From NCBI RefSeq assembly GCF_029478095.1, contig NZ_JAKOAV010000007.1:1-64000 (forward strand): a stretch of DNA of 64,000 nt, written 5' to 3'. Source of the DNA: Pelotomaculum isophthalicicum JI (GTDB lineage: Bacteria; Bacillota; Desulfotomaculia; Desulfotomaculales; Pelotomaculaceae). The notes under the pieces were generated by a model. The model did not search any database. It was not told the origin of the DNA and saw only the letters and a program-made list of their open reading frames with translations. How positions within the stretch are numbered: the first letter of the stretch is position 1; the number at the start of each line of letters is the position of its first letter. Of the stretch, positions 1 through 64,000 are shown one piece after another. Made by a program: the position numbers and the translations under genes.

Positions 1-4
1 TGCA

Positions 5-274
5 TTACTGTAAAATCAAACAACCGACAAGCGGTGTCCGGATGCCTCCGGAATCACTGTCCGGATGTTTCCGGAACGGTGTCCGGATGTTCCCGGATTC
101 GCTGTCCGGATAAACCGGAATACGCATATTATAAGTGCGAACTGCTTGAAGAAGCGCTGACATTCCCTCTGAAATCCGATCTTCTAACTCTAGTCCTTTA
201 TATGAATTTTTACATTCCTGCAAGACAAGATATAGGTAATAGGTAATAACATCTTCCTCGGTGATCTTTCTCAT
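5..274 (-). pseudogene. Truncated sigma-70 region 2-like fragment ending in IS-end repeats
   Basis: The start chosen is the ATG at 274, which has an AGGAGA ribosome site 9 bases upstream. The first 50 or so residues resemble the N-terminal part of sigma-70 factors: a helix followed by YKGLELEDRISEG and LLQAVRTY, comparable to the region 2 pattern G-LEDLISEG-LLKAV-YD. After about residue 53 the reading frame runs into the tandem TGTCCGGAT repeats and encodes only their translation (IRTPFRKHPDSDSG and the like) before a stop. It therefore looks like a gene or small recombination-directing sigma-like protein cut by an insertion-sequence end. Product function is unlikely. Confidence 0.4.
35..120. 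repeat. Four 22-23 bp tandem repeats, probable insertion-sequence terminus
   Basis: Four copies begin at 35, 58, 80 and 103, each starting TGTCCGGAT and carrying a second TCCGGA about 9 bases later (the last copy is shorter). Clusters of such short terminal repeats are typical of the ends of some insertion sequences, notably the IS21 family. The body of the element would lie left of position 34, outside the window, so the family assignment is inference. The repeats are read through by the minus-strand fragment at 5-274 and replace its expected C-terminus. Confidence 0.45.
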
Positions 275-656
275 CAAAGGGTGTCTCCTTTCGGCAGCAT
301 GGCAAATGTGTATAATAAGCTTCACATGTCAGAGAAAATCAATGTTTCGTCCAAATCAGCGAGGGATTTACGGTTGGCATGACTGAACCATCCCGTATAA
401 GGGATAGGATGTTCCTGCAAGTAAGCGGGGTTATATTTGTAGACAGCATGGGAAAATCAGGGATGGAAGCGGGTTCTAGCTTTTGTGGGTTTATTTACAA
501 GGTGAGGATGGTTGCAGGCTTGCATCTTCGCGGGGATGGTGCATCAGCTCTGGCTAGTTACCGACCAAAAGCTGTAAAGCTTCCGCAAGAGATTCATTGA
601 TTATAAAAATAATATTTGCATTCACAGATATAATTTCTTAAATATATGATTTTATG
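275..656. other. Non-coding stretch between IS end and BREX promoter
   Basis: No convincing gene is seen. A 73-codon open frame at 379-600 has no ribosome site and no recognisable motif. The DNA becomes AT-rich from 600 onwards, leading into the promoter at 657. Confidence 0.5.
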
Positions 657-685
657 TTGGAAAAGCCTATGCTTTTTTGTATAAT
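657..685 (+). promoter_or_regulatory. SigA promoter with operator-like inverted repeat
   Basis: A -35 box TTGGAA (657-662) and a consensus -10 box TATAAT (680-685) are 17 bp apart. The spacer holds a perfect inverted repeat, AAAAGC-ctat-GCTTTT (661-676). It lies just upstream of the HTH gene at 716 and the BREX operon, so it is probably the operon promoter, with the repeat acting as operator for the HTH protein. Promoter boxes are seen; the operator role is inferred. Confidence 0.75.
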
Positions 686-715
686 AAAACCAACTTACCT
701 GAAGGGATTGGAACT

Positions 716-928
716 ATGGCTATCAGCTACATTAAGCTATGGAAGCTTTTGCTGGACAATAAAATGAAAAAGACCGATTTGCTCAGTCTTGCCGATATAA
801 GCACGACCACCCTGGCAAAGCTGTCGAAAGACCTGCCCGTCAGTATGGAAGTCATGAGCCGGATTTGCCATGCGCTTTCCTGTGATATTGGCGACGTGAT
901 GGAAATAACCCAGGATAAAAAAGAATAG
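716..928 (+). CDS. Small XRE/Cro-C1 family HTH regulator
   Basis: A 70-residue protein, almost only a helix-turn-helix domain of the Cro/C1 type related to the short clostridial/lactococcal regulators (W-LL-NKMKKTDL, ISTTTLAKLSK, CHALSCDIGDVME). The ATG at 716 is preferred to an upstream in-frame ATG at 677 because that one overlaps the -10 box, while 716 follows a GAAGGGATTGG ribosome site. It lies 12 bases upstream of brxA in the same orientation and directly below the promoter with an inverted repeat. It is therefore probably the autoregulated control gene of the BREX operon. It is not the WYL-domain BrxR type seen in other BREX loci. Confidence 0.8.
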   Translation: MAISYIKLWKLLLDNKMKKTDLLSLADISTTTLAKLSKDLPVSMEVMSRICHALSCDIGDVMEITQDKKE

Positions 929-940
929 GAGGATGCTGTT

Positions 941-1543
941 ATGGATTCGGTACTGCCTTACACGTCCTCTATAAAGGACATGCCCTTTCTGTTTTCCGAT
1001 ATGCGCAGGACTGCGCAGTTGCTGTGTGAGGGGAAAACGAAGGATGAAATTATAGAATTGTCGATGACCGCTAATATTTATCAGCTTGAGAAAGAAAAAA
1101 GGCGTCGCGATTTGCCCCTGAGAATGCTGAAGCGTCTTGGGACGCTTGACATGCCACTGGTTTCCATCGTGGCAAACGGACGGTACGAGGACGCCAAGCT
1201 GATCGCTTTTCTGGCGCTGATCAAATCAGACCGCCTTTTTTTTGAATTCATGCGTGAGATATACTCGGACAAATTCCTATTCGGTCAAACAGAGGTTGAC
1301 GACAAGGACTTTTTAACTTTTATTGAACGCAAGGCGCAAAACGATGATACGGTGGCAGGCTGGACACCGAACAACCTCGTGCGTATACGAAATACCTACA
1401 AGAATATTCTTTGCGAAGCGGGGTTGGCCAAAAAAGCCGGGGATGTGTTAATTATCCTGAAGCCCATATGCGACCGAAAAATCCCAGCTCTTCTCAAGGG
1501 AGAAAACGAACCTTACGCAAAAGCCATGCTCCTGGAGGTGTAA
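941..1543 (+). CDS. brxA: BREX protein BrxA (DUF1819)
   Basis: A 200-residue protein with the start after a strong AGGAGG site at 928-933. Size, sequence (for example the N-terminal LPYTSSIKDMPFLFSDMRR block and C-terminal KAMLLEV) and position at the head of a brxB-brxC-pglX-pglZ operon identify it as BrxA. BrxA proteins are small helical, NusB-like DNA-binding proteins. In E. coli they are needed for phage restriction but not for BREX methylation. It ends 3 bases before brxB, so translation is probably coupled. No truncation is seen. Confidence 0.9.
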   Translation: MDSVLPYTSSIKDMPFLFSDMRRTAQLLCEGKTKDEIIELSMTANIYQLEKEKRRRDLPLRMLKRLGTLDMPLVSIVANGRYEDAKLIAFLALIKSDRLFFEFMREIYSDKFLFGQTEVDDKDFLTFIERKAQNDDTVAGWTPNNLVRIRNTYKNILCEAGLAKKAGDVLIILKPICDRKIPALLKGENEPYAKAMLLEV

Positions 1544-1546
1544 CGG

Positions 1547-2128
1547 ATGATGACGCTTAATGAGCGGCTTGACTTGATTGAGCCTAAAATATTGGAGAAA
1601 AGCTTTCGCACGGGGCGCGGTACGGCAAATGAAATCAATTTCTGGATTTTTGACTACAAACCGGAAGATGAAATGGCAGTTCGCGCCCATGTTTCATATC
1701 TGAAACAGCGTGTAAACAACGCCCATGACGACGTGCGAATTGTTGAATTTGATTTATACAAGCTAATGCTGGACGTTCTGCGGGAAAAGAATTATCTTGA
1801 CAAGGTCATACAAATGGAGCAGGTCAAAACCAGCGAGGCGATTGTCAATCCCATCAAAAAAACGTTGAGGCTGACTCTTGACGGAGATTTGGTTATTGGA
1901 AAGATTGCTAAGAGCATCGTGCCTGAAAGGGACGTTATCTTTTTAACCGGGGTAGGAAAAGCCTGGCCGGTCATACGCTCCCACACCGTGCTAAATAACC
2001 TGCACAGCAAAATAGACAAGAATCCTCTTGTCATGTTCTTTCCCGGCGACTATACTAACGAGCTGCGGCTGTTTGGAGAAATCACAGACGACAATTATTA
2101 CCGGGCCTTCAAGCTGATTGAAAGATAG
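1547..2128 (+). CDS. brxB: BREX protein BrxB (DUF1788)
   Basis: A 193-residue protein, the normal length for BrxB. Typical features are the N-terminal MTLNERLDLIEPKIL, the FWIFDYKPEDE block, and the C-terminal half, in which VPERDVIFLTGVGKAWPVIRSH is followed by PLVMFFPGDYTN. Two ATG codons are adjacent (1547 and 1550); GGAGG at 1531-1536 fits either. BrxB is required for both methylation and restriction in characterised type 1 BREX systems and is thought to act in a complex with BrxC, PglX and PglZ. It sits between brxA and brxC with spacers of 3 and 12 bases. Confidence 0.9.
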   Translation: MMTLNERLDLIEPKILEKSFRTGRGTANEINFWIFDYKPEDEMAVRAHVSYLKQRVNNAHDDVRIVEFDLYKLMLDVLREKNYLDKVIQMEQVKTSEAIVNPIKKTLRLTLDGDLVIGKIAKSIVPERDVIFLTGVGKAWPVIRSHTVLNNLHSKIDKNPLVMFFPGDYTNELRLFGEITDDNYYRAFKLIER

Positions 2129-2140
2129 GAGAGTGGCGGC

Positions 2141-5100
2141 ATGAAAATACATGATATGTTTCAAAAGGATATTGACAGGCCAATTCAGGGCGTTGTCAAA
2201 ATCGGTCAGAACTCCAATGAAATTATCACGGCGGAACTGGACGAGTATGTCGTGACCAGGGAACTGCATCGCCATTTTGACAAGTTTTTCGAGGGTTACC
2301 GCAAGGGCACGACAACCCGCACTGATAAAATGGGCGTCTGGATTTCCGGTTTCTTTGGCAGCGGCAAATCCCATTTTCTTAAGATACTTTCCTATCTTCT
2401 TTCAAACGACACCTATGACGGCAAAAAGGCTATCAGTTATTTTGACGGAAAGATAGCCGACAGCCGCATTTTGGCGGATATGCAGGTCGCTGCCGATACC
2501 GGCGCGGACGTGGTCCTATTCAATATTGACGCGGAAGCCGATTCGGACTCGAAGACACACAAGGATGCCATTGTCAAGGTTTTCATGAAGGTCTTTAATA
2601 AAATGCGGGGCTTTTGCGGCAGTATGCCGTGGATTGCCGATTTGGAGCGGCAGATGACCAAGGATGGCGTCTATGACAGCTTCCGCGCCCGTTTCAAAGA
2701 GCTTGCGGGGAATGAATGGGAAGACACCCGCGAGGATTTCTATTTCGAAGAGGACAATATCGTTCAGGCGCTTGCCGATACAACGAAGATGAGCGTTGAC
2801 GCCGCGCGGAACTGGTACAACAAATCCGAGGAAAACTATTCTTTGGATATCAACGGATTTGCGAGGCGGGTGCGGGAATACATAGAAGCGAAGTCAAAGG
2901 AAACAGGCAAAAAGCATTTTGTCATCTTCCTTTGCGACGAGATTGGGCAGTACATCGGCAGCGACAGCGGCCTGATGCTGAATTTGCAGACTGTCGTGGA
3001 GAGTCTGGGCACGGAATGCGGCGGACAGGCTTGGGTCATAGCAACAAGCCAGCAGGATATAGACTCTATCACCAAAGTGGATAGAGATAACTTCTCTAAA
3101 ATTATCGGGCGATTTGACACAAGGCTTTCCCTTTCCTCCGCCAACGTAGACGAAGTTATCAAAAAGAGGCTGCTTGCCAAGACAGACACGGCGGCGGACA
3201 AGCTGCGCCTTTTATATGCCGGGAAAGCCGCCGTTATCAAAAACTTGATTTCCTTTTCTTCTTCTGACACACCGGAGAAGAGGCTGTACAGTTCCGCAGA
3301 GGAATTTGTGGACGTGTATCCTTTTATCCCGTATCAGTTCAACCTGCTGCAAGCGGTGTTCACGGGCATCCGAACCCACGGCGCGTCCGGCAAGCATCTG
3401 TCTGAAGGAGAACGCTCTTTGCTCAACGCCTTCCAAGAGGCGGCGGTTCAGTACGCCAATTTCGACGACGGTATTCTCATTCCCTTTGAGGCTTTTTACA
3501 AAACCATTGAGACCTTTTTGGATCACAATATCAAAGCTGTGATTATCAGGGCGGCAGAAAGCGCCGAGTTTGACGACGGGGCCTTGCAGCCCTACGACGT
3601 GGAGGTCTTGAAGGTTCTGTTTATGGTGAAGTACATCCCCAATGTGCTGCCCGCCAACCTCGAAAACATCACCACCGTCATGCTGGGAAATATCGATCAG
3701 GACAAAATTGAGGCTAAAAAACAGGTTGACGCCTCTTTGCGCCGTTTGGAGGAGCAGAAGCTTATCATTAAAAACGGCAATCAATTTATCTTCCTGACAA
3801 ACGAGGAGCAGGACATCAACCGCGAAATACGGGAAATCAAGATTGACACAAGCGAGATCATCGATAAAGTCGGCGACAATATATTCTCCGCCTTGTTTGG
3901 ACTCAATAAAAAATACCGCTATAACGACCGGTATGACTTTTCTTTTAACACAATCATTGACGACAGACCGAGAGGCGCGCAGAAAGAGGAAATCGGCATT
4001 CGGGTGCTGACTCCCATGTATGCCCGTGGTGACGTCGCCGAGCCGGAACTCAAAGCTATGTCCATGCGGGAGAGAAATGTTATTGTCGCGCTTCCTTCCG
4101 ATATGTCCTACATCGACGAGATGGAGCAGGCTCTGCAAATCGAGACGTACATTCGCCGTAACGCCGGCAAGGTGTCCACCGATACGGTGGAGGACATCAA
4201 AACCACCAAAACCCGCGAGGGAAAGCAGCGAGTGGATAGATGCAAGGAGCTTATTTTCGAGGCGCTCAAAAAGGCTGATTTATATGTGAACAGCAATAAG
4301 CTCGATATCAAAGAGAAGCAGCCGTCAGAAAGGATTAACGACGCCTTCAAAACACTGGTGGAAGGTATTTATACAAAGCAAAACTACATCACTAATCCCT
4401 TTTATACCAACGACGACCTGCGGGAAGTTCTCACAGCAAAGGATGCTCAAGTTGTGTCCGGGGGCATGGAGGCCGTCGTTCCCAATCGTCTTGCCATAGA
4501 AGAAATGGAGGATGTTGTTGCCCGCAGCTCATACAAGAACATGCCGACCACCGTGCGCACCCTGATGGATCACTTTAACAAGATCCCCTATGGGTGGAAA
4601 GACATGGACATCGCAGGCATCGTCCTGACACTTTTCAAGAAGCAAGAAATCCGGTTGGAGCTTGGCGGCGAAAACATCTCCACAATCGACATGAATGTGA
4701 TCAACTATGTGACAAAACGAGATTATTTGGATCGAGTCCTTGTGAAAATGCGTGTGAAAATCTCTCCCGCGTTGTTGCAGAACGCCAAAAACCTCGCGAA
4801 AGACGTATTCGGGAGAAGCGATCTGCCCGGTGACGAAGACGGTCTGATGGCGCGCTTTAAGGAGCTTGCTGCCTCCGAGCTTTCCAGAAACGACGGCAGC
4901 ATCAAGGATTTGCTCCATGAATACGACAAGGCGGGATATCCCGGCAAAATCGTTTTGGAAAACGGCAGGAAGCTTTTTGAACAGGCCGATAAAATCAAGG
5001 ACACATCAGCGTTTTACAATTACCTTGCTGAAAAAAAAGACGCCCTCCTTGACTACGAGGAGGATGTGCAGGACGTCAAGAAGTTTTTCAAAAACCAGAA

Positions 5101-5728
5101 GAATATCTTTGATAAGGCGCTGAAAATGCTGGCGATTTACGAAGCCAACCGCTCTTATGTGCTCGACCCGGAGACCATCAAAGTGGTTGAGGATATTGAG
5201 CGCATCACCCGCCTTCCGGAACCCTACGCGCAAATACATAAACTGCCGGAACTTATTGAGCGGTTCATCAAACGTTTCGGCGACCTGCTGGAGGCGGAAT
5301 GCGAACCGATCCGTACGGACATCGAGTCGGACAAGGCTGAGACATTAGCTAATTTGGAATGCCGGCCTTTCAAGGATCGCTTTTCGGGAAAGGTTCAAGC
5401 GGATTTTTCGGCGCTGCTTGACAGACTTTCCCATGCCAACAATATCTACGAAGCCATCGCCATGCGCACGGAGAGCGACCGCATGAAGCAGCGATTTATT
5501 CAAAGCTTCGAAGAAGAGGAAGCGCGCCTGAAAGCGGAACAGGCCAAGGCCGGTGATGATGTAATCATTCAGCCCCCTGTACGGAAAACGAAAACGGTGA
5601 GTGTGAAAACCTTGTTCCACGGGACCCGTCAGATATCCAGCAAGGAGGATATTGACAAGCTCTTAAACGTGCTGCGCAAGAAGCTTGAGGCACAGCTTGA
5701 GGAGAATACAACGATTAAGATTGTATAG
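2141..5728 (+). CDS. brxC: BREX ATPase BrxC
   Basis: A 1195-residue AAA-type P-loop ATPase, full length for BrxC. A Walker A motif, GFFGSGKSHF, is at residues 70-79 and a Walker B, VIFLCDE, at 261-267. The long C-terminal half is helical and charged, with coiled-coil-like stretches (about 930-1150). The gene is preceded by AGGAG at 2127-2131. BrxC is a core BREX component needed for methylation and phage exclusion, probably an ATP-driven DNA-associated assembly platform. It is co-directional with brxB (12-base gap) and pglX (33-base gap). No frameshift or missing catalytic residue is visible. Confidence 0.93.
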   Translation: MKIHDMFQKDIDRPIQGVVKIGQNSNEIITAELDEYVVTRELHRHFDKFFEGYRKGTTTRTDKMGVWISGFFGSGKSHFLKILSYLLSNDTYDGKKAISYFDGKIADSRILADMQVAADTGADVVLFNIDAEADSDSKTHKDAIVKVFMKVFNKMRGFCGSMPWIADLERQMTKDGVYDSFRARFKELAGNEWEDTREDFYFEEDNIVQALADTTKMSVDAARNWYNKSEENYSLDINGFARRVREYIEAKSKETGKKHFVIFLCDEIGQYIGSDSGLMLNLQTVVESLGTECGGQAWVIATSQQDIDSITKVDRDNFSKIIGRFDTRLSLSSANVDEVIKKRLLAKTDTAADKLRLLYAGKAAVIKNLISFSSSDTPEKRLYSSAEEFVDVYPFIPYQFNLLQAVFTGIRTHGASGKHLSEGERSLLNAFQEAAVQYANFDDGILIPFEAFYKTIETFLDHNIKAVIIRAAESAEFDDGALQPYDVEVLKVLFMVKYIPNVLPANLENITTVMLGNIDQDKIEAKKQVDASLRRLEEQKLIIKNGNQFIFLTNEEQDINREIREIKIDTSEIIDKVGDNIFSALFGLNKKYRYNDRYDFSFNTIIDDRPRGAQKEEIGIRVLTPMYARGDVAEPELKAMSMRERNVIVALPSDMSYIDEMEQALQIETYIRRNAGKVSTDTVEDIKTTKTREGKQRVDRCKELIFEALKKADLYVNSNKLDIKEKQPSERINDAFKTLVEGIYTKQNYITNPFYTNDDLREVLTAKDAQVVSGGMEAVVPNRLAIEEMEDVVARSSYKNMPTTVRTLMDHFNKIPYGWKDMDIAGIVLTLFKKQEIRLELGGENISTIDMNVINYVTKRDYLDRVLVKMRVKISPALLQNAKNLAKDVFGRSDLPGDEDGLMARFKELAASELSRNDGSIKDLLHEYDKAGYPGKIVLENGRKLFEQADKIKDTSAFYNYLAEKKDALLDYEEDVQDVKKFFKNQKNIFDKALKMLAIYEANRSYVLDPETIKVVEDIERITRLPEPYAQIHKLPELIERFIKRFGDLLEAECEPIRTDIESDKAETLANLECRPFKDRFSGKVQADFSALLDRLSHANNIYEAIAMRTESDRMKQRFIQSFEEEEARLKAEQAKAGDDVIIQPPVRKTKTVSVKTLFHGTRQISSKEDIDKLLNVLRKKLEAQLEENTTIKIV

Positions 5729-5761
5729 GGGTTCAATGAAGCGCACGAGAGGTTGATATAA

Positions 5762-8700
5762 ATGGATAAGACTGCAATTAAAAACTACGCCGTGGCGGCC
5801 CGCAGGAAGCTGATCGACGCCGTACGACAGAAGGCTTATCAGCTGTATATCCGCGAGGAGATGGCGCTGCCGCCGGAAGAAGCGAAAAGCGCCCTGATGA
5901 ACGACGGCATTTTTCTGACAAGCGAGCAGTATAAGTCCCGCGAGCGTCTGGTAAGCGAAATCAGCCGCCGCGTGGATGAGCTCGGCAATGAAAAGGGCTA
6001 TAACGCCGTCATGGAGGAGATTGCCTACACCTGGTTCAACCGCCTCATCGCCCTGCGCTTCATGGAGGTCAACGACTATCTGCCCTCCGGCATCCGCATC
6101 CTTTCCAGCGTGGATGAAGGCCGCGCCGAGCCGGACGTTATCCGCGAGGCGGACCGGCTGGACTATGTGGATCAGGGCAAAATCGCCGAATATCGTGACT
6201 TGTCTTCCCAAAAACTGTACAAATACATTCTTATTTCGCAGTGCAACGCTCTTTCCTCCATCCTGCCGGGGATGTTTGAGAAGATCGACGATTATACCGA
6301 GCTTCTGCTGCCCGACGCCCTCTACGCAAAGGGCGGTGTCGTCCATGACCTTGTCCGCGGCATCGCCGGGGAGGATTTCCGCGATCAGGTGCAGATCATC
6401 GGCTGGCTGTATCAGTATTACATCTCCGAGAAAAAGGACGAGGTTTTTGCCGGATTGAAAAAAAACATCAAAATCAACAAGGAGACCATCCCAGCCGCCA
6501 CCCAGCTTTTTACGCCGGAGTGGATTGTCCGGTACATGGTGGAAAACTCGCTGGGGCGGTTGTGGCTGGAGCATTGTCCTCCATCCAATGCTTGCGGAAA
6601 CGCAGAAGAAGCATTACGCAAGTATTGGGTTTATTATATTGATGAAGCTGAACAGGACGAAGCGGTGGAAAAGCAGCTGCGCGAGTTGCAGCGGCAATAT
6701 ACATTTGATAACCCGACGCAGATCAAAATTATCGACCCCTGTATGGGCAGCGGTCATATTCTGGTGTATGCCTTTGACGTGCTCTATCAGATATACTTCA
6801 GCCAAGGTTATGCCGAGCGGGAGATACCTAATCTGATTCTCCAAAACAATATATACGGGCTGGACATTGACAAGCGGGCGGCGCAGCTTGCCTATTTCGC
6901 GCTGATGATGAAGGCCCGCAGCTACAACCGCCGCTTTTTCCGTCAGAAGAATATACCTGACGCCCACGTCCACGCCGTCATCGAATCCGACGGGGCGCAG
7001 TTGCATCATCTTGAGTACATGGGGCATGGGATGGATGAGACCGAGCGGCGGCAGTGCCGGGACGACCTGTCTTACCTGATCGGCCTTTTCTCCAACGCGC
7101 GGGAATACGGCTCCATCCTTAAAATTGACCGGACGTTGGATTATACCCAACTCCGGCGCTTTGTGGAGGACTGCCATTGGGGACAGTTGGATATATACAC
7201 CAAGGGCATTGACCAGACCGAGCGGATACTGCTTGAAATTTTGGATATTGCGGAGATTATGACCCAAAAGTACGACGTGGTGGTGACTAATCCGCCATAT
7301 ATGGGCGGGAGCGGCATGGGTGCTAAGCTGTCAGAGTATGTGAAGAAGAATTATCCTGACAGTAAGAGCGATATGTTTGCGGTGTTTATTGAAAAATGCG
7401 GCGAAATGTTGAAGCCGAGCGGATTACAGGCGATGATTACGCAACATGCCTGGATGTTCTTATCCAGCTATGAGAAGTTGCGTAAAAAGCTATTACGGCG
7501 GGATATTGTTAATATGGCACATTTGGGCGCACGGGCCTTTGAGGAAATCGGCGGTGAGGTTGTTCAAACAACCGCTTTTGTGCTGCGCGACAGCAATGTG
7601 GCGGAGTATAAAGCCACCTATGCACGGCTGGTTGACTATAACAGCCAAAGTGCAAAGGAAAAAGCTTTTTTACGAGAGGAAAATTGGTTTACAGCGAAGA
7701 GAGAGAATTTCATGAAGATTCCTGGTATGCCGGTAGCATATTGGGTAAGTGAGCAAGCATTGAGTGCTTTTGTAAAGGGTAATTTGATCGGAAATATAGC
7801 GGCGCCAAAGCAAGGTTCAACTTTGGGAGATAATGCTTCATTTATCCGCTATTGGTTTGAAATTACATCAAACCTCAATAAATGGTATAGATGTATGAAG
7901 GGTGGCGAATACAGAAAATGGTATGGCAATACAATGTATTTGATCGATTGGGAAGATAATGGTAAGAGGGTAAAAAGTACTGGGCGAGCTACGATTCGTA
8001 GTGAAAACCTCTTGTTTAAGGAAGGAATTACTTGGTCAAATATATCAAGCGGAAATCCTTCGTTTCGCCTGATGGAGGCGGGATACTTTTTTGAGAGCAC
8101 AGGATCAGTTTGCTTTATTGAAGAAAAAAAGCTTAAATACTTACTCGCTTTCTTAAACACACCTATAGTAAAAGTACTTTCAAATGTTGTTAATCCAACT
8201 TTACATTTGCAGTCTGGGGATGTTGCAAAACTACCTTTAATTTATATTGAAAAGTATTCGGCAAAAATTAACGGCCTTGTCGCTCAAAACATCGACATAT
8301 CCCGCACAGATTGGGATAGCTTCGAGACCTCATGGGATTTTCGTGTGCATCCACTTGTAGGGTTAAAATTTTCTGGCGCATTCGCGTGGGGAGATGTCAA
8401 ACCATCAAGCCGAATTTCATCCGCTTTCAATGCTTGGGAATTATTCACCGAAGGGCAATTTGAACGTCTTAAATCCAACGAGGAAGAACTCAACCGCATT
8501 TTCATCGAAATCTACGGCCTTCAGGACGAGCTGACCCCAGAGGTGGAGGACAAGGACGTGACCATCCGCCGGGCAGACCTCTCGCGGGATATCCGCAGCT
8601 TCATTTCCTACGCCGTGGGCTGCATGTTCGGGCGGTACAGTCTGGACGAGCCGGGGCTGAAATTCTCCGGAGGCGAATTTAGTGAGCAGTGGGCAGTGGT

Positions 8701-9655
8701 TAGTGGGCAGTATTACCTAAAGGAGGTTCTGCGGGAATATGGGTGTGCAGAGTTATCAGGAATTGATCGTTTGGCAAAAAGCAATGCAACTGGTGAAAGC
8801 GGAGGGGCAGGCAAGGACATCGACGAAAGAATTCGTACAGTTCCTGTCGATAGCGCGGGGCTCCAAAGCGGAACTTCAGACACACCTGCTGATATGTGTA
8901 GAACTCGGATACCTTGCCGATATGGATATAAGGCAAGCGATGGAATTGTCGGAGGAAGTGGGCAAAATGCTGGTTGCCCTTATAAAGAAACTGCCCACTG
9001 CCCACTAACCACTGACCACTACGGCGTCGAAACCGACGCCGTCATCCCCATCGGGGCAAACGACTACTTCGACGACGACATCGTGGTGCGGTTCGTGGAC
9101 TTTGTCCGTACCGTTTACGGCGAGGATACCCTGCAAGAGAACCTTGACTTCATCGCGGAGGCGCTGTATCCGAACGGATACGGCACAGCGCGGGAGAAAA
9201 TCCGGCGCTATTTCCTGAATGATTTCTACAAGGATCATGTGAAGACCTACCGGAAAAAGCCCATCTATTGGCTGTTCGACAGCGGCAGGCAGAACGGCTT
9301 CAAGACGCTTGTCTACCTGCACCGGTACGACAAGTTCACGGTGGCGCGTGTGCGCACCGATTACCTGCACCCGCTCCAGCGCAAGTACGAGTCGGAAATC
9401 GGGCGGCTGGAGATGCTCACCGGCATCACGGAAAACGCCGGTGAAAAAGCGGCCTACCGCAAGGAAATCGAAGCCCTGCAAAAGAAGATCGAAGAATGCC
9501 GGGCGTACGATCAGGTTGTGGCGCACATCGCGCATCAGGCTATCGAACTTGACCTTGACGACGGCGTGACGGTGAACTACGCCAAATTCCAAGGCATCGA
9601 AGTGCCGAGGGATGACGGCAAAACAATCAAGATGGATTTGCTGGGGAAGATTTAG
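5762..9655 (+). CDS. pglX: BREX adenine methyltransferase PglX with an internal insertion
   Basis: A 1297-residue type 1 BREX N6-adenine methyltransferase, which marks host DNA at a non-palindromic site. The SAM-binding motif I, DPCMGSGH, is at 325-332 and the catalytic motif IV, NPPY, at 510-513. Target-recognition sequence follows, lower in GC and less conserved (about 650-860). Residues about 974-1088 do not belong to the family. They are the read-through translation of an inserted IVS-type element (8694-9014, flanked by inverted repeats), placed between the family blocks LDEPGLKFSGGEF and ETDAVIPIG. The PglX frame stays open through the insertion, so a full-length protein with about 115 extra residues is predicted. 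Whether it is active cannot be told from sequence. Confidence 0.9.
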   Translation: MDKTAIKNYAVAARRKLIDAVRQKAYQLYIREEMALPPEEAKSALMNDGIFLTSEQYKSRERLVSEISRRVDELGNEKGYNAVMEEIAYTWFNRLIALRFMEVNDYLPSGIRILSSVDEGRAEPDVIREADRLDYVDQGKIAEYRDLSSQKLYKYILISQCNALSSILPGMFEKIDDYTELLLPDALYAKGGVVHDLVRGIAGEDFRDQVQIIGWLYQYYISEKKDEVFAGLKKNIKINKETIPAATQLFTPEWIVRYMVENSLGRLWLEHCPPSNACGNAEEALRKYWVYYIDEAEQDEAVEKQLRELQRQYTFDNPTQIKIIDPCMGSGHILVYAFDVLYQIYFSQGYAEREIPNLILQNNIYGLDIDKRAAQLAYFALMMKARSYNRRFFRQKNIPDAHVHAVIESDGAQLHHLEYMGHGMDETERRQCRDDLSYLIGLFSNAREYGSILKIDRTLDYTQLRRFVEDCHWGQLDIYTKGIDQTERILLEILDIAEIMTQKYDVVVTNPPYMGGSGMGAKLSEYVKKNYPDSKSDMFAVFIEKCGEMLKPSGLQAMITQHAWMFLSSYEKLRKKLLRRDIVNMAHLGARAFEEIGGEVVQTTAFVLRDSNVAEYKATYARLVDYNSQSAKEKAFLREENWFTAKRENFMKIPGMPVAYWVSEQALSAFVKGNLIGNIAAPKQGSTLGDNASFIRYWFEITSNLNKWYRCMKGGEYRKWYGNTMYLIDWEDNGKRVKSTGRATIRSENLLFKEGITWSNISSGNPSFRLMEAGYFFESTGSVCFIEEKKLKYLLAFLNTPIVKVLSNVVNPTLHLQSGDVAKLPLIYIEKYSAKINGLVAQNIDISRTDWDSFETSWDFRVHPLVGLKFSGAFAWGDVKPSSRISSAFNAWELFTEGQFERLKSNEEELNRIFIEIYGLQDELTPEVEDKDVTIRRADLSRDIRSFISYAVGCMFGRYSLDEPGLKFSGGEFSEQWAVVSGQYYLKEVLREYGCAELSGIDRLAKSNATGESGGAGKDIDERIRTVPVDSAGLQSGTSDTPADMCRTRIPCRYGYKASDGIVGGSGQNAGCPYKETAHCPLTTDHYGVETDAVIPIGANDYFDDDIVVRFVDFVRTVYGEDTLQENLDFIAEALYPNGYGTAREKIRRYFLNDFYKDHVKTYRKKPIYWLFDSGRQNGFKTLVYLHRYDKFTVARVRTDYLHPLQRKYESEIGRLEMLTGITENAGEKAAYRKEIEALQKKIEECRAYDQVVAHIAHQAIELDLDDGVTVNYAKFQGIEVPRDDGKTIKMDLLGKI
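8694..9014 (+). mobile_element. IVS/four-helix-bundle element inserted in pglX
   Basis: An 18-bp perfect inverted repeat, CAGTGGTTAGTGGGCAGT (8694-8711) with its complement at 8997-9014, bounds about 285 bp. Extra AGTGAGCAGTGGG and ACTGACCACTAC sequence extends the repeat imperfectly on both sides. Inside, in a different frame from pglX, is a four-helix-bundle gene with its own ribosome site. Such cassettes are known as intervening sequences in 23S rRNA genes and at scattered genomic sites. Here the element lies within a protein gene and keeps the host frame open. Mobility mechanism is unknown. Confidence 0.8.
8739..9008 (+). pseudogene. Internally deleted four-helix-bundle (S23/IVP family) protein
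   Basis: An 89-residue frame that overlaps pglX in another frame. It begins with the family signature YQELIVWQKAMQLVK and continues with AEGQARTSTKEFVQFLSIA and LAELQ/ELGYL-type blocks. The family is normally about 115-125 residues. The stretch that usually joins helix 1 to the S-I-A-EGQ block (about 30 residues) is missing between LVK and AEGQ. The missing length is consistent with a multiple of three bases, since both this frame and pglX remain open. An AAGGAGG site at 8720-8726 lies 12 bases before the ATG. The product would lack part of helices 1-2, so it is probably inactive. Confidence 0.7.
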
Positions 9656-9667
9656 GAGGAAGTTGCC

Positions 9668-12214
9668 ATGAACCTGACCGAAATAAAAAAATCCCTTGAG
9701 CGGCAGTTTGCCCGCGAGTTCTCGCAGGGCAGCGTCCGCAATATCGTCTTTTGGTACGATGAGGAAGGGGTTTTCGCCGGGGATATCGACAACCTTGAGC
9801 TTGAAGGCGTGAAGATCATTAAGCTTTATGACAATAATATGTTTGCCGCAAAGCTATACATAGAAGAAACCGACACGGCCGGCAACCTGCTGGTCTATTC
9901 CCCGTTGCCCCGTCCTGCAAACAAGGAAAACTGGCTGACTGACACCATCAAGTACAGCCAGACCTTTTCGGCCGACGAAACATCGCTGAACATGCTGAAC
10001 TTCAAAATCGACAGTTCACTGCGCCATGTGGTGGCGCGGTACAAGCTGTTTTTCCGAAGCAGCGAACGTCGCAAGCGATTTGAGGGGTATCAGCTTGCGC
10101 CCTATACAGAGGCCAAAATTGATCTGGGGGTATTGTCAACGCTCAGCAAGCTGCCCGCGCCCAATCTTGATCATGTTGTGAGAACGCTATTAATTGAGCT
10201 GGCGGAAGGAGAAACCACGATATACGACAGCATCGTCAAGTTAGGTAACATAGACGCGCTATGGACGCTAATTCAGAGGGCTTACGGTTATGGCTTCGCT
10301 GAACAAAGTCTTGAAAAACTGGCGATAATGCTTTTGGTCACGCATTTGTCCCACAGCGTCAACGGCAACTTGCCGAAGGAATGGCAGACGTATGTGTCCT
10401 CAAACTCCAATTGCTTTGTGTTTGTAGATAACTTCATGAAGAACACTCAGGTTTGGAATGCGTATAATAAGCTTGCCGGTTTTGTGGCGGACAAGCTTAA
10501 TCTGATTGAGCGCATACGGAAGTGGAACATTGACGACATCATCGACTGTGATACTTTTGAGGAGTTCGACCACAGCATTATCAGCCGGATTTGCGCGAAT
10601 ATCAGCCTGCAAGCGGGCGAATACGAACGATACCGCATGGTCATCCGCAGTCGGAGAAACCGGCGTTTCTATCGGCAGTTTGAAACAGAATACGACACCT
10701 TGCTGTACGCTTGCGAGTTCTTGGAGCTTAGCCTGAAGCACGCCGGCCTGCCGGGACTTACCATGGCGAAGCTTTTTAAAAATTATATAAAAACCTACTA
10801 TAGGCTGGACGGCAGTTACCGGCATTTCCTGCTGAGCTATGACAAGCTCGCGGAGCAGGATCGTTTTATGCCGCTTTTTGAAAAGGTAGAAAACAGTTAT
10901 ACCAATTGGTATCTAAATGAGCTTTCCATGAAATGGTGCGCGTTTCTGGATGACGAGACAACATGGCAGGTCTCCGGCGTGACGTCGCAGCAGGGTTTCT
11001 ATGAGAAGTATGTCAGGCGCTTTGTTTCTAACAATGAACGGCTGGTTGTCATTATCTCGGACGGCCTGCGCTATGAATCGGCGGTGGAGTTGAACGCCAT
11101 GCTTAACGGAGAACAAAAGGGGACCAGCAAGCTGGATGCGATACTGGGTGTGATTCCATCATACACAGCCTTGGGAATGGCGTCTCTTTTACCGCACAAG
11201 AGCATTGCCGTGACGGATAAAGCGGATATCGTCATCGACGGCATCTCCACCAAGGGAACAGAAAACCGGGAGAAAATCCTGAAGCTTGTAAAGGAAGAAT
11301 CTGTTGCTATTACCTATGAAAATTTCATGAGCTTGACAAAGCGGCAATTGACAGAGAAGTTTTCCGGCGTGAAGCTTATTTACATCTATCACAATACGAT
11401 TGACGCGCGTGGTGATAACGCGGCCACCGAGCATGAGGTGTTCGAGGCTACGGAAAAGTGTTTTCGGGAGCTTGCCGGGCTTGTCAGGGCGCTTAGAAAC
11501 AATATCAGCGCCATCAATATCCTGATTACCGCGGACCATGGGTACATTTATCGCCGGACGCTTCTTGCGGAAAGAGATAAGACCCCCAAAGAAGACGCTA
11601 TCGGTATAGAATCGAAGCGCAGGTTTATTTTGACGAAAGCAGATGCCGATATCCAGGGAACACAGGTGTTTTCGTTGAATTATTTGACAAAAGACAAGAC
11701 GGATATCCGCGCCATTATTCCCCGTGTGACAAACTGCTATAAGGTGCAAGGTTCCGGTAGTTGCTATGTTCACGGCGGGACAAGCTTGCAAGAGGTCGTT
11801 ATACCGGTCATTAAGTTTAAGAGTGACAAGAACCTCCGCCGCTCCATGAGTGCGAAGAAGGTGTCGTTGAGTCTTACCAACCTGTCACGCAAAATCACCA
11901 GCGTCATTACTCATCTGACTTTCTTCCAGAATGAGCCGGTAGGTGAAAAGCTTCTGCCTCTACGTGTGACGGCGTATTTCGCGGATGAGGTAGGAAACAG
12001 AATTTCCAATGAGAATATCATCATAGCGGAGAGCACGAGCGGCAATCCCGCCGAGCGTACATATAAAGAAAAGTTCACACTGAAGGATATGGCGTATGAC
12101 AAGGCAAAGGAGTATTATCTCATTCTCAAAGACGAGGATAAGCTTGTAAACAGGGAATATGCCAGAATCCCGTTTGTTATTGACCTTGTATTCGGCGGCA
12201 GTATTCAGTTTTAG
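9668..12214 (+). CDS. pglZ: BREX protein PglZ (alkaline phosphatase superfamily)
   Basis: An 848-residue PglZ, full length for BREX type 1. The alkaline-phosphatase fold shows metal-ligand motifs at IISDGLRYES (Asp 465) and ITADHGY (Asp 623, His 624). AGGAGG (9654-9659) precedes the ATG by 8 bases, overlapping the end of pglX. PglZ is a core BREX factor required for methylation and defence. It is the last intact BREX gene here: in type 1 operons brxL normally follows, but the next 800 bases contain only gene fragments. Confidence 0.92.
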   Translation: MNLTEIKKSLERQFAREFSQGSVRNIVFWYDEEGVFAGDIDNLELEGVKIIKLYDNNMFAAKLYIEETDTAGNLLVYSPLPRPANKENWLTDTIKYSQTFSADETSLNMLNFKIDSSLRHVVARYKLFFRSSERRKRFEGYQLAPYTEAKIDLGVLSTLSKLPAPNLDHVVRTLLIELAEGETTIYDSIVKLGNIDALWTLIQRAYGYGFAEQSLEKLAIMLLVTHLSHSVNGNLPKEWQTYVSSNSNCFVFVDNFMKNTQVWNAYNKLAGFVADKLNLIERIRKWNIDDIIDCDTFEEFDHSIISRICANISLQAGEYERYRMVIRSRRNRRFYRQFETEYDTLLYACEFLELSLKHAGLPGLTMAKLFKNYIKTYYRLDGSYRHFLLSYDKLAEQDRFMPLFEKVENSYTNWYLNELSMKWCAFLDDETTWQVSGVTSQQGFYEKYVRRFVSNNERLVVIISDGLRYESAVELNAMLNGEQKGTSKLDAILGVIPSYTALGMASLLPHKSIAVTDKADIVIDGISTKGTENREKILKLVKEESVAITYENFMSLTKRQLTEKFSGVKLIYIYHNTIDARGDNAATEHEVFEATEKCFRELAGLVRALRNNISAINILITADHGYIYRRTLLAERDKTPKEDAIGIESKRRFILTKADADIQGTQVFSLNYLTKDKTDIRAIIPRVTNCYKVQGSGSCYVHGGTSLQEVVIPVIKFKSDKNLRRSMSAKKVSLSLTNLSRKITSVITHLTFFQNEPVGEKLLPLRVTAYFADEVGNRISNENIIIAESTSGNPAERTYKEKFTLKDMAYDKAKEYYLILKDEDKLVNREYARIPFVIDLVFGGSIQF

Positions 12215-12477
12215 AGGGGCGGGTTATGTGTTTCTAGTTTTGTAGTGCCACTATTTTGAGAACAGCCCGAAGAACAGCACGGCGGTAACGTATTAAAATT
12301 TGCGGATGTATACCAGTTTAGTGAGGACGAGCTAAAATTTGTTACACGGAGAAGGTGATCCGGTTCTTCGTATCCGGATGAGGCAAAAGATCTAGAGGAA
12401 TATGCCTTTTATCAGGCGAATGGCTTTGAAGAAGCAGGTAACAGCAGACTGCTTTACAAATTTGTGGGACGCATCTA
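12215..12477 (+). other. Degenerate sequence where brxL would be expected
   Basis: No intact gene. A short open stretch ends at 12477 with residues FYQANGFEEAGNSRLLYKFVG, which faintly resemble the end of a GNAT acetyltransferase, but too little remains to assign it. Nothing recognisable as the Lon-like BrxL ATPase/protease is present on either strand. Confidence 0.6.
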
Positions 12478-12922
12478 AATCGCGATTGGCACCCCGACAG
12501 TAGTTGCAAAATGTGTAGAGATCATACGCAGCAAGGAAATGAAAAAAATATGGGAGGAAATGACTCCTCCACTCCGGGCTGATGATATAGTTAAGCTGGC
12601 AGTCGGCCCGAAGAAGTATAAGGATATAAACTTTACGGACTGGGAGACAATCCTCTCGGAGATCATAGTTGGGAACTCTTTTGGGGTTGACCGGATTGAC
12701 TACCTGTTGAGGGATTCATATCATGCTGGTGTTGCCTACGGGAAATTTGATCACTACCGCTTAATTGACACTCTTAGAATTCTACCCAGGTCAACTGGTG
12801 AAAATAATGTCTCTATTGAACCTGTTTTAGGCGTTGAAGAAGGTGGGCTCCATTCGGCAGAAGCCCTTCTTCTTGCCCGTTATTTTATGTACACGCAGGT
12901 GTATTCCCATAGCTTCCTTTGA
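12478..12922 (+). pseudogene. Remnant of ywfO-like HD-domain phosphohydrolase
   Basis: The open frame (usable ATG at 12539) matches the middle of COG1078 HD-superfamily dNTPase-like proteins such as B. subtilis YwfO: LRADDIVKLAVGPKKY, IVGNSFGVDRIDYLLRDS, VEEGGLHSAEALLLARYFMY. The 5' part with the metal-binding HD motif is missing. After MYTQVY the frame departs from the family and stops at 12922. An unrelated tail, IRPDLVKGANEWLKKN, is open in another frame to about 13020. The gene is broken at both ends and surely inactive. In B. subtilis ywfO lies beside ywgA, and a ywgA-like gene follows here too. Confidence 0.75.
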
Positions 12923-13021
12923 CTACATTTTTATCAGGCCGGACTTGGTTAAGGGAGCAAATGAATGGTTGAAAAAGAACAGAAATGATATTATAAAATT
13001 GTTTCTTTGGAGGGTTAGTTT

Positions 13022-13570
13022 ATGGAAGATGCCAGACGTCAGGCAGTGGTGCTTTCATTGATTGAAAAATTGGATCTTTATGGCATTTGGTGTGGTGAAA
13101 CACACATCCAAAAAAGCCTTTATTTCCTGCAGGAAATGTTAAAGGTGCCGACCTGTTACGATTTTATTCTTTATAAGCACGGGCCGTTTTCGTTTGATTT
13201 TCGGGACGAACTTGCTGTTATGCGTTCAAAAATGATCATCGAACTGCAAAGCAAGCCTTATCCGTACGGACCATCGCTTCATCCAGGAGAGGCCGCGGAA
13301 AGGCTTAAAGAGCTTTATCCAAAAACCACCAAAGAATATGAGCAGAAGATTGATTTTATTGCGAAGAAGCTGGCTTGTTTGCGTGTTGCCGAACTGGAGC
13401 GGTTGGCGACTGCCTTGTATGTGACGTTGGAAAAAGGCGGGGACAAAAAGGTACAAGCCCGGGCTATACGAATCAATGAACTAAAGCCTCATGTAAAGAT
13501 AGATGAAGCCTTACGGGCTGTTGAAGAAGTTGAGTCGTTGATGGCTGAGGCAGAAATTATGTTTCATTAA
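13022..13570 (+). CDS. YwgA-like protein
   Basis: A 182-residue intact gene; TTTGGAGGG at 13006-13014 gives a good ribosome site for the ATG at 13022. Its N-terminal half (QKSLYFLQEM, YDFILYKHGPFSFDFRDEL) resembles YwgA-type proteins, which share this winged, Panacea-like arrangement with other small defence-associated proteins. It follows a remnant of its usual HD partner. Biochemical function is unknown to me. A linked role with the HD dNTPase is inference from repeated adjacency. The partner here is broken, so this gene may be on the way to loss. Confidence 0.6.
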   Translation: MEDARRQAVVLSLIEKLDLYGIWCGETHIQKSLYFLQEMLKVPTCYDFILYKHGPFSFDFRDELAVMRSKMIIELQSKPYPYGPSLHPGEAAERLKELYPKTTKEYEQKIDFIAKKLACLRVAELERLATALYVTLEKGGDKKVQARAIRINELKPHVKIDEALRAVEEVESLMAEAEIMFH

Positions 13571-13696
13571 AAGGCTAGACCTTTGTGAGGGGTAGGGCTT
13601 GTATCCTTCCATAAAAGGAATTTAGAAGTTATCGGTTAAAGCGGAACCTTCGGTTATTTGTTATAGACCGGGGGTTTTTCTTTTCCACAAGCGCAG

Positions 13697-14300
13697 TTGC
13701 GCATTCCCACCACAGGTGCATGCCAGCCTGAGGAATTATTGGGTTGTTTTAAATCTGTTATTCACGACCATTTGGCCGGTAAACACACTATTGGAGTTTA
13801 CCCTCTTTTACCTGATGAAACCTGCTGGTTTCTTTTAGCAGATTTTAATAAAAAGACCTGGCAGGAAGATTCCGTCGTATTTCTTGAGACTTGCGTGGAA
13901 ATGGGTATTTCTGCAGCATTGGAGCGTTCCCGTTCCGGTAATGGTGGTCATATATGATTTTTTTCAATAGTCCCATTACAGCCTCTTTAGCTCGAAAACT
14001 GGCTCTACTATCCTGACCCGCACAATGGAACGAAGGCATCAAATAGGTTTTGATTCCTATATCGGGGAAGGTTTTGATGACGCTAGACTGGACACCCTTT
14101 TTCTGGTTATGCCCATCTCCTGGCGAGGTACACTGCAGCAATATGCGGGTCGCTTGCACCGATTGCATGATCAAAAGCGAATCGTCCAGATTTATGATTA
14201 CGTCGATGTTAATGTACCTGTGCTAATGCGCATGTATGAGAAGCGCCTCAAAGGATACAACGCCATTGGCTATAGAATTCAGGGAAAAGAGAAGATGTGA
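13697..14300 (+). pseudogene. Deleted TOTE conflict-system primase-helicase gene
   Basis: Three pieces of one large gene are recognisable. At 13745-13957 is the archaeo-eukaryotic primase block (IGVYPLLPDETCWFL, ADFNKKTWQED, ALERSRSGNGGHI). One base is missing at about 13956. Skipping it continues the family sequence as WIFFNSPITASLARKL and then TMERRHQIGFDSY (14022-14061). There the primase sequence jumps directly to the C-terminal helicase block (IGEGFDDARLDTLF, ISWRGTLQQYAGRLHRLHD, IYDYVDVNVPVL). Several hundred residues, including the helicase P-loop and nuclease parts, are gone. TOTE systems are predicted anti-phage or conflict modules. This copy is dead. Confidence 0.85.
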
Positions 14301-14459
14301 ATTTGAAGAAGAGGGCAAAAATAACGGTCCTATGACCCTTTGATTGCTGAATTAGTTCCCAGCCTTTGGTTTCTTCCAGACCTATTTAAGTATGGATCTA
14401 TATATGGTAAAATTAATATCAGGTTAATTATATTTGTAAATGATCTGTGGTGTGATCAG

Positions 14460-14735
14460 ATGAAAATAACCTCTTTGGAATGGGATGCTGCAAATATCAC
14501 CCATATTGCCCGCCATAATATTAGCCCTGAGGAACTGGAAGAAGCGGTTTATGACAACCCCGGAATCTGGGAACGTGGTCGAACCGGACGTTACTATCTT
14601 TTGAGTAGAACGCTGTCTGGGAGATATATTTTTGCAGTGTTTGAATATATGAAAAACGGATTGGCGCGGCCAGTTACAGCACGTGACATGACCGATACTG
14701 AACACCGCCGGTACGAAAGGAGATGCGGAAAATGA
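14460..14735 (+). CDS. BrnT-like toxin
   Basis: A 91-residue protein starting at the ATG at 14460 (ITSLEWDAANITHIARHNIS, then ELEEAVYDNP). It has the pattern of BrnT/DUF4258-like ribonuclease toxins: W-D--N--HI-RH-I---E-EE, a central GRYYLLSRTLSGRYIFAVF beta-sheet and a C-terminal ARDMTDTEHRRYERR tail. It overlaps the antitoxin gene by four bases (ATGA). An extended -10-like TGGTAAAAT at 14406-14413 is a possible promoter. The expected role is endoribonuclease inhibition of translation held in check by the next gene; this rests on family resemblance. Confidence 0.75.
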   Translation: MKITSLEWDAANITHIARHNISPEELEEAVYDNPGIWERGRTGRYYLLSRTLSGRYIFAVFEYMKNGLARPVTARDMTDTEHRRYERRCGK

Positions 14736-14995
14736 GCAAAAAAATCCCTCACTTTAAAAGCGAAGAAGAAGAAGTGAGATTTTGGGATGAACATTCTCTT
14801 GATGAGTTTGAAAATGAGCTTAAAGAAGTAAATGTAGAGTGTGTTAGAGACAACGATGTCCTACCTGTCAGACTGGACCGTAACGATATCCAGCATCTAA
14901 AAAACCTTGCCAGGAAAAAGGGCCTTACACAAGGCGCTCTCGCCCGCATGTGGATTAAAGAAAGGCTGGTACAGGAAAAGATTCAAAATAACTAA
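14732..14995 (+). CDS. BrnA/CopG-type antitoxin
   Basis: An 87-residue protein; the ATG at 14732 is favoured over 14723 because AGGAG (14718-14722) is nine bases upstream. It has the classical layout of these antitoxins: an N-terminal IPHFKSEEEEVRFWDEHS toxin-binding arm, then a ribbon-helix-helix/CopG segment (LPVRLDRNDIQHLKNLARKKGL). Together with the BrnT-like gene it forms a two-gene operon at the edge of the defence island. Such antitoxins normally repress their own promoter. Confidence 0.8.
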   Translation: MSKKIPHFKSEEEEVRFWDEHSLDEFENELKEVNVECVRDNDVLPVRLDRNDIQHLKNLARKKGLTQGALARMWIKERLVQEKIQNN

Positions 14996-15368
14996 ATTAC
15001 CACTTTTTTAAGCTTCTAATATTACATTCATATTATGTTGATAAACTCTGCTAAACTTTGGAGAAGCCTTTTTAGAGCATGTTTGTCCGCTGTGGATTTA
15101 ATCCGGTACGGTCCGCCTCCACCAATGAAGTATTACACGAACACCTATTACTTCAAAGGCGGCTTTGCAGTGACGGTGTTTTTGTGACGAATTAATACGG
15201 GCAGACTTGGGTATTATTATTACCCTTGGTTCTGCGCGTACTTGTTTTGTAAGCGTCAAAAAGAAGGGAGGTTAAGTTAAGTTTTGGAGGGGATTCCATA
15301 ACTCCGGCGAATTAGACAAAGATACTGTTATTTTAATGATAGAAACTAAGTAATTGGGAGATAATCTG
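14996..15368 (+). other. Non-coding spacer with a two-step hairpin
   Basis: No gene is supported. At 15109-15165 the sequence can fold as CCGCCT / AGGCGG outside TGAAGTA / TACTTCA, enclosing an 18-base loop. There is no T-run after it, so it is not an obvious terminator. The last bases carry the ribosome site of the next gene (GGGAG, 15356-15360). Confidence 0.4.
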
Positions 15369-16802
15369 ATGCCAAAGCCGAACGCTGAAATTAATCCCCG
15401 GCTAATTAGTGCTGTTACTGGGCAAGGTCTTACAACTATCAAGGACATGCCGACTTATGACATGTTGCCGGGTAAATATGCGAAAAAAGTCGCGGCCAGA
15501 AAAAAACGAATTTTTTCGATGTACGGACCGAACAAACATAATCTGATTTGCGGACACTGCGGTCGCAAAGCAAAGTATGATCTTGGGCTTGTTATGTTCA
15601 ATTCCCGTCGATGGCTGGAACACGACGAACAGCGGCAAAAATCAAAAAAACAAACCGAAAAGGATTTAATGGATTATATTCAGTCTACTGCTTATTTTCG
15701 CTGCAAGCACTGCAACGGAGCGGGGAAGTGGGAAAATGCGTCCCCCATGTTGTTTTTGGGGATTATGGCAGAACTTATGATGGGCGGGAAATTAGACGGG
15801 AGTAAGTATGCGACAGGGGAATCCAGACTGTTTGACGGGAGCAGACCCCGGTGGATCAGTGATGGTGAAGAGCGTTTTTTGGACAAATTGCAGGAGGAGG
15901 GGGGATATGACGCCTATCTCTGGAACCGCCTCGGCAACCTGTACTATAAAGGTAGTCGGCCTGAGCTGGCGGTAGTTGCTTTCGAACATTCTCTTCGTTT
16001 AGATCCTGCACAAATAGAATCTCACTTTTCGCTGGGCAATATATTAGTCGAAATCGGTGAAGACGAAAGCGCCGCGTATCATTTTCGTATGATGCTGGTT
16101 TATGCCCGCCTCTATCAAAAAATGGAGTCTTTGCAGATGAGGGACATGTTGACTGCCGGATTACAGTGTCTGTTCGAGATTCATCAATGTTCCAAAGGCG
16201 CTATTCCTTTTATTCCCTACGGCGAGGAACTGGCAGAATTGGATGGATTGGGGGAACAACAAGCAGACCATATACCGGAAAACTTTCTTTCTTTTATAGA
16301 CCTGCAGATATACCCTGATTGTCCGGAATCTTTTTGGCCGATTGCTGAGATGTATATGGGGAACCGGAGAATGGAGATTCCCGCCCATGACCGTACCCTG
16401 GACAAGTATCTTCCAGGCAATAGGATGACTGAGACTGGGAAGAAGGAAGATGTTGACACAATGAAACAGGATAGTATTTTTTCACAAAGAAAGGGAAGCG
16501 CTATGCTTTCTTTGGGCACCAAACAATGCCCTATTGTGGTAAAGGTAAATTCGGAAGAAAAGGGCCGGAAGATTGCCCAAATTTGTGATCGGTTTGGAGT
16601 GCATTATATTATGGGATTCGAGTTGACGGAAGATTTGTCCGACTTAAAACAAGTGCTCAAAGAAAAGTTAGCCCCAGCCAATCCTTACGATTTGTGTCCC
16701 TGCGGTAGCGGTACTAAATATAAGTTTTGCTGTGCAAAAAAGATAAAAAACTTGGACATTGACCGGTTTATAGCTGATTATACAGGTAGAGAGGTACTAT
16801 GA
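15369..16802 (+). CDS. SEC-C zinc motif / TPR protein
   Basis: A 477-residue protein from the ATG at 15369 (a TTG at 15354 precedes the ribosome site GGGAG and is rejected). The N-terminal third has a putative zinc ribbon (ICGHCGRKAKY paired with FRCKHCNGAG), the middle a TPR-like pair (AYLWNRLGNLYYKGSRPELA, ESHFSLGNILVEIGE), and the C-terminus a SEC-C motif, NPYDLCPCGSGTKYKFCC. SEC-C motifs bind zinc and occur on SecA and on many accessory proteins. A specific function is not known. Stop overlaps the next start by four bases (ATGA), so the two are co-translated. Confidence 0.8.
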   Translation: MPKPNAEINPRLISAVTGQGLTTIKDMPTYDMLPGKYAKKVAARKKRIFSMYGPNKHNLICGHCGRKAKYDLGLVMFNSRRWLEHDEQRQKSKKQTEKDLMDYIQSTAYFRCKHCNGAGKWENASPMLFLGIMAELMMGGKLDGSKYATGESRLFDGSRPRWISDGEERFLDKLQEEGGYDAYLWNRLGNLYYKGSRPELAVVAFEHSLRLDPAQIESHFSLGNILVEIGEDESAAYHFRMMLVYARLYQKMESLQMRDMLTAGLQCLFEIHQCSKGAIPFIPYGEELAELDGLGEQQADHIPENFLSFIDLQIYPDCPESFWPIAEMYMGNRRMEIPAHDRTLDKYLPGNRMTETGKKEDVDTMKQDSIFSQRKGSAMLSLGTKQCPIVVKVNSEEKGRKIAQICDRFGVHYIMGFELTEDLSDLKQVLKEKLAPANPYDLCPCGSGTKYKFCCAKKIKNLDIDRFIADYTGREVL

Positions 16803-17401
16803 GCCGACAAGATATCCGTAAAAAAGTGTGGGAATGTGCAAGTCAACTAATTGAGGAAAAAGGATATGCAAGCCCGGTTGATCTCTTAGTAAAAATGGGA
16901 CGGTTAAAACCGAAGAGAGTGAAACCGGTGAAATTACAGGATATAATTGACGAGATGGAAATGCAGATGGATGAATGCCATAAATACCTTAATACTGAGA
17001 CCGGTGAAATAATTACTGTCAGTTCTGAAGAACTCGGAATTGCCGAAGAATCAGAAGAAGATGATGATTTTTCAGAGTACCCCGACTGGCAGAGGGACTC
17101 TGTTGATCAAGCCTTGGATGTAGTAATGAACTGGGGCAATGGCAAATATATTGAGTTGCCGGACAAGTGGGATATACATGAATACAGCATCATAGAAGCT
17201 TTCTGCGGTTCTGTGAGTAATGACAGAATCAGTAATGCGCTTTATTCTGCTATTCAAGGGCGCGGCGCGTTCCGAAGGTTTAAAGACGCAATCCGCAGAT
17301 ACGACATTGAAGATTCCTGGTACAAATTCAGGGATGAAGCATTTAAAAAATTAGCTGTTGAATGGTGTGAAGAAAATAATATTCCCAATGTAGAAACTTG
17401 A
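16799..17401 (+). CDS. UPF0158 family protein
   Basis: A 200-residue protein with a short N-terminal helical part (VWECASQLIEEKGYASPVDLLVKMG), an acidic linker, and a C-terminal UPF0158 domain (GRGAFRRFKDAI, WYKFRDEAFKKLAVEWCEENNI). The start is the ATGA overlap with the SEC-C gene. UPF0158 proteins are uncharacterised. Pairing with a SEC-C/zinc-ribbon protein suggests a joint, unknown function. Confidence 0.8.
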   Translation: MSRQDIRKKVWECASQLIEEKGYASPVDLLVKMGRLKPKRVKPVKLQDIIDEMEMQMDECHKYLNTETGEIITVSSEELGIAEESEEDDDFSEYPDWQRDSVDQALDVVMNWGNGKYIELPDKWDIHEYSIIEAFCGSVSNDRISNALYSAIQGRGAFRRFKDAIRRYDIEDSWYKFRDEAFKKLAVEWCEENNIPNVET

Positions 17402-17513
17402 TACCATTAAATGTAACTTAAGAAGATAAAATAGCAAACTGCTTAGGAGCAACTGTGTCAATACAACGTAATACTTTTTTAAGGTATTATGACTCATTTG
17501 TTCTATTGCCTAT

Positions 17514-18110
17514 CTATGATAATAGCATCTCATAAACCTTTTTATTTTCAGCGTTTATCCGTTCGAATTGTTTATTTTGCAGTTCTTTTTCTTCCTCTGT
17601 GCGTTCATCTACGTATCCAATATCTTTACAAACCTCATCCCAAGAAACAAATTCCGCTGTGCCATTTTCTATTTCCTTGCTGCGTTCCTTCAATATATTA
17701 ATTTCATTTTTAATATTTGCCTCGACATCAGCAGCATCATAACCCAAAAAAGTAAGCTCGTACAGGGAATGTGCCACAACAACCGCCGCACTATATGCTT
17801 CAACGCATTTTTCTATAACCTCGAAGGATAGCAATTCGCTCCACGGTAATAGCTCCAATGCATAATGTTCATTATCGCCAGGCTTAATTCCGAATACATC
17901 ATAGGTATAAGTACCGGGTTCTAACCCGTCTTCAATCCTTGCTACAGCCAAGCGCATTCCGTAGTGATTTGGCTCAGGCATTAATGACTTTAGTTGATTG
18001 AAAACCTTAAAGTACGCTTCAAATGCTTCATCAATCATACTATATTCTTTTTCAAGCTCTGTCCAAACGTCATCAAATACAACTGTTTTCAATAATTCCA
18101 TAAAGGTCAA
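17514..18110 (-). CDS. DUF6557-like hypothetical protein
   Basis: A 198-residue acidic soluble protein, transcribed towards the SEC-C/UPF0158 pair. The TTG at 18110 is chosen because AAGGAG at 18124-18119 is eight bases upstream and gives the N-terminus MTFMELLKTVVFDDVW, matching the family pattern. A GTG at 18119 overlaps the ribosome site and is unlikely. Central blocks AVARIEDG, YDVFGIKPGDNEHYALELLPWSELLSFEV are characteristic of a group of small clostridial proteins. Role unknown. Family naming is from memory and only moderately sure. Confidence 0.55.
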   Translation of the reverse strand: MTFMELLKTVVFDDVWTELEKEYSMIDEAFEAYFKVFNQLKSLMPEPNHYGMRLAVARIEDGLEPGTYTYDVFGIKPGDNEHYALELLPWSELLSFEVIEKCVEAYSAAVVVAHSLYELTFLGYDAADVEANIKNEINILKERSKEIENGTAEFVSWDEVCKDIGYVDERTEEEKELQNKQFERINAENKKVYEMLLS

Positions 18111-18216
18111 AAAAATCACTCCTTAAGCTAACCACTTTGATTATACATCATACAAATCTTCATGTAACGTTAGAAAAATTATGACGCTCACAACCCGATA
18201 AATTAGAGGAAGAAAC

Positions 18217-18430
18217 ATGGCGAGTACGATATTTTTCGGTGTCCGGGCAAAGTTGCTGCCGCTTTATGAACAGCTTCGCGGCATGGCGATGGAAAAACTC
18301 GGCGCGTTTGACGAGCATGAGACATCGAGCGCAATGCTGTGGAGACATCACTCCGCTTTTGCCGAGATAAGTGCCAAAAAGGGATTCGTGATGAGAGCCT
18401 TCTGGATTCGGCACCATTTTAATGAGCACA
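18217..18430 (+). pseudogene. Possible DUF5655-like remnant
   Basis: The first 70 or so codons from the ATG at 18217 read STIFFGVRAKLLPLYEQL, then HSAFAEISAKKGFVMRAFW, similar in order to the DUF5655 pattern (FF-GK-EALPLYE, then a K--FAEI block). After about 18430 the frame runs into hairpin and AT-rich sequence and has no family features. The ORF continues to 18627 but that part looks non-coding. Truncated or decayed. Confidence 0.35.
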
Positions 18431-18466
18431 TTACCGCCAGAAGGCGGTTATTTGCTTTTAAAAGAA

Positions 18467-18502
18467 AAAGCGGTCTTCGGTTAGGTAAACGGAGACCGCT
18501 TT
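18467..18502 (+). terminator. Stem-loop before the pfp remnant
   Basis: AAAGCGGTCT (18467-18476) pairs with AGACCGCTTT (18493-18502), with a further TCGG / CGG pairing inward. Only a short TTGTTAT follows, so termination would be weak. A smaller ACCGCC / GGCGGT hairpin lies just upstream at 18433-18448. Confidence 0.4.
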
Positions 18503-18632
18503 GTTATCGCCCTGGCCGCTTACCATGTTGTTATCTGGTTGTTTACGTGATGTGCCTCGACTTCAATAACACTATTTATCGCAAAAGCATACTTTTATTA
18601 GTATATAAAATTAAAAAAAAAGGATGAACCGG

Positions 18633-19439
18633 ATGGACTTGGCTGGTAAAGTTGTGGTCGCGCAGGGCGGTGGACCGACAGCTGTAATCAATCAGTCACT
18701 GGCTGGTGTGGTCTTGGAGTCCCGAAAATTTCCTCAGGTGTCAAGGGTTTACGGAGCGATTAATGGTGTGGAAGGCATTGTTAATGAAAATTTTATTGAT
18801 TTAACCCAGGAAACAACCAATAACCTGGAGCAAGTGGCCAAAACACCCTCATCTGCTCTTTTATCAACAAGGGTAAAGCCCGACGAACAATACTGCAAGG
18901 AGATTTTTAAGGTTTTAGAGGCGCATGATGTCCGTTATTTCTTTTATATTGGCGGTAATGACTCAGCTGAAACACTTCGGATTGTTAATAAGTATGCTAA
19001 GCAGTCAAAATATGAATTTAGAGCAATTCATATCCCGAAAACAATTGATAATGATTTGATTTTAAATGACCATACACCGGGCTATGGTTCCGCGGCAAGG
19101 TTTGTGGCGCAGACCTTTATGGGTATTAACCTTGACAACAGGGCGCTGGCGGGTGTGCATATCGGGGTTTTAATGGGCAGGCATGCGGGGTTTTTAACAG
19201 CTGCCTCTTCAATTTCGCAAAAGTACTGTGACGATGGACCACATCTTATTGATTATAAACTAACTCCGCTGGAGGATGTAGCCAACAAGACCAGACATAT
19301 GCCGGATGAATTCATTAATGCGGCAGGCAACCACGTGACAGACGCTTTTAAATACTACGTGACACCGTTGCTCGGCACAGGACTGCGGTCGACGCACAGG
19401 CTCAGAGCGCCGCGAGTGCCAAAGATTCTCACCAAATAA
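18633..19439 (+). pseudogene. pfp: Internally deleted pyrophosphate-type 6-phosphofructokinase
   Basis: The frame from the ATG at 18633 (AAGG nine bases upstream) begins as a PPi-dependent phosphofructokinase: AQGGGPTAVINQSLAG, FYIGGNDSAET, HIPKTIDNDL, TPGYGSAARFVAQTF, MGRHAGFLTAAS. After YCDDGPHLIDY it jumps to the C-terminal block PLEDVANKTRHMPDEFIN and the natural end RAPRVPKILTK. About 130-140 residues in the middle of the usual 400-420 are missing, removing part of the active-site cleft, although the frame is kept. It is probably inactive. It sits beside fba, fbp and pgi, so an intact copy elsewhere is expected if glycolysis runs. Confidence 0.8.
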
Positions 19440-19447
19440 ACCAATAG

Positions 19448-19490
19448 AAGGGATTGGGCTGTTCAGCTCAATCCCTTGATTTTATTTATT
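19448..19490. terminator. Intrinsic terminator between convergent pfp and fba
   Basis: AAGGGATTG (19448-19456) and CAATCCCTT (19469-19477) form the stem, extended inward by GCT / AGC, followed by GATTTTATTTATT. It lies between two converging genes and may work in both directions. Confidence 0.75.
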
Positions 19491-19559
19491 GACAGAACCG
19501 TCAACTTATTTTCGATGAACTTACTATACTCCTGAGCATTGTTTCCAGATGATTATTGC

Positions 19560-20486
19560 TTAGAGCTGGTTGCTGCAGTTTAAGACGTTCCTGATCTTGT
19601 GCTTGACCATGCTTTTAATGGCCCCCCTGGCTGGTTTGAGATACTGGCGGGGGTCAAAATCAGCGGGGTTGTTAGCAAAATGCTCCCGGATGGTAGCCGT
19701 CATGGCCAGGCGGAGATCGGTATCAATATTTATTTTGCATACCCCCATTGTTCCGGCCTTGCGAAGCATCTCTTCGGGAACACCCTGGGCACCCTTGATC
19801 TCTCCCCCGTATTGATTGCATTTGGCCACAAACTCCGGTAGCACGGTGGAGGCGCCATGCAAAACCAGGGGATAACCGGGCAGGAGAGATGCTATTTTTC
19901 CCAGGCGGGCGAAATCAAGCTTGGCTTCCCCCTTGAACTTATAGGCTCCGTGACTGGTGCCAATCGCGATCGCCAGGGAATCACAACCTGTTTTTTGGAC
20001 AAATTCGACGGCCTGGTCAGGATCGGTGTAGCTGGAATCCGCGGCACTGACCTTCACATCATCCTCGACACCGGCCAGCCGCCCCAACTCGGCTTCCACC
20101 GTTACACCCTTGGCATGGGCATACTCTACGACCTTTTTAGTCAAGGCAATATTTTCGGCAAAAGGCAGCTTTGAGCCATCGATCATCACCGAGGTAAAAC
20201 CACCGTCAACACAGGACTTGCAAATCTCGAAATCCTCCCCGTGGTCCAGGTGCAGGCAAATTGACAAACCGCTGTCCTCTACGGCAGCCTCAACCAGTTT
20301 CATCAAGTAAATATGTTTGGCGTATTTCCGTGCCCCCGCCGAAACCTGCAAAATCAAAGGGGCTTGTTCTTCCTTGGCCGCATCAACAATTCCCTGGATA
20401 ATTTCCATGTTGTTGACATTAAACGCTCCGACGGCACATTTCCCATAAACTTTTTTAAACATTTCAGTTGAAGTTACCAGTGGCAT
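19560..20486 (-). CDS. fba: Class II fructose-bisphosphate aldolase
   Basis: A 308-residue class II (zinc-dependent) aldolase, which cleaves fructose 1,6-bisphosphate to glyceraldehyde 3-phosphate and dihydroxyacetone phosphate, reversibly. The start MPLVTSTEMFKKVY at 20486 follows GGGAGGG; an ATG upstream at 20513 lacks one. Zinc and active-site motifs are present: CLHLDHGEDFE (about residue 75-85), VMIDGSKLPFAENI, EAELGRLAGVEDD, IAIGTSHGAYKF, VLHGASTV, INIDTDLRLA. Length is normal. It is divergent from fbp, whose product works next in gluconeogenesis. Confidence 0.95.
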   Translation of the reverse strand: MPLVTSTEMFKKVYGKCAVGAFNVNNMEIIQGIVDAAKEEQAPLILQVSAGARKYAKHIYLMKLVEAAVEDSGLSICLHLDHGEDFEICKSCVDGGFTSVMIDGSKLPFAENIALTKKVVEYAHAKGVTVEAELGRLAGVEDDVKVSAADSSYTDPDQAVEFVQKTGCDSLAIAIGTSHGAYKFKGEAKLDFARLGKIASLLPGYPLVLHGASTVLPEFVAKCNQYGGEIKGAQGVPEEMLRKAGTMGVCKINIDTDLRLAMTATIREHFANNPADFDPRQYLKPARGAIKSMVKHKIRNVLNCSNQL

Positions 20487-20737
20487 ATTTTTCCCTCCCT
20501 TTTTGGTGTGCATATTCTTATTTAAGAAACTCTTCTATATTGTTCCAAGGTTATCCTCTAATATTTCGTGATTTTGTTAATTATGAAATATATTCTTTAG
20601 CTGATAATCCTTAAAGGAAGATGAAGATTTTAAGAGAATAGTTATTTGTAAGACTATGCCTTACCGAATACCTAGGCGAAAATAATGGCAATGGGTTTCG
20701 TCTTTCAAGTATAACTTATATTATGGAGGGTTGTGCT

Positions 20738-22711
20738 TTGGATAATTTTACCACAAAAGAGCTGATGGAGCAGCAGGATTATCTCGAGCTCCTGTCTCAA
20801 AAATTTCCCACTATATCACAGGCGGCATCCGAGGTCATCAACCTCAAATCCATTTTGAATCTTCCCAAAGGCACCGAGCACTTCCTTACCGATCTTCATG
20901 GAGAATATGAAGCCTTTAACCATGTGATGAAAAATGCCTCGGGCGTTGTAAAAAGAAAAATCTATGATGTGCTGGGAAAGACACTTTCTAGAAATGATAT
21001 CAATGAGCTTGCATCACTCATCTATTACCCTGAAGATAAGCTTCACCTGGTCAAAGAGAGGGAGGCTAACCTTTCCGACTGGTATGAGGTCACCATTTAC
21101 AGGTTGATCCAGGTGTGCAGGGACACTTCGTCAAAATATACCCGTTCCAAGGTCAGAAAAGCGCTTCCTCCGGATTTTGCCTACATCATCGAGGAACTGC
21201 TCCATGAGGATGAGTACAGGTTCAACAAAAAAGAATACTACAATAAAATCATCGATACTATTGTTGGGCTGGATATGGCAGACGACTTTATTATCAGTAT
21301 CTCCACCGTGATCCAGAGACTCACCATCGATCATCTGCATATAATCGGTGACGTTTACGACAGAGGACCAGGACCTCATTTCATCATGGATACCCTGATA
21401 AAACATCATTCCGTGGATATACAGTGGGGAAACCACGACATTCTCTGGATGGGCGCAGCTGCAGGCAACCGCTCCTGCATTGCCAACGTTGTCCGTATCT
21501 GCCTGAGATACGCCAACATGGATATCTTGGAAGAAGGCTATGGGATCAATCTATTTCCCCTGGCTACATTTGCCATGACCGCCTATAAGGACGATGAATG
21601 CAGCAAATTTAAACCTAAAATGAGCTCCAGCGATATCGTGCCGGATTCGAGTATTGATCTTCTTGCCAAAATGCATAAGGCGATCGCTATGATCCAGTTC
21701 AAACTCGAGCATGAGCTTATATTAAACCACCCTGACTATGATATGAATGATCGGTTGCTTCTGGATAAAATCAATTATGAGGAACACACCATCAACGTCG
21801 GAGGCGTAGTATACAAACTGAATGACCAGACCTTCCCGACCATCGACCCCAAAGAGCCCTGGAAGCTGACCGAAGAAGAAAAATCAGTGATCGACAAGCT
21901 CCGTTATACATTTCTGAAAAGTGAAAAGCTCCAAAAGCATATCCGGTTCATGTTCGCCAAAGGCAGCATGTACCTAAAATACAACTCCAACCTGTTGTTC
22001 CATGCATCCATTCCCATGAATTCCGACGGGACCTTTAAGAAGATAAAACTCAACGGTGTGGAATGTTCAGGCAAGTATCTGCTGGACAATTTGGAGCAAT
22101 GGTCCCGGGAAGCCTATTTCGGCAGAGAAAACAAGGACAACTCTACAGACATTCTTTGGTATCTATGGTGCCACCAGGATTCCCCGCTGTTCGGCAAGGA
22201 CAAGATGGCAACTTTGGAAAGATATTTCATTGATGACAAAACTCCACACAAGGAACACTATACCCCCTATTATACTTTGGTCAATGATGAAAAGACCGCA
22301 AGGATGATTCTTGCGGAGTTTGGGCTTGATCCGAAGAAGGGACATATCATTAATGGACATGTGCCTGTAAAGACTAGAAAAGGGGAGAGTCCAATAAAGG
22401 CTAACGGTAAGCTACTGGTTATTGACGGCGGATTTGCGAAAGCCTATCAAAGCCAAACAGGTATCGCCGGTTATACTCTGATCTATAATTCCTACGGTCT
22501 GATGCTGGCAAGCCATGAGCCTTTCGAGTCCGTAGAAAAATCGGTAAACGAAGGAATGGATATCCACTCTACATTAAGCGTTGTTGAGAAGGTTGTTGAC
22601 CGGAAGAAGATATCTGATACCGATAATGGCCAGAAGCTGAAAAAGCAAATCTATTATCTTGAGATGCTCTTAAGCGCTTTCCGTACAGGTGTTATCAAAG
22701 AAAAATTATAG
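20738..22711 (+). CDS. fbp: Class III fructose-1,6-bisphosphatase
   Basis: A 657-residue Firmicute-type (class III) FBPase, of metallophosphatase fold and unrelated to E. coli Fbp. It hydrolyses fructose 1,6-bisphosphate to fructose 6-phosphate in gluconeogenesis. TTG at 20738 is chosen since GGAGGG (20725-20730) is seven bases upstream; the ATG at 20723 overlaps that site. Metal-binding motifs include [14 protein letters not shown] (about residue 53-66), [34 protein letters not shown] and [12 protein letters not shown]. Length matches the family. Neighbours fba and pgi fit the same pathway. Confidence 0.95.
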
Positions 22712-22805
22712 CCGGATTAACCATTTGTTATCATATCGTTCCAATATGACCTCCAACACCCCTTCTAAAAGAAAACCATTTGATGTTTAGTGTTCGAATA
22801 CAGGG

Positions 22806-23240
22806 AATAAATCATTAGTAGAACTTCTGGATGAAGGTTTCGTTACAAATAAGGTACATCATCAGGAAAGCTCTCCCTCCAAAAAGATTTATACAATCAC
22901 CAAAGAAGGATTGGCCGAATTGAAAGAATGGGTGCTTTCTTCTCCGGAACCTCCTGAATTAAAGAATCCATTTCTTATTCAGCTTGCTTGGGCGGATCAG
23001 CTTCAGACAGACGAATTAAACACTCTGCTATCCGGATATGAAAACCGAATCCGGATGCAAATCTTACTAGAAAAAGAAAAACAACTCAGGGGCTCTTTTT
23101 CTCCGGCCAGGACTGCCCGGGAAATCTATTTATGGGACATGATTTACGAAAATATCATTTCATCCTACGAAAATGAATTAACCTGGCTTGAAAAAATACG
23201 CAAGGAGATCAGCACTGAACACAGGGAGGAGACAAATAAA
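22806..23240 (+). pseudogene. N-terminally truncated PadR-family regulator
   Basis: From about 22806 the frame reads SLVELLDEGFVTNKV, IYTITKEGLAELKEW, which is the second half of a PadR winged-helix domain, then the usual C-terminal helical part ending WLEKIRKEIS. The first helices of the DNA-binding domain and a start codon are absent, so the regulator is cut at its 5' end. The frame continues without a stop into the DUF4180 gene at 23241. PadR and DUF4180 are either neighbours or fused in related genomes. Confidence 0.65.
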
Positions 23241-23600
23241 ATGAATTATACCGTCATTGAAAAGAACAACAATAAATATATTGAATGTTTTTCAACAGAG
23301 ACCCCGATTCGTAAGGAACAGGATGTGTTGGACCTGATTGCTGCTTGCGGTGAAAATAATACTAACCTCTTAATGCTGCATGCAGAAGCTTTAGCTACCG
23401 ACTTTTTTAAACTTAAAACAGGATTAGCCGGTATGATTTTGCAAAAGTTCGTAAACTATCACGTCAGGACTGCAATTATTTTACAGGAAGGCTTTAAAAT
23501 TACCGGTAAATTCAAAGAATTACTAGCTGAATCCAAGAAAGGCAATGACTTCAGAGTGTTTAACAACACTAGAGATGCTGAAAATTGGTTAATAAACTAA
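23241..23600 (+). CDS. DUF4180 domain protein
   Basis: A 119-residue domain beginning at the ATG at 23241 with its own GGGAGGAG ribosome site, so it could still be made although the PadR part before it is broken. The sequence YIECFSTETPIRKEQDVLDLIAAC, ALATDFFKLKTGLAGMILQKF, and the C-terminal FNNTRDAENWLI identify DUF4180. Function unknown; it typically accompanies PadR regulators, possibly as the ligand-sensing part. It is in frame with the upstream remnant, so it may also represent the end of a fusion protein. Confidence 0.7.
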   Translation: MNYTVIEKNNNKYIECFSTETPIRKEQDVLDLIAACGENNTNLLMLHAEALATDFFKLKTGLAGMILQKFVNYHVRTAIILQEGFKITGKFKELLAESKKGNDFRVFNNTRDAENWLIN

Positions 23601-23621
23601 TAATGAGTGGAGAATCGTACA

Positions 23622-23720
23622 ATGAAAACAAACCATGCTTTTAAGTCTCCGCAAGGGAAAGCTGCTGTTTTAGAATCTTATGATGCATTGCTTGAACATT
23701 GGACTTTGCAAGGGTTTTAG
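23622..23720 (+). pseudogene. N-terminal fragment of an alpha/beta hydrolase
   Basis: A 32-codon frame beginning HAFKSPQGKAAVLESYDALL matches the first residues of a family of alpha/beta hydrolases (FKS-EGK-AVL-SYDALLEHW). It stops at 23720 just where the conserved VPYEQ segment should begin. Nothing of the catalytic domain follows. It is preceded by a TGGAG site, so it is the stump of a gene that once followed the PadR/DUF4180 pair. Confidence 0.5.
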
Positions 23721-24044
23721 GGTAAAAGCACAAATTTCTTGACACTACCTGCAGACACCAAAGGCCACGACATAAAAACCTTTGGTGATACCACCGGCAA
23801 TACGCGAAAACATAACCGCTAATGTCAACCGTTGGCGACAAGGGAGGGGATTCTTTTTGTGTAACTCCTGTTGTTGGAATAAATAGTATAATATGGATTT
23901 TTGTATCTCATATGATATAATAAGTAGGATGTTTATGTACAGGAAGCAAGGGCAGGGTTTAAGGGTATTCTAAGTATTAGGTTGAAGAGCCGGGTATGGG
24001 TCTGGAGAAAATGTAAAAATGCTTTGGAATGGGTGGCGACAAAG
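23721..24044 (+). other. Spacer upstream of pgi
   Basis: A 9-bp inverted repeat CACCAAAGG (23756-23764) with CCTTTGGTG (23779-23787) lies in the first half. A consensus -10-like TATAAT is at 23887-23892 but no good -35 box is 17 bases away. The pgi reading frame is open from 23982, upstream of the likely start. Confidence 0.4.
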
Positions 24045-25361
24045 ATGCGGGATATAACTCTGGATTATTCAAATGTGTTGGACTTTATCAGTCAGCTGGA
24101 AATGGCACGATTGGAAGAAACGGTAAATCTATATCATCGAATGCTTCATAACGGAACTGGAGCAGGCAGCGATTTTTTGGGATGGCTGGACCTACCCAAC
24201 AGCTATGATCAGGAAGAGTTTGAAAGGGTTAAAGCTGCTGCGGAGGATATAAGAAAGAAAGCTGGAGTTTTTTTAGTCGTGGGGATAGGGGGATCCTACC
24301 TTGGAGCCAGGGCCGCTATCGAAATGTTAGGCCACTGCTTCTATAATGAAGTGCCTGGAGATAAAAGAAGGGGCCCTAAAATATATTTTGTAGGTCAAAA
24401 TGTCAGTTCCCTCTATATAAACAGTCTATTAGAAGTGATCGAGGGACAAGATATTTGTGTGAATGTTATCTCGAAGTCGGGGACAACTACGGAACCTGCC
24501 CTAGTGTTTAGGATACTAAAGGAATACATGGATAATAAATATGGTAGAGTTGAGGCCGGCAAAAGGATCTACGCCACCACGGATAAGAGTAAAGGCGCCC
24601 TGAGGTTACTATCGGAACAAGAAGGCTATGAGACTTTTGTAGTACCGGATAATATAGGTGGAAGGTATTCGGTGCTGACTTCCGTGGGGCTGCTGCCGAT
24701 GGCTGTGGCCGGAATAGATTTAAATGAAGTGATGCGGGGGGCTCAGGTCGCGGCAAAGGATCTCGGTGTGAGCAGCTTAAATGACAATATGTGCTATCAG
24801 TATGCCGCCCTTAGAAACATTTTATATGATAAAGGCAAAACCATAGAGGTCCTGGTAAATTACGAGTCCAGCCTATTTTACCTGGGTGAGTGGTTTAAAC
24901 AACTTTTTGGAGAGAGTGAAGGGAAGGATGGTAAAGGAATATTCCCTGCTTCTCTAAATTTCACCACAGACCTGCACTCAATGGGACAATACATACAGGA
25001 CGGGAGAAGAAACTTGTTTGAAACCGTCATAAATATCGAAAGCTCCCATAATGATATCGTTATAAAGAAAATTAAAGGAGATATGGATGGACTAAACTAT
25101 TTAGAAGGGAAAACTATTAGCTTTGTCAATAAGAAAGCAATGGAGGGGACTATAGCGGCCCATGTTGAGGGAGGAGTGCCCAACCTAATTATCAATGTTC
25201 CTGACATTGCGGCATATTACTTCGGGTATTTGGTATATTTCTTTGAAAAGGCCTGTGCAATGAGTGGGTACTTACTAGGAGTAAACCCCTTTAACCAACC
25301 CGGGGTGGAGGCCTACAAAAAGAACATGTTTAAGCTTTTAGGGAAGCCTAAAGGGGAATAG
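24045..25361 (+). CDS. pgi: Glucose-6-phosphate isomerase
   Basis: A 438-residue phosphoglucose isomerase that interconverts glucose 6-phosphate and fructose 6-phosphate. The open frame starts at 23982 but the family N-terminus ([14 protein letters not shown]) begins at the ATG at 24045, with GGGTGG some nine bases upstream. Motifs in order: [71 protein letters not shown] (Glu in the active site) and the C-terminal [12 protein letters not shown]. Complete. It closes the cluster pfp remnant-fba-fbp-pgi, which supplies hexose phosphate for gluconeogenesis and cell-wall sugars. Confidence 0.95.
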
Positions 25362-25677
25362 ATAAATAGAAAAAGAATTTCCATATACACAAACTTATGG
25401 ACCTGTTGGCAAAGTGTCCTTCTTTACCGCCTTACCATTTTGTTAATAAGTGGTAAGGTAGTAGTATTTGCCCTAATATATGGATGACTTCCTCGGAATG
25501 TTTATAATCATGATTTGTAAACCATATCATAAGTTTTTTTCTCCATAATTCCCTGCAAAACATTTATATATAATTTTACCAATATTGGAAAAACCTTCTC
25601 GCAATAAGAATTTTAATTTTGTTTACAAGGAATAAAACAGGGGGGTTGATAGTGCCGGTATAAGCTTATCCCGTCAT
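25362..25677. other. AT-rich spacer after pgi
   Basis: Only one clear structure: an 8-bp perfect inverted repeat CCTTACCA (25430-25437) / TGGTAAGG (25451-25458) without a T-run. No gene seen. Confidence 0.4.
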
Positions 25678-25728
25678 AAAATAAGGAAAGAGGAACAGAC
25701 AGACAGTATGTTTCTCTCTCCTTATTTT
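25678..25728. terminator. Bidirectional terminator pgi / LysM
   Basis: AAAATAAGG (25678-25686) pairs with CCTTATTTT (25720-25728), with partial GAGG / CTCT pairing inside. A/T tracts lie on both sides, suited to both converging transcripts. Confidence 0.65.
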
Positions 25729-25760
25729 AAACTGACATATGTTAGTGCTCTAAGGAATTA

Positions 25761-26138
25761 TCATTTGTGAGGGATATGAACTATTTGTCCGCGTCTGAGG
25801 TGCATGTGATCAATCCTTGGATTGTGACGTATAATTTCATTGACCGGTATATTGTACCGCCTCGACAGCACCCAGAGAGTTTCACCTTGGCTTATGGTAT
25901 GGTGGTAATAGCCTGTATACGGATAATAGGGCTGAGCAGGGTATTCTTCTGATGGTTCTACTATTGTTGTTGTAGTTGGGATACAAATTACTTGACCAAT
26001 CTGGAGGTTATTAGGATCAATGCCTGGATTTAGCGAAATAATAGCTGAAACACTAACACCGTACATTTGTGCCAATTTAGAGTAAGTGTCACCTGACCGG
26101 ATAACATACTGTTGACTTCCCAAAGGACAGCTTGCCAT
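25761..26138 (-). CDS. Small protein with two LysM domains
   Basis: A 125-residue protein made of two LysM peptidoglycan-binding repeats: residues about 10-53 (QYVIRSGDTYSKLAQMYGVS ending GQVICIP) and about 78-122 (HHTISQGETLWVLSRRYNIP ending GQIVHIP), joined by a Pro/Tyr-rich linker. No signal peptide is apparent. Two-LysM proteins of this kind are often spore coat or cortex-associated in sporulating Firmicutes (SafA-like), which would not need export. That role is inferred. It stands alone with a terminator downstream. Confidence 0.85.
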   Translation of the reverse strand: MASCPLGSQQYVIRSGDTYSKLAQMYGVSVSAIISLNPGIDPNNLQIGQVICIPTTTTIVEPSEEYPAQPYYPYTGYYHHTISQGETLWVLSRRYNIPVNEIIRHNPRIDHMHLRRGQIVHIPHK

Positions 26139-26260
26139 TTTATCACCATCTTTTTATTGATTATATATAATATGCCAATAAGTGGTTAGGGGTGAATAAA
26201 GTGACAAGTTTATCGATGTCACGAAGGATGAGTCATTATCTGAGATATTTAAGCTTAAGC

Positions 26261-26794
26261 TTAAGCATTTATCTTAGCCAAATGTTGGGCGATTTTGTCC
26301 TTGTGCAGTTTAACATAATTGCAACTTGGGGTTTTGCCACATTTCCAGCAGGACATGTCATATGCGGAATTTATAGTATGACATTCAGGACATGAGTAAT
26401 GTTCGATCATTTCCATATACCATTTTTCAAACCCCACTTCCTTGATGCGCTCCTGGGATTGCCAAATCTCTATTCGATGCGGCATTTGGGCCTGAAAAAT
26501 TTTCAATTCAGCACAAGGATATTCCGCACATTCACCGCAGAAGTCTATCCCTTTTTCAGTCGCGCACTGTGCCATTTTACAATTTTCTTTACAGTAAAAA
26601 CAACGTTTTTCCGACCGGCAGCCATGGCATTCTAATTCTCCAACCGGGCGTTGGAAACGTCCCGCAATTGTTTTTAGCCTTTCCGGATCTTCATTGGTTC
26701 CTATAAATGAGTTGCATGCGGGACAAAACAACCCGCAGACGGCTGCCAGCCGTTTGTCCGGCATAAGAAGGTTTCCCTTAGTTCTATTCATCAT
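26261..26794 (-). CDS. Cysteine-rich DUF3795 protein
   Basis: A 177-residue protein with the DUF3795 pattern: AVCGLFCPACN, CHGCRSEKRCFYCKENC, IDFCGECAEYPCAELK. A C-terminal zinc-ribbon-like CPECHTINSAYDMSCWKCGK is added. The many Cys pairs suggest metal binding. Its start overlaps the stop of the upstream DUF3795 gene by four bases (26791-26794), so the two are translationally coupled. Function unknown. It is the last gene of a likely operon that starts with an ECF sigma factor at 28146. Confidence 0.8.
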   Translation of the reverse strand: MMNRTKGNLLMPDKRLAAVCGLFCPACNSFIGTNEDPERLKTIAGRFQRPVGELECHGCRSEKRCFYCKENCKMAQCATEKGIDFCGECAEYPCAELKIFQAQMPHRIEIWQSQERIKEVGFEKWYMEMIEHYSCPECHTINSAYDMSCWKCGKTPSCNYVKLHKDKIAQHLAKINA

Positions 26795-27285
26795 TTTAAA
26801 CCTTCCTCTTTACTATTATCCAGATGATCCCTCCATTTTTCATCAGCGGAGGGAGCCAGTTGAGGTCCTCTGCCAATTGACATTTTGCCCTGGTAATATC
26901 TTTGTTTTATTTCGGAGGATTTATCAAGAAACTTTTCTAAGCCTTGATGTTGGATACAACATAGGTTAAAGATTTTGATATTATGAGGCAGGACGTCAGC
27001 CCGGTCTGCCGCCGGGTTTAATTTGGCGCAGGGGAATTCGGGACACTCGAAACAGAAGTCAATTTCATGCTTAGTCACACAGGTGTAGGTTTCGCACGGG
27101 CCGTCAATGGCCGGGCAGTGTCCTTTGACCGGGCGGCAGCCGGGACAGGGTAATCCTTCTCTTTTTATCCCTCTGGAAGCCAGATGCTCCAATAAAGCAG
27201 GGTCATCCTTGGCATTGTAGCAGGGGCATTCGCCGCAATTTGTCCCGCATGGTGCTACTAGTGTGATTTCCTCGGTTGTTTTCAT
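26791..27285 (-). CDS. Cysteine-rich DUF3795 protein
   Basis: A 164-residue paralogue of the downstream DUF3795 gene: VAPCGTNCGECPCYN, LPCPGCRPVKGHCPAIDGPC, CVTKHEIDFCFECPEFPCAKL. AGGAGG is eight bases before the ATG. Two DUF3795 proteins in tandem behind a sigma factor suggests they form a metal-binding or redox-sensing pair. That is inference only. The catalytic role, if any, is not known. Confidence 0.8.
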   Translation of the reverse strand: MKTTEEITLVAPCGTNCGECPCYNAKDDPALLEHLASRGIKREGLPCPGCRPVKGHCPAIDGPCETYTCVTKHEIDFCFECPEFPCAKLNPAADRADVLPHNIKIFNLCCIQHQGLEKFLDKSSEIKQRYYQGKMSIGRGPQLAPSADEKWRDHLDNSKEEGLK

Positions 27286-27363
27286 GTGATCAACCTCCTG
27301 TTCTAAGTCTACTGGTTAGACTGTTTGGGGAGGTGAAAGGTTACAAAAATGTCTAATAAATAT

Positions 27364-28146
27364 TTATGAAATAATTGCCCATTCTTTATTTTTGATGCCA
27401 CGCCTGATTCTTTGCGCCAATAGTTCATCGGCTGTTTCCCGGTACAGGCTTTGATAGGTATGACGTAACGCACTCAATTTGACGATTTCTTTCTCGGCCT
27501 GTATTTTTATCTCCGGGCGTGGATTGACTAAAGCCTGTTTAGTTATCCAACCCCGCTGCAGGCCGAAACGGACCCACTGGCTGCAGTTGCAGGGATTTGT
27601 TTTTTTAATGAGTTGGCATCTATCTTCCAAGTAACCGGCGATTCTTTTTTTAGCCCGGTGCAGCGTTGTTTTGACTGAACTGACGGAGCATTCCAATATC
27701 TCCGCTATAAGCTTATATGGCAAGCCTACAGTAAACGCCAGGCATAAAACCTTACGTTGGTTGAGTGGAAGACATTCTGTCAGACAGTGCAGACATTTGA
27801 ATCTTGCTTCACGGGCAAATAGCTCGGTTTCAGGGTCGTTGGCGGGGTTGGGGTCGATTATTTCCTCAATGGAATAGCCTAAATCCTCAATGAGTGTATA
27901 CATTGGCAGTTTTGTCCTTTGTTTAAGGTAATCGTTGGCAACGTTCAGTGTTATCTGGTATATCCAAGTGTAAAAGGAGCTTTCTTCGCGAAAGCAGTGA
28001 TAGAAACGAAAAGCCCGGAAAAAGGCTTCTTGCGTTATTTCTTCGGCGTCGTTTGTGTTGCCGGTGAGTCCAAGGGCTAATTTGAAAACTCTTGCCAGGT
28101 TGTCGCAATACAATTGATCGAAAAGTTCGTATTGTATATCAGCCAT
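27364..28146 (-). CDS. ECF-type RNA polymerase sigma factor with C-terminal extension
   Basis: A 260-residue sigma-70 family protein of the extracytoplasmic-function type. Region 2 lies at about residues 10-80 (ITQEAFFRAFRFYHCF, FYTWIYQITLNVANDYL) and region 4 at about 125-175 (LPLNQRKVLCLAFTVGLPYKLIAEIL, VKTTLHRAKKRI). A roughly 80-residue C-terminal extension follows, beginning with NPCNCSQWVRFGLQRGWI. The Cys-x-Cys segment could bind metal and act as a built-in anti-sigma or sensor part. The start follows GTGAGG. Two DUF3795 genes follow in the same orientation after 78 bases. Confidence 0.85.
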   Translation of the reverse strand: MADIQYELFDQLYCDNLARVFKLALGLTGNTNDAEEITQEAFFRAFRFYHCFREESSFYTWIYQITLNVANDYLKQRTKLPMYTLIEDLGYSIEEIIDPNPANDPETELFAREARFKCLHCLTECLPLNQRKVLCLAFTVGLPYKLIAEILECSVSSVKTTLHRAKKRIAGYLEDRCQLIKKTNPCNCSQWVRFGLQRGWITKQALVNPRPEIKIQAEKEIVKLSALRHTYQSLYRETADELLAQRIRRGIKNKEWAIIS

Positions 28147-28290
28147 GATATAGCCTCACTTTTACCACCCCTAAAAGAATTGGATAAAAAGTGTTTAAGG
28201 TGTTCATGATTTGATGTTCCTGAAGTTTTCATTTTTTGACTTCTACACCGTAGTAAGTTTTTTAATCTTGCCTGTCAATTCGTTGATTGA

Positions 28291-28323
28291 AATAAAAAAC
28301 CCCGCGAGCGTTATGGCTCACGG
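28291..28323 (-). terminator. Terminator of the gene at 28337
   Basis: Read on the minus strand, CCCGTGAGC (28323-28315) pairs with GCTCGCGGG (28309-28301), with one mismatch, followed by GTTTTTTATTTC. It is placed right after the stop codon at 28337. Confidence 0.75.
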
Positions 28324-28336
28324 GCACTTGTTTGAA

Positions 28337-28951
28337 TTACCGTTCTGTTATATTGCAGCTATATGCGAATTCAGGATTAGTCTGAATATAATAACCAGTT
28401 CTAACCTCTGCGGCCCAATTCTGTAATATTTCTCTCCATTGAACACTGTCAAAGAATGCGTCGATATCACCCGGCTGGGGATTATCAGGATCGGATTGCC
28501 ATGTCAGAATAGTAAATGGCGCGATCCCAAAACTCCAGATTCCTTCCATTATGACACCCGATTGTATTATCAGCAGGAGCGGTAGTCCATACTGGTAAGC
28601 CATTGCCGGTTCAATTTGTGAAAAAGGTGAACCTATCCAAAAAACGTTGTTGGGAGGCGTTGGAATAGGAAATGCGCCGTTAGTTTCTGTGACCTCCACT
28701 TTTTCCAAGGCTAGGTTCGCAGCCACTAAACCATAGCTTGATAACATCATCCGGCGGATGTTCGTTAATATTGATTCAGGATATGCTTCAGTTCGTGGCA
28801 ATGTGCGCGGGAAAAATAGCTCCCGCCTTATTTCTCTAATTAATCGAATTAGAAATCGGAGTTGATGATTGTTTAACCTGGTAATAGTTGGATGGCTTAA
28901 AAAAACGGGGACTCTAAATAACCGGTTGGTTATTTCGCCGGTCTCTTTCAA
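28337..28951 (-). CDS. Hypothetical protein, possible nucleoside deoxyribosyltransferase/TIR-like fold
   Basis: Up to 204 residues. The start is uncertain: the TTG at 28951 has no clear ribosome site, so the 5' end may be altered. It has the layout of a Rossmann-like NDT/TIR superfamily protein: an N-terminal FLSHPTITRLNNHQLRFL, an IRRMMLSSYGLVAANL element, then SPFSQIEPAMAYQYGLPLLL with an acidic residue before MAYQ, and IQSGVIMEGI. In that superfamily the Glu-x-x-MA segment is part of the nucleotide or NAD-binding site. I recall similar uncharacterised proteins but no named function. Assignment is tentative. Confidence 0.4.
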   Translation of the reverse strand: MKETGEITNRLFRVPVFLSHPTITRLNNHQLRFLIRLIREIRRELFFPRTLPRTEAYPESILTNIRRMMLSSYGLVAANLALEKVEVTETNGAFPIPTPPNNVFWIGSPFSQIEPAMAYQYGLPLLLIIQSGVIMEGIWSFGIAPFTILTWQSDPDNPQPGDIDAFFDSVQWREILQNWAAEVRTGYYIQTNPEFAYSCNITER

Positions 28952-29115
28952 GGTGTTGCCGCATTGCTCAGTGAAGAGAGAAACGTATTAGCATCAATTG
29001 TTCCATCTGTCGAAGAAATGCTTGAAAGTATAGCGCCATAACAGGCATTCTATAAAACATGGATGGCCGTAGCTCACAAGTTGATAAGAACTACGGCTAT
29101 TTTATTGCTTAGGGG

Positions 29116-29164
29116 CCGAACATGAACCGCGTTGTATACCTAGGTTGCCAAGGCGAATTGGTTC
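29116..29164. repeat. Dispersed intergenic repeat, copy B
   Basis: About 49 bp beginning CCGAACATG, then CCGCGTTGTATACC and ending AAGGCGAATTGGTTC. It matches copy A at 48155-48204 closely and copy C at 32259-32307 more loosely. Confidence 0.6.
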
Positions 29165-29197
29165 TCGATGACGATGCCATTACTATTATTGGGCGAA

Positions 29198-29253
29198 GGT
29201 CCTATAAATAGGACATAGGTCCTATGTCAATGCGGGACCATGTAAATTATAAT
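29198..29253 (+). promoter_or_regulatory. Nested palindromes and promoter upstream of the GGDEF gene
   Basis: GGTCCTAT occurs directly repeated at 29198-29205 and 29218-29225, exactly 20 bp apart. Its complement ATAGGAC lies between them, so two overlapping perfect palindromes exist: GTCCTAT-aa-ATAGGAC (29199-29214) and GACATAGG-t-CCTATGTC (29212-29228). A -10 box TATAAT is at 29248-29253, with a weak -35 (ATGTCA, 29224-29229) inside the second palindrome. Binding of a regulator there would block the promoter. A weaker hairpin, GCCGTAG / CTACGGC (29066-29097), lies further up. Confidence 0.55.
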
Positions 29254-29351
29254 CTATATTTAGGTAGTTTATAATTTATTATGGCATTTCAACGGCCTAC
29301 TGTTCCAAATAATATTAATCCTTCTGACTACCGAAAGAAAGGACGGATATT

Positions 29352-30452
29352 ATGGGAGATTACAAGGATGAATTGAAATATTTATTGGAACGGGAAAGAA
29401 CGGCTAAAATTATCTGCGCTGAACTTAATAATTTTATGGACTTGAAATCAACTTTAATCACCATAATTGATCACGTTAAGAAGCTGACAGCGTGCGAGGC
29501 TATAGGCATTAGGCTGCATGATAACGGAGATTATCCGTATTATGTTTACAATGGTTTCCCGGATTCTTTTATCATGCAGGAAAACAGTCTGTGCGACAAG
29601 GATAAAGGTGAGGATTGTCACTCGGAGTGTATATGCGAGAAGATTATTAACGGCAAAGTTGATCGTTCGCAGCCTTTCTTTACGAAAGGCGGTAGCTTTT
29701 GGTCAAATAATACATCTGCTTTATTTGCCAATATGGATGAAAAGGAGCGCCGGGGTTTTAAAGAAAATTACTGCAATGCCAGCGGTTATGAATCCATGGC
29801 GCTAATTCCTCTAAAAGCCAGGGGGAAGCGGATTGGGCTTATTCAGCTGAACGATAAGAATACAGGCATGTTTACTATTGAGCTGATTGAATACTTGGAG
29901 ATGATTGCTGAACAAGTTGGTTTGGCTGTGCAAAATAGTTTGGCATATGACAAATTAAGGGAATTATCAATTAAGGATACCCTAACAGGTCTTTATAATC
30001 GCCGGGGATTTTTTGAATTTATTAATAAAGAACTGTCCCGGGCACGCCGGGATGGAAGTACATTTGGCATCTTGTCGATGGATTTAGATAATTTTAAGGA
30101 AGTAAATGATCAATTCGGACACTTGGTTGGGGATCAGGTATTAAAAAGCTTTGCTGAAATACTTAGTTCAATAGTTAGAGATTATGACATGGCTTGTCGC
30201 CTTGGTGGAGATGAGTTTGTGGTGATTGTTAACACCACCCTGAAAGGCCTGGATTTTACGCAAAAACGAATACTGGTAAAAGTGATGGAGTGGATTTCTT
30301 CCGAAAAGATAACAAGCAACCTGGGAGTAAGTATCGGTAGTGTTCTATGGGAACCAGGCAGAACTGAGGATATTGATGCTCTGCTTAAAGTAGCCGATCA
30401 AGCTATGTATAAAGCTAAGATGTCCAAAAAATGTCCTAGAATTAACAACTAA
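29352..30452 (+). CDS. GAF-GGDEF diguanylate cyclase
   Basis: A 366-residue soluble protein. A GAF-like sensory domain fills about residues 20-195 and contains a Cys cluster (SLCDKDKGEDCHSECICEK) that might bind metal or sense redox. A GGDEF domain follows at about 205-360, with active site RLGGDEF near 283-289. The inhibitory I-site RDYD lies five residues before it, so product inhibition is expected. It should make cyclic di-GMP from GTP. There are no membrane segments. The start follows AAAGGACGG; the promoter region carries nested palindromes. Confidence 0.9.
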   Translation: MGDYKDELKYLLERERTAKIICAELNNFMDLKSTLITIIDHVKKLTACEAIGIRLHDNGDYPYYVYNGFPDSFIMQENSLCDKDKGEDCHSECICEKIINGKVDRSQPFFTKGGSFWSNNTSALFANMDEKERRGFKENYCNASGYESMALIPLKARGKRIGLIQLNDKNTGMFTIELIEYLEMIAEQVGLAVQNSLAYDKLRELSIKDTLTGLYNRRGFFEFINKELSRARRDGSTFGILSMDLDNFKEVNDQFGHLVGDQVLKSFAEILSSIVRDYDMACRLGGDEFVVIVNTTLKGLDFTQKRILVKVMEWISSEKITSNLGVSIGSVLWEPGRTEDIDALLKVADQAMYKAKMSKKCPRINN

Positions 30453-30587
30453 ATAGTATTTTGCGCAAGCTTACCCTGATGCTGGTTCCCAATAAGGGCA
30501 TTATCTTTGAAACGGCGCAGACCTTTAAAATTGCCCAAAGGTCACTTATCCAAAGATAACAGAAAGCATAATTCCTCATATAATAAG

Positions 30588-30628
30588 AGAAGCCAGTCCA
30601 TAAAATGTTGTGACTGGCTTCTTTTTTT
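30588..30628. terminator. Strong terminator between GGDEF and CoA-ligase genes
   Basis: AGAAGCCAGTC (30588-30598) and GACTGGCTTCT (30612-30622) pair perfectly over 11 bp, followed by TTTTTTATT. It serves the plus-strand gene and, with the preceding A-rich side, could also stop the converging minus-strand operon. Confidence 0.85.
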
Positions 30629-30663
30629 ATTACCGATATTAGTTTGAAATATTATTTCAAACA

Positions 30664-32235
30664 TCAAATTTCAAGATTCAACACTTCGCGCTTGCCGCAA
30701 TATTTCTCACGAAGTTTTGGCTTTTCAATCTTACCGGTCGGGTTCCGTGGAATCTTATCGAAAATAACCATGCGCGGCCTCTTATACCTGGGCAGCTCCA
30801 TACAGAACTCAATAACCATCGCTTGGCTCAATTCCCTTCCAGATTTGACCTCCACGACGGCGACAGGTATTTCCCCCAGGCGGTTGTCCGGCATTCCTAT
30901 TACAGCAACATCCTTAATATCATCATGAGCTTGCAGGAAATCTTCTATTTCCACAGGAAAGATATTCTCTCCGCCCGATATGACGACGTCTTTTTTCCGG
31001 TCCACCAGATAAATGAACCCGTCTTCATCCTGCTGCGCCATATCTCCGGTATAGAGCCAGCCATCTTTCAGTATATCACCGGTTGCTTCCGGGTTTTTAT
31101 AATAACCTTTCATAACTCCCGGACCTCTGACAATCAATTCGCCAACCTTACCTTTAGAAACAGGACAACCATTGTCATCCACAATCATTGCCTCCCAGTT
31201 AAAGCCAGGCAGGCCGATCGCGCCAACCTTGTGAATGTTTTCAATGCCAAGGTGAACACAGCCTGGTCCGGTTGACTCGCTCAAACCATAATTGGTGTCG
31301 TACATTTGATCCGGGAAATATTTCTTCCATCTCTTGATCAGGCTTGGAGGCACAGGTTGGGCTCCAATGTGCATCAGCCGCCACTGTTCAAGGTGATAGT
31401 TTTTCAGGTCGACTTCCCCGCTTTCGATAGCGTCAAGGATATCCTGTGCCCAAGGCACAAGAAGCCACACAATCGTTGCCCTTTCTTCAGATATTGTTTC
31501 AAGAATCCACTGAGGTTTCACGCCACGCAGGATTACGGCCTTTGAACCAACGATAAGGTTGCCGAACCAGTGCATTTTAGCCCCGGTATGATACAGTGGG
31601 GGTATACAGACAAAATTATCCTGATGGGTTTGAAGATGATGGCGGTTTTCCGTAATGCAGGCGGAGACCAGATTATCATGTGTCAGAAGGATCGGTTTGG
31701 GATTCCCGGTAGTGCCCGACGTGAAATAAATAGCAGCCATATCGTAGTCAAAAAATGTAACGGCAGGAGCGTCAGCGGGATATTGCCTCAAAAGCTCATC
31801 ATAACTTTCAGCTTTACCAGGGCAGTTTTCACCTACAAAAACCAATTTTTCAACGCGGCGAATCTGCTCGCTGATCTCGTCAATTCTTTCCCGGAACTCG
31901 GGCCCGTAGACAAGCGCTTTTGCCTCTGCGACACCGATACATTTTCTGATTTCTTCCGCAGTAAAACGGAAGTTCAGAGGAACGGCCAGTGCCCCGGTTT
32001 TCAAAATGCCAAAATAAACAGGCAACCACTCCAGGCAGTTCATCATTAGTAAAACTACTTTGTCGCCTTTTCCCACACCGCATGCCAGCAGAGCATTTGC
32101 AAACTGGTTGGACAAACACTCAAACTCCTGCCACGTTATTTCTCTTCTCCCGCCAGTGGCCGGCTCACGCTCTATTAACGCAGTTTCATCCGGATACATC
32201 CGTGCGTTGCGGGAAAGCATCTCAGTTATCGGCAT
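30664..32235 (-). CDS. Acyl-CoA synthetase (AMP-forming)
   Basis: A 523-residue member of the ANL superfamily, which activates a carboxylic acid with ATP and CoA through an acyl-adenylate. Motifs: the P-loop YFTSGTTGNPKPILLTHDN at about 170-190, YGLSESTGPG, GELIVRGPGVMKGYY, DGWLYTGDMA, DRKKDVVISGGENI and the C-terminal catalytic lysine in NPTGKIEK. Start after GGGGGTT. It is the last gene of a TRAP transporter operon, so the likely substrate is the organic acid imported by that transporter. The sequence alone does not tell fatty from aromatic acids. Confidence 0.88.
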   Translation of the reverse strand: MPITEMLSRNARMYPDETALIEREPATGGRREITWQEFECLSNQFANALLACGVGKGDKVVLLMMNCLEWLPVYFGILKTGALAVPLNFRFTAEEIRKCIGVAEAKALVYGPEFRERIDEISEQIRRVEKLVFVGENCPGKAESYDELLRQYPADAPAVTFFDYDMAAIYFTSGTTGNPKPILLTHDNLVSACITENRHHLQTHQDNFVCIPPLYHTGAKMHWFGNLIVGSKAVILRGVKPQWILETISEERATIVWLLVPWAQDILDAIESGEVDLKNYHLEQWRLMHIGAQPVPPSLIKRWKKYFPDQMYDTNYGLSESTGPGCVHLGIENIHKVGAIGLPGFNWEAMIVDDNGCPVSKGKVGELIVRGPGVMKGYYKNPEATGDILKDGWLYTGDMAQQDEDGFIYLVDRKKDVVISGGENIFPVEIEDFLQAHDDIKDVAVIGMPDNRLGEIPVAVVEVKSGRELSQAMVIEFCMELPRYKRPRMVIFDKIPRNPTGKIEKPKLREKYCGKREVLNLEI

Positions 32236-32258
32236 AAATCGAACCCCCTATAATACGA

Positions 32259-32307
32259 AAGAACATGCCTCTAATATGCCCAAAGGTCTCCGTAGGCGAA
32301 TTTGTCC
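32259..32307. repeat. Dispersed intergenic repeat, copy C
   Basis: It shares GAACATGCC, TATGCCCAAA and TAGGCGAATTTGTCC with copies at 29116 and 48155, but is more diverged in the middle. It fills the only spacer inside the TRAP-ligase operon, between dctM and the CoA ligase. Confidence 0.5.
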
Positions 32308-32310
32308 GCG

Positions 32311-33618
32311 CTAAGATATCAAACCGGGTAGAAAAGTGGCAAGCTGCGGGAAGGCCATCATAATGGCCAAACATACAATAATCGCCCACAGGAAAGGCCA
32401 TATACCTTTAAAAATTACTTCAAGCGGTATATCGGGAGCGATCCCTTTGATAATATAGACGTTCATGCCCACCGGCGGCGTAATCACGCCCATGGCCACG
32501 GTTAAAACAATTATCACCCCGAACCAGATCGGGTCGTAGCCCAGCGTGTTAACAGCTATCGGGTAAAATATCGGTATGGTCAGTAAAATCATTGCCAGCG
32601 CATCGATGAAACAGCCGAGGATTAAATATATGAGCAGTATTACCGCCATCACGGCATATGGAGGCAACGGCAGGTTGCCGGCTAACTGGGCGAGTTCAAA
32701 AGGAACTCTGCTGATAGCCATGAGGCGGCCGAAAATCATTGCACCGGCGATAAGCAGCATGATCATGGCGGTGGTCCGGGTGGCATCCAGCAGGGATTTA
32801 TTGAAACCTTCCCAGCTTATGCTTCTTTTTAAGAGAGCCACCCCTAATACGCCTGCCGCGCCGACGGCCCCTGCTTCCGTAGGGGTAAACCAACCGACAA
32901 ACAAACCGCCCATGGAGATAGCAAAGATAACTAGAACTTCCCCAAGTCCCCCGCGGAGCGCTGTAAACCTTTCTTGCCAGTCCGCTCGTTCCCCGGGGGG
33001 TCCCAGTTCTTTTTTACGGGAGGTAATAATGTATATGGCGGCCATATAAAGCAGCATCAGGATAATTCCCGGTATGATGCCGGCGATAAAGAGCTTGCCT
33101 ACCGACTGCTCCGTGGCGATACCGTAAACGATAAAGATCACGCTGGGCGGGATCAGGACTCCCAGGACCCCGCCGGCGGCGACACTGGCGGTAGCCAGTG
33201 AGACGTCATATTTATACTTATTCATTTCCGGCAGGGCGATAGCCCCGATAGTTGCCGCCGTGGCCGTGTTGGACCCACAGATGGCTCCAAATACGGCGCA
33301 CGCGGCTTGAGTGGCTATAGCCAGTCCACCGGGGTAGTGCCCGATTAATTTGTAAGCGAAAACGTACAGCCTGGTGCCGATGCCGGAATAAAAGGCGAGA
33401 AACCCCATCCAGACAAACATAGCGATAACACCCAACGAGTATGAAGAAAAGTTGGAAAAAATCTCATTTGTCACCATGCTGAATGCCGCTGCCGGTGAGG
33501 TCAGATAGGCAAAACCGGCAAACCCGACCAAAGCCATCGCGAAGGCGATAGGCATCCGCAGCGTCAACAAGATTAAAAAAACTATAATACTGATTAAACC
33601 AACGCTGATTGGACTCAT
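32311..33618 (-). CDS. dctM: TRAP transporter large permease DctM
   Basis: A 435-residue, very hydrophobic protein with about 12 membrane segments and the DctM family blocks IFVWMGFLAFYSGIG, GAICGSNTATAATIGAIALPEM, ASVAAGGVLGVLIPPSVIFIVYG and VAMGVITPPVGMNVYI. Its ATG follows directly on the stop codon of dctQ (no gap). It forms the ion-driven channel of a tripartite ATP-independent periplasmic transporter with DctQ and receives substrate from DctP. Confidence 0.93.
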   Translation of the reverse strand: MSPISVGLISIIVFLILLTLRMPIAFAMALVGFAGFAYLTSPAAAFSMVTNEIFSNFSSYSLGVIAMFVWMGFLAFYSGIGTRLYVFAYKLIGHYPGGLAIATQAACAVFGAICGSNTATAATIGAIALPEMNKYKYDVSLATASVAAGGVLGVLIPPSVIFIVYGIATEQSVGKLFIAGIIPGIILMLLYMAAIYIITSRKKELGPPGERADWQERFTALRGGLGEVLVIFAISMGGLFVGWFTPTEAGAVGAAGVLGVALLKRSISWEGFNKSLLDATRTTAMIMLLIAGAMIFGRLMAISRVPFELAQLAGNLPLPPYAVMAVILLIYLILGCFIDALAMILLTIPIFYPIAVNTLGYDPIWFGVIIVLTVAMGVITPPVGMNVYIIKGIAPDIPLEVIFKGIWPFLWAIIVCLAIMMAFPQLATFLPGLIS

Positions 33619-34173
33619 TTAATGAGTTACCGCCTTCTGTATGGACTCTACCGCTCCGACATTTGGCGCCGGCATGGAAATATCAGACAAGGAAAACGCT
33701 TTCTTTAAAGATTCTATTGTTTTAACCAGCAGCACTAGGGTAAGCGCCAGCAGGCCGATGGCCACCAGATAAATGAATGGCGCAATCGGGGTTTGAGTAG
33801 TCGGGGAAACTGTGCCGTTCGCCGTCATCTTTTGGGCATACTTGCAAGTTTGCCAGACACAGGCGGCCCAGAAAGACGAAGCCAGGACATTCATTATTGT
33901 GTCAATGACCGCCTGTACTTTCAGCGGCAACCGTTCGACAACAAAGTCGACCGCTATATGACCGTTTTGCACCGCGCAATAGGCTAAAGTCAGGCCGATC
34001 ATCACTGCCGTGGTATAAATCACGTATTCATAGGTCCCCAATATGGGATGTTTAAACAGCACGCGCAATAGAATATTGACCACGACCAGCGCCATGACTG
34101 ACACCATGCAAAATCCCGCTATGTTGTTCAGTACCCGGCTCAGCCCGGTAACTAATCCCTCAAACTTTTTCAT
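33619..34173 (-). CDS. dctQ: TRAP transporter small permease DctQ
   Basis: A 184-residue membrane protein with four predicted helices (from about residues 17, 47, 88 and 129), typical of DctQ. A GGAGG site precedes the ATG. It pairs with DctM, 0 bases apart, and follows dctP by 18 bases. Confidence 0.9.
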   Translation of the reverse strand: MKKFEGLVTGLSRVLNNIAGFCMVSVMALVVVNILLRVLFKHPILGTYEYVIYTTAVMIGLTLAYCAVQNGHIAVDFVVERLPLKVQAVIDTIMNVLASSFWAACVWQTCKYAQKMTANGTVSPTTQTPIAPFIYLVAIGLLALTLVLLVKTIESLKKAFSLSDISMPAPNVGAVESIQKAVTH

Positions 34174-34191
34174 GTCGGGATACCTCCGGCT

Positions 34192-35292
34192 TTATTTGTA
34201 TTCTTGATTGTATTTATCGGCAAGCGCCTTGACTGTGTCCATAATTTGTTGTCCTTGAAAACCCTTTTCATTCATTTTTTTCACAAAATTATCCTGCATG
34301 GGTTTTACCAGGTTTACCCACCGGCTCGTTTCCTGGTCTGAGAGCTTGATCTCTTTCATGCCTTTTTCATCAAAAGCGTATTTCAGCGCGGCCTCGTCCT
34401 GTTTATCCCATAAACTAATCGCTACTTCTTCAAAGTATTTTTTGCTGACATCTTCAATGATTTTCTGATTTTCCGGAGACAGCGAGTTCCACTTGTTGAG
34501 GTTCATTGTTACAAAGAACACGGTGTTGTAAAGAAACGGGGTTCTGGTTAGATATTGCGTTACTTCGGCGTGCTTCCAGCCCTTTAATACCTCGACGGTA
34601 GAAAGGTTGCCCTTGACAACTCCCTTCGATAAAGCTTCGTACGCGTCAGATTGAGGCATGGCCACCGGATTAGCTCCCAGTACTTTGAGAGTGTCGGCGC
34701 TCAGTCCTGTCGCTCTGATTTCGAGTCCCTGCAAATCTTCCAGGCTGCGTACCGGAACTTTTGTAAACAAGTCTCCTGGGCCGGTCGCAAAAGCCATTAA
34801 CAGTTTGGTATCTTGAACTTCTTTAGGATTAAGCTGCTTTATTCCCTCCCAGGCAACCTTACTGGCCACTTTGGAATTGTTGTATGTGGTGCCGGGTAAT
34901 TCGAATGCTTCAAGTACCGGGAAGCGGCCGCGGGTATATGAGAAGCACGAAAGACCAATGTCGGCGACCCCGCTAACCACGCCGTCATAAATACCGTCTG
35001 CTTTAAGCAGTGTTTCACCGGGATTGCTTTTAATTTTTACCTGTCCATTGGTGGCTTCATAAATAGCTTTCGCCCATGGCTGAATCAATTCAGTCTCAGC
35101 CGGGTGGGTGGCGGGAAAGAAATGCGCTAAATTAAGCTCAACAGTCCCTTGTTTTTTACCCTGCTCCGTTGAGGAACCGGAAGAACAACCGGCCAAAGCG
35201 AAAACCAATAGCAGCACTAATAAGATTGATACCCTTTTGTCCACTCTTGAAAACACACTCCCGCCTCTGTGAAACGACAACCTCTTCAACAA
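34192..35292 (-). CDS. dctP: TRAP transporter solute-binding lipoprotein DctP
   Basis: A 366-residue substrate-binding protein. The TTG at 35292 is preferred because AAAGGAGG lies six bases upstream; a GTG at 35241 before VDKRVSILL is an alternative that would give a more usual signal peptide. The lipobox LAGC follows a hydrophobic stretch (SILLVLLLVFA), so the mature protein is lipid-anchored outside the cell, as expected in a Gram-positive-type envelope. Family blocks: AHFFPATHPAETELIQPWA, GLSCFSYTRGRFP, RATGLSADTLKVLGANPVAMP, EALSKGVVKG. It heads the operon dctP-dctQ-dctM-acyl-CoA synthetase. Confidence 0.9.
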   Translation of the reverse strand: MLKRLSFHRGGSVFSRVDKRVSILLVLLLVFALAGCSSGSSTEQGKKQGTVELNLAHFFPATHPAETELIQPWAKAIYEATNGQVKIKSNPGETLLKADGIYDGVVSGVADIGLSCFSYTRGRFPVLEAFELPGTTYNNSKVASKVAWEGIKQLNPKEVQDTKLLMAFATGPGDLFTKVPVRSLEDLQGLEIRATGLSADTLKVLGANPVAMPQSDAYEALSKGVVKGNLSTVEVLKGWKHAEVTQYLTRTPFLYNTVFFVTMNLNKWNSLSPENQKIIEDVSKKYFEEVAISLWDKQDEAALKYAFDEKGMKEIKLSDQETSRWVNLVKPMQDNFVKKMNEKGFQGQQIMDTVKALADKYNQEYK

Positions 35293-35321
35293 ACGCAACC
35301 TCCTTTTAATCTTTTGCAAAT

Positions 35322-35344
35322 AAAAAAACTCCCGTAGGAGTTTT
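35322..35344 (-). terminator. Intrinsic terminator in the dctP leader
   Basis: On the minus strand AAAACTCC (35344-35337) pairs with GGAGTTTT (35332-35325) around TACG, then a T-run. It lies only about 30 bases before the dctP start and downstream of the palindrome at 35371. There is no room for a promoter between it and the gene, so it may act as an attenuator. Confidence 0.65.
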
Positions 35345-35370
35345 ATTCAAAGAAAAGCAGATTATCTTTT

Positions 35371-35387
35371 TATTCCACAGTGGAATA
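35371..35387. promoter_or_regulatory. Operator-like palindrome upstream of the TRAP operon
   Basis: TATTCCAC-A-GTGGAATA is a perfect 17-bp palindrome. It lies between a possible -10 (TATAAT on the minus strand, 35464-35459, with poor -35) and the leader terminator. Size and symmetry fit a dimeric regulator such as an IclR or GntR type; the regulator is not in this window. Confidence 0.55.
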
Positions 35388-35551
35388 TTTACCCTTAACC
35401 AGGTAATCGCATCTACTTACCTGCCGTCCTACTGTTCTACTTTTTTCAATTTTGATAAATTATATTTCTACATACCCATCATATTTCCTGCCGGCGGGAA
35501 AATTTTTTATAATTATTTTTATTAATAGGCAAGTGGAAACATGACAGACGC

Positions 35552-35588
35552 AAAATAAAGGCGGCGCTCACGAAAAACACGCAGCGCC
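35552..35588 (-). terminator. Terminator of the agr-side operon
   Basis: On the minus strand GGCGCT (35588-35583) pairs with AGCGCC (35568-35563), followed by GCCTTTATTTT. It comes right after the small gene at 35598 and separates it from the TRAP operon. Confidence 0.55.
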
Positions 35589-35597
35589 ATGTCAATC

Positions 35598-35753
35598 TTA
35601 GTTCGTTTGATCTTTTAGAGTTAAACTACCGACCGCTCTCGCTATCTCAAGAAGACGCTTTATTAGAACGTCTTTAACCTTGGGGTCTTCTTCTCTCTCA
35701 TAAAGATCGCTGTAAATATTAAATTCATTTGTCAATTCATCAAGGTTACTCAT
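35598..35753 (-). CDS. 51-residue hypothetical protein
   Basis: A short gene with a fair ribosome site (GGTGA, eight bases before the ATG). It encodes an acidic, probably all-helical protein: SNLDELTNEFNIYSDLYERE, then KVKDVLIKRLLEIARAV. It follows agrA after 138 bases on the same strand and ends at a terminator. The length and the N-terminal S-x-LDEL recall Spo0E-type phosphatases, but the element sits at the wrong end, so no family is assigned. Confidence 0.5.
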   Translation of the reverse strand: MSNLDELTNEFNIYSDLYEREEDPKVKDVLIKRLLEIARAVGSLTLKDQTN

Positions 35754-35891
35754 TGCTATCACCGGATTTCATATAATATTCACAACTACCGTTAATAAGG
35801 TTAGCACTAATATGAAATTCCGGCAATAGCTTTGCCGTGAAAACCGTGTTAGAGGGATTGACGCCCATTTTGTCGAATTTTCAGGAATAAA

Positions 35892-36608
35892 TTACCGTGA
35901 AATCAGCTCCAATTCGCGGGCCGTTTCTTTTCCAATGAAAGCTTCGCACGCGGATTTCTTGAATCTAACGATATAAGAGCTTTTGCTGAATAACGATACC
36001 TGGTCTATTTTGGTAATGTTAATAATGTATGACCTGTTGACTCTCGATAGCTTTTTTGAACCTTCGAGCTTTTTTTCTATCGAAGTCAACGATTCGGAGG
36101 TGTTTATTTTCTTGCTGTCGCAATGCACTATGGTATTCTTGGCGTTTTTCTCCCGCTCAAACATCACTATTTCGCTGGGACTGAGATAGTGTAAGATATT
36201 GCTTTTGTCTTTAATTTCAATCCGGTCATAAGATGTATACCTTGCTATTTTTAATAATACCCGTTCAACTTTTACCTTGTTAAAAGGCTTGTCGATATAG
36301 CCCAGGATGACCGCCTTTCTTTCCCATGCTTCCGACTTGAATTCGTTATGTGCCGAGATATATATAATCATAGCCGCCGGGAAACGTTCAGAAATTTTAT
36401 CAGCGAGTATTAGACCATTTATGTCCTTCCTGTTAAAATCAATATCAAGAAAAATTACGTCTGGATGTTTTTCTGTTACCATAGGGAAAATTTGATCAGG
36501 GTCGGTAACTTCGCCGATGATCTCGATATTGGAATGTAATTCGGCAAGTATCTTTTTTAGATGCCGCATCGCAACAGGTTCATCATCCGCAATTATTGCT
36601 CGGATCAT
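35892..36608 (-). CDS. LytTR-family response regulator (AgrA-like)
   Basis: A 238-residue response regulator. The receiver domain spans 1-120 with acidic pair Asp 8/Asp 9, phospho-acceptor Asp 55 in VIFLDIDF and Lys in YIDKPF. A LytTR DNA-binding domain spans about 135-235 (FEREKNAKNTIVHC, SRVNRSYIINITKI, YIVRFKKS). It overlaps the kinase stop by four bases (ATGA). Placed behind agrB, agrD and a kinase, it should be the AgrA that, when phosphorylated, activates agr and target promoters. Confidence 0.9.
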   Translation of the reverse strand: MIRAIIADDEPVAMRHLKKILAELHSNIEIIGEVTDPDQIFPMVTEKHPDVIFLDIDFNRKDINGLILADKISERFPAAMIIYISAHNEFKSEAWERKAVILGYIDKPFNKVKVERVLLKIARYTSYDRIEIKDKSNILHYLSPSEIVMFEREKNAKNTIVHCDSKKINTSESLTSIEKKLEGSKKLSRVNRSYIINITKIDQVSLFSKSSYIVRFKKSACEAFIGKETARELELISR

Positions 36609-37519
36609 GTTCTTTCACCCCCGCCAACTATTTTTAATTTTAACATAAAAGTCGGCTTTTCCCTATCCAGAACAAGTAAATTGCAATCGTCGTATTGCGA
36701 TAATATTTCTTTGATGATTAACAAACCCAACCCTCTGTCTTTTCCTTTGCTGCTTTTCCCTTGAAATAATTCTTTTTGCCAATCGTCTGGATTATCTCCG
36801 TGGATGATCTCAATTGGTTTGCCGTCGTTGGAAACTTTTAAGTAAAAGTAATTTTTATCGGTTTCGGTTTCAACATAGACGCAGCCATTTTTTTCGCAAT
36901 TGTCCAGCGCGTTGTTTAAAAGATTTGACAAGACTGTCACCGTGTGTGTTGAAGATAAAGGAAATTTCGAAAAGTCGTCAAGCCCGTATAATTCAAAACG
37001 GACCTCTTTTGCCTCAGCCTTCATGGCAAAAGCAGATAAAACGATTCCTATTTGGGGTTTGTTGCTCTTATAAACCAGAGATTTATTTTTCACCGACGCT
37101 TCAATTGATTTTAGATAATTGATAGCCTCTTCTATTTCATCACAATCGATTAAACCGTATATTACTTGCAGATGCGCAAAAAAGTCATGCCTTTGCTTTC
37201 GTAAACTTATATTAAAGTCCTCTATTTTTTCGATGATTTCTTTTTGACTGTCATATTTTAGATATAAGTATATCATTATAAAAGTTATTAATGGATAAAG
37301 TAAACTTAAAACAATTATTAGTGTTAATAAAAAATGCTCAGTCAAATTCTCGTAAGACAATATGATTGTAATAAAAAAAGTAGCTTGAATTAGGATAAAA
37401 AATAATCCATAGATATAGTTTTTGTTTGTTATAATATTACTTAATTTCATGATACCATTTGCCTTGAAAACATATATACAAAAGATCACTCCCCAAAGGA
37501 GGAGTGTGAAAAAAGACAC
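36605..37519 (-). CDS. AgrC-like sensor histidine kinase
   Basis: Up to 304 residues; the start is uncertain between the GTG at 37519 and the ATG at 37450, neither with an ideal ribosome site. The later start still keeps at least two strong membrane segments (IYGLFFILIQATFFITIIL and FLLTLIIVLSLLYPLITFIM). The kinase part has the Spo0B/AgrC-like phospho-acceptor helix LRKQRHDFFAHLQVIYGL, an N-box NLLNNALDNC and G-box DRGLGLLII. AgrC kinases normally have six or more membrane helices, so this sensor part is short. It is expected to detect the peptide from agrD. Confidence 0.8.
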   Translation of the reverse strand: MSFFTLLLWGVIFCIYVFKANGIMKLSNIITNKNYIYGLFFILIQATFFITIILSYENLTEHFLLTLIIVLSLLYPLITFIMIYLYLKYDSQKEIIEKIEDFNISLRKQRHDFFAHLQVIYGLIDCDEIEEAINYLKSIEASVKNKSLVYKSNKPQIGIVLSAFAMKAEAKEVRFELYGLDDFSKFPLSSTHTVTVLSNLLNNALDNCEKNGCVYVETETDKNYFYLKVSNDGKPIEIIHGDNPDDWQKELFQGKSSKGKDRGLGLLIIKEILSQYDDCNLLVLDREKPTFMLKLKIVGGGERT

Positions 37520-37538
37520 ATTGAATTATAGTTTGTAT

Positions 37539-37658
37539 TTATTTAAGTTCATCTGGTAATTCTGGCTGAAAGCCCATCCCTATGCTAGTAGGATGGAAAC
37601 CTACGAAAAATGCAATTAATGAAAGAACGGTAATTAAACTAAAGATATATTTCTTCAT
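37539..37658 (-). CDS. agrD: AgrD-like cyclic autoinducer peptide precursor
   Basis: A 39-residue gene, too short for ordinary ORF calling, with a perfect AAGGAGGTG ribosome site. It shows the three AgrD parts: an amphipathic, hydrophobic leader (KKYIFSLITVLSLIAFFVG), a short core, and the conserved acidic tail QPELPDELK required for AgrB cleavage. The core reads HPTSIGMGF, so the ring would close on Ser 25 (a lactone) rather than Cys. If cleavage is before QPELP, the ring holds six residues instead of the usual five. It starts one base after agrB ends. Confidence 0.85.
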   Translation of the reverse strand: MKKYIFSLITVLSLIAFFVGFHPTSIGMGFQPELPDELK

Positions 37659-37659
37659 T

Positions 37660-38271
37660 CTAATTCACCTCCTTAGCTTTTAGTTTTAATAGATTAATAT
37701 ACTCATAAATTCTAATCCAATCAATTAAGGTTAACACTTGAATATATATACCTAGAATAATCGAATTCTTGATATCATTCTCAACAACATTGCTAGAAAT
37801 ATATAATAATAAAAATAGTATTACTATTGATATTAATTTCACGATATATCTTTTTTGTTTGGTCTTGATGGGCTTTTCAGGTGGATCGACAGGTGCCCTT
37901 AACATAATAATAAGAAGTGATGCGAAATTCAAGGCATAGTACAAATAATTGTTAATTATTAAAACTTTGGCTAAAAAACCAATAGATACACATGCGGTAG
38001 CCGAAACAATTAAACATCCAATAAATGTCTTGCAATGTATACCACCAGAAGCATACCTTAAAGATGCAATAGTAAACATAGTAATTAATGACTGTTTCAA
38101 CACTCCGAACACCAAAAACAGAATTATAAAAACAACAAATTTTATAATTGCTCCTAGTATTACTTCAAGACCATAACTTATTTGGGCTCTTTTTACATTG
38201 TCATGGTTTAATTCTCGAGCGATAATATTACTTAAGGTCACTGCCATTGAGTGTACGGAAATTGAATGCAT
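37660..38271 (-). CDS. agrB: AgrB-like peptide-processing membrane protease
   Basis: A 203-residue polytopic membrane cysteine protease that trims and cyclises AgrD. RYASGGIHCKT holds the catalytic His 79, and Cys 86 lies seven residues later, the same spacing as His 77/Cys 84 of S. aureus AgrB. About six membrane segments are seen. GAGGAGG is nine bases before the ATG at 38271, inside the upstream gene, which overlaps it by 44 bases. The DNA here is strikingly AT-rich compared with the flanks. Confidence 0.9.
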   Translation of the reverse strand: MHSISVHSMAVTLSNIIARELNHDNVKRAQISYGLEVILGAIIKFVVFIILFLVFGVLKQSLITMFTIASLRYASGGIHCKTFIGCLIVSATACVSIGFLAKVLIINNYLYYALNFASLLIIMLRAPVDPPEKPIKTKQKRYIVKLISIVILFLLLYISSNVVENDIKNSIILGIYIQVLTLIDWIRIYEYINLLKLKAKEVN

Positions 38272-38506
38272 TATTATTCACCTCCTCATTATTATTAAAT
38301 TCATCTACTTTATCTTTTGAATACCAAAAATATTTGAGGAATACGATAGATAAGAGTAAATATATTAGATTAAATATTTTTATAATAAGGGAGTATTTAT
38401 TTATATAATCAAAATGTTGATTAAGGATTACCAGAAAAGTTCCTTGAAAAAGAATAATTATAGTTATAATTAAGTGCGTACTTATCTTGCGTTTATTATT
38501 AAACAT
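38228..38506 (-). CDS. Membrane protein, C-terminal half of a split paralogue
   Basis: A 92-residue protein with two membrane segments (LIITIIILFQGTFLVILNQH and YLLLSIVFLKYFWY). It aligns with the C-terminal third of the 230-residue protein at 39013-39705 (LIILFQGVFLAVINQH). Its ATG lies within the last 8 bases of the preceding gene (38499-38506), in another frame. The two therefore look like one gene split by a frameshift, although coupled translation remains possible. Confidence 0.6.
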   Translation of the reverse strand: MFNNKRKISTHLIITIIILFQGTFLVILNQHFDYINKYSLIIKIFNLIYLLLSIVFLKYFWYSKDKVDEFNNNEEVNNNAFNFRTLNGSDLK

Positions 38507-38975
38507 CGCCCACCCTACTTCCCTTGATTAAGGACCATTTTTTAAGGTATATAAACCATGTGCCTAAACCAAATATGGTTAAGTGAGGATAAAAATATAT
38601 AATCCGCTTTAAATTATCTTGCAACATTTCTACTGCAGTTATGTGTTTTAGATTTAATATCGCCTGCAATATGAAAGTTTCCAATAATAATAGCACTATT
38701 ACGCTAAGCAGTGAGGAAACTAACGCTTTCCACCATTTCAGACCAAGAAATTTCCAAAAAAACAGTAGTAATAATAGTACACCAATTATGCTATGAAGTC
38801 CAAAATATGGAACAAACCATCTCGCAAACATCATTGCAAAAGATGTTATAGTAGAAGCAATAACAATTTTATTAATGTTGATATATTCTCCGACAATAGC
38901 CATACCAAAACAGTACATTATTATTTCTTCTGGTATTGATTGAAATATCACTGCTACTAAAGGCATTTTATCCAT
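38499..38975 (-). CDS. Membrane protein, N-terminal part of a split paralogue
   Basis: A 158-residue protein with four or five membrane segments; AGGAG is nine bases before the ATG. It resembles the first 160 residues of the neighbour at 39013: MPLVAVIFQSIPEEII against MPLSAVIFYSIPEEII, and GLHSIIGVL, SVIVLLLLET. It ends SLIKGSRVGDV where the paralogue reads LIKGTRVSNNVEN and continues. Function unknown, membrane-located, co-transcribed with agrB. Confidence 0.65.
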   Translation of the reverse strand: MDKMPLVAVIFQSIPEEIIMYCFGMAIVGEYININKIVIASTITSFAMMFARWFVPYFGLHSIIGVLLLLLFFWKFLGLKWWKALVSSLLSVIVLLLLETFILQAILNLKHITAVEMLQDNLKRIIYFYPHLTIFGLGTWFIYLKKWSLIKGSRVGDV

Positions 38976-39012
38976 TTACCCGGTCTCCTTTTAATTAGTT
39001 ATAAAGCATTAT

Positions 39013-39705
39013 TTATGTCTTGTCCCGGTTTTGTGCCTTCTTTTTGTCCATCACCACCATATATTCGTTTAAGAAAAAAACTGAAGAAATAAAAAATATT
39101 ACACATAGCAACTTTATTGCAAATGAATATTTACCTAAATAATCAAGATGTTGATTTATTACGGCCAAAAAAACACCTTGAAATAAAATTATCAGTGTTA
39201 CAAATAAATTAGCGCTATTATATTCATTTTCAACATTATTACTAACTCTTGTTCCTTTTATTAAAAATTTTTGTTTACTGTATAGAAACCAGGTTATTGA
39301 AGCGTATACAAATAAAGTTGGATAGCCAAGATAAATCCTTTTAAAAGTATCTTTCCATAGTTCTTCTAATGTGATATTTTGGGCATTTAATATAATTGGT
39401 GATATAATAGTTTCTAAAAATAACAATACTATTACACTAAATAGGGAAGCTATTATTGCTTTCCATGGTTTTATATTTAACAGCTTCCAAAATAATATAA
39501 AAAGAACTAAAATTCCGATTATGCTATGTAGGCCGAAAGGAACACAGGCTCTAAGTAACATTGATATGAAAGCCGTTATTATAGAAGAAATAAAGATTAT
39601 TTTAAAGTTAATATACTCCCCCACTATGGTGACACCAAAGGAAAACAATATTATTTCCTCTGGTATTGAATAAAATATCACTGCTGAAAGAGGCATCTGG
39701 CCCAT
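39013..39705 (-). CDS. Polytopic membrane protein of the agr locus
   Basis: A 230-residue protein with about seven membrane segments; the ATG at 39705 has GAGGAGG nine bases upstream. Family unknown to me. It is the first gene under a consensus promoter and heads the string to agrB, agrD, agrC and agrA. Tandem duplication with the split copy downstream, and the low GC, suggest the whole locus was acquired together. A role in peptide export, immunity or sensing is possible but unproven. Confidence 0.7.
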   Translation of the reverse strand: MGQMPLSAVIFYSIPEEIILFSFGVTIVGEYINFKIIFISSIITAFISMLLRACVPFGLHSIIGILVLFILFWKLLNIKPWKAIIASLFSVIVLLFLETIISPIILNAQNITLEELWKDTFKRIYLGYPTLFVYASITWFLYSKQKFLIKGTRVSNNVENEYNSANLFVTLIILFQGVFLAVINQHLDYLGKYSFAIKLLCVIFFISSVFFLNEYMVVMDKKKAQNRDKT

Positions 39706-39729
39706 TGACACAAACCTCCTCTTTAGGCG

Positions 39730-39758
39730 ATTATATAGCAACATTTACCGCTTGACAA
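39730..39758 (-). promoter_or_regulatory. SigA promoter of the agr locus
   Basis: On the minus strand TTGTCA (39758-39753), 17 bp, TATAAT (39735-39730). An imperfect AT-rich inverted repeat (AATATT-ctaa-AATAT) lies just upstream at 39768-39782 and could be where the AgrA-like regulator binds. Confidence 0.75.
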
Positions 39759-39813
39759 TACTTTATGAATATTCTAAAATATCTTTTTTTCAATTGCCGG
39801 AAGATGGCCGGCT

Positions 39814-42800
39814 CTATTGGTTATTGTTATGTAGCTGGATAAATTTCCCCACCAAATAAGGATCGAATTGTATACCGGCGCACTTCTTAAGTTCGGCCAA
39901 AGCCTCCCCATGGGGCATGGCTTTCCGGTAAGGACGGTCGCTGGTCATGGCGTCAAAAGCGTCGGCTATGGCGAGTATGCGGCATTCCAGCGGTATCTCT
40001 TCCCCTTTGAGCCCGAGCGGATAGCCGTGGCCGTTCCACCATTCGTGATGTTTAAGGATCCAGTCGGCTATGGGAAAAAGGTCGGGTGACAATATGGCGA
40101 TGCGGTGGCCGATTTCACAGTGCTGCTGCATTTCGATAAATTCTTCTGATGTGAGGGAACCGGGCTTTAAGAGAATACTGTCCGGGATTCCGATCTTGCC
40201 GATGTCATGGAATTGCGCCAAGAGCCGCAGGTCGGTTATACTGCGTTCGGATAGATCGATAGCCGCGGCAAGGCCCGATACCAAGCCCTGGATGCGTTCG
40301 GCATGCTCCTCGGTAATAAAATCCCTGGCTTCCAGCGCTTTCATCAGGGTTTGCACTATGGCGCTGCGCGCGCTCTGGTTGCGGTGGAGTTTCACCCGGT
40401 ACATTTTATTGTCCGCTTCCCTAAAAAGGTCGCTCATGCTTATTGAACCGTCATTTCTCGCGGCAAAACCGGCGGATATGCTTAACGGCAGTTCCGGTTT
40501 GACCGCATTGTGTCTTATGACACCTTCTTGAATTCTTTTGCAGGCGCTTTCCATTATTTTGATTTCGTTATTCGGCAATAGTACCGCGAATTCATCGCCC
40601 CCAATCCGGGCCACCATATCACTTTCGCGGAAAGAATCTTTAATGATGCCGGCTGCCGCTATGAGCAACAAGTCTCCGGTGTCGTGGCCAAGAGTGTCGT
40701 TGACAAGCTTAAGGCCGTCAACATCGCAAACGATTATGCCGGCTGAAATATTGCGCCCGTCTTCCAGCCTGCGCATTTCCTCTTCAAAATACGCGCGGTT
40801 GTGCAGGCCGGTTAGAGAATCATGCATGCCCAGGTACTTTAATCTATTCTCCAGTTGCCTTTGTTCGGTTATGTCGCGGATGGATTCGATAGCGCCGGCC
40901 AGGTTGCCTTCCCGATCAAACAGCGGCGCGGCGATTCCCCATAGGTAAGCGCCCTTTCCCCCGTACATTCTTTGCACAAAAGCTGAACCGTGCACGAAAT
41001 GGCCCTCTTTTTTAAAGGAATCATATTGTACTGCCGTATTTCCATTATGCGTCTTGATAGCAAAGTCGATTAAAATTGGGCGAGGTTTCCCGTAAAAAGA
41101 CACCGCATAGGCGGAATCCCCATTGCCCAGCATTTCTTCTTTCGGCGCCCCGGTCATCTTTTCGATAGCCCGGTTCCAGGCGATTACTTTCTTGTCATTG
41201 TCAATGACAAATGTGGCGTCCGGGAGAAATTCGATAATGTCCTGCAGCCGTTGGTTGGCTGACGCCAGGGCTCTCTCACTCGCTTGCAGCTTTTCGAACT
41301 GCTGCTTGAGCTCTTCTTCGATCGACAGCAACTCCTCGTTTATGGCGATCAGTTCTTCGTTGGCTGTTGCCAGCGCTGTATTGCTTTTCTTCAGTTCCAC
41401 CTCGGCCAGCTTGCGCTCGGTGATGTCGGTAACCATTCCCAATGCGCCCGCGTAACTCTCATCATTATTAAATAGAGGGCTCACGGACATGATTACGTGT
41501 AATTCCGTGCCGTCCTTGCGGCGGTACTGGTAATCGTATTGCCTGTAAAAAACCTTCTTTATTTTTTGCATCGAACTTGTGTCGGTTATAGAATCAATAG
41601 AACGGTATTCCTCGTACATGAACGCCGACAGCGGCTGGCCGACCATTTCTTCCACAGTGTAGCCGAGCATTTCGGCCATCCTTTTATTCGCAAAGGTTGT
41701 CTTGCCTGCGGCGTCAATGACCCATATGCCTTCGTAAGCGGTTTCAACTATCTGCCGGTATCGCTTCTCGCTTTCTTGCAGCGCTTCCTCCGCGTGTTTG
41801 CGGGCGGTGATGTCACGGATTATTGCCTGGAGCATCCGCTCATTATTTATTCTAAATTTGCTAAGGCTGACTTCTGTCATGAATGTGGCGCCGTCTTGCC
41901 GGCAGTGCTGGAATTCAAAAAACTGTTGTTTGCCTCTCAGAACAGCTTTAATTTTCCCGATCGCTTTGATCCTTGATTTAGTGCCGCACGGCTGAGTACT
42001 GGGAGCATAGTCGAAGGGGTTCTTGCCGATTATTTCATCCCTCCGGCAACCGAACACGTTCAGCGCTTTGGGGTTGCAATCTATAATAATACCTTTCTTG
42101 ATCAGAAAAATTGCGTCGTTAGCCTGCTCATACAAGACCCTGTATTTTTTTTCACTCTCCCGCAGCGCCTCCTCGACCAGCTTGCGCTCGGTTATTTCCC
42201 GCTGCTTATTGTTTCCTTGCTCCAGACTTTCAAGTAAATTATCTACTTCATTGTCTTTACGCTTTGGATCCAAATATTCTTCAGGAGGGACGTAGTAAGA
42301 GTTACGGTGGACCCGGCTGCCTTTAACCAGAAAGGGATGGGTCTTGAGAGCTTCTATGATAATCTCCGGCGCGAATTTATTCCGGTTGTACTGGCAAAGG
42401 GCAACGCAAGGGTACTCAGAAAAGAAGTCCCGGTTTAGTCTAGCTTCTTGTTCTAAAAGATTTTCAAAGCCCAGACGACTCTTTGGTATGATCATTTCTC
42501 CGGTAACGCGTAGAAGCGGGTAACCTTCAGCTATAGCTTTCTTAGTCTCATTAATTAGTAAATTAATGATCCCGGCGGCGGGATCATTAAGGCTTTCTCT
42601 AATGAAAAAGTCGAGTTGTCCGGATCTTTCGGCAGCGGCAACGTCAACTTTTTCTTCAAGCAAGTATTGGCGAACTTGACCGGCGGTACTTGGGTCATCT
42701 GTAATGTAGAGGCACTTTTCTCCTTGGAACAACCCCATGCTTAGAAAAGGAATAACGGCAGCCCGCCATTCTTCCGGTGTTTTATATATCAGGCAATTAT

Positions 42801-42858
42801 GAGCGTGAGGTTTGATATGACAAAGCGGTTTTTTTATATCGGCAGGGTTGAAGAACAA
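39814..42858 (-). CDS. MEDS-PAS(3)-GGDEF-HD-GYP protein
   Basis: A 1014-residue cytoplasmic sensor-enzyme; the TTG at 42858 has GGGAGG seven bases upstream. Domains: a MEDS/DcmR-type sensory domain (about 15-195, HNCLIYKTPEEW, GEKCLYITDD, EARLNRDFF), PAS domains at about 235-350, 360-480 and 540-670 with a coiled coil (about 490-545), GGDEF near 750 (ARIGGDEF with I-site RESD intact) and HD-GYP from about 845 (FHDIGKIGIPD, HHEWWNGHGYPLGLKG, DAFDAMTSDRPYRKA). Both cyclic-di-GMP synthesis and breakdown activities are thus encoded. Which dominates cannot be told. It is divergent from a related enzyme at 43178. Confidence 0.9.
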   Translation of the reverse strand: MFFNPADIKKPLCHIKPHAHNCLIYKTPEEWRAAVIPFLSMGLFQGEKCLYITDDPSTAGQVRQYLLEEKVDVAAAERSGQLDFFIRESLNDPAAGIINLLINETKKAIAEGYPLLRVTGEMIIPKSRLGFENLLEQEARLNRDFFSEYPCVALCQYNRNKFAPEIIIEALKTHPFLVKGSRVHRNSYYVPPEEYLDPKRKDNEVDNLLESLEQGNNKQREITERKLVEEALRESEKKYRVLYEQANDAIFLIKKGIIIDCNPKALNVFGCRRDEIIGKNPFDYAPSTQPCGTKSRIKAIGKIKAVLRGKQQFFEFQHCRQDGATFMTEVSLSKFRINNERMLQAIIRDITARKHAEEALQESEKRYRQIVETAYEGIWVIDAAGKTTFANKRMAEMLGYTVEEMVGQPLSAFMYEEYRSIDSITDTSSMQKIKKVFYRQYDYQYRRKDGTELHVIMSVSPLFNNDESYAGALGMVTDITERKLAEVELKKSNTALATANEELIAINEELLSIEEELKQQFEKLQASERALASANQRLQDIIEFLPDATFVIDNDKKVIAWNRAIEKMTGAPKEEMLGNGDSAYAVSFYGKPRPILIDFAIKTHNGNTAVQYDSFKKEGHFVHGSAFVQRMYGGKGAYLWGIAAPLFDREGNLAGAIESIRDITEQRQLENRLKYLGMHDSLTGLHNRAYFEEEMRRLEDGRNISAGIIVCDVDGLKLVNDTLGHDTGDLLLIAAAGIIKDSFRESDMVARIGGDEFAVLLPNNEIKIMESACKRIQEGVIRHNAVKPELPLSISAGFAARNDGSISMSDLFREADNKMYRVKLHRNQSARSAIVQTLMKALEARDFITEEHAERIQGLVSGLAAAIDLSERSITDLRLLAQFHDIGKIGIPDSILLKPGSLTSEEFIEMQQHCEIGHRIAILSPDLFPIADWILKHHEWWNGHGYPLGLKGEEIPLECRILAIADAFDAMTSDRPYRKAMPHGEALAELKKCAGIQFDPYLVGKFIQLHNNNQ

Positions 42859-43177
42859 GTGAGTACCTCCCGGTCATTGAGTTTGTGTTTTTGTTATTTT
42901 AACAATATCTACATATTTCGGCAAGCATATACCTATAATTCATATAGTTGTCATTATTAAACATTGTAACCGTAACATTATGTTATGGCGTATTCTTACG
43001 TTTTTGGCTTTTGTTAGAGGAAAAACAGGCTTCATTGTCGAAGACGATCTTTGATTAAAAGATAAATACTCTTCCTGCCGTAAAAAACAATCATAAATTT
43101 CAAGCAATTCTGGCGTAAGATAACAATATTAGTTGTATTTTGGGCAGAATTTCTGATTTCCCGGAGAGGGTAAATAT
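42859..43177. other. Divergent intergenic region between two c-di-GMP enzymes
   Basis: No gene or cyclic-di-GMP riboswitch pattern is seen. A near-perfect inverted repeat, CCGTAACAT-t-ATGTTATGG (42970-42988), lies about midway and may bind a regulator. AT-rich stretches on both sides could hold promoters, but no clear -35/-10 pair was found. Confidence 0.4.
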
Positions 43178-45700
43178 ATGTCCCTGCGTAAAAAGGCTTT
43201 GATGATTATCAGTATAACGGTCACTGTTTTGGTAATTCTGTTGTACACTGTAACGAAGAGTATCCTACTGGGAAGTTTTAACGAACTTGAGCAGCGCAGT
43301 GGCCGGCGGGACGTACAGCGAATCCTAAACGCGCTATCCGACAACATCATCGCATTAAACAGGGAAGCGGGCGACTGGGCCGCCTGGGATGAAACATATC
43401 GCTTTATAGATGACAATGACGAGAACTATGTTAAGACTAACCTTCCAGATGAAACCTTCACCGAGCTTAATATTAATTTTATTTCATTTATTAACACACA
43501 AGGCCGGGTTGTTTTCAGCAAAGCGTTTGATTTGGATGAAAAGAAAGAAATTCCAGTCCCGAGCGGTCTGCTTGAATACCTTTCTGTCGATAATCCCCTC
43601 TTGCGCCACAACAACGAAGAAAGCAAGGTGCGTGGGGTTATTGTTTTGCCCGAAGGCCCCGCGCTGGTCGCGTCCCGTCCGATTCTGACCAGTGATCGGC
43701 AAGGTCCGGTCAAAGGCGCGCTGATTATGGGAATCTATTTAAATAACACAGTGATAAGGAGCCTGGCGGACATAACGGGTTTAAACCTCGATGTGGACGA
43801 GTTCGGCGACGAAGACGCGCCGCCTGATTTTCAAAAGGCGGGTTCCATTTTATCTGAAGACGCGCCGGTTTATATCCAGCCGTTGGATGCGGAGACAATT
43901 GCGGGATATGCCCTTGTTCAAGATGTATACGAAAACCCGGGTTTGATTTTAAGAGTGTCTATTCCCAGAGAAATCTATAAGCAAGGCCAAGCCAGCGTTC
44001 GCTACTTTATTGGTTCAATGCTGGCGGTTGGTCTGGCGCTCACGGTAATGTCCTTGCTGCTATTGGAGAAAACGATATTGTCAAGGTTAGCCGGACTTAG
44101 CGACAGCGTGGTAAACATCGGCGCTAAAAGCAACCCCGCCGGCCGCGTGTTAGTAAGCGGGAACGACGAGTTGACAATATTGGCGAGTGAAATTAACAAG
44201 ATGCTGGAATCGCTGGAATCTTCCAGGCATAAGTTGAGTGAAAGTGAAGAAAAATACCGTACCATGGTCGATGACGTCCTGGACAGCTCCGCGGTCGGCA
44301 TTCTTATCCTTGATCGAGAGCACAAGATCGTTTGGCTGAACCGGGCTTTGCAAAGCTTCATGGGGCTTGGCAAAGATGAAGTTGTCGGTAAGGACATACG
44401 GATACTTATTGATCAAAAGATCAAGTACATTTTTGAGGACCGGGAAGCGTTTGTGCAAAGATTGCTTTCAGCTTACGCTGACAACAAATATGTGGAGAGC
44501 CTTGAATGCCATGTCCTTCCCGTAGGTGAACTTCAGGAGCGCTGGCTGGAGCATTGGAGTCAACCCGTTCAGTTGGGTTTGTACACCGGCGGGCGGATCG
44601 AACATTACTTTGATGTCACCGAACGCAAGCGAATGGACGAACAGCTTAAATACTTGAGCTTGCATGATCCGCTAACCGGCCTGCATAATCGCGCCTACTT
44701 TAACGAGGAAATGCGGCGTTTGGAGGAAGATCGGCATTTGCCGCTGGGTGTGATTGTCTGTGATCTGGACGGACTAAAACTGATTAACGATACCATGGGC
44801 CACGATGCCGGCAACGACATGCTTGTGACGGCGGCAAATATTTTAAAAAATTGCTTTAGTAAAGGTGATATGGTGGCTCGTATCGGCGGGGATGAATATG
44901 TGGTTTTGCTTCCCCGTACCGACCGGCTAAATTTGGAGAAAGCCTGCCAGAGAATACGGGAATCCATTAAGAATTATAACTTCGTCAATCCCGAAATCCC
45001 TTTAAGCATGTCTATTGGTTTTGCCATAGGTGAGAAAAGCGCGCAAAAGCCCGCTGAATTATTTAGAGAAGCGGACATCAATATGTACCGGGAAAAGCTC
45101 AGCCACACCCAAAGTACCCGCAGCATCATTGTGCAGGCGCTGAAGAAGATGCTCGAAGCAAGGGATTTCGCGACAGAGGGGCACTCGGAGCGCATGCAGG
45201 ACTTGGTGGCGCAATTGGCCGTAGTTTCCGGTATTCCTGAATATAAATTAAATGACTTGCGCCTCGTTGCGCTCTTTCACGATCTTGGCAAAATCGGTGT
45301 CCCGGACCGGATCCTTTTTAAATCAGGTTCTTTAAATAAAGAAGAATATGTTGAAATCAAAAAGCACTGTGAAATTGGCTTTCAAATCGCCAATTCAGTA
45401 CCGGATTTGGTCCCGATTGCTGATTGGATTCTTAAGCATCATGAGTCGTTCGATGGAAAAGGCTACCCTTTAGGTCTGAAAGGTAAAAATATCCCTTTGG
45501 AATGCCGTATTTTATCCATTGTAGACGCTTACGACGCGATGACAAGCGACCGTCCTTACCGGAAAGCGATGATGCACAAGGAAGCTGTTGATGAATTGAA
45601 AAGATGTTCCGGTACACAGTTTGATCCGCTTTTAGTGCAAAAGTTCACGCGGATGTTGGATGAAAGGTTAATAACTCGTCAAAGTCGAGGACCAAAATAA
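43178..45700 (+). CDS. CHASE4-HAMP-PAS-GGDEF-HD-GYP membrane protein
   Basis: An 840-residue membrane sensor: first membrane helix at about 7-28, an extracellular CHASE4-like domain (about 30-265, GDWAAWDETYRFIDD), second helix at about 275-297, HAMP, PAS (about 360-480), GGDEF and HD-GYP. The GGDEF site reads RIGGDEY near 568 and the position of the I-site is SKGD, lacking the needed Arg. This cyclase would therefore escape product inhibition, unlike its neighbour. HD-GYP residues are complete (FHDLGKIG, HHESFDGKGYP). The last 380 residues are closely similar to the divergent gene, indicating duplication with exchange of the sensor half. Confidence 0.9.
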   Translation: MSLRKKALMIISITVTVLVILLYTVTKSILLGSFNELEQRSGRRDVQRILNALSDNIIALNREAGDWAAWDETYRFIDDNDENYVKTNLPDETFTELNINFISFINTQGRVVFSKAFDLDEKKEIPVPSGLLEYLSVDNPLLRHNNEESKVRGVIVLPEGPALVASRPILTSDRQGPVKGALIMGIYLNNTVIRSLADITGLNLDVDEFGDEDAPPDFQKAGSILSEDAPVYIQPLDAETIAGYALVQDVYENPGLILRVSIPREIYKQGQASVRYFIGSMLAVGLALTVMSLLLLEKTILSRLAGLSDSVVNIGAKSNPAGRVLVSGNDELTILASEINKMLESLESSRHKLSESEEKYRTMVDDVLDSSAVGILILDREHKIVWLNRALQSFMGLGKDEVVGKDIRILIDQKIKYIFEDREAFVQRLLSAYADNKYVESLECHVLPVGELQERWLEHWSQPVQLGLYTGGRIEHYFDVTERKRMDEQLKYLSLHDPLTGLHNRAYFNEEMRRLEEDRHLPLGVIVCDLDGLKLINDTMGHDAGNDMLVTAANILKNCFSKGDMVARIGGDEYVVLLPRTDRLNLEKACQRIRESIKNYNFVNPEIPLSMSIGFAIGEKSAQKPAELFREADINMYREKLSHTQSTRSIIVQALKKMLEARDFATEGHSERMQDLVAQLAVVSGIPEYKLNDLRLVALFHDLGKIGVPDRILFKSGSLNKEEYVEIKKHCEIGFQIANSVPDLVPIADWILKHHESFDGKGYPLGLKGKNIPLECRILSIVDAYDAMTSDRPYRKAMMHKEAVDELKRCSGTQFDPLLVQKFTRMLDERLITRQSRGPK

Positions 45701-45762
45701 AACACTCTCAGAACTGAGTGCCGCCGCATAAAAATTGAGCGGTAATATTGCGCGTATTATAA

Positions 45763-45790
45763 AAAGCTATCCGCTGTTGCGGGTAGCTTT
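45763..45790. terminator. Stem-loop between converging genes
   Basis: AAAGCTA-tCCGC (45763-45774) pairs with GCGG-gTAGCTTT (45779-45790), one mismatch. It lies between converging genes, 60 bases after the first, with A-rich and TTTCAATT flanks. Confidence 0.6.
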
Positions 45791-45804
45791 CAATTAGAAC
45801 GGCT

Positions 45805-46002
45805 TTATTGCTTGCGAGCTGCAGTGTCAATCTTTAATTTCCCCTTTTTCTTTAACTCGTCATATTTCTCTTTATCTACTACCACATAGCCGTCTAAAGC
45901 CATTTGTAAAAACACGTCGGTGATTATTTTAAAGGCAAGATCAAATTCCAGATTGTGATGTTCGGCCACTTTTGTGGTAAGTTGGTTCAGCGACAGGCTC
46001 AA
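45805..46002 (-). CDS. Small hypothetical protein
   Basis: A 65-residue protein; the TTG at 46002 is preferred (AGGGG nine bases upstream) over a TTG at 46011 overlapping that site. It reads SLSLNQLTTKVAEHHNLEF, then a helix FKIITDVFLQMALDGYVVVDKEKYDEL and a basic tail. No family is recognised; cytoplasmic, possibly DNA- or membrane-associated through its basic end. Confidence 0.5.
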   Translation of the reverse strand: MSLSLNQLTTKVAEHHNLEFDLAFKIITDVFLQMALDGYVVVDKEKYDELKKKGKLKIDTAARKQ

Positions 46003-46186
46003 TTCTGCCAACCCCTAGACTGGTGATTAAGTAAAAGCGCAGGCGCCCGGCCACGCTTTATATGTTGTTTGTGTTTATAGCTGTTTGCAGTTATTGTAAC
46101 ATGCTTGCAAAAGACGATCAACTTACTGAAACTTGCTTACTTCATCAGTATATTTTCTCATATATCTGTCAATCAATAATAAACAG

Positions 46187-46216
46187 GTTTACTTAACTGA
46201 TTAATGGCCATAATAA
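46187..46216 (+). promoter_or_regulatory. Possible forespore (SigF/SigG) promoter
   Basis: GTTTA (46187-46191), 17 bp, CATAATAA (46209-46216) resembles the forespore sigma pattern. It precedes a winged-helix gene and a spore germination gene, which would normally be expressed in the forespore. Assignment rests on resemblance and context. Confidence 0.4.
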
Positions 46217-46246
46217 GATTAAATATATTTAAAGGAGCGGAGAACC

Positions 46247-46516
46247 ATGACTACAACATTAGTTGAATACTTCGGCGGAGTGCAAAATCGTCTCCCGGAA
46301 GAGGCGGAAAGAGTAATTAAAACACTTGAAGAAGAAGGTCCCATGAACAAAGAAGAACTTTCACTGACCGCTAAGGTCAAAAGGGCTGTTCTGGATCACA
46401 TTGTAATGCAGCTTTATGCTCTTGGACTGGTGGACGTGGCGACAGAAGGCAAGAGCAAAATGTGCAGTCTCACCAAACTCGGGTATGATTTTCTTAAACT
46501 GAAGGATGCTGTTTAA
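46247..46516 (+). CDS. Small winged-helix protein
   Basis: An 89-residue protein with AAAGGAG upstream of the ATG. A winged-helix fold is suggested by RVIKTLEEEGPMNKEELS, VKRAVLDHIVMQLYALGLVDV and a wing MCSLTKLGYDFL, similar to MarR/ArsR-type transcription factors but shorter. It is 33 bases upstream of the spoVAF-like gene and probably co-transcribed. Confidence 0.6.
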   Translation: MTTTLVEYFGGVQNRLPEEAERVIKTLEEEGPMNKEELSLTAKVKRAVLDHIVMQLYALGLVDVATEGKSKMCSLTKLGYDFLKLKDAV

Positions 46517-46549
46517 CGGCATATTTAAATGCGATGGGAGTTGGTACAG

Positions 46550-48097
46550 GTGCCCCGGAACGCGGATATGAAAAAAGAACAAGAAAAAACAAGAATCAGT
46601 AAGGATTTAAAAGAAAATATCAAGCTCCTGGACGCGGAAATAGGGATTGAAAAAAGTTTTGATATTCTCACCAGGGAACTGGTCATTGGCGGCAAAAATG
46701 TTACCTTGCTTTTCGTGGACGGTCTAACTAATGATCAGATTGTGACAATCGTTCTTCGTAATCTGACCAGTCTCGATTATGCGGACATGCATCCGGAAAG
46801 TATCAAAAAATTATTTAAAAACTATCTTGGTTACACTGAAGTGGATGAAGTACAATATCTTGAGGATGTTGTCAATAAAGTGCTGGCGGGTCCCCTGGCC
46901 ATATTTGTAGAGGGATCGGATAAAGCTATAATTATGGATGCCAGGATCTACCCCATCCGCAGTCCTGAGGAACCGGACCTGGAAAGGGTTGTGCGGGGTT
47001 CCAGGGACGGCTTTGTTGAAACCCTGGTCTTTAATACCGCTTTAATCAGGAGGCGGATCAGGGACCCCAAATTGCGCATGGAATATATCCAGGTAGGTAC
47101 CCGGTCCAAATCCGATATAATAGTTTGCTACATTGAAGATATAGCCAACCCCGATCTGGTGCAAAGCATAAAGGATAAAATAGAATATATCAAGATTGAC
47201 GGTATCCCGATGGGTGAAAAATCGGTGGAGGAGTTGATTACTCCGGGTTCTTACTGGAACCCTTTCCCAAAGGTGCGCTATACTGAAAGGCCGGACGTGG
47301 CTGCCATGCACCTGCTGGAAGGGCATGTGCTGGTGCTGGTGGATACCTCCCCCAGTGTCATTATCGCCCCGGCCACATATTTTCACCACTTGCAGCATGC
47401 CGAGGAATACCGCCAGAATCCCACTGTCGGAGCTTACCTGCGCTGGGTGCGGTTCGTCGGTGTTGCGGCGTCTATATTTTTGCTGCCGCTCTGGTTTCTG
47501 TTTGCGAACAATCCGGAGCTGCTGCCGCCGCAGCTGGCTTTTATCGGAGTGAGCAAACCCGGCGAGATAGCGCTGATCTGGCAGTTCGTGCTGGCTGAGA
47601 TTGCCATAGATATGATCAGGCTGGCTACCATTCATACGCCGGCGGCTCTGGCGACATCCACAGGCATCATCGCGGCGCTGTTGATCGGAGAGCTGGCCAC
47701 CAGAGTGGGGCTTTTCTCCCAGGAAGTGGTTTTATACGTGGCCGTAGCGGCAGTCGGCACTTTTTTGACGCCCAGCATTGAAATGGCCAACGCCAACCGG
47801 CTGGTGCGGCTGGGATTGATCATCATGACCGCGCTGTTCCGGGTGCCGGGCTTTGTAATTGGAGTCGTCGCCACTTTTGTGGCTTTAGCGCTGAATAAAT
47901 CATTCGGAGTGCCTTACCTTTGGCCGCTGGTGCCTTTAAACGCAAAAGCGCTAAGCGGGGTCCTGGTGCGGACGCCGGTTTCCATGCGCAATACCAGGCC
48001 GAGCGTTTTGAAGCCCATCGACCGTGACCGTCAGGTCACCGCCGCTCCAGCCCGTAAGCCTCTTAACCGGAGTAAAAACGGGGAAAAAAAAGGTTAG
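46550..48097 (+). CDS. SpoVAF/GerA-family spore germination protein
   Basis: A 515-residue protein. GTG at 46550 is chosen (GGGAG about nine bases upstream); an ATG at 46529 lacks a ribosome site. A soluble N-terminal domain (about 1-270, including YIEDIANPDLV and IPMGEKSVEELI) is followed by the GerA-A membrane region: PTVGAYLRWVRFVGVAASIF, then about five membrane segments. Length and the RNTRPSVLKPIDRDRQ tail fit SpoVAF, a GerA-A paralogue in the spore inner membrane linked to dipicolinate release. The other spoVA genes are not in this window. It ends at a strong terminator. Confidence 0.82.
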   Translation: MPRNADMKKEQEKTRISKDLKENIKLLDAEIGIEKSFDILTRELVIGGKNVTLLFVDGLTNDQIVTIVLRNLTSLDYADMHPESIKKLFKNYLGYTEVDEVQYLEDVVNKVLAGPLAIFVEGSDKAIIMDARIYPIRSPEEPDLERVVRGSRDGFVETLVFNTALIRRRIRDPKLRMEYIQVGTRSKSDIIVCYIEDIANPDLVQSIKDKIEYIKIDGIPMGEKSVEELITPGSYWNPFPKVRYTERPDVAAMHLLEGHVLVLVDTSPSVIIAPATYFHHLQHAEEYRQNPTVGAYLRWVRFVGVAASIFLLPLWFLFANNPELLPPQLAFIGVSKPGEIALIWQFVLAEIAIDMIRLATIHTPAALATSTGIIAALLIGELATRVGLFSQEVVLYVAVAAVGTFLTPSIEMANANRLVRLGLIIMTALFRVPGFVIGVVATFVALALNKSFGVPYLWPLVPLNAKALSGVLVRTPVSMRNTRPSVLKPIDRDRQVTAAPARKPLNRSKNGEKKG

Positions 48098-48101
48098 AAG
48101 A

Positions 48102-48127
48102 AAAAAACCCCCTTAAGGGGGTTTTTT
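48102..48127. terminator. Terminator after the germination gene
   Basis: AAAAAACCCCC (48102-48112), TTAA, GGGGGTTTTTT (48117-48127): a perfect 11-bp stem with T-tract. Confidence 0.9.
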
Positions 48128-48154
48128 AGTGCCGGCTTGAACAATTATATGGGG

Positions 48155-48204
48155 CCGAACATGCCGCGTTGTATGCCCAAAAACCGCCAAAGGCGAATTT
48201 GTTC
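48155..48204. repeat. Dispersed intergenic repeat, copy A
   Basis: Begins CCGAACATGCCGCGTTG and ends AAAGGCGAATTTGTTC. It matches copy B (29116-29164) and partly copy C (32259-32307). Here it immediately precedes the promoter of the structured RNA. Confidence 0.6.
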
Positions 48205-48213
48205 TGTTATAAT
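48205..48213 (+). promoter_or_regulatory. Extended -10 promoter of the structured RNA region
   Basis: TGTTATAAT (48205-48213) is an extended -10 with consensus TATAAT and the upstream TG. No good -35 is seen. It points towards the hairpin-rich region starting at about 48310. Confidence 0.5.
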
Positions 48214-48231
48214 AATGATGAGGTGATTTGA

Positions 48232-48330
48232 TTGATAACCAAAGAATTGGTAGATGGGACCATTCAAGGAATGAAATACCTCGAATTAAAACCGGCGCCA
48301 TGGACAAAATACAACCATAAGGGTTCGTAA
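48232..48330 (+). CDS. Possible 32-residue leader peptide
   Basis: TTG at 48232 is five bases behind GAGGTGA. The frame reads ITKELVDGTIQGMKYLELK, then PAPWTKYNHKGS and stops at 48330, within the first hairpin of the structured RNA (48310-48329). The composition looks coding, but no relative is known to me. It could be a stump of a longer gene or a translated leader that affects folding of the RNA. Confidence 0.35.
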   Translation: MITKELVDGTIQGMKYLELKPAPWTKYNHKGS

Positions 48331-48722
48331 TGGCCGAGCCCAGGCTGTTACAGGGTCAAAAGGCTCTGTAATGGCCGGCCAAAGGTTGATGCCGGGTCTA
48401 AAAAGGTTCGGTATCAGCCGGAGGGCAGACTGGTAAGTGTTCCGGCAGGCTTTATAGCAGTCGAAAACGATTGCTATGAGGTCGTAAGGGATATTTACTG
48501 GTCGAGCTAAGATTATCATGGGTGCCGGATACATTTAACTATATTTGTTGATGTGAGGTTTGTAACAGTCGAAAGATTGTTGCAGGCTTCCTAGGTATCC
48601 ATGATAGTCGAACAAAGGTCATTATAGGTTTCGTAATGGTTCTCGGCAGTCGAAAGATTGTTCTGGGCTACGCAGAAATTTATAATGGCTGTAGTGTAGT
48701 TCATTGCGGGCTCTTTATAAAT
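48310..48722 (+). ncRNA. Large structured RNA of unassigned class
   Basis: A string of hairpins fills this region. Helices (all paired if G-U is allowed): 48343-48357 with 48362-48376 (loop AAAA), 48384-48398 with 48405-48419, 48448-48463 with 48468-48483 (loop AAAA), 48555-48570 with 48575-48590 (loop GAAA), and a long-range helix, 48511-48526 with 48594-48609. That last helix encloses the previous hairpin plus a smaller one (48531-48554), giving a three-way junction. Together these five helices have 78 pairs, 21 of them G-U, and no mismatch. Weaker hairpins are at 48310-48329, 48637-48670 and 48678-48722. On the other strand the 21 wobbles would be A-C clashes, so the RNA is read left to right. 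It is not recognised as tmRNA, RNase P, SRP, 6S, OLE, GOLLD or ROOL. Confidence 0.75.
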
Positions 48723-48765
48723 GTAAGAAACCTTCCTCTTAATGAGGAAGGTTTCTTACATTTAT
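48717..48765. repeat. 22-bp perfect palindrome
   Basis: Arms 48717-48738 and 48744-48765, loop TTAAT, with core GAAACCTTCCTC / GAGGAAGGTTTC. No T-run follows on either side, so a plain terminator is not certain. Its left arm shares 48717-48722 with the last hairpin of the structured RNA, so the two folds exclude each other. Confidence 0.7.
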
Positions 48766-48824
48766 GGCAGGAGTAGCATAAGGGTGAGCAGGTAATTATA
48801 TCTAACTGAAATAGTGGTTTACGA

Positions 48825-48853
48825 TTGACAATAATTATTTGCCATGCTAAGAT
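48825..48853 (+). promoter_or_regulatory. SigA promoter of mnmA
   Basis: TTGACA (48825-48830), 17 bp, TAAGAT (48848-48853), with TG one base before the -10. Confidence 0.85.
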
Positions 48854-48899
48854 GATCGCATAAACCCTACTAATATACTTTGTTTTAGGGGGCTTTTTA

Positions 48900-49985
48900 T
48901 TGATTAAAAAAAAGGTTTTCGTAGCTATGAGCGGCGGGGTTGACAGTTCTGTCACCGCCGCCCTCCTGTTACAGCAGGGTTATGATGTTATCGGTGTCAC
49001 CATGCAAATATGGGATTCTACCCAAACTGAAGTGGGAGAGGAACATGTCGGCTGCTGTTCACTGGCGGCAGTTGAAGACGCGAGGCGGGTGGCCGGTAAA
49101 CTGGGTATTCCTTATTACGTGATGAATTTTCGTGATATTTTTGAGGAGAAAGTGATCGATTACTTTACCTCCGAATACCTGCGCGGGCGTACGCCCAACC
49201 CTTGCATCGCATGTAACCGGTACATTAAATTTGAGGCGTTACTGGACAAGGCGCTGAATCTGGGAGCCGATTATGTTGCGACCGGGCATTACGCGCGTCT
49301 TGGTTTCAGCGAGAAATACAAGCGATATACGGTTCGCCGTTCGGCCGACCGGAGAAAAGACCAGACATACGTATTGTATGGCCTGACTCAGCGCCAGATT
49401 GCCCATACCCTGATGCCCCTGGGGGAGTACGCCAAGGAGCAAGTGAGAAAAATGGCCGCCGGCTTTGGCCTGCCGGTTGCGGATAAGGCTGACAGCCAGG
49501 AAATTTGTTTTGTCCTTGACGATAACTACCGTGGTTTTTTACAGGGAAAAACAGCGGATATTAAACCTGGTCCGTTTCTGAACCTGAGAGGTGAAGTTAT
49601 CGGAGAGCATAAAGGTATTCCTTTTTATACCATCGGTCAGCGCCGGGGACTGGGCCTGGCGGCGGGGGAACGTCTTTATGTGGTAAATATAGACACTAAT
49701 AATAATACCATTACTTTGGGGCCTGAGGAGGCCATTATGGGTACAGACTTAACAGCGGAAGATGTAAATCTGGTCCTCTATGACGAGTTGACCGGTCCCA
49801 TGGAAATCGAGGCGCAGGTGCGCTACAACGGCAAACCTGCCCCAGCCGCCATGGCGCCATTGCCCGGTGGTGGTGTAAAAGTACACTTTCATACACCGCA
49901 GCGCTCCATTACTCCCGGACAGGCGGTCGTTTTTTACCACGGGGATTGCCTGGTGGGTGGGGCTACCATAGAGAAAAAATTATAA
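48900..49985 (+). CDS. mnmA: tRNA-uridine 2-sulfurtransferase
   Basis: A 361-residue MnmA (TrmU), which thiolates U34 of Lys, Glu and Gln tRNAs using ATP and a sulfur carrier. The TTG at 48900 has AGGGGG eight bases upstream; no ATG fits the family N-terminus. Motifs: PP-loop AMSGGVDSSV near the N-terminus, catalytic Cys in NPCIACNRYIKF (about residue 102), second catalytic Cys in SQEICFV, and YTIGQRRGLG. Complete. A consensus promoter is 45 bases upstream. Confidence 0.95.
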   Translation: MIKKKVFVAMSGGVDSSVTAALLLQQGYDVIGVTMQIWDSTQTEVGEEHVGCCSLAAVEDARRVAGKLGIPYYVMNFRDIFEEKVIDYFTSEYLRGRTPNPCIACNRYIKFEALLDKALNLGADYVATGHYARLGFSEKYKRYTVRRSADRRKDQTYVLYGLTQRQIAHTLMPLGEYAKEQVRKMAAGFGLPVADKADSQEICFVLDDNYRGFLQGKTADIKPGPFLNLRGEVIGEHKGIPFYTIGQRRGLGLAAGERLYVVNIDTNNNTITLGPEEAIMGTDLTAEDVNLVLYDELTGPMEIEAQVRYNGKPAPAAMAPLPGGGVKVHFHTPQRSITPGQAVVFYHGDCLVGGATIEKKL

Positions 49986-50098
49986 TCCGTATACCGCCTG
50001 CTCCATTACGTTTTGCATTTTTTATCGGTAGGGTGGACATAATAGCAATTAAAGGTTAGAATTTTGTGGTTTACTCGCTAAGTTAGGGGGCGAAAGTT

Positions 50099-50272
50099 TT
50101 GACATGCCCGGTCTGCGGTGGCAAAGCCATTGGGAAAGTTGGTATCGACCAGTTTTACTGCTGGGATTGTTGTGTGGAATACCGGATTAACAAAGAAGGC
50201 GTTCAGATTTACGAGGTGGCAGAAGACGGCAGTCTGGTTGCTTTTGACCCGCAAAATGAATTTTTACTTTAG
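50099..50272 (+). CDS. 57-residue zinc-ribbon-like protein
   Basis: TTG start at 50099 with AGGGGG about nine bases upstream. The protein begins MTCPVCGGKAIGKVG and has a second CWDCC pair, making a treble or ribbon-type zinc site, then a C-terminal beta-rich IYEVAEDGSLVAFD. Too short for routine calling but with a good ribosome site. Function unknown; it is followed at 23 bases by a small membrane gene. Confidence 0.6.
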   Translation: MTCPVCGGKAIGKVGIDQFYCWDCCVEYRINKEGVQIYEVAEDGSLVAFDPQNEFLL

Positions 50273-50294
50273 GAGCGGGACGGGGGTGATATAT

Positions 50295-50468
50295 ATGCGG
50301 ACTGATTTTTGGAGAGGAATTATCGCCGGCGGTATCATTGGAGCTGTTGTGAGTATCATGGCTGGTGGTAGATATAAAACACAAAGGAAGAGAGACACCG
50401 GTTATTTTGCTAGAATGGCTGGTGAAAGGGCATCAAAGATGATCAGGGGGATACTCAGGAACGGTTAG
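50295..50468 (+). CDS. 57-residue YtxH-like membrane protein
   Basis: ATG at 50295 behind GGGGGTGAT. One N-terminal membrane helix, FWRGIIAGGIIGAVVSIMAG, is followed by a basic, hydrophilic tail (RYKTQRKRD, ERASKMIRGILRNG). The layout resembles YtxH-type general-stress or small envelope proteins. Function unknown. Confidence 0.6.
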   Translation: MRTDFWRGIIAGGIIGAVVSIMAGGRYKTQRKRDTGYFARMAGERASKMIRGILRNG

Positions 50469-50517
50469 CTTTTCATCAATGCGTTTGAATTTAACAGCTT
50501 GACTGCTTGATACTTTG

Positions 50518-50540
50518 AGTGGGGGGAGATTCTCCCCACT
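50518..50540 (+). terminator. Stem-loop before the AI-2E permease gene
   Basis: GGGGAG-att-CTCCCC (50523-50537), extended outward by AGTGG / ACT, then TTGTGTTTT. A fair terminator for the small genes upstream. Confidence 0.55.
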
Positions 50541-50561
50541 TGTGTTTTGGTGGTGAAAAAT

Positions 50562-51599
50562 TTGCCTTGGTGGAAAGATGACAATATAAAGAAACTGCTT
50601 TTCCTGTTCAGTGTGGGTTTTTTGGTCGCATATTTTTTTTACCTGATCAAGGGGTTAATTTTTTCTCTGGGGCTGGCTGTCCTGCTTGTGTACCTTTTAA
50701 ACCCTTTGGTCAGCATCCTCGAAAGAAGAGGCACCCCAAGAACCGGGGCGATTCTGCTGGTATATCTGGCCCTGTTCTTTTTTGCCGCGGGTATTTTTCT
50801 GTATGGTGTTCCCCGGATCATTGAGCAACTCAACAGTCTGGCTGAGACAATCCCTCTATACACCGATCAAGTCCAGGACGTTATAAGGTCTGTACAATCC
50901 CACTATGTCAACTTGAGTATCCCGGACGGCATGAGGCAGGTTATTGACGAACGAATTCGCTGGCTGGAAGATATAATTTTGCAGCAGGTCAAGCTGACCG
51001 TGGCGTCGTTAATCGGCGCGGCGGGATATGTCTTTAAAATACTCCTGGCGCCGGTGCTCGCTTTTTATTTTTTAAAAGACCTGCAGTTAATAAAAAAGAA
51101 AACAATTTTAACATTGCCTGAGGAATGGCGGAAAGATGTCGCCGGGATCCTGCATGACATTGATCAGGTTTTGGGCAGTTTTGTCAGGGGGTATTTTTCC
51201 GTGGCGGCCATTGTCGGCGGGCTTACAGCGGCGAGCATGGCCTTTCTGGGCATGGAGTTTGCCATGATGCTGGGTCTTTTTGCCGGAATTACCGAGTTAA
51301 TCCCTTATTTCGGGCCGGTGATCGGAGCGGTGCCGGCTGTCGGTCTGGCGGTTTTGCATTCCAAGTGGCTGGCTGTGAAAGTCGCGCTGGCGTTTATGAT
51401 CATCCACCAGTTGGAAGGAAATATTATCTCCCCCAAAATTCTCGGCGACAAGGTGGGGCTGCACCCGCTTGTGGTGATCTTCAGCCTTTTCGCCGGGGGG
51501 GAACTCTACGGCTTGACGGGAATGCTGCTTGCTGTTCCCGTAGCAGCCGTTTTGAGGGTAATCCTTAATTTTGCATATGGTAAAGTATTCGTTTGCTAA
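50562..51599 (+). CDS. AI-2E family permease (YtvI/PerM-like)
   Basis: A 345-residue membrane protein; TTG at 50562 is five bases behind GGTGGTGA, while a TTG at 50547 would precede that site. It shows about seven or eight membrane helices and family blocks LKDLQLIKKK, GSFVRGYFSVAAIVGGLT, GITELIPYFGPVIGAVPA and IHQLEGNIISPKILG. The family includes putative exporters and ion antiporters of unclear substrate; the AI-2 label is historical. It lies upstream of alaS, as in many Firmicutes. Confidence 0.9.
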   Translation: MPWWKDDNIKKLLFLFSVGFLVAYFFYLIKGLIFSLGLAVLLVYLLNPLVSILERRGTPRTGAILLVYLALFFFAAGIFLYGVPRIIEQLNSLAETIPLYTDQVQDVIRSVQSHYVNLSIPDGMRQVIDERIRWLEDIILQQVKLTVASLIGAAGYVFKILLAPVLAFYFLKDLQLIKKKTILTLPEEWRKDVAGILHDIDQVLGSFVRGYFSVAAIVGGLTAASMAFLGMEFAMMLGLFAGITELIPYFGPVIGAVPAVGLAVLHSKWLAVKVALAFMIIHQLEGNIISPKILGDKVGLHPLVVIFSLFAGGELYGLTGMLLAVPVAAVLRVILNFAYGKVFVC

Positions 51600-51621
51600 T
51601 CCCTTCAAGATGCCTCTCTTC

Positions 51622-51651
51622 TTGACACCCGGCTGTTTCATTCTGTATAAT
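51622..51651 (+). promoter_or_regulatory. SigA promoter of alaS
   Basis: TTGACA (51622-51627), 18 bp, TATAAT (51646-51651). Only about 40 bases separate it from the alaS start, so there is no room for a T-box leader. Confidence 0.85.
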
Positions 51652-51689
51652 TAGAGCGAAATTATGGGTTTAGTGGGAGGCATTATGTT

Positions 51690-54329
51690 TTGATGACTGG
51701 CAATGAGATTAGGGAGAGTTTTTTGAAATTTTTTGAGAAAAAGGGCCATAAAATTTTGCCCAGCGCCTCTCTCATTCCTTTAAGCGACCCCAGCATCCTC
51801 TGGACGGCTGCCGGGATGGTGCCATTCAAGCCGTATTTTACCGGAGCCGCCAAATCAGAGTTTCCCAGGGTAACAACTTGCCAGAAATGTATTCGCACCC
51901 CGGATATTGAGTCGGTGGGAAAGACAGCCCGGCACCACACGTTTTTTGAAATGCTGGGCAACTTTTCTTTTGGGGATTATTTTAAGGAAAACGCTATTCC
52001 ATGGGCTTGGGAATATGTGACCGATATACTAGGTTTGCCTGCGGACAAGCTATGGATTACTGTTTATCAGGACGACGATGAAGCTTTTGATACATGGCGC
52101 CGGGTCGTTGGCGTGCCGGCCGGCCGTATTGTCAGAATGGGCAAGGACACCAACTTCTGGGAAATTGGTGTCGGTCCTTGCGGCCCATGCTCGGAGATAT
52201 ATGTTGACCTGGGCGCGGAGCGCGGTTGTGGTTCACCGGAATGCGCGGTCGGTTGCGACTGCGACCGGTACATTGAGATATGGAATCTGGTTTTTATCCA
52301 GTATTTCAGAGATGAAGAAGGTAATTACTCTCCTTTGGACAGTAAAGGCATAGACACCGGGATGGGCCTGGAGCGGGTGGCCTCGGTGCTTCAGAATGTC
52401 CCTACAAACTTTGAAACAGACCTTTTGCGCGAGATTATGGATTTTTCAGCGGGTCTATTCGGCCTTAAATACGGTTCTGACAGCAAAGTCGACCTTGCCT
52501 TAAAGGTTATTGCGGACCACTGCCGGGCGATCACTTTTGCAGTCGCTGACGGCGCCCTGCCCTCCAACGAAGGCAGGGGCTATGTGATCCGGCGCTTGCT
52601 CCGGCGGGCTGTGCGCTTCGGCAGGCTGTTGGGAATGCAGGGTCTTTTTCTGAACCAGGTAGCTAGTGCCGTGATCCGGCAGATGGGCGCGGCCTACCAG
52701 GAGTTGACTGAAAAGCAAGAACACGTGCTAAAGGTCATTCAAGCCGAGGAAGAACGTTTTGGGGAGACCTTGGCCCAAGGCACGGAAATGTTGAACCAGA
52801 TTATTGCCGGGTTGAAAAAGTCGGGCGGTTCGGTGGTCCCGGGCGCGGATGCTTTTAAACTTTACGACACTTACGGTTTCCCTCTGGAGCTTACTCAGGA
52901 GATGGCTGCCGAGCAGGGGCTGGCTGTTGATTCGGGCGGCTTCGGGGCGGCTATGGATGAGCAGCGGCAGCGCGCCAGGAACGCCAGGCAGGAAACCGAA
53001 TACATTTCTGAACGTGACGCTTTTTTCAAAGACTTGCGCGGGCAGTTGGGGGAAACTGTTTTTGTCGGATACGACTTGTTGGAAGCCAGAGCTGAAGTGC
53101 TCGGCATTTTCAAGGAAGACGAGCGGGTAAAATCGGCGGCAGCCGGGCAAACCGTCGAATTTATTCTCAACGTTACCCCCTGTTACGCTGAATCAGGCGG
53201 CCAGGTCAGCGACCATGCCAGGGTCACCGCTGACGGGCTGGAAGTGGAAGTCATCGAAGTGAGCAAGCCGGTGGAGAACCTTTTTGTACACCGTGGCAAG
53301 GTAGTCAGCGGCGCGATGAAGGAGCGCGACCAGGTGCTGGTGCAGGTGGACCGTTCCAGGCGGGCCGCGGTAAGCCGCAACCACTCGGCCACGCACCTCT
53401 TGCAAAAAGCGTTGAAAACAGTGCTGGGCGGGCATGTTCACCAGGCTGGTTCGCTGGTTGAGCCGGACAGGCTGCGCTTTGACTTTACCCACTATGCCGC
53501 CTTGTCCCCCGATGAACTGAAACAAGTGGAGAAAATAGTTAATAACGCGGTGCTTGCCAACCTGCCGGTGGAGATTTTTGAAACATCGGTTTCAGAAGCG
53601 CGCGCCATGGGAGCGGCCGCGCTTTTCGATGAAAAATACGGTGAAAGAGTCAGGGCGGTGAAGATGGGGGATTTCAGCCTGGAGTTATGCGGCGGCACGC
53701 ACCTGCGCTCTACCGCCGAAGCGGGGCTGTTCAAGCTTGTGGGCGAAAGCAGCGTCGGGGCCGGACTGCGCCGGATTGAAGCGGTAACCGGGGAGGGCGC
53801 TTTGCGCTTCATTGAGGCTTGGGAAGAGCAATTGGCGGAAATCGCCCGGCTGGTCAAGGCGCCGCCGCATGAGGTTGCGCGCCGTGTGGAAGGACTTCTT
53901 CAGAACGTCAGAGAATTAGAAGCCGAATGTGATGTCCTCCAGGCCAGGCTGGCCAGGTATCAGGTGCAGGATTTGTTGGACCGGGTAAAAGAAGTAAAGG
54001 GGATAAAAGTGCTGGCCGGGCAGGCCGCCGCGCCGGATATGGACAGCTTGCGGGGCATGGTGGACCTGTTAAAGGATAAAATAGGGACCGGCGTGATTGT
54101 CCTGGGCAGCCCGGTTGGAGATAAAGTTAATCTGGTGGCCGCGGTGACAAAAGATTTGTTGGGCCGCGGCTTGCATGCCGGTAAATTGATCAAGGAAATC
54201 GCGTCCGCAGTTGGCGGCGGCGGTGGCGGGCGGCCTGAGATGGCCCAAGCCGGAGGCAAAGACCCGTCACGTCTCGGGGACGCGCTGGAAAAGACTTACA
54301 AGGTTGCGGAAAGTCAAATTAAGGATTAA
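51690..54329 (+). CDS. alaS: Alanyl-tRNA synthetase
   Basis: An 879-residue AlaRS, full length, charging tRNA-Ala. TTG at 51690 is nine bases after GGAGG; the ATG at 51693 would be 12. Class II catalytic core (TAAGMVPFKPYFTG, ARHHTFFEMLGNFSFGDYF, GIDTGMGLERVASVLQ), editing-domain zinc motif NHSATHLLQ with CGGTHLRSTAE, and the C-terminal GGGGGGRPEMAQAGG oligomerisation domain are all present. The stop overlaps that of the converging GNAT gene by four bases. It heads the conserved block with ireB and ruvX. Confidence 0.97.
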   Translation: MMTGNEIRESFLKFFEKKGHKILPSASLIPLSDPSILWTAAGMVPFKPYFTGAAKSEFPRVTTCQKCIRTPDIESVGKTARHHTFFEMLGNFSFGDYFKENAIPWAWEYVTDILGLPADKLWITVYQDDDEAFDTWRRVVGVPAGRIVRMGKDTNFWEIGVGPCGPCSEIYVDLGAERGCGSPECAVGCDCDRYIEIWNLVFIQYFRDEEGNYSPLDSKGIDTGMGLERVASVLQNVPTNFETDLLREIMDFSAGLFGLKYGSDSKVDLALKVIADHCRAITFAVADGALPSNEGRGYVIRRLLRRAVRFGRLLGMQGLFLNQVASAVIRQMGAAYQELTEKQEHVLKVIQAEEERFGETLAQGTEMLNQIIAGLKKSGGSVVPGADAFKLYDTYGFPLELTQEMAAEQGLAVDSGGFGAAMDEQRQRARNARQETEYISERDAFFKDLRGQLGETVFVGYDLLEARAEVLGIFKEDERVKSAAAGQTVEFILNVTPCYAESGGQVSDHARVTADGLEVEVIEVSKPVENLFVHRGKVVSGAMKERDQVLVQVDRSRRAAVSRNHSATHLLQKALKTVLGGHVHQAGSLVEPDRLRFDFTHYAALSPDELKQVEKIVNNAVLANLPVEIFETSVSEARAMGAAALFDEKYGERVRAVKMGDFSLELCGGTHLRSTAEAGLFKLVGESSVGAGLRRIEAVTGEGALRFIEAWEEQLAEIARLVKAPPHEVARRVEGLLQNVRELEAECDVLQARLARYQVQDLLDRVKEVKGIKVLAGQAAAPDMDSLRGMVDLLKDKIGTGVIVLGSPVGDKVNLVAAVTKDLLGRGLHAGKLIKEIASAVGGGGGGRPEMAQAGGKDPSRLGDALEKTYKVAESQIKD

Positions 54330-54793
54330 CGCTCCTGATTGCGAGTATCAATAATCATGGCGACTTCTTCGCAATTGGGGAACTTAGGGCAGTTGACACA
54401 TTCCTTCCAGACTTTTTGGGGCAACGATTCTTTTGCCACGACTTGAAAACCGCATTTTTCAAAAAACACCTGCTGGTACGTCAAAGCGAACACACGGGGA
54501 ATGGCCAGTTCCCGCGCTTCGTCAATGAATGTTTTGAGTAGACTGCGGCCGATTCCCCGTCCGGCGTATTCCGGCGCCACGGCCAGCGCACGAATTTCTG
54601 CGAGGTCTTCCCAGATGATATTCAAAGCGCCGGCGCCGATCACCGAACCTTGATCTTCAGCGATTGTTAGCTCACGCAGACTCTCGTAAAGCATGGCGCG
54701 AGAGCGCGCCAACATCAGTCCCCGGTCGGCGTAATAAGTAATTAAAGCGTGAATCGGCTCAACGTCGGTTATTTTAGCTTTGCGGTAGATCAT
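54326..54793 (-). CDS. N-acetyltransferase (N-acetylglutamate synthase-like GNAT)
   Basis: A 155-residue GNAT protein; the ATG at 54793 is about six bases behind AAAGGTG, while the GTG at 54802 is inside that site. It has an acetyl-CoA pyrophosphate loop, VAPEYAGRGIGRSLL, and a C-terminal extension with CVNCPKFPNCEEVAM. The pattern (RKAKITDVEPIHALI, LTYQQVFFEKCGF) is that of the short ArgA-type acetyltransferases of Firmicutes, which acetylate glutamate in arginine synthesis. Inserted in reverse within the alaS-ireB block. Confidence 0.75.
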   Translation of the reverse strand: MIYRKAKITDVEPIHALITYYADRGLMLARSRAMLYESLRELTIAEDQGSVIGAGALNIIWEDLAEIRALAVAPEYAGRGIGRSLLKTFIDEARELAIPRVFALTYQQVFFEKCGFQVVAKESLPQKVWKECVNCPKFPNCEEVAMIIDTRNQER

Positions 54794-54954
54794 TAACGTC
54801 ACCTTTCCCTAGAAATTAGTAACTATTATATCTTACTTAATAATGTCTCTCAATATTTTTCTTAAAGGCATTTATAAATGATTTGGCAATAGAGGAAAAG
54901 AAATATGATTGTCGAAAGTTTTTTAGAACATAATAGGGAAAGGGGGTTAGCGCG

Positions 54955-55212
54955 ATGACGTGGGATGTTACTGATAAGACTATGATGTTTAAGATTCAAG
55001 GTGAAGAATATAACCAGGCGCGGGATATCCTGCTTAAAGTCTACGCGGCTTTGGTTGAGAAAGGGTATAATCCCATTAATCAGCTTGTTGGCTATTTGCT
55101 TTCAGGAGACCCCGCTTATATCACCAGTCACGGGAATGCCCGCAGTTTGATTCGCCGTTTGGAACGGGATGAGCTGCTCGAGGAACTGGTGAAAAATTAT
55201 CTTAAAGAATAG
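54955..55212 (+). CDS. IreB family regulatory phosphoprotein (UPF0297)
   Basis: An 85-residue protein with AGGGGG eight bases before the ATG. It matches UPF0297/IreB ([56 protein letters not shown]). In Enterococcus IreB is phosphorylated on threonine by the IreK kinase and controls cell-wall antibiotic tolerance. Conserved position between alaS and ruvX. Confidence 0.92.
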
Positions 55213-55242
55213 TCTTTGAGCCTATACGGGAGTTGGCGGCAA

Positions 55243-56190
55243 TTGCAGTACAGGGTGCTTGGAAGGACTGGCATTACAGTTTCACGCTTGTGTTTTGGCG
55301 CCCTCACCATAGGTCCGCTACAAGCCAATCTGCCTTTAGCGGAAGGAGTTGGAGTGATTCGCCGGGCATTGGACGCGGGAGTAAATTTTATTGACACTGC
55401 GGAGCTATATGGCACTTATCCTTACATTCGTGAAGCGCTCCGGGATTTCGGCCGGGAGGTTATCGTCGTATCGAAGTGTTACGCTTATACCGGTCAAGGT
55501 ATGCGGGAGAGCGTGGAAAAAGCGCTTAAGATGATTGACAGGGATTATATCGATATTTTCATGCTGCACGAGCAAGAATCTATTTTAACGATAAAAGGCC
55601 ACTGGGAGGCGATAGAGTACCTGTTAAAAGCCCGGGAAAAGGGCTATGTTCGCGCAATCGGCGTTTCCACTCATCATGTTGAAGGAGTGCTGGGCGCCGC
55701 CGCTGTTCCGGAAATAGATGTGATCCACCCGTTGCTCAATATGGCGGGAATAGGGATCCAAGGAGGCACGGCGCATGATATGCTCCAGGCCGTCAAGAAA
55801 GCGTTTAGCGCGGGAAAAGGAATTTACGCGATGAAAGCATTGGGTGGTGGGCATCTATTGAGTCGTTCCGAAGAAGCCTTTCAGTATATTTTATCAATCT
55901 CTGAGCTGGCTTCCGTGGCAGTGGGTATGAGTTCTCCGGACGAGGTAGAATATAATACCCTTCTTTTCAGTGGACAGCCGGTTCCGCCAAGGTTGAAATC
56001 CAAAATAGCCCGTCAGCCGCGGCGCCTGTGTATAGAGGAATGGTGTCTCGGGTGCGGCGAATGTGTAAGAAGATGCATGTCGGAAGCTATAAGCCTATCC
56101 GGCGGCAAAGCCGTGGCAAATATGGCGAAGTGTACTCTTTGCGGTTACTGCGGGTCGGTTTGCCCTGAGTTTTGTATAAAAGTAATTTAA
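55243..56190 (+). CDS. Aldo/keto reductase with C-terminal ferredoxin domain
   Basis: A 315-residue protein. TTG at 55243 (GGGAG ten bases upstream) gives the usual family start MQYRVLGRTGITVSRL; the frame is open from 55216. An aldo/keto reductase barrel (residues about 1-250) contains FIDTAELYGTYPYI with the catalytic Asp and Tyr and SVEKALKMIDRDYIDIFMLHE. Two 4Fe-4S motifs follow: CLGCGECVRRCM and CTLCGYCGSVCP. Such fused proteins are common in anaerobes; the substrate is unknown. It sits between ireB and ruvX, a non-standard insertion in that block. Confidence 0.88.
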   Translation: MQYRVLGRTGITVSRLCFGALTIGPLQANLPLAEGVGVIRRALDAGVNFIDTAELYGTYPYIREALRDFGREVIVVSKCYAYTGQGMRESVEKALKMIDRDYIDIFMLHEQESILTIKGHWEAIEYLLKAREKGYVRAIGVSTHHVEGVLGAAAVPEIDVIHPLLNMAGIGIQGGTAHDMLQAVKKAFSAGKGIYAMKALGGGHLLSRSEEAFQYILSISELASVAVGMSSPDEVEYNTLLFSGQPVPPRLKSKIARQPRRLCIEEWCLGCGECVRRCMSEAISLSGGKAVANMAKCTLCGYCGSVCPEFCIKVI

Positions 56191-56209
56191 TCAAGGGGAT
56201 TTCCTGCTT

Positions 56210-56644
56210 ATGCGCATAATGGGCCTTGATTTGGGAGATAAAAGAATTGGTGTCGCAGTCAGCGACCCGATGGGGTGGACTGCCCAAGGAGTAGAGGTGA
56301 TTGTCAGTAAGGGTTCGAGCAAGGCGGACATAGAAAAAATTAGGGAAATGGTCCAAAAATATGAGGTTGAGCAAATAGTTGTCGGGTTGCCTATAAATAT
56401 GGACGGCAGCTATGGCCAGCGCGCGGAAAAAACCAGGATTATGGCGAACCGGTTGGCTGGAACACTTCATTTACCGGTCGAATTGTGGGATGAACGCCTT
56501 TCCACGGTGCAGGCGGAAAAACTGCTGATTGAAGCCGATCTCAGCCGTTCAAAACGGCGGCGGGTGGTTGATAAAATGGCCGCCGCCTTAATCTTGCAAG
56601 GGTACCTTGACAGTCGCAACAAAAAATTATCATCCGAAAACTAA
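56210..56644 (+). CDS. ruvX: Putative pre-16S rRNA nuclease / Holliday junction resolvase-like
   Basis: A 144-residue YqgF-fold protein with MGLDLGDKRIGVAVSDPMG at the N-terminus (metal-binding Asp), VVGLPINMDGS, and WDERLSTVQAEKLLIEAD, followed by DKMAAALILQGYLD, all family hallmarks. In E. coli YqgF processes the 5' end of 16S rRNA. Twenty bases after the previous gene. Confidence 0.93.
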   Translation: MRIMGLDLGDKRIGVAVSDPMGWTAQGVEVIVSKGSSKADIEKIREMVQKYEVEQIVVGLPINMDGSYGQRAEKTRIMANRLAGTLHLPVELWDERLSTVQAEKLLIEADLSRSKRRRVVDKMAAALILQGYLDSRNKKLSSEN

Positions 56645-56670
56645 GAAAACACAAGATATATGAGATTTTC

Positions 56671-56700
56671 TTGACTTATTACTGTTTTTAGGTGTAATAT
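56671..56700 (+). promoter_or_regulatory. SigA promoter before DUF1292 gene
   Basis: TTGACT (56671-56676), 18 bp, TAATAT (56695-56700) with TG directly before the -10. Confidence 0.7.
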
Positions 56701-56730
56701 TATCAATAAATTGTTTAAGAGGTGAAAACA

Positions 56731-56997
56731 GTGGCTGAACAAGAAGAAGAGGTAATAACTTTGATTGATGAAGACGGAGCGGAACATGACTTTATGGTCA
56801 TCGATATCATAGAGGTGGACGGTTCTGAATATGCTATCTTGTTGCCGGTGGAGGAAGACAGCGAAGAGGCGATTATTTTAAAAATTACATATGATGATGA
56901 TGGAAACGAGCTACTGGTCGATATTGAAGAAGATGAGGAATGGGAAAAAGTGGCTGACGCCTGGGAAGAGAAAATTACTTTAGAAGAAGTTGAGTAG
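56731..56997 (+). CDS. DUF1292 protein (YrzB-like)
   Basis: An 88-residue, extremely acidic protein; the GTG at 56731 follows AAGAGGTG, which overlaps an earlier in-frame GTG at 56722. It reads VITLIDEDGAEHDFMVIDII, YAILLPVEEDSEEAII, then an Asp/Glu-rich tail. Standard third member of the ireB-ruvX-yrzB block. Function unknown. Followed by a terminator at 57012. Confidence 0.9.
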   Translation: MAEQEEEVITLIDEDGAEHDFMVIDIIEVDGSEYAILLPVEEDSEEAIILKITYDDDGNELLVDIEEDEEWEKVADAWEEKITLEEVE

Positions 56998-57011
56998 GAT
57001 TTGGACAGTGT

Positions 57012-57050
57012 CGCTGGTTGCGGAGTTTGACTCCTCAAGCGGCTTTTTTT
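57012..57050 (+). terminator. Terminator after DUF1292 gene
   Basis: CGCT (57012-57015) with AGCG (57038-57041) enclosing GGAGT-ttg-ACTCC (57022-57034), then GC and seven T. Confidence 0.75.
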
Positions 57051-57138
57051 ATTTGTTTGATTAAGTATGGATGGGTCTAATATATTATAATAATAATGAG
57101 TAGTTAGAATCAAACTTAAAGTTTAAGGGGTGTTGCCC

Positions 57139-58737
57139 GTGAAAAGCACCCGTGTTGTTTACTGTATTCTAATTGTAGTTGCACTGATAACACCATTGGT
57201 TCTTTTGGGATCAGGTTTTTTTAGCTCAGCGTCGGAGAAGGTGTTGCCCGGTGTTGAAGTTATGGGAATTGATCTGGGAAATTTAAGTAAATCTGAAGGC
57301 ATGGTAAAGCTTGCTGAATTGGAAAAAAACCTGCGGGCCACCAAAGTAACGCTTTGCTACCGGGACCAGAGTTGGCCGCTGTTGTTAAATGAAATAGGGT
57401 TCGAACTGGACGAGGAGGCAATAATGGACGCGGCCCTTCATGCCGGGCGGGAGGGCAACTTGATCCGGCAGTGGCGGGATAGACAGCAGTTAAAGCAAAA
57501 CGGCAAGGTTATTTCTGTAGCTGTTAATTTTGATCAGGATAGACTAAGCCAACGAACTAAAGAGTTGACCCGGGGTGTCACTGTTGAACCAATCGACGCG
57601 AATTTTTTAGTTGACGGCAACGATGCTGTTTCCGTACGGCCGGGTAAAGACGGTACAGGAATAGATATTGAAAAACTAACAAGCGATCTTACATCAGTCA
57701 TTGTTGAAGCGAAAAAACCGGAGGTGGAACTGACCGTCATTACCGTACCGCCTGCCCGCTCCACTGAAATGATCCGGTCGATGGGGATAAACGGCCTGCT
57801 GGCCGGTTATTCTACCTGGTTTGATGCCGGCAAAGTCAGCCGTACCTATAATATCAGCGTGGCGGCACGCGCTTTTGACGAACAGCTAATCCGCCCGGGA
57901 CATGAAGTGTCTTTTAATAAAGTTGTCGGTCCGCGTAGTTCGGAGGCAGGCTATAAAAACGCTCCGGTGATTGTCAATAACGAGATAGTGGAAGGTTTGG
58001 GGGGTGGGGTTTGTCAAGTGTCCACGACCCTCTATAATTGTGTCCTGCTGGCCGGCTTGGAAATTGTGGAACGTTACAATCACTCCCTGCCGGTAAGCTA
58101 TGTGCCAATCGGCCGCGACGCCACTGTTGTTTATGACGAGTTAGATTTTAGATTCCGCAATAATACTGAAAACTATATTTATATCAAGTCTTTTGTTGCC
58201 GGTGGGCAGATTGGTTTTAAAATATATGGCAACACTGCTTATAAAAAAGATGTGCGGGTGAATTCCTGGGTTACTCAGGAGATTGAGCCCGGCGTGGTTT
58301 ACGAGAATGATCCCAACCTGCGTAAAGGTGAGCAGGTTGTAAAGCAGGAAGGCGCGAAAGGATTTAAAGCGTCCGCTGAGCGGTTGTTCCTCTCAAATGG
58401 AGTGGTGGAAAAAAGGGAATACCTTTCTTCCAGTGAATATAGTCCTGTGAACAAAGTAATAGCGGTTGGCACAATGGAACAGGTTCTGCCGCAAATCGCC
58501 CCTTCCACTCCTCCACCGGCGGCAGGCTGGCCAAATAAGCCGGTAGGCGGCCAGAACAGCCTGGGAAATATAAATCAGCCGGTGGACAGTGTAAATATCG
58601 GGAATAACGGTGAAACTTCCAGCGTGACCGGGAATCAAACAGTTAATCAGGCGATCCCGACGAAGCCGCCCACTAATCAAGGAGGCACAAGCGGGAGTGG
58701 GACTGGGGCAAGCCGGGGAAGCGTTCGTGTTCAATAA
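57139..58737 (+). CDS. VanW-family cell-surface protein
   Basis: A 532-residue protein. GTG at 57139 is eight bases after AAGGGG. A membrane anchor (VVYCILIVVALITPLVLLG) is followed by peptidoglycan-binding-like repeats (about 40-200), the VanW domain (RTYNISVAARAFDEQLIRPG, GGGVCQVSTTLYN, PVSYVPIGRDATV) and a G5-like domain (about 395-445). A low-complexity Gly/Pro/Asn tail ends the protein. Found near mltG, it probably acts at the cell wall. The VanW domain's biochemical role is not established. Confidence 0.87.
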   Translation: MKSTRVVYCILIVVALITPLVLLGSGFFSSASEKVLPGVEVMGIDLGNLSKSEGMVKLAELEKNLRATKVTLCYRDQSWPLLLNEIGFELDEEAIMDAALHAGREGNLIRQWRDRQQLKQNGKVISVAVNFDQDRLSQRTKELTRGVTVEPIDANFLVDGNDAVSVRPGKDGTGIDIEKLTSDLTSVIVEAKKPEVELTVITVPPARSTEMIRSMGINGLLAGYSTWFDAGKVSRTYNISVAARAFDEQLIRPGHEVSFNKVVGPRSSEAGYKNAPVIVNNEIVEGLGGGVCQVSTTLYNCVLLAGLEIVERYNHSLPVSYVPIGRDATVVYDELDFRFRNNTENYIYIKSFVAGGQIGFKIYGNTAYKKDVRVNSWVTQEIEPGVVYENDPNLRKGEQVVKQEGAKGFKASAERLFLSNGVVEKREYLSSSEYSPVNKVIAVGTMEQVLPQIAPSTPPPAAGWPNKPVGGQNSLGNINQPVDSVNIGNNGETSSVTGNQTVNQAIPTKPPTNQGGTSGSGTGASRGSVRVQ

Positions 58738-58780
58738 TCCGCGCAAATAAAGATTATGGATGATATACTATGGGCTTGGC

Positions 58781-59824
58781 ATGGGCAAGTTAAAAAGAAA
58801 AAATACTGTGGTCAGGTGGCTGGCAAGGTATAAGTTTTATTTCATGATTCCGGCGAGTTTTATTTGTCTGTTTATACTCAGCGGCGTAGCTTTGCTGTTG
58901 CCTGTGTCGCCGCAAAGCAAGGCGAGTGACGTGGTTGTGACTGTACCCCTGCAAGCGTCCGCCGGGCAGGCGGGAAAAATACTGCAGCAGAATAAACTGG
59001 TGCGAAGCGCTGTGGCGTTTAGTCTTTTTGCCAGGTGGAAGGGGAAGGACGGGCAGATCAAGGCCGGTGAGTATAAGCTTAACGGTGGGCTGTCAACACC
59101 GCAAATACTTGCTGAACTAATTGACGGCCGCCTGGTGGTCCAGACTTTTACCATACCTGAAGGTTTTACTACCGCCCAAATTGCCGATTTACTTGTAAAC
59201 AAGGGGTTAATTAACCGTGAGCGTTTTTACGGAGCGGTTGTTAACTATAATTTTAATTACCCTTTTATCCAGGGTTTGCCGAAAAATGAAAAGCGTCTGG
59301 AGGGGTATCTTTTCCCGGATACCTACCAGGTAACCAGGCGTATCAGTGAAAGTTCCATCATTGAACTGATGCTAAACCGTTTTGAAAAAGAAATAGATGA
59401 ATTGGACTACCTAACTCTGGCGCGGGAAGCGGGGCTGACGCTGCACCAAGCTGTGACAATCGCTTCGCTGGTGGAGCGGGAGGCAAAAATTGAAGAGGAA
59501 AAACCGTTAATTGCCGGGGTCATCTATAATCGCCTGTCTTGTAACATGCCCCTGCAAGTTGACGCCACGGTACAATATGCCCTGGGCGCTAATAAGCCGC
59601 AGCTATCCTACAAAGATTTGGAAGTTAATTCACCTTATAATACCTATCTCATGCAAGGGCTCCCGCCCGGTCCGATAGCAGTACCCGGCAAGTCATCATT
59701 ACTTGCCGCGGTTCATCCGGTTGTGACAGGAGATTTTTATTATGTCGCCAAGCCGGACGGCTATCATGCCTTCGCCAGAACGCTGGCAGAGCACAATGCC
59801 AATAAAGAGAGGTATCTGCAGTGA
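58781..59824 (+). CDS. mltG: Endolytic murein transglycosylase
   Basis: A 347-residue MltG if the ATG at 58781 is used; the frame is open from 58760 and the start is not settled by a good ribosome site. One membrane helix (FMIPASFICLFILSGVALLL), then the YceG domain: TIPEGFTTAQIADLL, LEGYLFPDTYQV, catalytic Glu in IASLVEREAKI, and YNTYLMQGLPPGPIAVPG. It cuts nascent glycan strands to end peptidoglycan synthesis. It overlaps the U32 gene by four bases (GTGA). Confidence 0.93.
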   Translation: MGKLKRKNTVVRWLARYKFYFMIPASFICLFILSGVALLLPVSPQSKASDVVVTVPLQASAGQAGKILQQNKLVRSAVAFSLFARWKGKDGQIKAGEYKLNGGLSTPQILAELIDGRLVVQTFTIPEGFTTAQIADLLVNKGLINRERFYGAVVNYNFNYPFIQGLPKNEKRLEGYLFPDTYQVTRRISESSIIELMLNRFEKEIDELDYLTLAREAGLTLHQAVTIASLVEREAKIEEEKPLIAGVIYNRLSCNMPLQVDATVQYALGANKPQLSYKDLEVNSPYNTYLMQGLPPGPIAVPGKSSLLAAVHPVVTGDFYYVAKPDGYHAFARTLAEHNANKERYLQ

Positions 59825-61041
59825 AACGACCGGAACTTCTGGCGCCTGCCGGAGACCTGGAAAAATTAAAAGTGGCCGTCATTTATGGCGCTGATGCCGT
59901 CTACCTCGGTGGGCGGCATTTTGGACTGCGCGCCGGGGCGGGCAATTTCAGTGAGGAAGAAATAGCTGAAGGGGTACGCTTTGCCCATGAAAAAGGAGTA
60001 CGGGTTTATGTGACAGTGAATATATTTGCCCACAACAGCGATCTTGCTAAATTACCCGGTTATCTTGATACGGTCAGCGCGGCCGGTGTAGACGGTGTGA
60101 TTTTATCCGACCCGGGAGTAGTTGAACTGGTAAGAAAGCTCCACCCGGCTCTACCGGTGCATCTGAGCACCCAGGCTAATACAACTAATTGGGCGGCGGC
60201 GCAATTCTGGGAAAAACTAGGTGTCTCACGGATCATTCTAGCCCGCGAGTTGTCTCTTGATGAAATTGCCGAGATCAGGGAACGGGTAGGAGTGGAGCTG
60301 GAGATATTCGTCCACGGCGCCATGTGTGTTTCATATTCCGGACGCTGTTTGTTAAGCAACTACTTTACCGGGAGAGACGCCAACAGGGGCGACTGCGCGC
60401 AGTCCTGCCGCTGGAGGTACGCCCTGGTGGAGGAAACAAGACCGGGCGAGTACCTGCCTCTTGAAGAAGATGAAAAAGGCGCCTATATCCTTAGTTCCCG
60501 GGATCTTTGTCTGATTGAGCATATTCCGGAGCTGGCGGCGGCCGGCATTAACAGCTTTAAGATCGAGGGCAGAATGAAAAGTATCCATTACGTAGCCGGG
60601 GTTGTAAAGGCCTACCGTGAGGCGATGGATACTTTTTTTGCCGGCGGGGCGGGTTGCTGGAATCCGGACGTCTGGCTTGAGGAAATCGGCAAGGTAAGCC
60701 ACCGCGAATATACCACCGGCTTTCTTTTCGGTAACCCTGGCGCGGCGGGTCAGCATTATAACAGTAAAATTTACCGGCGACGCTATTCCTTTATTGGTCT
60801 GGTCCGGGGTTACGATCAACAAGCCGGGTTGGCGGTGGTGGAGCAGCGCAACCGCTTTGCCGTCGGGGATGAAGTGGAAATACTCACTCCGGCGGGAGGG
60901 CCTTCAAAGCTAACAATCAGCGCTATTTACGACGAGGATGGCTATTCAATAGAGGTTGCCCCACACCCCCAGCAAATTGTCAAAATACCAGTACATAAGG
61001 AACTTGAGGCATATTCCATGCTGAGAAAACCAATCGAATAA
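59821..61041 (+). CDS. U32-family protein (TrhP/RlhA-like)
   Basis: A 406-residue member of the U32 'collagenase-like' family, starting at the GTG that overlaps mltG. Family signature ELLAPAGDLEKLKVAVIYGADAVYLG is present in order, and EIFVHGAMCVSYSGRCLLSN followed by ANRGDCAQSCRW and FKIEGRMKSIHYVAGVV give the conserved Cys cluster that probably binds an iron-sulfur centre. Characterised relatives hydroxylate tRNA (TrhP) or 23S rRNA (RlhA); proteolysis is doubtful. Synteny with mltG matches B. subtilis yrrL-yrrO, with yrrM and yrrN missing. Confidence 0.9.
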   Translation: MKRPELLAPAGDLEKLKVAVIYGADAVYLGGRHFGLRAGAGNFSEEEIAEGVRFAHEKGVRVYVTVNIFAHNSDLAKLPGYLDTVSAAGVDGVILSDPGVVELVRKLHPALPVHLSTQANTTNWAAAQFWEKLGVSRIILARELSLDEIAEIRERVGVELEIFVHGAMCVSYSGRCLLSNYFTGRDANRGDCAQSCRWRYALVEETRPGEYLPLEEDEKGAYILSSRDLCLIEHIPELAAAGINSFKIEGRMKSIHYVAGVVKAYREAMDTFFAGGAGCWNPDVWLEEIGKVSHREYTTGFLFGNPGAAGQHYNSKIYRRRYSFIGLVRGYDQQAGLAVVEQRNRFAVGDEVEILTPAGGPSKLTISAIYDEDGYSIEVAPHPQQIVKIPVHKELEAYSMLRKPIE

Positions 61042-61047
61042 TTATTC

Positions 61048-61071
61048 AGTAGTCAGTAGTCAGTATTCAGT
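61048..61071. repeat. CAGTAGT short direct repeats
   Basis: CAGTAGT twice, then CAGTATTCAG directly after the U32 stop codon. The type of sequence resembles the CAGTGGT-rich ends of the IVS element in pglX, but no element is attached here. Confidence 0.4.
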
Positions 61072-61085
61072 AAAGCCGGCCCGTT

Positions 61086-61153
61086 GGAAGCAGGGGGACG
61101 TTCTTTTTGCTTCCCTCCTGGGAGGGAAGCAAAAAGAACGTCCCCCTGCTTCC
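61086..61153. repeat. 33-bp perfect inverted repeat (REP-like)
   Basis: Arms 61086-61118 and 61121-61153 are perfect complements separated by TG, with core GGGGGACGTTCTTTTTGC. Such GGGGACG-TTCTTTT palindromes are a recurrent intergenic repeat type in Firmicutes. No coding or terminator role is evident, although it would form a very stable hairpin between the U32 and penicillin-binding protein genes. Confidence 0.85.
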
Positions 61154-61262
61154 TCCCCTGCTTCCCCTGAAAAGAACGTCCCCCTGCTTCCTCCCCTGCT
61201 TCCCCTGAAAAGAACGTCCCCCTGCTTCCTCCCCTGCTTCCCCTGAAAAGAACGTCCCCCTG
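61149..61262. repeat. Three tandem 38-bp repeats
   Basis: Exact copies begin at 61149, 61187 and 61225, each starting CTTCCTCCCCTGCTTCCCC and ending AACGTCCCCCTG. They are built from the right arm of the neighbouring palindrome and presumably arose by slippage or recombination from it. A fourth copy breaks off at 61270. Confidence 0.9.
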
Positions 61263-61384
61263 CTTCCCCGTGAGGCATACAGCTACTCGACCTGTGTTAT
61301 ATGCCCAAAGGTTTCGAATGTATAACTATAAACATTTCCGGCCAAGCTCTAATATATACATACATGTGGAAAGGCCGGAAAATA

Positions 61385-63082
61385 ATGGGGCTATTGATTC
61401 AGAAAAGACAAGTTGCGGTTTTTTACTTCTTTATCATCATTTTAGGCCTCCTGACTGCATGTCTCTGGATGATTCAAATCAGGGACGGAGAAAAATATGC
61501 CGCTATGGCTCTGGAGCAGGGAAGCATTTATGTTCCCCTGGAAGAAGTGTGCAGGGGAAAAATTCTGGACAGAAACCTACTGTCTTTGACCGGTGAGCAG
61601 GAATCTGAGAGAATTGTTGTTTTCCCTGAAGTGATAGACAGGGAGGAAGTTATCCGGGGTCTTTCAGAAATCCTTAATGTGCCGCGCACGGTTCTGGCTG
61701 ACTTGCTGAACGGGGCTCCTCGTTACTTGCCCTACCAGTTGTCACAAGCACAGGTGGAAGCGGTGAAAGAGCGGGGATGGAAAGGAGTGGCGGTATTACC
61801 GGTTAGTTTTCGTTACGGGGACAAGCCGCTGGCGGCTCAAGTGATCGGTCATTTGGGGAAAATCGCCTCGCGTGAGGAGTTGTCCATATTAAGCAGTCAG
61901 AGTGGCAAGTCCTATAAATACGATGATGTGGTCGGCAAAATCGGTCTTGAAGGTATGTATGAGTCCGAACTGAAAGGCGAGAGACCTGAACGGGCGGCCA
62001 GGGTTTACCACGATGCCACTGGGAATATTCTAAACGGTTCTGTGATAACAGTGGAGGAGGGTGTCAGGGACAGCAACAGGCAGGATCTGGTGCTTACCAT
62101 TGACGCCCGTATTCAGCAGGTTGTGGAAAGTGTGATGGACAATAGGTCGATCAAGGGCGCGGTGGTCGTGATGGAGGCGGGCACGGGAGATTTGCTTGCC
62201 ATGGCAGGCCGCCCGGCCTTCCACCCGGCGCAGGTGGAAGATTATTTACGAAAAGGCGGCGAGGAGCGGTTTTTTGACCATTGTACCGCTCTCTATCAGC
62301 CCGGTTCTATTTTTAAAATTGTAGTTGCCGCGGCTGCTTTGGAGGAAGGTGTCGCCGGCGCCGGCAGTTTGTTAACCTGCGGCGGGGCAAAAGATAATTT
62401 AATCCATTGCTGGAATGACGCGGGACATGGCAATATTACTTTTTCCCGTGCCTTTGCCGAATCCTGTAATCCTGCGTTCGCCAGGATTGGCTTAAGCCTC
62501 GGCGCGCAAAAAATAATTGAATATGCCCGAAAACTGGGTTTGGATAACCAGTCTGTCACAGGTTACCCGGTACCGGTTGACCGGCGCGAGGATCTGAGCC
62601 TGATTGCGGCGCCGTACAATTTGGTGAACAGCAGTATTGGCCAGGGGCCTGTGCTGGTTAGTCCCGTTCAAGTCGCGGCCATGATGAACGCGGTCATTTC
62701 CGGCGGCGTTTACCGGGCGCCGCGTCTTGTAAAAGAAGTGCGTAAAAGCGGCGGAGAGGCGGCCAGAGAATTCAATTCAGAACCCGGCTGCCAGGCAATC
62801 CGTCCTGATACCGCCGCTGTACTGCGTGAATTATTGGAACTGGCAACTGACGAGGGTGTCGCGAAAGGGTCCTTAGTGCCGGTTTTCGGGAGCGCCGGCA
62901 AGACGGGATCAGCGCAAACCGGCGACATGAAACATTCGGTGAACGCCTGGTTTACCGGCTATGCCCCGCGAATCAATCCACGTTATATTGTCACCGTCTT
63001 AGTTGAAGACGGCGCCAGCGGTAGTGAATCAGCCGCGCCGGTTTTCCGGGAAATAATGGAACAGATCTTGCGTTTTGATTAA
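61385..63082 (+). CDS. Class B penicillin-binding protein (transpeptidase)
   Basis: A 565-residue protein; the ATG at 61385 begins just before the membrane helix (VAVFYFFIIILGLLTACLW), with GGAAAGG upstream; the frame is open from 61301. An N-terminal dimerisation-type domain (about 40-240) is followed by the transpeptidase domain with SxxK (PGSIFKIV, about residue 310), SxN (AESCNPAF, Ser-Cys-Asn) and KTG (AGKTGSAQTG). It cross-links peptidoglycan. Length and composition suggest a SpoVD/PBP2-like or accessory sporulation-type enzyme lacking a PASTA tail; the exact orthologue is not fixed. Confidence 0.88.
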   Translation: MGLLIQKRQVAVFYFFIIILGLLTACLWMIQIRDGEKYAAMALEQGSIYVPLEEVCRGKILDRNLLSLTGEQESERIVVFPEVIDREEVIRGLSEILNVPRTVLADLLNGAPRYLPYQLSQAQVEAVKERGWKGVAVLPVSFRYGDKPLAAQVIGHLGKIASREELSILSSQSGKSYKYDDVVGKIGLEGMYESELKGERPERAARVYHDATGNILNGSVITVEEGVRDSNRQDLVLTIDARIQQVVESVMDNRSIKGAVVVMEAGTGDLLAMAGRPAFHPAQVEDYLRKGGEERFFDHCTALYQPGSIFKIVVAAAALEEGVAGAGSLLTCGGAKDNLIHCWNDAGHGNITFSRAFAESCNPAFARIGLSLGAQKIIEYARKLGLDNQSVTGYPVPVDRREDLSLIAAPYNLVNSSIGQGPVLVSPVQVAAMMNAVISGGVYRAPRLVKEVRKSGGEAAREFNSEPGCQAIRPDTAAVLRELLELATDEGVAKGSLVPVFGSAGKTGSAQTGDMKHSVNAWFTGYAPRINPRYIVTVLVEDGASGSESAAPVFREIMEQILRFD

Positions 63083-63291
63083 GCGTTAGCATTCAGCAAA
63101 CCTGACAATTGAGGGCATGGCGTTGCCCATAGCGAACGACCCATTTTAAGCGCCAGTAATATCAGTCTGCGAGTAGGAGTAACCGGACTTCAATAATTGT
63201 GGATAAACGACTTATGGGCTTATTAAGCAGCGTGCCCACAAGTCGTCGAAACCACCTTTTCAGCGCTGCTAGTCCTATCTGAAACGAGCCG
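63083..63291. other. Spacer between converging PBP and glutaredoxin genes
   Basis: No gene. A small GGGCA / TGCCC hairpin lies at 63114-63129. No clear terminator with T-run was found. Confidence 0.4.
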
Positions 63292-63525
63292 TTAAGAGAG
63301 CATTTTCTCCAGCTCATTGCGATTAAAACCTACCACTACCTGGCTGCCCATGGTAACTGTCGGCACGGCCATCCGCCCGGTCTTCCTGATCATTTCGTCC
63401 CTGGCGCGCTCATCAGCCGCGACGTTGATTTCTTTGTAATTTACCCCTTTGCCTGAAAGAAACTCTTTCACATGGTTGCAATGGGGTCAAGTGGGTGTTG
63501 TGTAAACAGTTACATTTTTCTCCAA
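63292..63525 (-). CDS. Glutaredoxin-like selenoprotein (in-frame UGA)
   Basis: A 77-residue glutaredoxin/NrdH-like protein read through one TGA at 63489-63487. TTG start at 63525 is eight bases behind GGAGGG. The sequence reads NVTVYTTPT-[TGA]-PHCNHVKEFL, LSGKGVNYKEINV, then RMAVPTVTMG (cis-Pro VPTV) and VVVGFNRNELEKML, so every family element is in place. The TGA takes the place of the first Cys of the CPxC redox motif (UPHC, residue 13). A hairpin follows directly after the UGA. Selenocysteine is thus the best explanation; a recent TGC/TGT-to-TGA mutation is the alternative. The frame is otherwise undamaged. Confidence 0.75.
63444..63489 (-). promoter_or_regulatory. Candidate bacterial SECIS element
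   Basis: Directly after the UGA on the minus strand, CCCC (63486-63483) can pair with GGGG (63447-63444). Nearer the tip TGAAAG (63470-63465) pairs with CTTTCA (63459-63454) around a five-base AGUUU loop. The apical helix starts 16 bases after the UGA, within the range used by bacterial SelB. Confidence 0.6.
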
Positions 63526-63712
63526 TATTTATTCCCTCCTGTATTCTTTCTTTTTAGTTTCAATGATTGCAATAAGAAATATACACAGTATTTCTGACAA
63601 TTGCTGTATGGTGTATCGCAGTAACCTTTTCAGTCACCTTCCCATATCATGCTTTAGGTGTATTGTTGGCAAAATAGAAGCAGTTTGGCAAAGGCTGAAA
63701 AGAGGTAAAAAT

Positions 63713-64000
63713 GTGGCAAAAAAAGCTGAGCCAGTGTTAATCATCGGCGCCGGGGTAGCGGGAGGAGTCGTGGCTGATGTTCTTGGCCAAAGTCTAAACA
63801 AGGATTTGAAACCTGTTGGTTTTATTGACGATGATCTCAAAAAACAAAAATTAGTGCTGCATGGTTTACCGGTTTTAGGAACCAGGGATGACATCCTGAC
63901 GATTGTTCGCGGTTACGATATTAAAAAAATTATTATCGCGATACCTTCAGCTTCAGGCCGGGTTATCTGCCAGATCATTGAAAAATGCCATCAGAGCAAA
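63713..64000 (+). CDS. Start of a sugar-nucleotide epimerase/dehydratase-type Rossmann protein (partial)
   Basis: The first 96 codons of a gene that runs off the window. GTG at 63713 follows GAGGT by about seven bases; the frame is open back to an ATG at 63609 without a better site. VLIIGAGVAGGVVADVLG is a nucleotide-binding Rossmann start, followed by LKPVGFIDDDLKKQKLVLHG, VLGTRDDI and KKIIIAIPSASG, as in the N-terminal CoA/NAD-binding domain of CapD/FlaA1-type UDP-sugar dehydratases and polyprenol-phosphate sugar transferases. Unlike typical CapD, no membrane helices precede the domain. Confidence 0.65.
   Translation, partial: MAKKAEPVLIIGAGVAGGVVADVLGQSLNKDLKPVGFIDDDLKKQKLVLHGLPVLGTRDDILTIVRGYDIKKIIIAIPSASGRVICQIIEKCHQSK

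Follow-up and report, generated by a model that had tools for sequence, protein, structure and literature searches.

An IVS-type element in the BREX-1 gene pglX of Pelotomaculum isophthalicicum JI and the open host frame that runs through it

The first 64,000 nucleotides of contig NZ_JAKOAV010000007.1 of Pelotomaculum isophthalicicum JI (hereafter the window) begin with a BREX-1 operon, in which brxA, brxB, brxC, pglX, and pglZ follow one another between positions 1 and 12214 (Table 1). The BREX-1 identity of PglX is indicated by its match to NF033452 and by the neighboring genes brxA, brxB, brxC, and pglZ; no brxL was recognized among the scanned open reading frames of the locus. Within pglX lies an element with inverted ends and a gene of its own in another frame, and the host frame is open through the whole of it. 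This raises the question of how such an element can reside in a methyltransferase gene that stays readable, and whether this openness is due to chance or to selection. The explanation favored here, with a probability of roughly 0.7, is that of a compact mobile element, selfish and nested in defence methylase genes in a dual-frame arrangement, through which PglX would be translated.

Table 1. Features of the BREX-1 operon and of the element in pglX (window coordinates)
Feature	Position	Strand	Description and basis
brxA	941..1543	+	PF08849
brxB	1547..2128	+	PF08747
brxC	2141..5728	+	NF033441
pglX (BREX-1 DNA adenine methyltransferase)	5762..9655	+	1297 aa; NF033452 BREX_1_MTaseX, 1388 bits; PDB 8c45, E 8e-233
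IVP (IVS-type) element inserted in pglX	8681..9020	+	site empty in 10 pglX homologues of the class; same site in P. terephthalicicum, G461 (remnant), and L204
Left heptad-repeat arm	8681..8711	+	AGTGAGC AGTGGGC AGTGGTT AGTGGGC AGT; repeat search, chance expectation 0
Shine-Dalgarno-like site	8719..8727	+	AAAGGAGGT; ~12 nt upstream of the IVP start codon; from the sequence
IVP gene (PF05635 four-helix protein)	8739..9008	+	89 aa; profile matches; 32 internal codons absent
Junction of the 96-nt internal deletion	8796..8799	+	IVP residues K20/A21; alignment with the L204, Mod, and G058 IVPs
Right heptad-repeat arm, inverted	8990..9020	+	repeat search; RNA-fold pairing with the left arm
pglZ	9668..12214	+	TIGR02687

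The element and its site in pglX

An earlier note on this DNA placed an element at 8694-9014, bounded by an 18-bp inverted repeat. Both are present, the element with corrected limits (8681-9020) and the repeat with a greater length, namely 24 nt at 96% identity (8688-8711 / 8997-9020) inside arms of 32 nt (8680-8711 / 8990-9021). The arms consist of 7-nt units, AGTGGGC and variants thereof, with 0 such matches in shuffled windows, and are read in the PglX frame as SEQWAVVSGQ (left) and TAHCPLTTDH (right). Directly 3' of the element, a 7-bp hairpin (GGCGTCG-AAAC-CGACGCC) is found at 9023-9040; it has the same stem and another loop in P. terephthalicicum and in genome G461.

The frame between the arms encodes a four-helix-bundle protein (IVP), as had been proposed, with matches above cut-off to PF05635 (E 2e-18; 67 bits, cut-off 33.8) and TIGR02436 (E 4e-18; 65.5 bits, cut-off 24). 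Its four-helix homologues include complete proteins of ~120 aa in IMG/VR contig L204 and genome G047; compared with such full-length relatives, the window copy lacks 32 codons, in agreement with the loss of about 30 residues noted before; around a quarter of the protein is gone, and its fold is predicted with low confidence (pLDDT 55). The IVP frame is +1 relative to pglX, i.e., as seen from IVP the host is in frame +2. Purine-rich Shine-Dalgarno-like sites also precede the IVP start in L204 and in the Mod and G058 copies described below. A weak similarity to bAvd, the accessory protein of diversity-generating retroelements (PF22296, E 0.003), was rejected as an identity at 18.5 bits, below the cut-off of 40; bAvd belongs to the four-helix fold class, and neither a reverse transcriptase nor template/variable repeats came to notice here. 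On the minus strand, a 101-aa open frame crosses the element (8700-9005), and codon shuffles indicate that it is automatically open given the IVP sequence.

Alignment with other PglX proteins shows that the segment is not a normal PglX domain. Among the 113 genomes of the class, ten pglX homologues, including the second pglX of the same genome, have an empty site, and further empty sites occur across the phylum. The two conserved blocks between which the earlier note had put the element are 19 residues apart in Salmonella PglX (8c45; end 995, start 1015), as against ~119 in the window PglX. The native site reads GGEF-D..KY.TF.PD.DN-IPI or has a native loop ~20 residues longer and is thus naturally length-variable; to this extent, the suggestion that the insertion is tolerated in a loop is upheld by the empty-site homologues. 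About 10 native residues are displaced. In Salmonella PglX, the C-terminal DNA-binding domain spans residues 672-1221, with the target-recognition region at 684-838 (PMC11341690); mapped on 8c45, the insertion site falls within this domain and outside the target-recognition region. An AlphaFold prediction of the C-terminal part of PglX, based on three sequences only, was too poor to use, with a mean pLDDT of 40 and about 20-28 for the insert. An intein was ruled out, since a Pfam scan of PglX found no intein or Hint domain; apart from families of the methyltransferase type, all its matches were weak and failed to reach the cut-off.

The same site is occupied in other pglX genes. P. terephthalicicum JT carries the same insert in an open frame of 1318 aa, with ~96% DNA identity in the region; in G461, the two element ends are left and the middle has been deleted in frame; and the pglX of L204, which is 42% identical to that of the window, shares the junction (GGCGAATTT/AGTG) and contains an IVP that is complete (121 aa), with the host frame open. 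A tree of the flanking PglX residues requires occupancy to have changed three times, on branches with good support. Probably, then, the element entered this site repeatedly, or lineages exchanged the segment; one gain followed by two losses would require native loop residues to be restored. The spread of one element-bearing pglX segment by recombination, instead of repeated insertion, would account for the identical left junction, the same native-loop loss in L204 and Pelotomaculum, and the 69% identity of their IVPs. It is regarded as rather unlikely, because the L204 flanks are 81% identical to the empty pglX of genome G458 and 53% identical to the window (over the C-terminal alignment, with the insert counted), and because the empty genome G003 is the sister of the occupied G461. 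The P. terephthalicicum pglX has one more pair of inverted heptad arrays (L008:2303-2438, aa ~267-330; SGQWAVDS / LTAHCSLSTD), where the arms flank a segment homologous to normal PglX and not an IVP gene.

Chance and selection in the open host frame

The openness of PglX over the ~114 inserted codons, observed in the earlier note, is borne out by the single 1297-aa frame. The chance of less than 1% given there for such openness holds for uniform codons (0.4%) and fails once the IVP protein is held fixed, when the value for the window copy is 5-14% (P 0.14 for the truncated copy); taken by itself, the window copy thus carries less evidential weight than first thought. Much stronger evidence is provided by the full-length relatives: with IVP fixed and synonymous codons shuffled, the probability of a stop-free host frame is 0.0002 (0.02%) for L204 and 0.001 (0.1%) for Mod, and 0.10 for G058, with a combined P of ~4e-6 for these full-length or near full-length copies. 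An open +2 frame as a property of all IVPs was ruled out, given that it is open in 0 of 41 intact IVPs outside these genes, which have 1-14 stops (mean 8.5, expected 8.7); openness is hence tied to the in-gene position. A special stop-free character of the AGTGGGC heptad is a weak candidate, with 50% of all heptamers being stop-free. Likewise, the idea that the internal deletion kept or restored the frame was not sustained: the full-length L204 pglX and Mod copies are already open, and 96 nt is a multiple of three.

At the level of residues, IVP is conserved between the window and L204 (69% amino-acid identity), with nucleotide differences of 0.35/0.15/0.62 at the three IVP codon positions, and their host-frame identity of 27% equals the expectation from synonymous shuffles. 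Host-frame conservation is not claimed: window-Mod (P 0.003) and window-G058 (P 0.007) lie above expectation, and window-L204, L204-Mod, L204-G058, and Mod-G058 do not. The window IVP agrees in codon choice more than expected with the IVPs of Mod (z 3.8) and G058 (z 2.6), against a maximum of 2.2 in 149 control pairs; this stays suggestive because no such agreement is seen between Mod and G058. The close pairs have few substitutions within IVP (10 and 19), and dual-frame selection is thus unproved at the residue level. The simplest reading of these comparisons is that selection appears to act on the IVP protein and on the absence of host-frame stops.

It could be argued that an ordinary IVP simply landed in frame, formed a floppy loop, and is now decaying, with no special lineage and no selection in two frames. 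The shuffle values for the window copy, the erosion of the element in the Pelotomaculum lineage, and the abundance of stop-free heptads are all consistent with this, and selection would purge broken-frame hits, leaving open ones alone to be seen. Such a chance survivor is nevertheless unlikely: three unrelated host genes and a second pglX lineage use the same relative frame, in which the other 41 IVPs have stops; the full-length copies are open at very low chance probabilities; the in-gene IVPs are held by one clade; and IVP is conserved between the window and L204.

IVP inserts in other methyltransferase genes

The earlier note was silent on three points, namely the conservation of the IVP frame, its own ribosome-binding site, and the recurrence of the arrangement in other DNA-methylase genes. 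The type III Mod gene of genomes G047 and UBA4049 contains a complete IVP, and Mod homologues that are 82-89% identical in the flanks are without it. The G058 insert is an IVP that has one stop, and its host, a gene for a type-III-like methyltransferase, is followed by SIR2 and HerA genes. In every in-gene copy (pglX, Mod, and the G058 methyltransferase), the host frame is IVP's +2 frame. A tree places the in-gene IVPs in one supported clade (96/93) together with two non-genic members, one of which comes from a BREX locus, where it separates brxC from pglX. Within the class, the in-gene cases are in defence methyltransferases only (three host genes), as found by a family-profile search that is blind to the host, with a small number of cases and part of the listed copies fetched. 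An alternative-frame search of 398 phylum genomes and plasmids yielded no further in-gene cases; the inspected plasmid IVPs lie between genes (one in a CRISPR I-D locus), and none were found in phages. Positions 272-414 of the PADLOC PglX profile PDLC02522 are matched by three of the host-frame inserts (E 1e-9, 2e-7, and 2e-6) and skipped by the pglX genes with long matches in the 398 phylum genomes, by which a further pglX insertion site may be inferred; this curated profile thus seems to include an element-encoded stretch.

Related structures were seen around these hosts. The Mod linker at which G047/UBA4049 have the IVP element is occupied in other species (G472, G488, G001, and G019; L259-L262) by an in-frame hairpin of another heptad type, AATTCGG (NSELRIRNAEL..NSELRIPNSEL), which suggests a hot spot at this linker. 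The G058 methyltransferase gene additionally holds a short in-frame piece of arm only (SSEWQVASEKANAKDQADLTDHSPLITNH; L042:838-930). Another BREX locus, in G012, has an intact IVP gene and its inverted arms in the interval from brxC to pglX (L148:7024-7389). As for related elements elsewhere in the genome of the window, which the earlier note had proposed to search for, no close DNA copy was detected; the only relatives there are two IVP remnants, both decayed and with arms of a different type. Genome G000 contains many AGTAGTC heptad arrays (~20 places, e.g., C1:87982 and C20:54869), of a type unlike the pglX arms; an array of this kind, if long enough, has a stop in every frame.

The favored explanation would work as follows. 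A compact mobile element, i.e., inverted heptad-repeat arms around an IVP gene with its own ribosome-binding site, would be transcribed together with the host gene, and ribosomes translating the host frame would traverse the two arms and the IVP gene between them; by this read-through in IVP's +2 frame, PglX would gain its ~114 residues. IVP would be made separately, probably by internal initiation at its own start, as a gene nested in a gene. Insertions would persist if they bring no stop into the host frame, the openness of which would then be maintained by selection on the host, with selection on the element preserving the IVP protein and leaving host-frame residues otherwise free. In the Pelotomaculum lineage, IVP is decaying by in-frame deletions with PglX remaining open. 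The losses observed there (32 codons of IVP, and nearly all of it in G461) all preserve the frame, which would be expected where the host protein alone is still required. No target-site duplication, transposase, or recent transposition was identified for the element. A more far-reaching proposal, held tentatively and at somewhat less than even odds, is that this IVP lineage is specialized in phage-defence DNA-methylase genes (BREX PglX, probably at two sites, type III Mod, and the SIR2-HerA-linked methyltransferase), inserting repeatedly at fixed permissive linkers in the nested dual-frame arrangement. Host defence would thereby select for elements free of stops, which in turn would ride on defence islands.

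Relation to known elements

The closest points of comparison are the IVSs of rRNA genes and the palindromic elements of Rickettsia. Like the 23S rRNA IVS of Coxiella burnetii (PMC4990558), the pglX element has inverted complementary ends that form a stem, an ORF of the IVP/S23 family that undergoes reductive evolution, recurrent insertion sites, and a small native loop that it replaces. It differs in being located in a protein-coding methyltransferase gene, and not in 16S or 23S rRNA, where it must stay translatable in the host frame and where excision by RNase III would harm the host. As rRNA IVSs are cut out by RNase III without religation (PMC4990558), the pglX arms might be proposed to pair in the mRNA and be excised likewise, with PglX made from a cut message or in two pieces and the open frame being incidental. 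In the predicted RNA fold, the arms do pair with each other as the outer stem, in the window (z -3.9) and in L204 (z -2.7), with the same stem layout. However, a cut without religation would part the C-terminal region from the start codon, so that an open frame would be unneeded, and the frame is kept open in every copy, through in-frame deletions too; this route is therefore very improbable.

According to a review (PMC10969869) of the work of Ogata (2000/2002), Rickettsia palindromic elements are ~150 bp long, and the peptide that they specify in the host frame is conserved. On that account, they resemble the pglX element in being mobile and palindromic and in lengthening host proteins by in-frame insertion (here PglX, Mod, and the G058 methyltransferase), whereas in the latter the conserved protein is off the host frame and the host-frame peptide is unconserved. 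The element thus resembles both rRNA IVSs and Rickettsia palindromic elements and is strictly neither, as one defining feature of each fails. Intergenic PF05635/TIGR02436 elements share the protein family and, at several inspected copies (G000:C42, G000:C5, and G012), the inverted arms; in contrast to the in-gene copies, which have no stops in the +2 frame, they have many. No reports of IVP elements in protein-coding genes were found in the open-access literature.

If the favored explanation is true, this would be a rare case in which the protein genes of a mobile element and of its host are both open in different frames, in several unrelated hosts. The range of IVS-type elements, so far rRNA, would come to include protein-coding genes, and stretches encoded by such elements would be present in PglX and Mod proteins as annotated and, apparently, in one curated defence profile. 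Provided that PglX is active, selfish DNA can settle in core parts of a defence system without inactivating them.

Follow-up and report, generated by a model that had tools for sequence, protein, structure and literature searches.

A widespread six-armed structured RNA of spore-forming Bacillota with a forespore-type promoter and register-locked wobble pairs

The window analyzed in our study, i.e. the whole stretch of 64,000 nucleotides at the start of contig NZ_JAKOAV010000007.1 of Pelotomaculum isophthalicicum JI, carries on its plus strand a conserved RNA of ~399 nt at positions 48317-48715. Downstream of it lies mnmA on the same strand. The upstream operon encodes a winged-helix-like small protein (46247-46516) and a GerXA/SpoVAF-like protein (46529-48097). 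This operon has a sigma-F/G-like promoter of its own, GTTTA-N14-GGCCATAATA at 46187-46215, and the RNA thus adjoins another likely forespore unit.

The limits of the conserved body were derived from BLASTN homologues and from a consensus structure of 51 sequences. The MFE fold of the segment centres on a six-way junction and comprises nine helices of ~16 bp each. Seven of these are unbroken runs of 15-16 bp, together comprising 111 pairs of which 30 are G.U. The junction is closed by P1, in which 48319-48335 pairs with 48699-48715, and this helix as well as the arms described in the following were found both in the MFE fold and in the consensus. P2 (48343-48357/48362-48376) is a hairpin of 15 bp with 4 G.U pairs and an AAAA loop, and P3 (48384-48399/48404-48419) is a hairpin of 16 bp with 5 G.U pairs. 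The P4 arm (48428-48503) consists of P4a (48428-48443/48488-48503; 16 bp, 5 G.U) capped by P4b (48448-48463/48468-48483; 16 bp, 4 G.U). In the P5 arm (48511-48609), P5a (48511-48526/48594-48609; 16 bp, 3 G.U) encloses a variable insert and P5b (48555-48570/48575-48590; 16 bp, 5 G.U, GAAA loop). The P6 arm (48617-48690), which was used for covariance model R1, comprises P6a (48617-48632/48675-48690; 16 bp, 4 G.U) and P6b (48637-48651/48656-48670), an imperfect helix with a GAAA loop.

A previous reading of the bare sequence (hereafter the sequence-only reading) had described five mismatch-free helices covering 78 positions with 21 G-U pairs. These helices are present in the MFE fold with 79 pairs, 21 G.U and no mismatch; P4a, P6a, the imperfect P6b and the closing P1 had been overlooked. 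The three-way junction proposed at that time exists inside P5a, but the true centre of the RNA is the six-way junction. The MFE amounted to about -200 kcal/mol compared with -113 +/- 5.8 kcal/mol in dinucleotide shuffles (z = -15, 0/100). On the antisense strand the MFE of the RNA segment reached only -80 kcal/mol and was therefore far weaker, which shows that the plus strand had been assigned correctly.

By BLASTN, the region 48301-48757 was found in 93 of 150 relatives with ~64-94% identity and 1-3 copies per genome, and similarity beyond the genus of the window began at ~48300. The fold plan is shared by some 59 extracted loci, truncated copies excepted. A MAFFT alignment of 51 homologues formed the basis of the consensus structure, which contains 143 pairs, 107 of them with compensatory change on both sides. 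In this alignment 98.1% of the cells were paired compared with 86.5% in shuffles and 32-41% with partners slid by 1-3 columns; taking the consensus from the same alignment gives it an advantage over the slid controls, but the effect size leaves no real doubt. Cells with two-sided change numbered 900 compared with 212 in shuffles. Since the compensatory changes exceed both shuffled and slid controls, the earlier proposal of a functional large RNA under selection for pairing is supported. A protein-coding reading of either strand was rejected because no frame stays open through any of the 51 homologues, whose lengths are also out of phase with three. Of the short frames upstream of the RNA, none is evidently retained in the sister species.

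When a covariance model built on just the P6 arm was run on 398 genomes sampled evenly over the phylum, it matched 170 of them, representing 118 of the 267 genera. Among the carriers with a name are Pelotomaculum, Desulfoscipio, Desulfotruncus, Desulfovirgula, Sporotomaculum and Moorella sulfitireducens. Given its presence in 118 of 267 genera, the RNA is probably ancient. Moreover, 31 remote copies outside the alignment were folded singly, and 25 of them gave exactly a six-way junction; the modal arm length was 16 bp. The P6 model often matched a second arm in the same genome, e.g. in G144 contig 1 at 108939 and 109118, and as this second match lies at P4-like spacing the arms look like variants of a single module. 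Two MAGs labelled Deltaproteobacteria and Actinobacteria (L090, L097) have the RNA as well; these are probably mislabelled Bacillota.

Rfam 15 (4227 families, gathering cut-off) gave no match in the whole window. The RNA also remained unmatched in 20 remote homologue loci, where the only match, to a c-di-GMP riboswitch, lay in one locus outside the RNA. A permissive Rfam search of 48100-48900 returned sub-threshold matches only, mostly on terminator hairpins. Likewise, the family models of OLE, ROOL and GOLLD did not match the RNA in the window or in the 20 remote loci. The sequence-only reading had placed the RNA outside the known large RNA classes, and the Rfam results bear this out. Among the papers listed by full-text searches of an open-licence library we found no description of this RNA, and we came upon no large structured RNA described as dedicated to the spore. 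The ~400-nt RNA is previously uncatalogued and occurs in about two fifths of the sampled genomes. Its nearest structural precedents are OLE, ROOL and GOLLD, which are likewise large, elaborate and extensively covarying bacterial RNAs. These ornate RNAs form homo-oligomers, ROOL and GOLLD being linked to prophages or phages and OLE having protein partners (PMC12286853). They differ from the RNA in fold and size, and the RNA has no match in Rfam. The raiA motif or ModT RNA, studied in the spore-former C. difficile, is also a conserved structured RNA of Bacillota (PMC11706538), but it is a separate family; the RNA is without an Rfam match.

The G.U pairs follow a fixed register. Counting the base pairs of each arm outward from the junction, we found U.G at bp 3 in a mean of 73% over six arms, G.U at bp 12 in 86% (67-96% per arm) and U.G at bp 14 in 67%, where P5a and P6a deviate. 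The remaining arm positions are mostly Watson-Crick with a few arm-specific wobbles, and none of 20,000 random register shifts reached the observed pattern. Similar values of 74%, 78% and 49% for bp 3, 12 and 14 were obtained from 131 arms of 30 remote homologues, which were folded singly and had not been used in defining the pattern. The outer helices P4b, P5b and P6b keep a register of their own (G.U at 2, U.G at 4, G.U at 13), in P6b offset by one. One turn of an A-form helix comprises 11 bp. Since positions 3 and 14, as well as 2 and 13, are 11 bp apart, the wobbles lie on one face of each helix.

Previously, the wobbles had been explained as a means of avoiding a DNA cruciform. This is disfavoured, as they are fixed at registers 3, 12 and 14 and not scattered; the register-locked wobbles rather point to repeated recognition or tertiary docking. 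The fixed G.U positions also argue against an element acting at the DNA level, such as a cruciform or palindromes for recombination or protein binding, or a mobile element, a reading suggested by the long inverted repeats and by the tandem copies in one genome, to which we give practically no credence. The fold of the antisense strand is far weaker, synteny is conserved within clades and the RNA has its own promoter. Besides, no match to the RNA was found in phage and plasmid records or, by exact-pattern search, in viral contigs, and an origin from phages or plasmids was rejected on these grounds. The tandem copies lie at 2996-3387 and 3504-3894 of a Sporotomaculum syntrophicum contig (L032, also L084), each with a forespore-type promoter.

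Upstream of the RNA the window contains GAATT-N14-GGACAAAATA at 48283-48311. It lies in the aligned promoter region of the 51 homologues and in the window scores 9/10 as a promoter of sigma-F/sigma-G type on the plus strand, with the -35 element GAATT at 48283-48287, a 14-nt spacer, the -10 element GGACAAAATA (consensus GGNNANANTA) at 48302-48311 and a predicted transcription start at ~48318. In the aligned upstream regions nearly all copies have the box GGNNANANTA, typically 3-7 bases upstream of the conserved 5' end, preceded at a spacing of 14-15 bp by an AT-centred -35 element such as GNATA. A promoter score of at least 8/10 was reached by 96% of the 51 copies compared with 2.7% of upstream-slid and 4.5% of shuffled controls, the search taking the best -10 box near the 5' end in copies and controls alike. 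Among 29 remote copies the share was 93% compared with 1.3% in controls, with GTATA-N14-GGACAATATA as an example. We take GNATA-N14/15-GGNNANANTA to be the sigma-F/sigma-G form known from the B. subtilis regulons. The same promoter class was found ahead of SASP genes, which are classical sigma-G targets, in this genome and its relatives, e.g. GCATA-N14-GGCCATAATA. By its GNATA-N14/15-GGNNANANTA motif just upstream, the RNA would belong to the forespore (sigma-F/sigma-G) regulon, a call by consensus match in which sigma-F and sigma-G are indistinguishable. We infer from this motif that the RNA is expressed in the forespore, so that its cell compartment becomes predictable.

The sequence-only reading had instead assigned an extended -10 promoter, a sigma-A feature that lies at ~48205-48212. 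The string is present but not conserved, and the conserved promoter is the one at 48283-48311. A sigma-A promoter was rejected because the string sits at the edge of a dispersed repeat of ~55 bp, upstream of the point where similarity outside the genus starts. This intergenic repeat (GGCCGAACATGAGCCGCGTTGTATGCCCAAAG...TTGTTC) is found in the window at 48150-48205, 29112-29165 and 32261-32305 and has a few dozen BLASTN-detectable copies in the genome. Behind the RNA, a terminator-like perfect hairpin of 22 bp occupies 48717-48765 on the plus strand, followed by a T tract that is weak in the window; a terminator-like hairpin with a T tract lies downstream in 50 of 58 homologues. The hairpin sequence at 48717-48765, AGAAACCTTCCTC..., recurs in the genome and is common to RNA copies of other genera.

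The neighbouring genes differ between clades without any shared neighbour family. A meaning of the setting between a spoVAF-like gene and mnmA, which had been pointed out before, is therefore not supported. In 37 of 55 loci the gene downstream of the RNA is on the opposite strand. A cis-regulatory role towards mnmA or the spoVAF-like gene was rejected, as different genes follow the RNA in different loci, mostly on the other strand. A cis-regulatory leader of mnmA is suggested by the position of this gene in the window, downstream and on the same strand, but it is already contradicted by the neighbour survey and seems hardly conceivable to us. In view of the variable neighbours and the opposite-strand downstream genes, the most fitting reading of the RNA is a gene that stands alone, acts in trans and is vertically inherited.

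The sporulation gene spoIVA is present in 165 of the 170 genomes bearing the RNA. Among the five carriers without spoIVA, four have sigG above the curated cut-off and the fifth is an assembly of 61% completeness. Conversely, 58 of 63 genomes lacking spoIVA also lack the RNA (odds ratio 11, Fisher p ~8e-11, uncorrected for phylogeny). The occurrence of the RNA is nearly restricted to spore-formers. No copy was detectable in about half of the sampled genomes with spoIVA; therefore, sporulation in general does not depend on the RNA, which is a widespread but non-universal trait of spore-formers. As the promoter is of forespore type, the RNA probably helps in the construction or protection of the spore by a putative mechanism discussed below.

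Two forespore sRNAs have already been described in Bacillus. Bvs196 of B. velezensis is an RNA of 294 nt in the hinT-ecsA intergenic region with a reported MFE of -82 kcal/mol that is known only from Bacillus (PMC9147052). It is independently transcribed, specific to the forespore and has a sigma-F/sigma-G promoter and a stable conserved fold, and its deletion led to lower heat and UV resistance of the spores (PMC9147052). Stand-alone transcription, promoter type and a stable conserved fold would be common to both RNAs, and the weakened spores of the deletion make Bvs196 the nearest functional precedent; our RNA differs from it in length (~399 nt) and MFE (about -200 kcal/mol). The HxHxH motif of the HIT family was found in none of the collected proteins neighbouring the RNA. 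CsfG of B. subtilis, a ~136-nt RNA between ylbG and ylbH with C-rich regions resembling RoxS and FsrA, is a proposed base-pairing sRNA (PMC3574147, PMC8216469), and sigma-F/sigma-G control in the forespore would be common to it and our RNA. A CsfG-like regulatory sRNA acting by base pairing would fit this promoter class and compartment (PMC8216469). We nevertheless regard such a function as improbable, since nearly all residues are paired, the loops of P2 and P3 vary and a conserved C-rich seed was not seen in the alignment of 51 sequences. Where CsfG has ~136 nt with C-rich single-stranded stretches, the RNA is an almost fully paired six-arm fold of ~399 nt.

We consider it rather probable that the RNA represents a new class, namely a structural RNA that is produced in the forespore from a gene of its own, acts in trans and serves as a multivalent scaffold with repeated docking faces. 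Transcription would proceed from the sigma-F/sigma-G-consensus promoter, which ends a few bases 5' of the conserved RNA, to the terminator-like hairpin in most copies. The product would be a six-armed star with a helix of ~16 bp per arm and wobbles at 3, 12 and usually 14. With one A-form turn between positions 3 and 14, each arm would display an identical minor-groove face. In the developing spore or the spore core, such a scaffold may dock a single partner in at least six copies. Candidate partners are a spore RNA-binding protein or the RNA itself via GNRA loops and purine-rich linkers, and possible benefits include resistance, packing of ribosomes or the nucleoid, and germination. The basis of the suggested scaffold role is geometry. 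Tentatively, the RNA may be six-fold pseudosymmetric and assemble itself or a protein lattice through its wobble-marked minor-groove faces, which would make it the first RNA dedicated to the architecture of the endospore.

In an RNA-only variant, copies of the RNA would dock to each other through their arms, GNRA loops and purine linkers, and a dimer, a lattice or a cage would arise within the spore core. In line with this homo-oligomer are the register-locked minor-groove faces, the conserved purine linkers and the C-GARA-G tetraloops conserved on P5b and P6b, as well as the precedent of OLE, ROOL and GOLLD (PMC12286853), while the loops of P2-P4 vary in length and sequence, and we hold it to be possible but doubtful. 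Sponge RNAs of the CsrB/RsmY type carry a single binding module repeated many times in GGA loops. By analogy to CsrB/CsrA, the 6-9 near-identical wobble modules per molecule may titrate a regulatory protein or nuclease of the forespore. The modules of our RNA are double-helical wobble registers, whereas CsrB-type RNAs expose single-stranded GGA loops, and no candidate protein was found, so that we judge a sponge unlikely. The RNA could also serve as a nucleotide reserve, i.e. a stable RNA degraded at germination to feed early RNA synthesis, a role thought to be played by spore mRNAs (PMC7649253). A pure reserve needs neither compensatory evolution nor register-locked wobbles, and this function appears very improbable.

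Regarding the scaffold reading, the register-locked G.U pattern is a clear code for repeated docking along an RNA helix, and one that can be tested. The question of non-ribosomal RNA in spores now has a concrete gene to delete, pull down and image. In a few clades the RNA adjoins spoIVA; in L061, L059/L144 and L121, which belong to one family, the two genes are arranged tail-to-tail.
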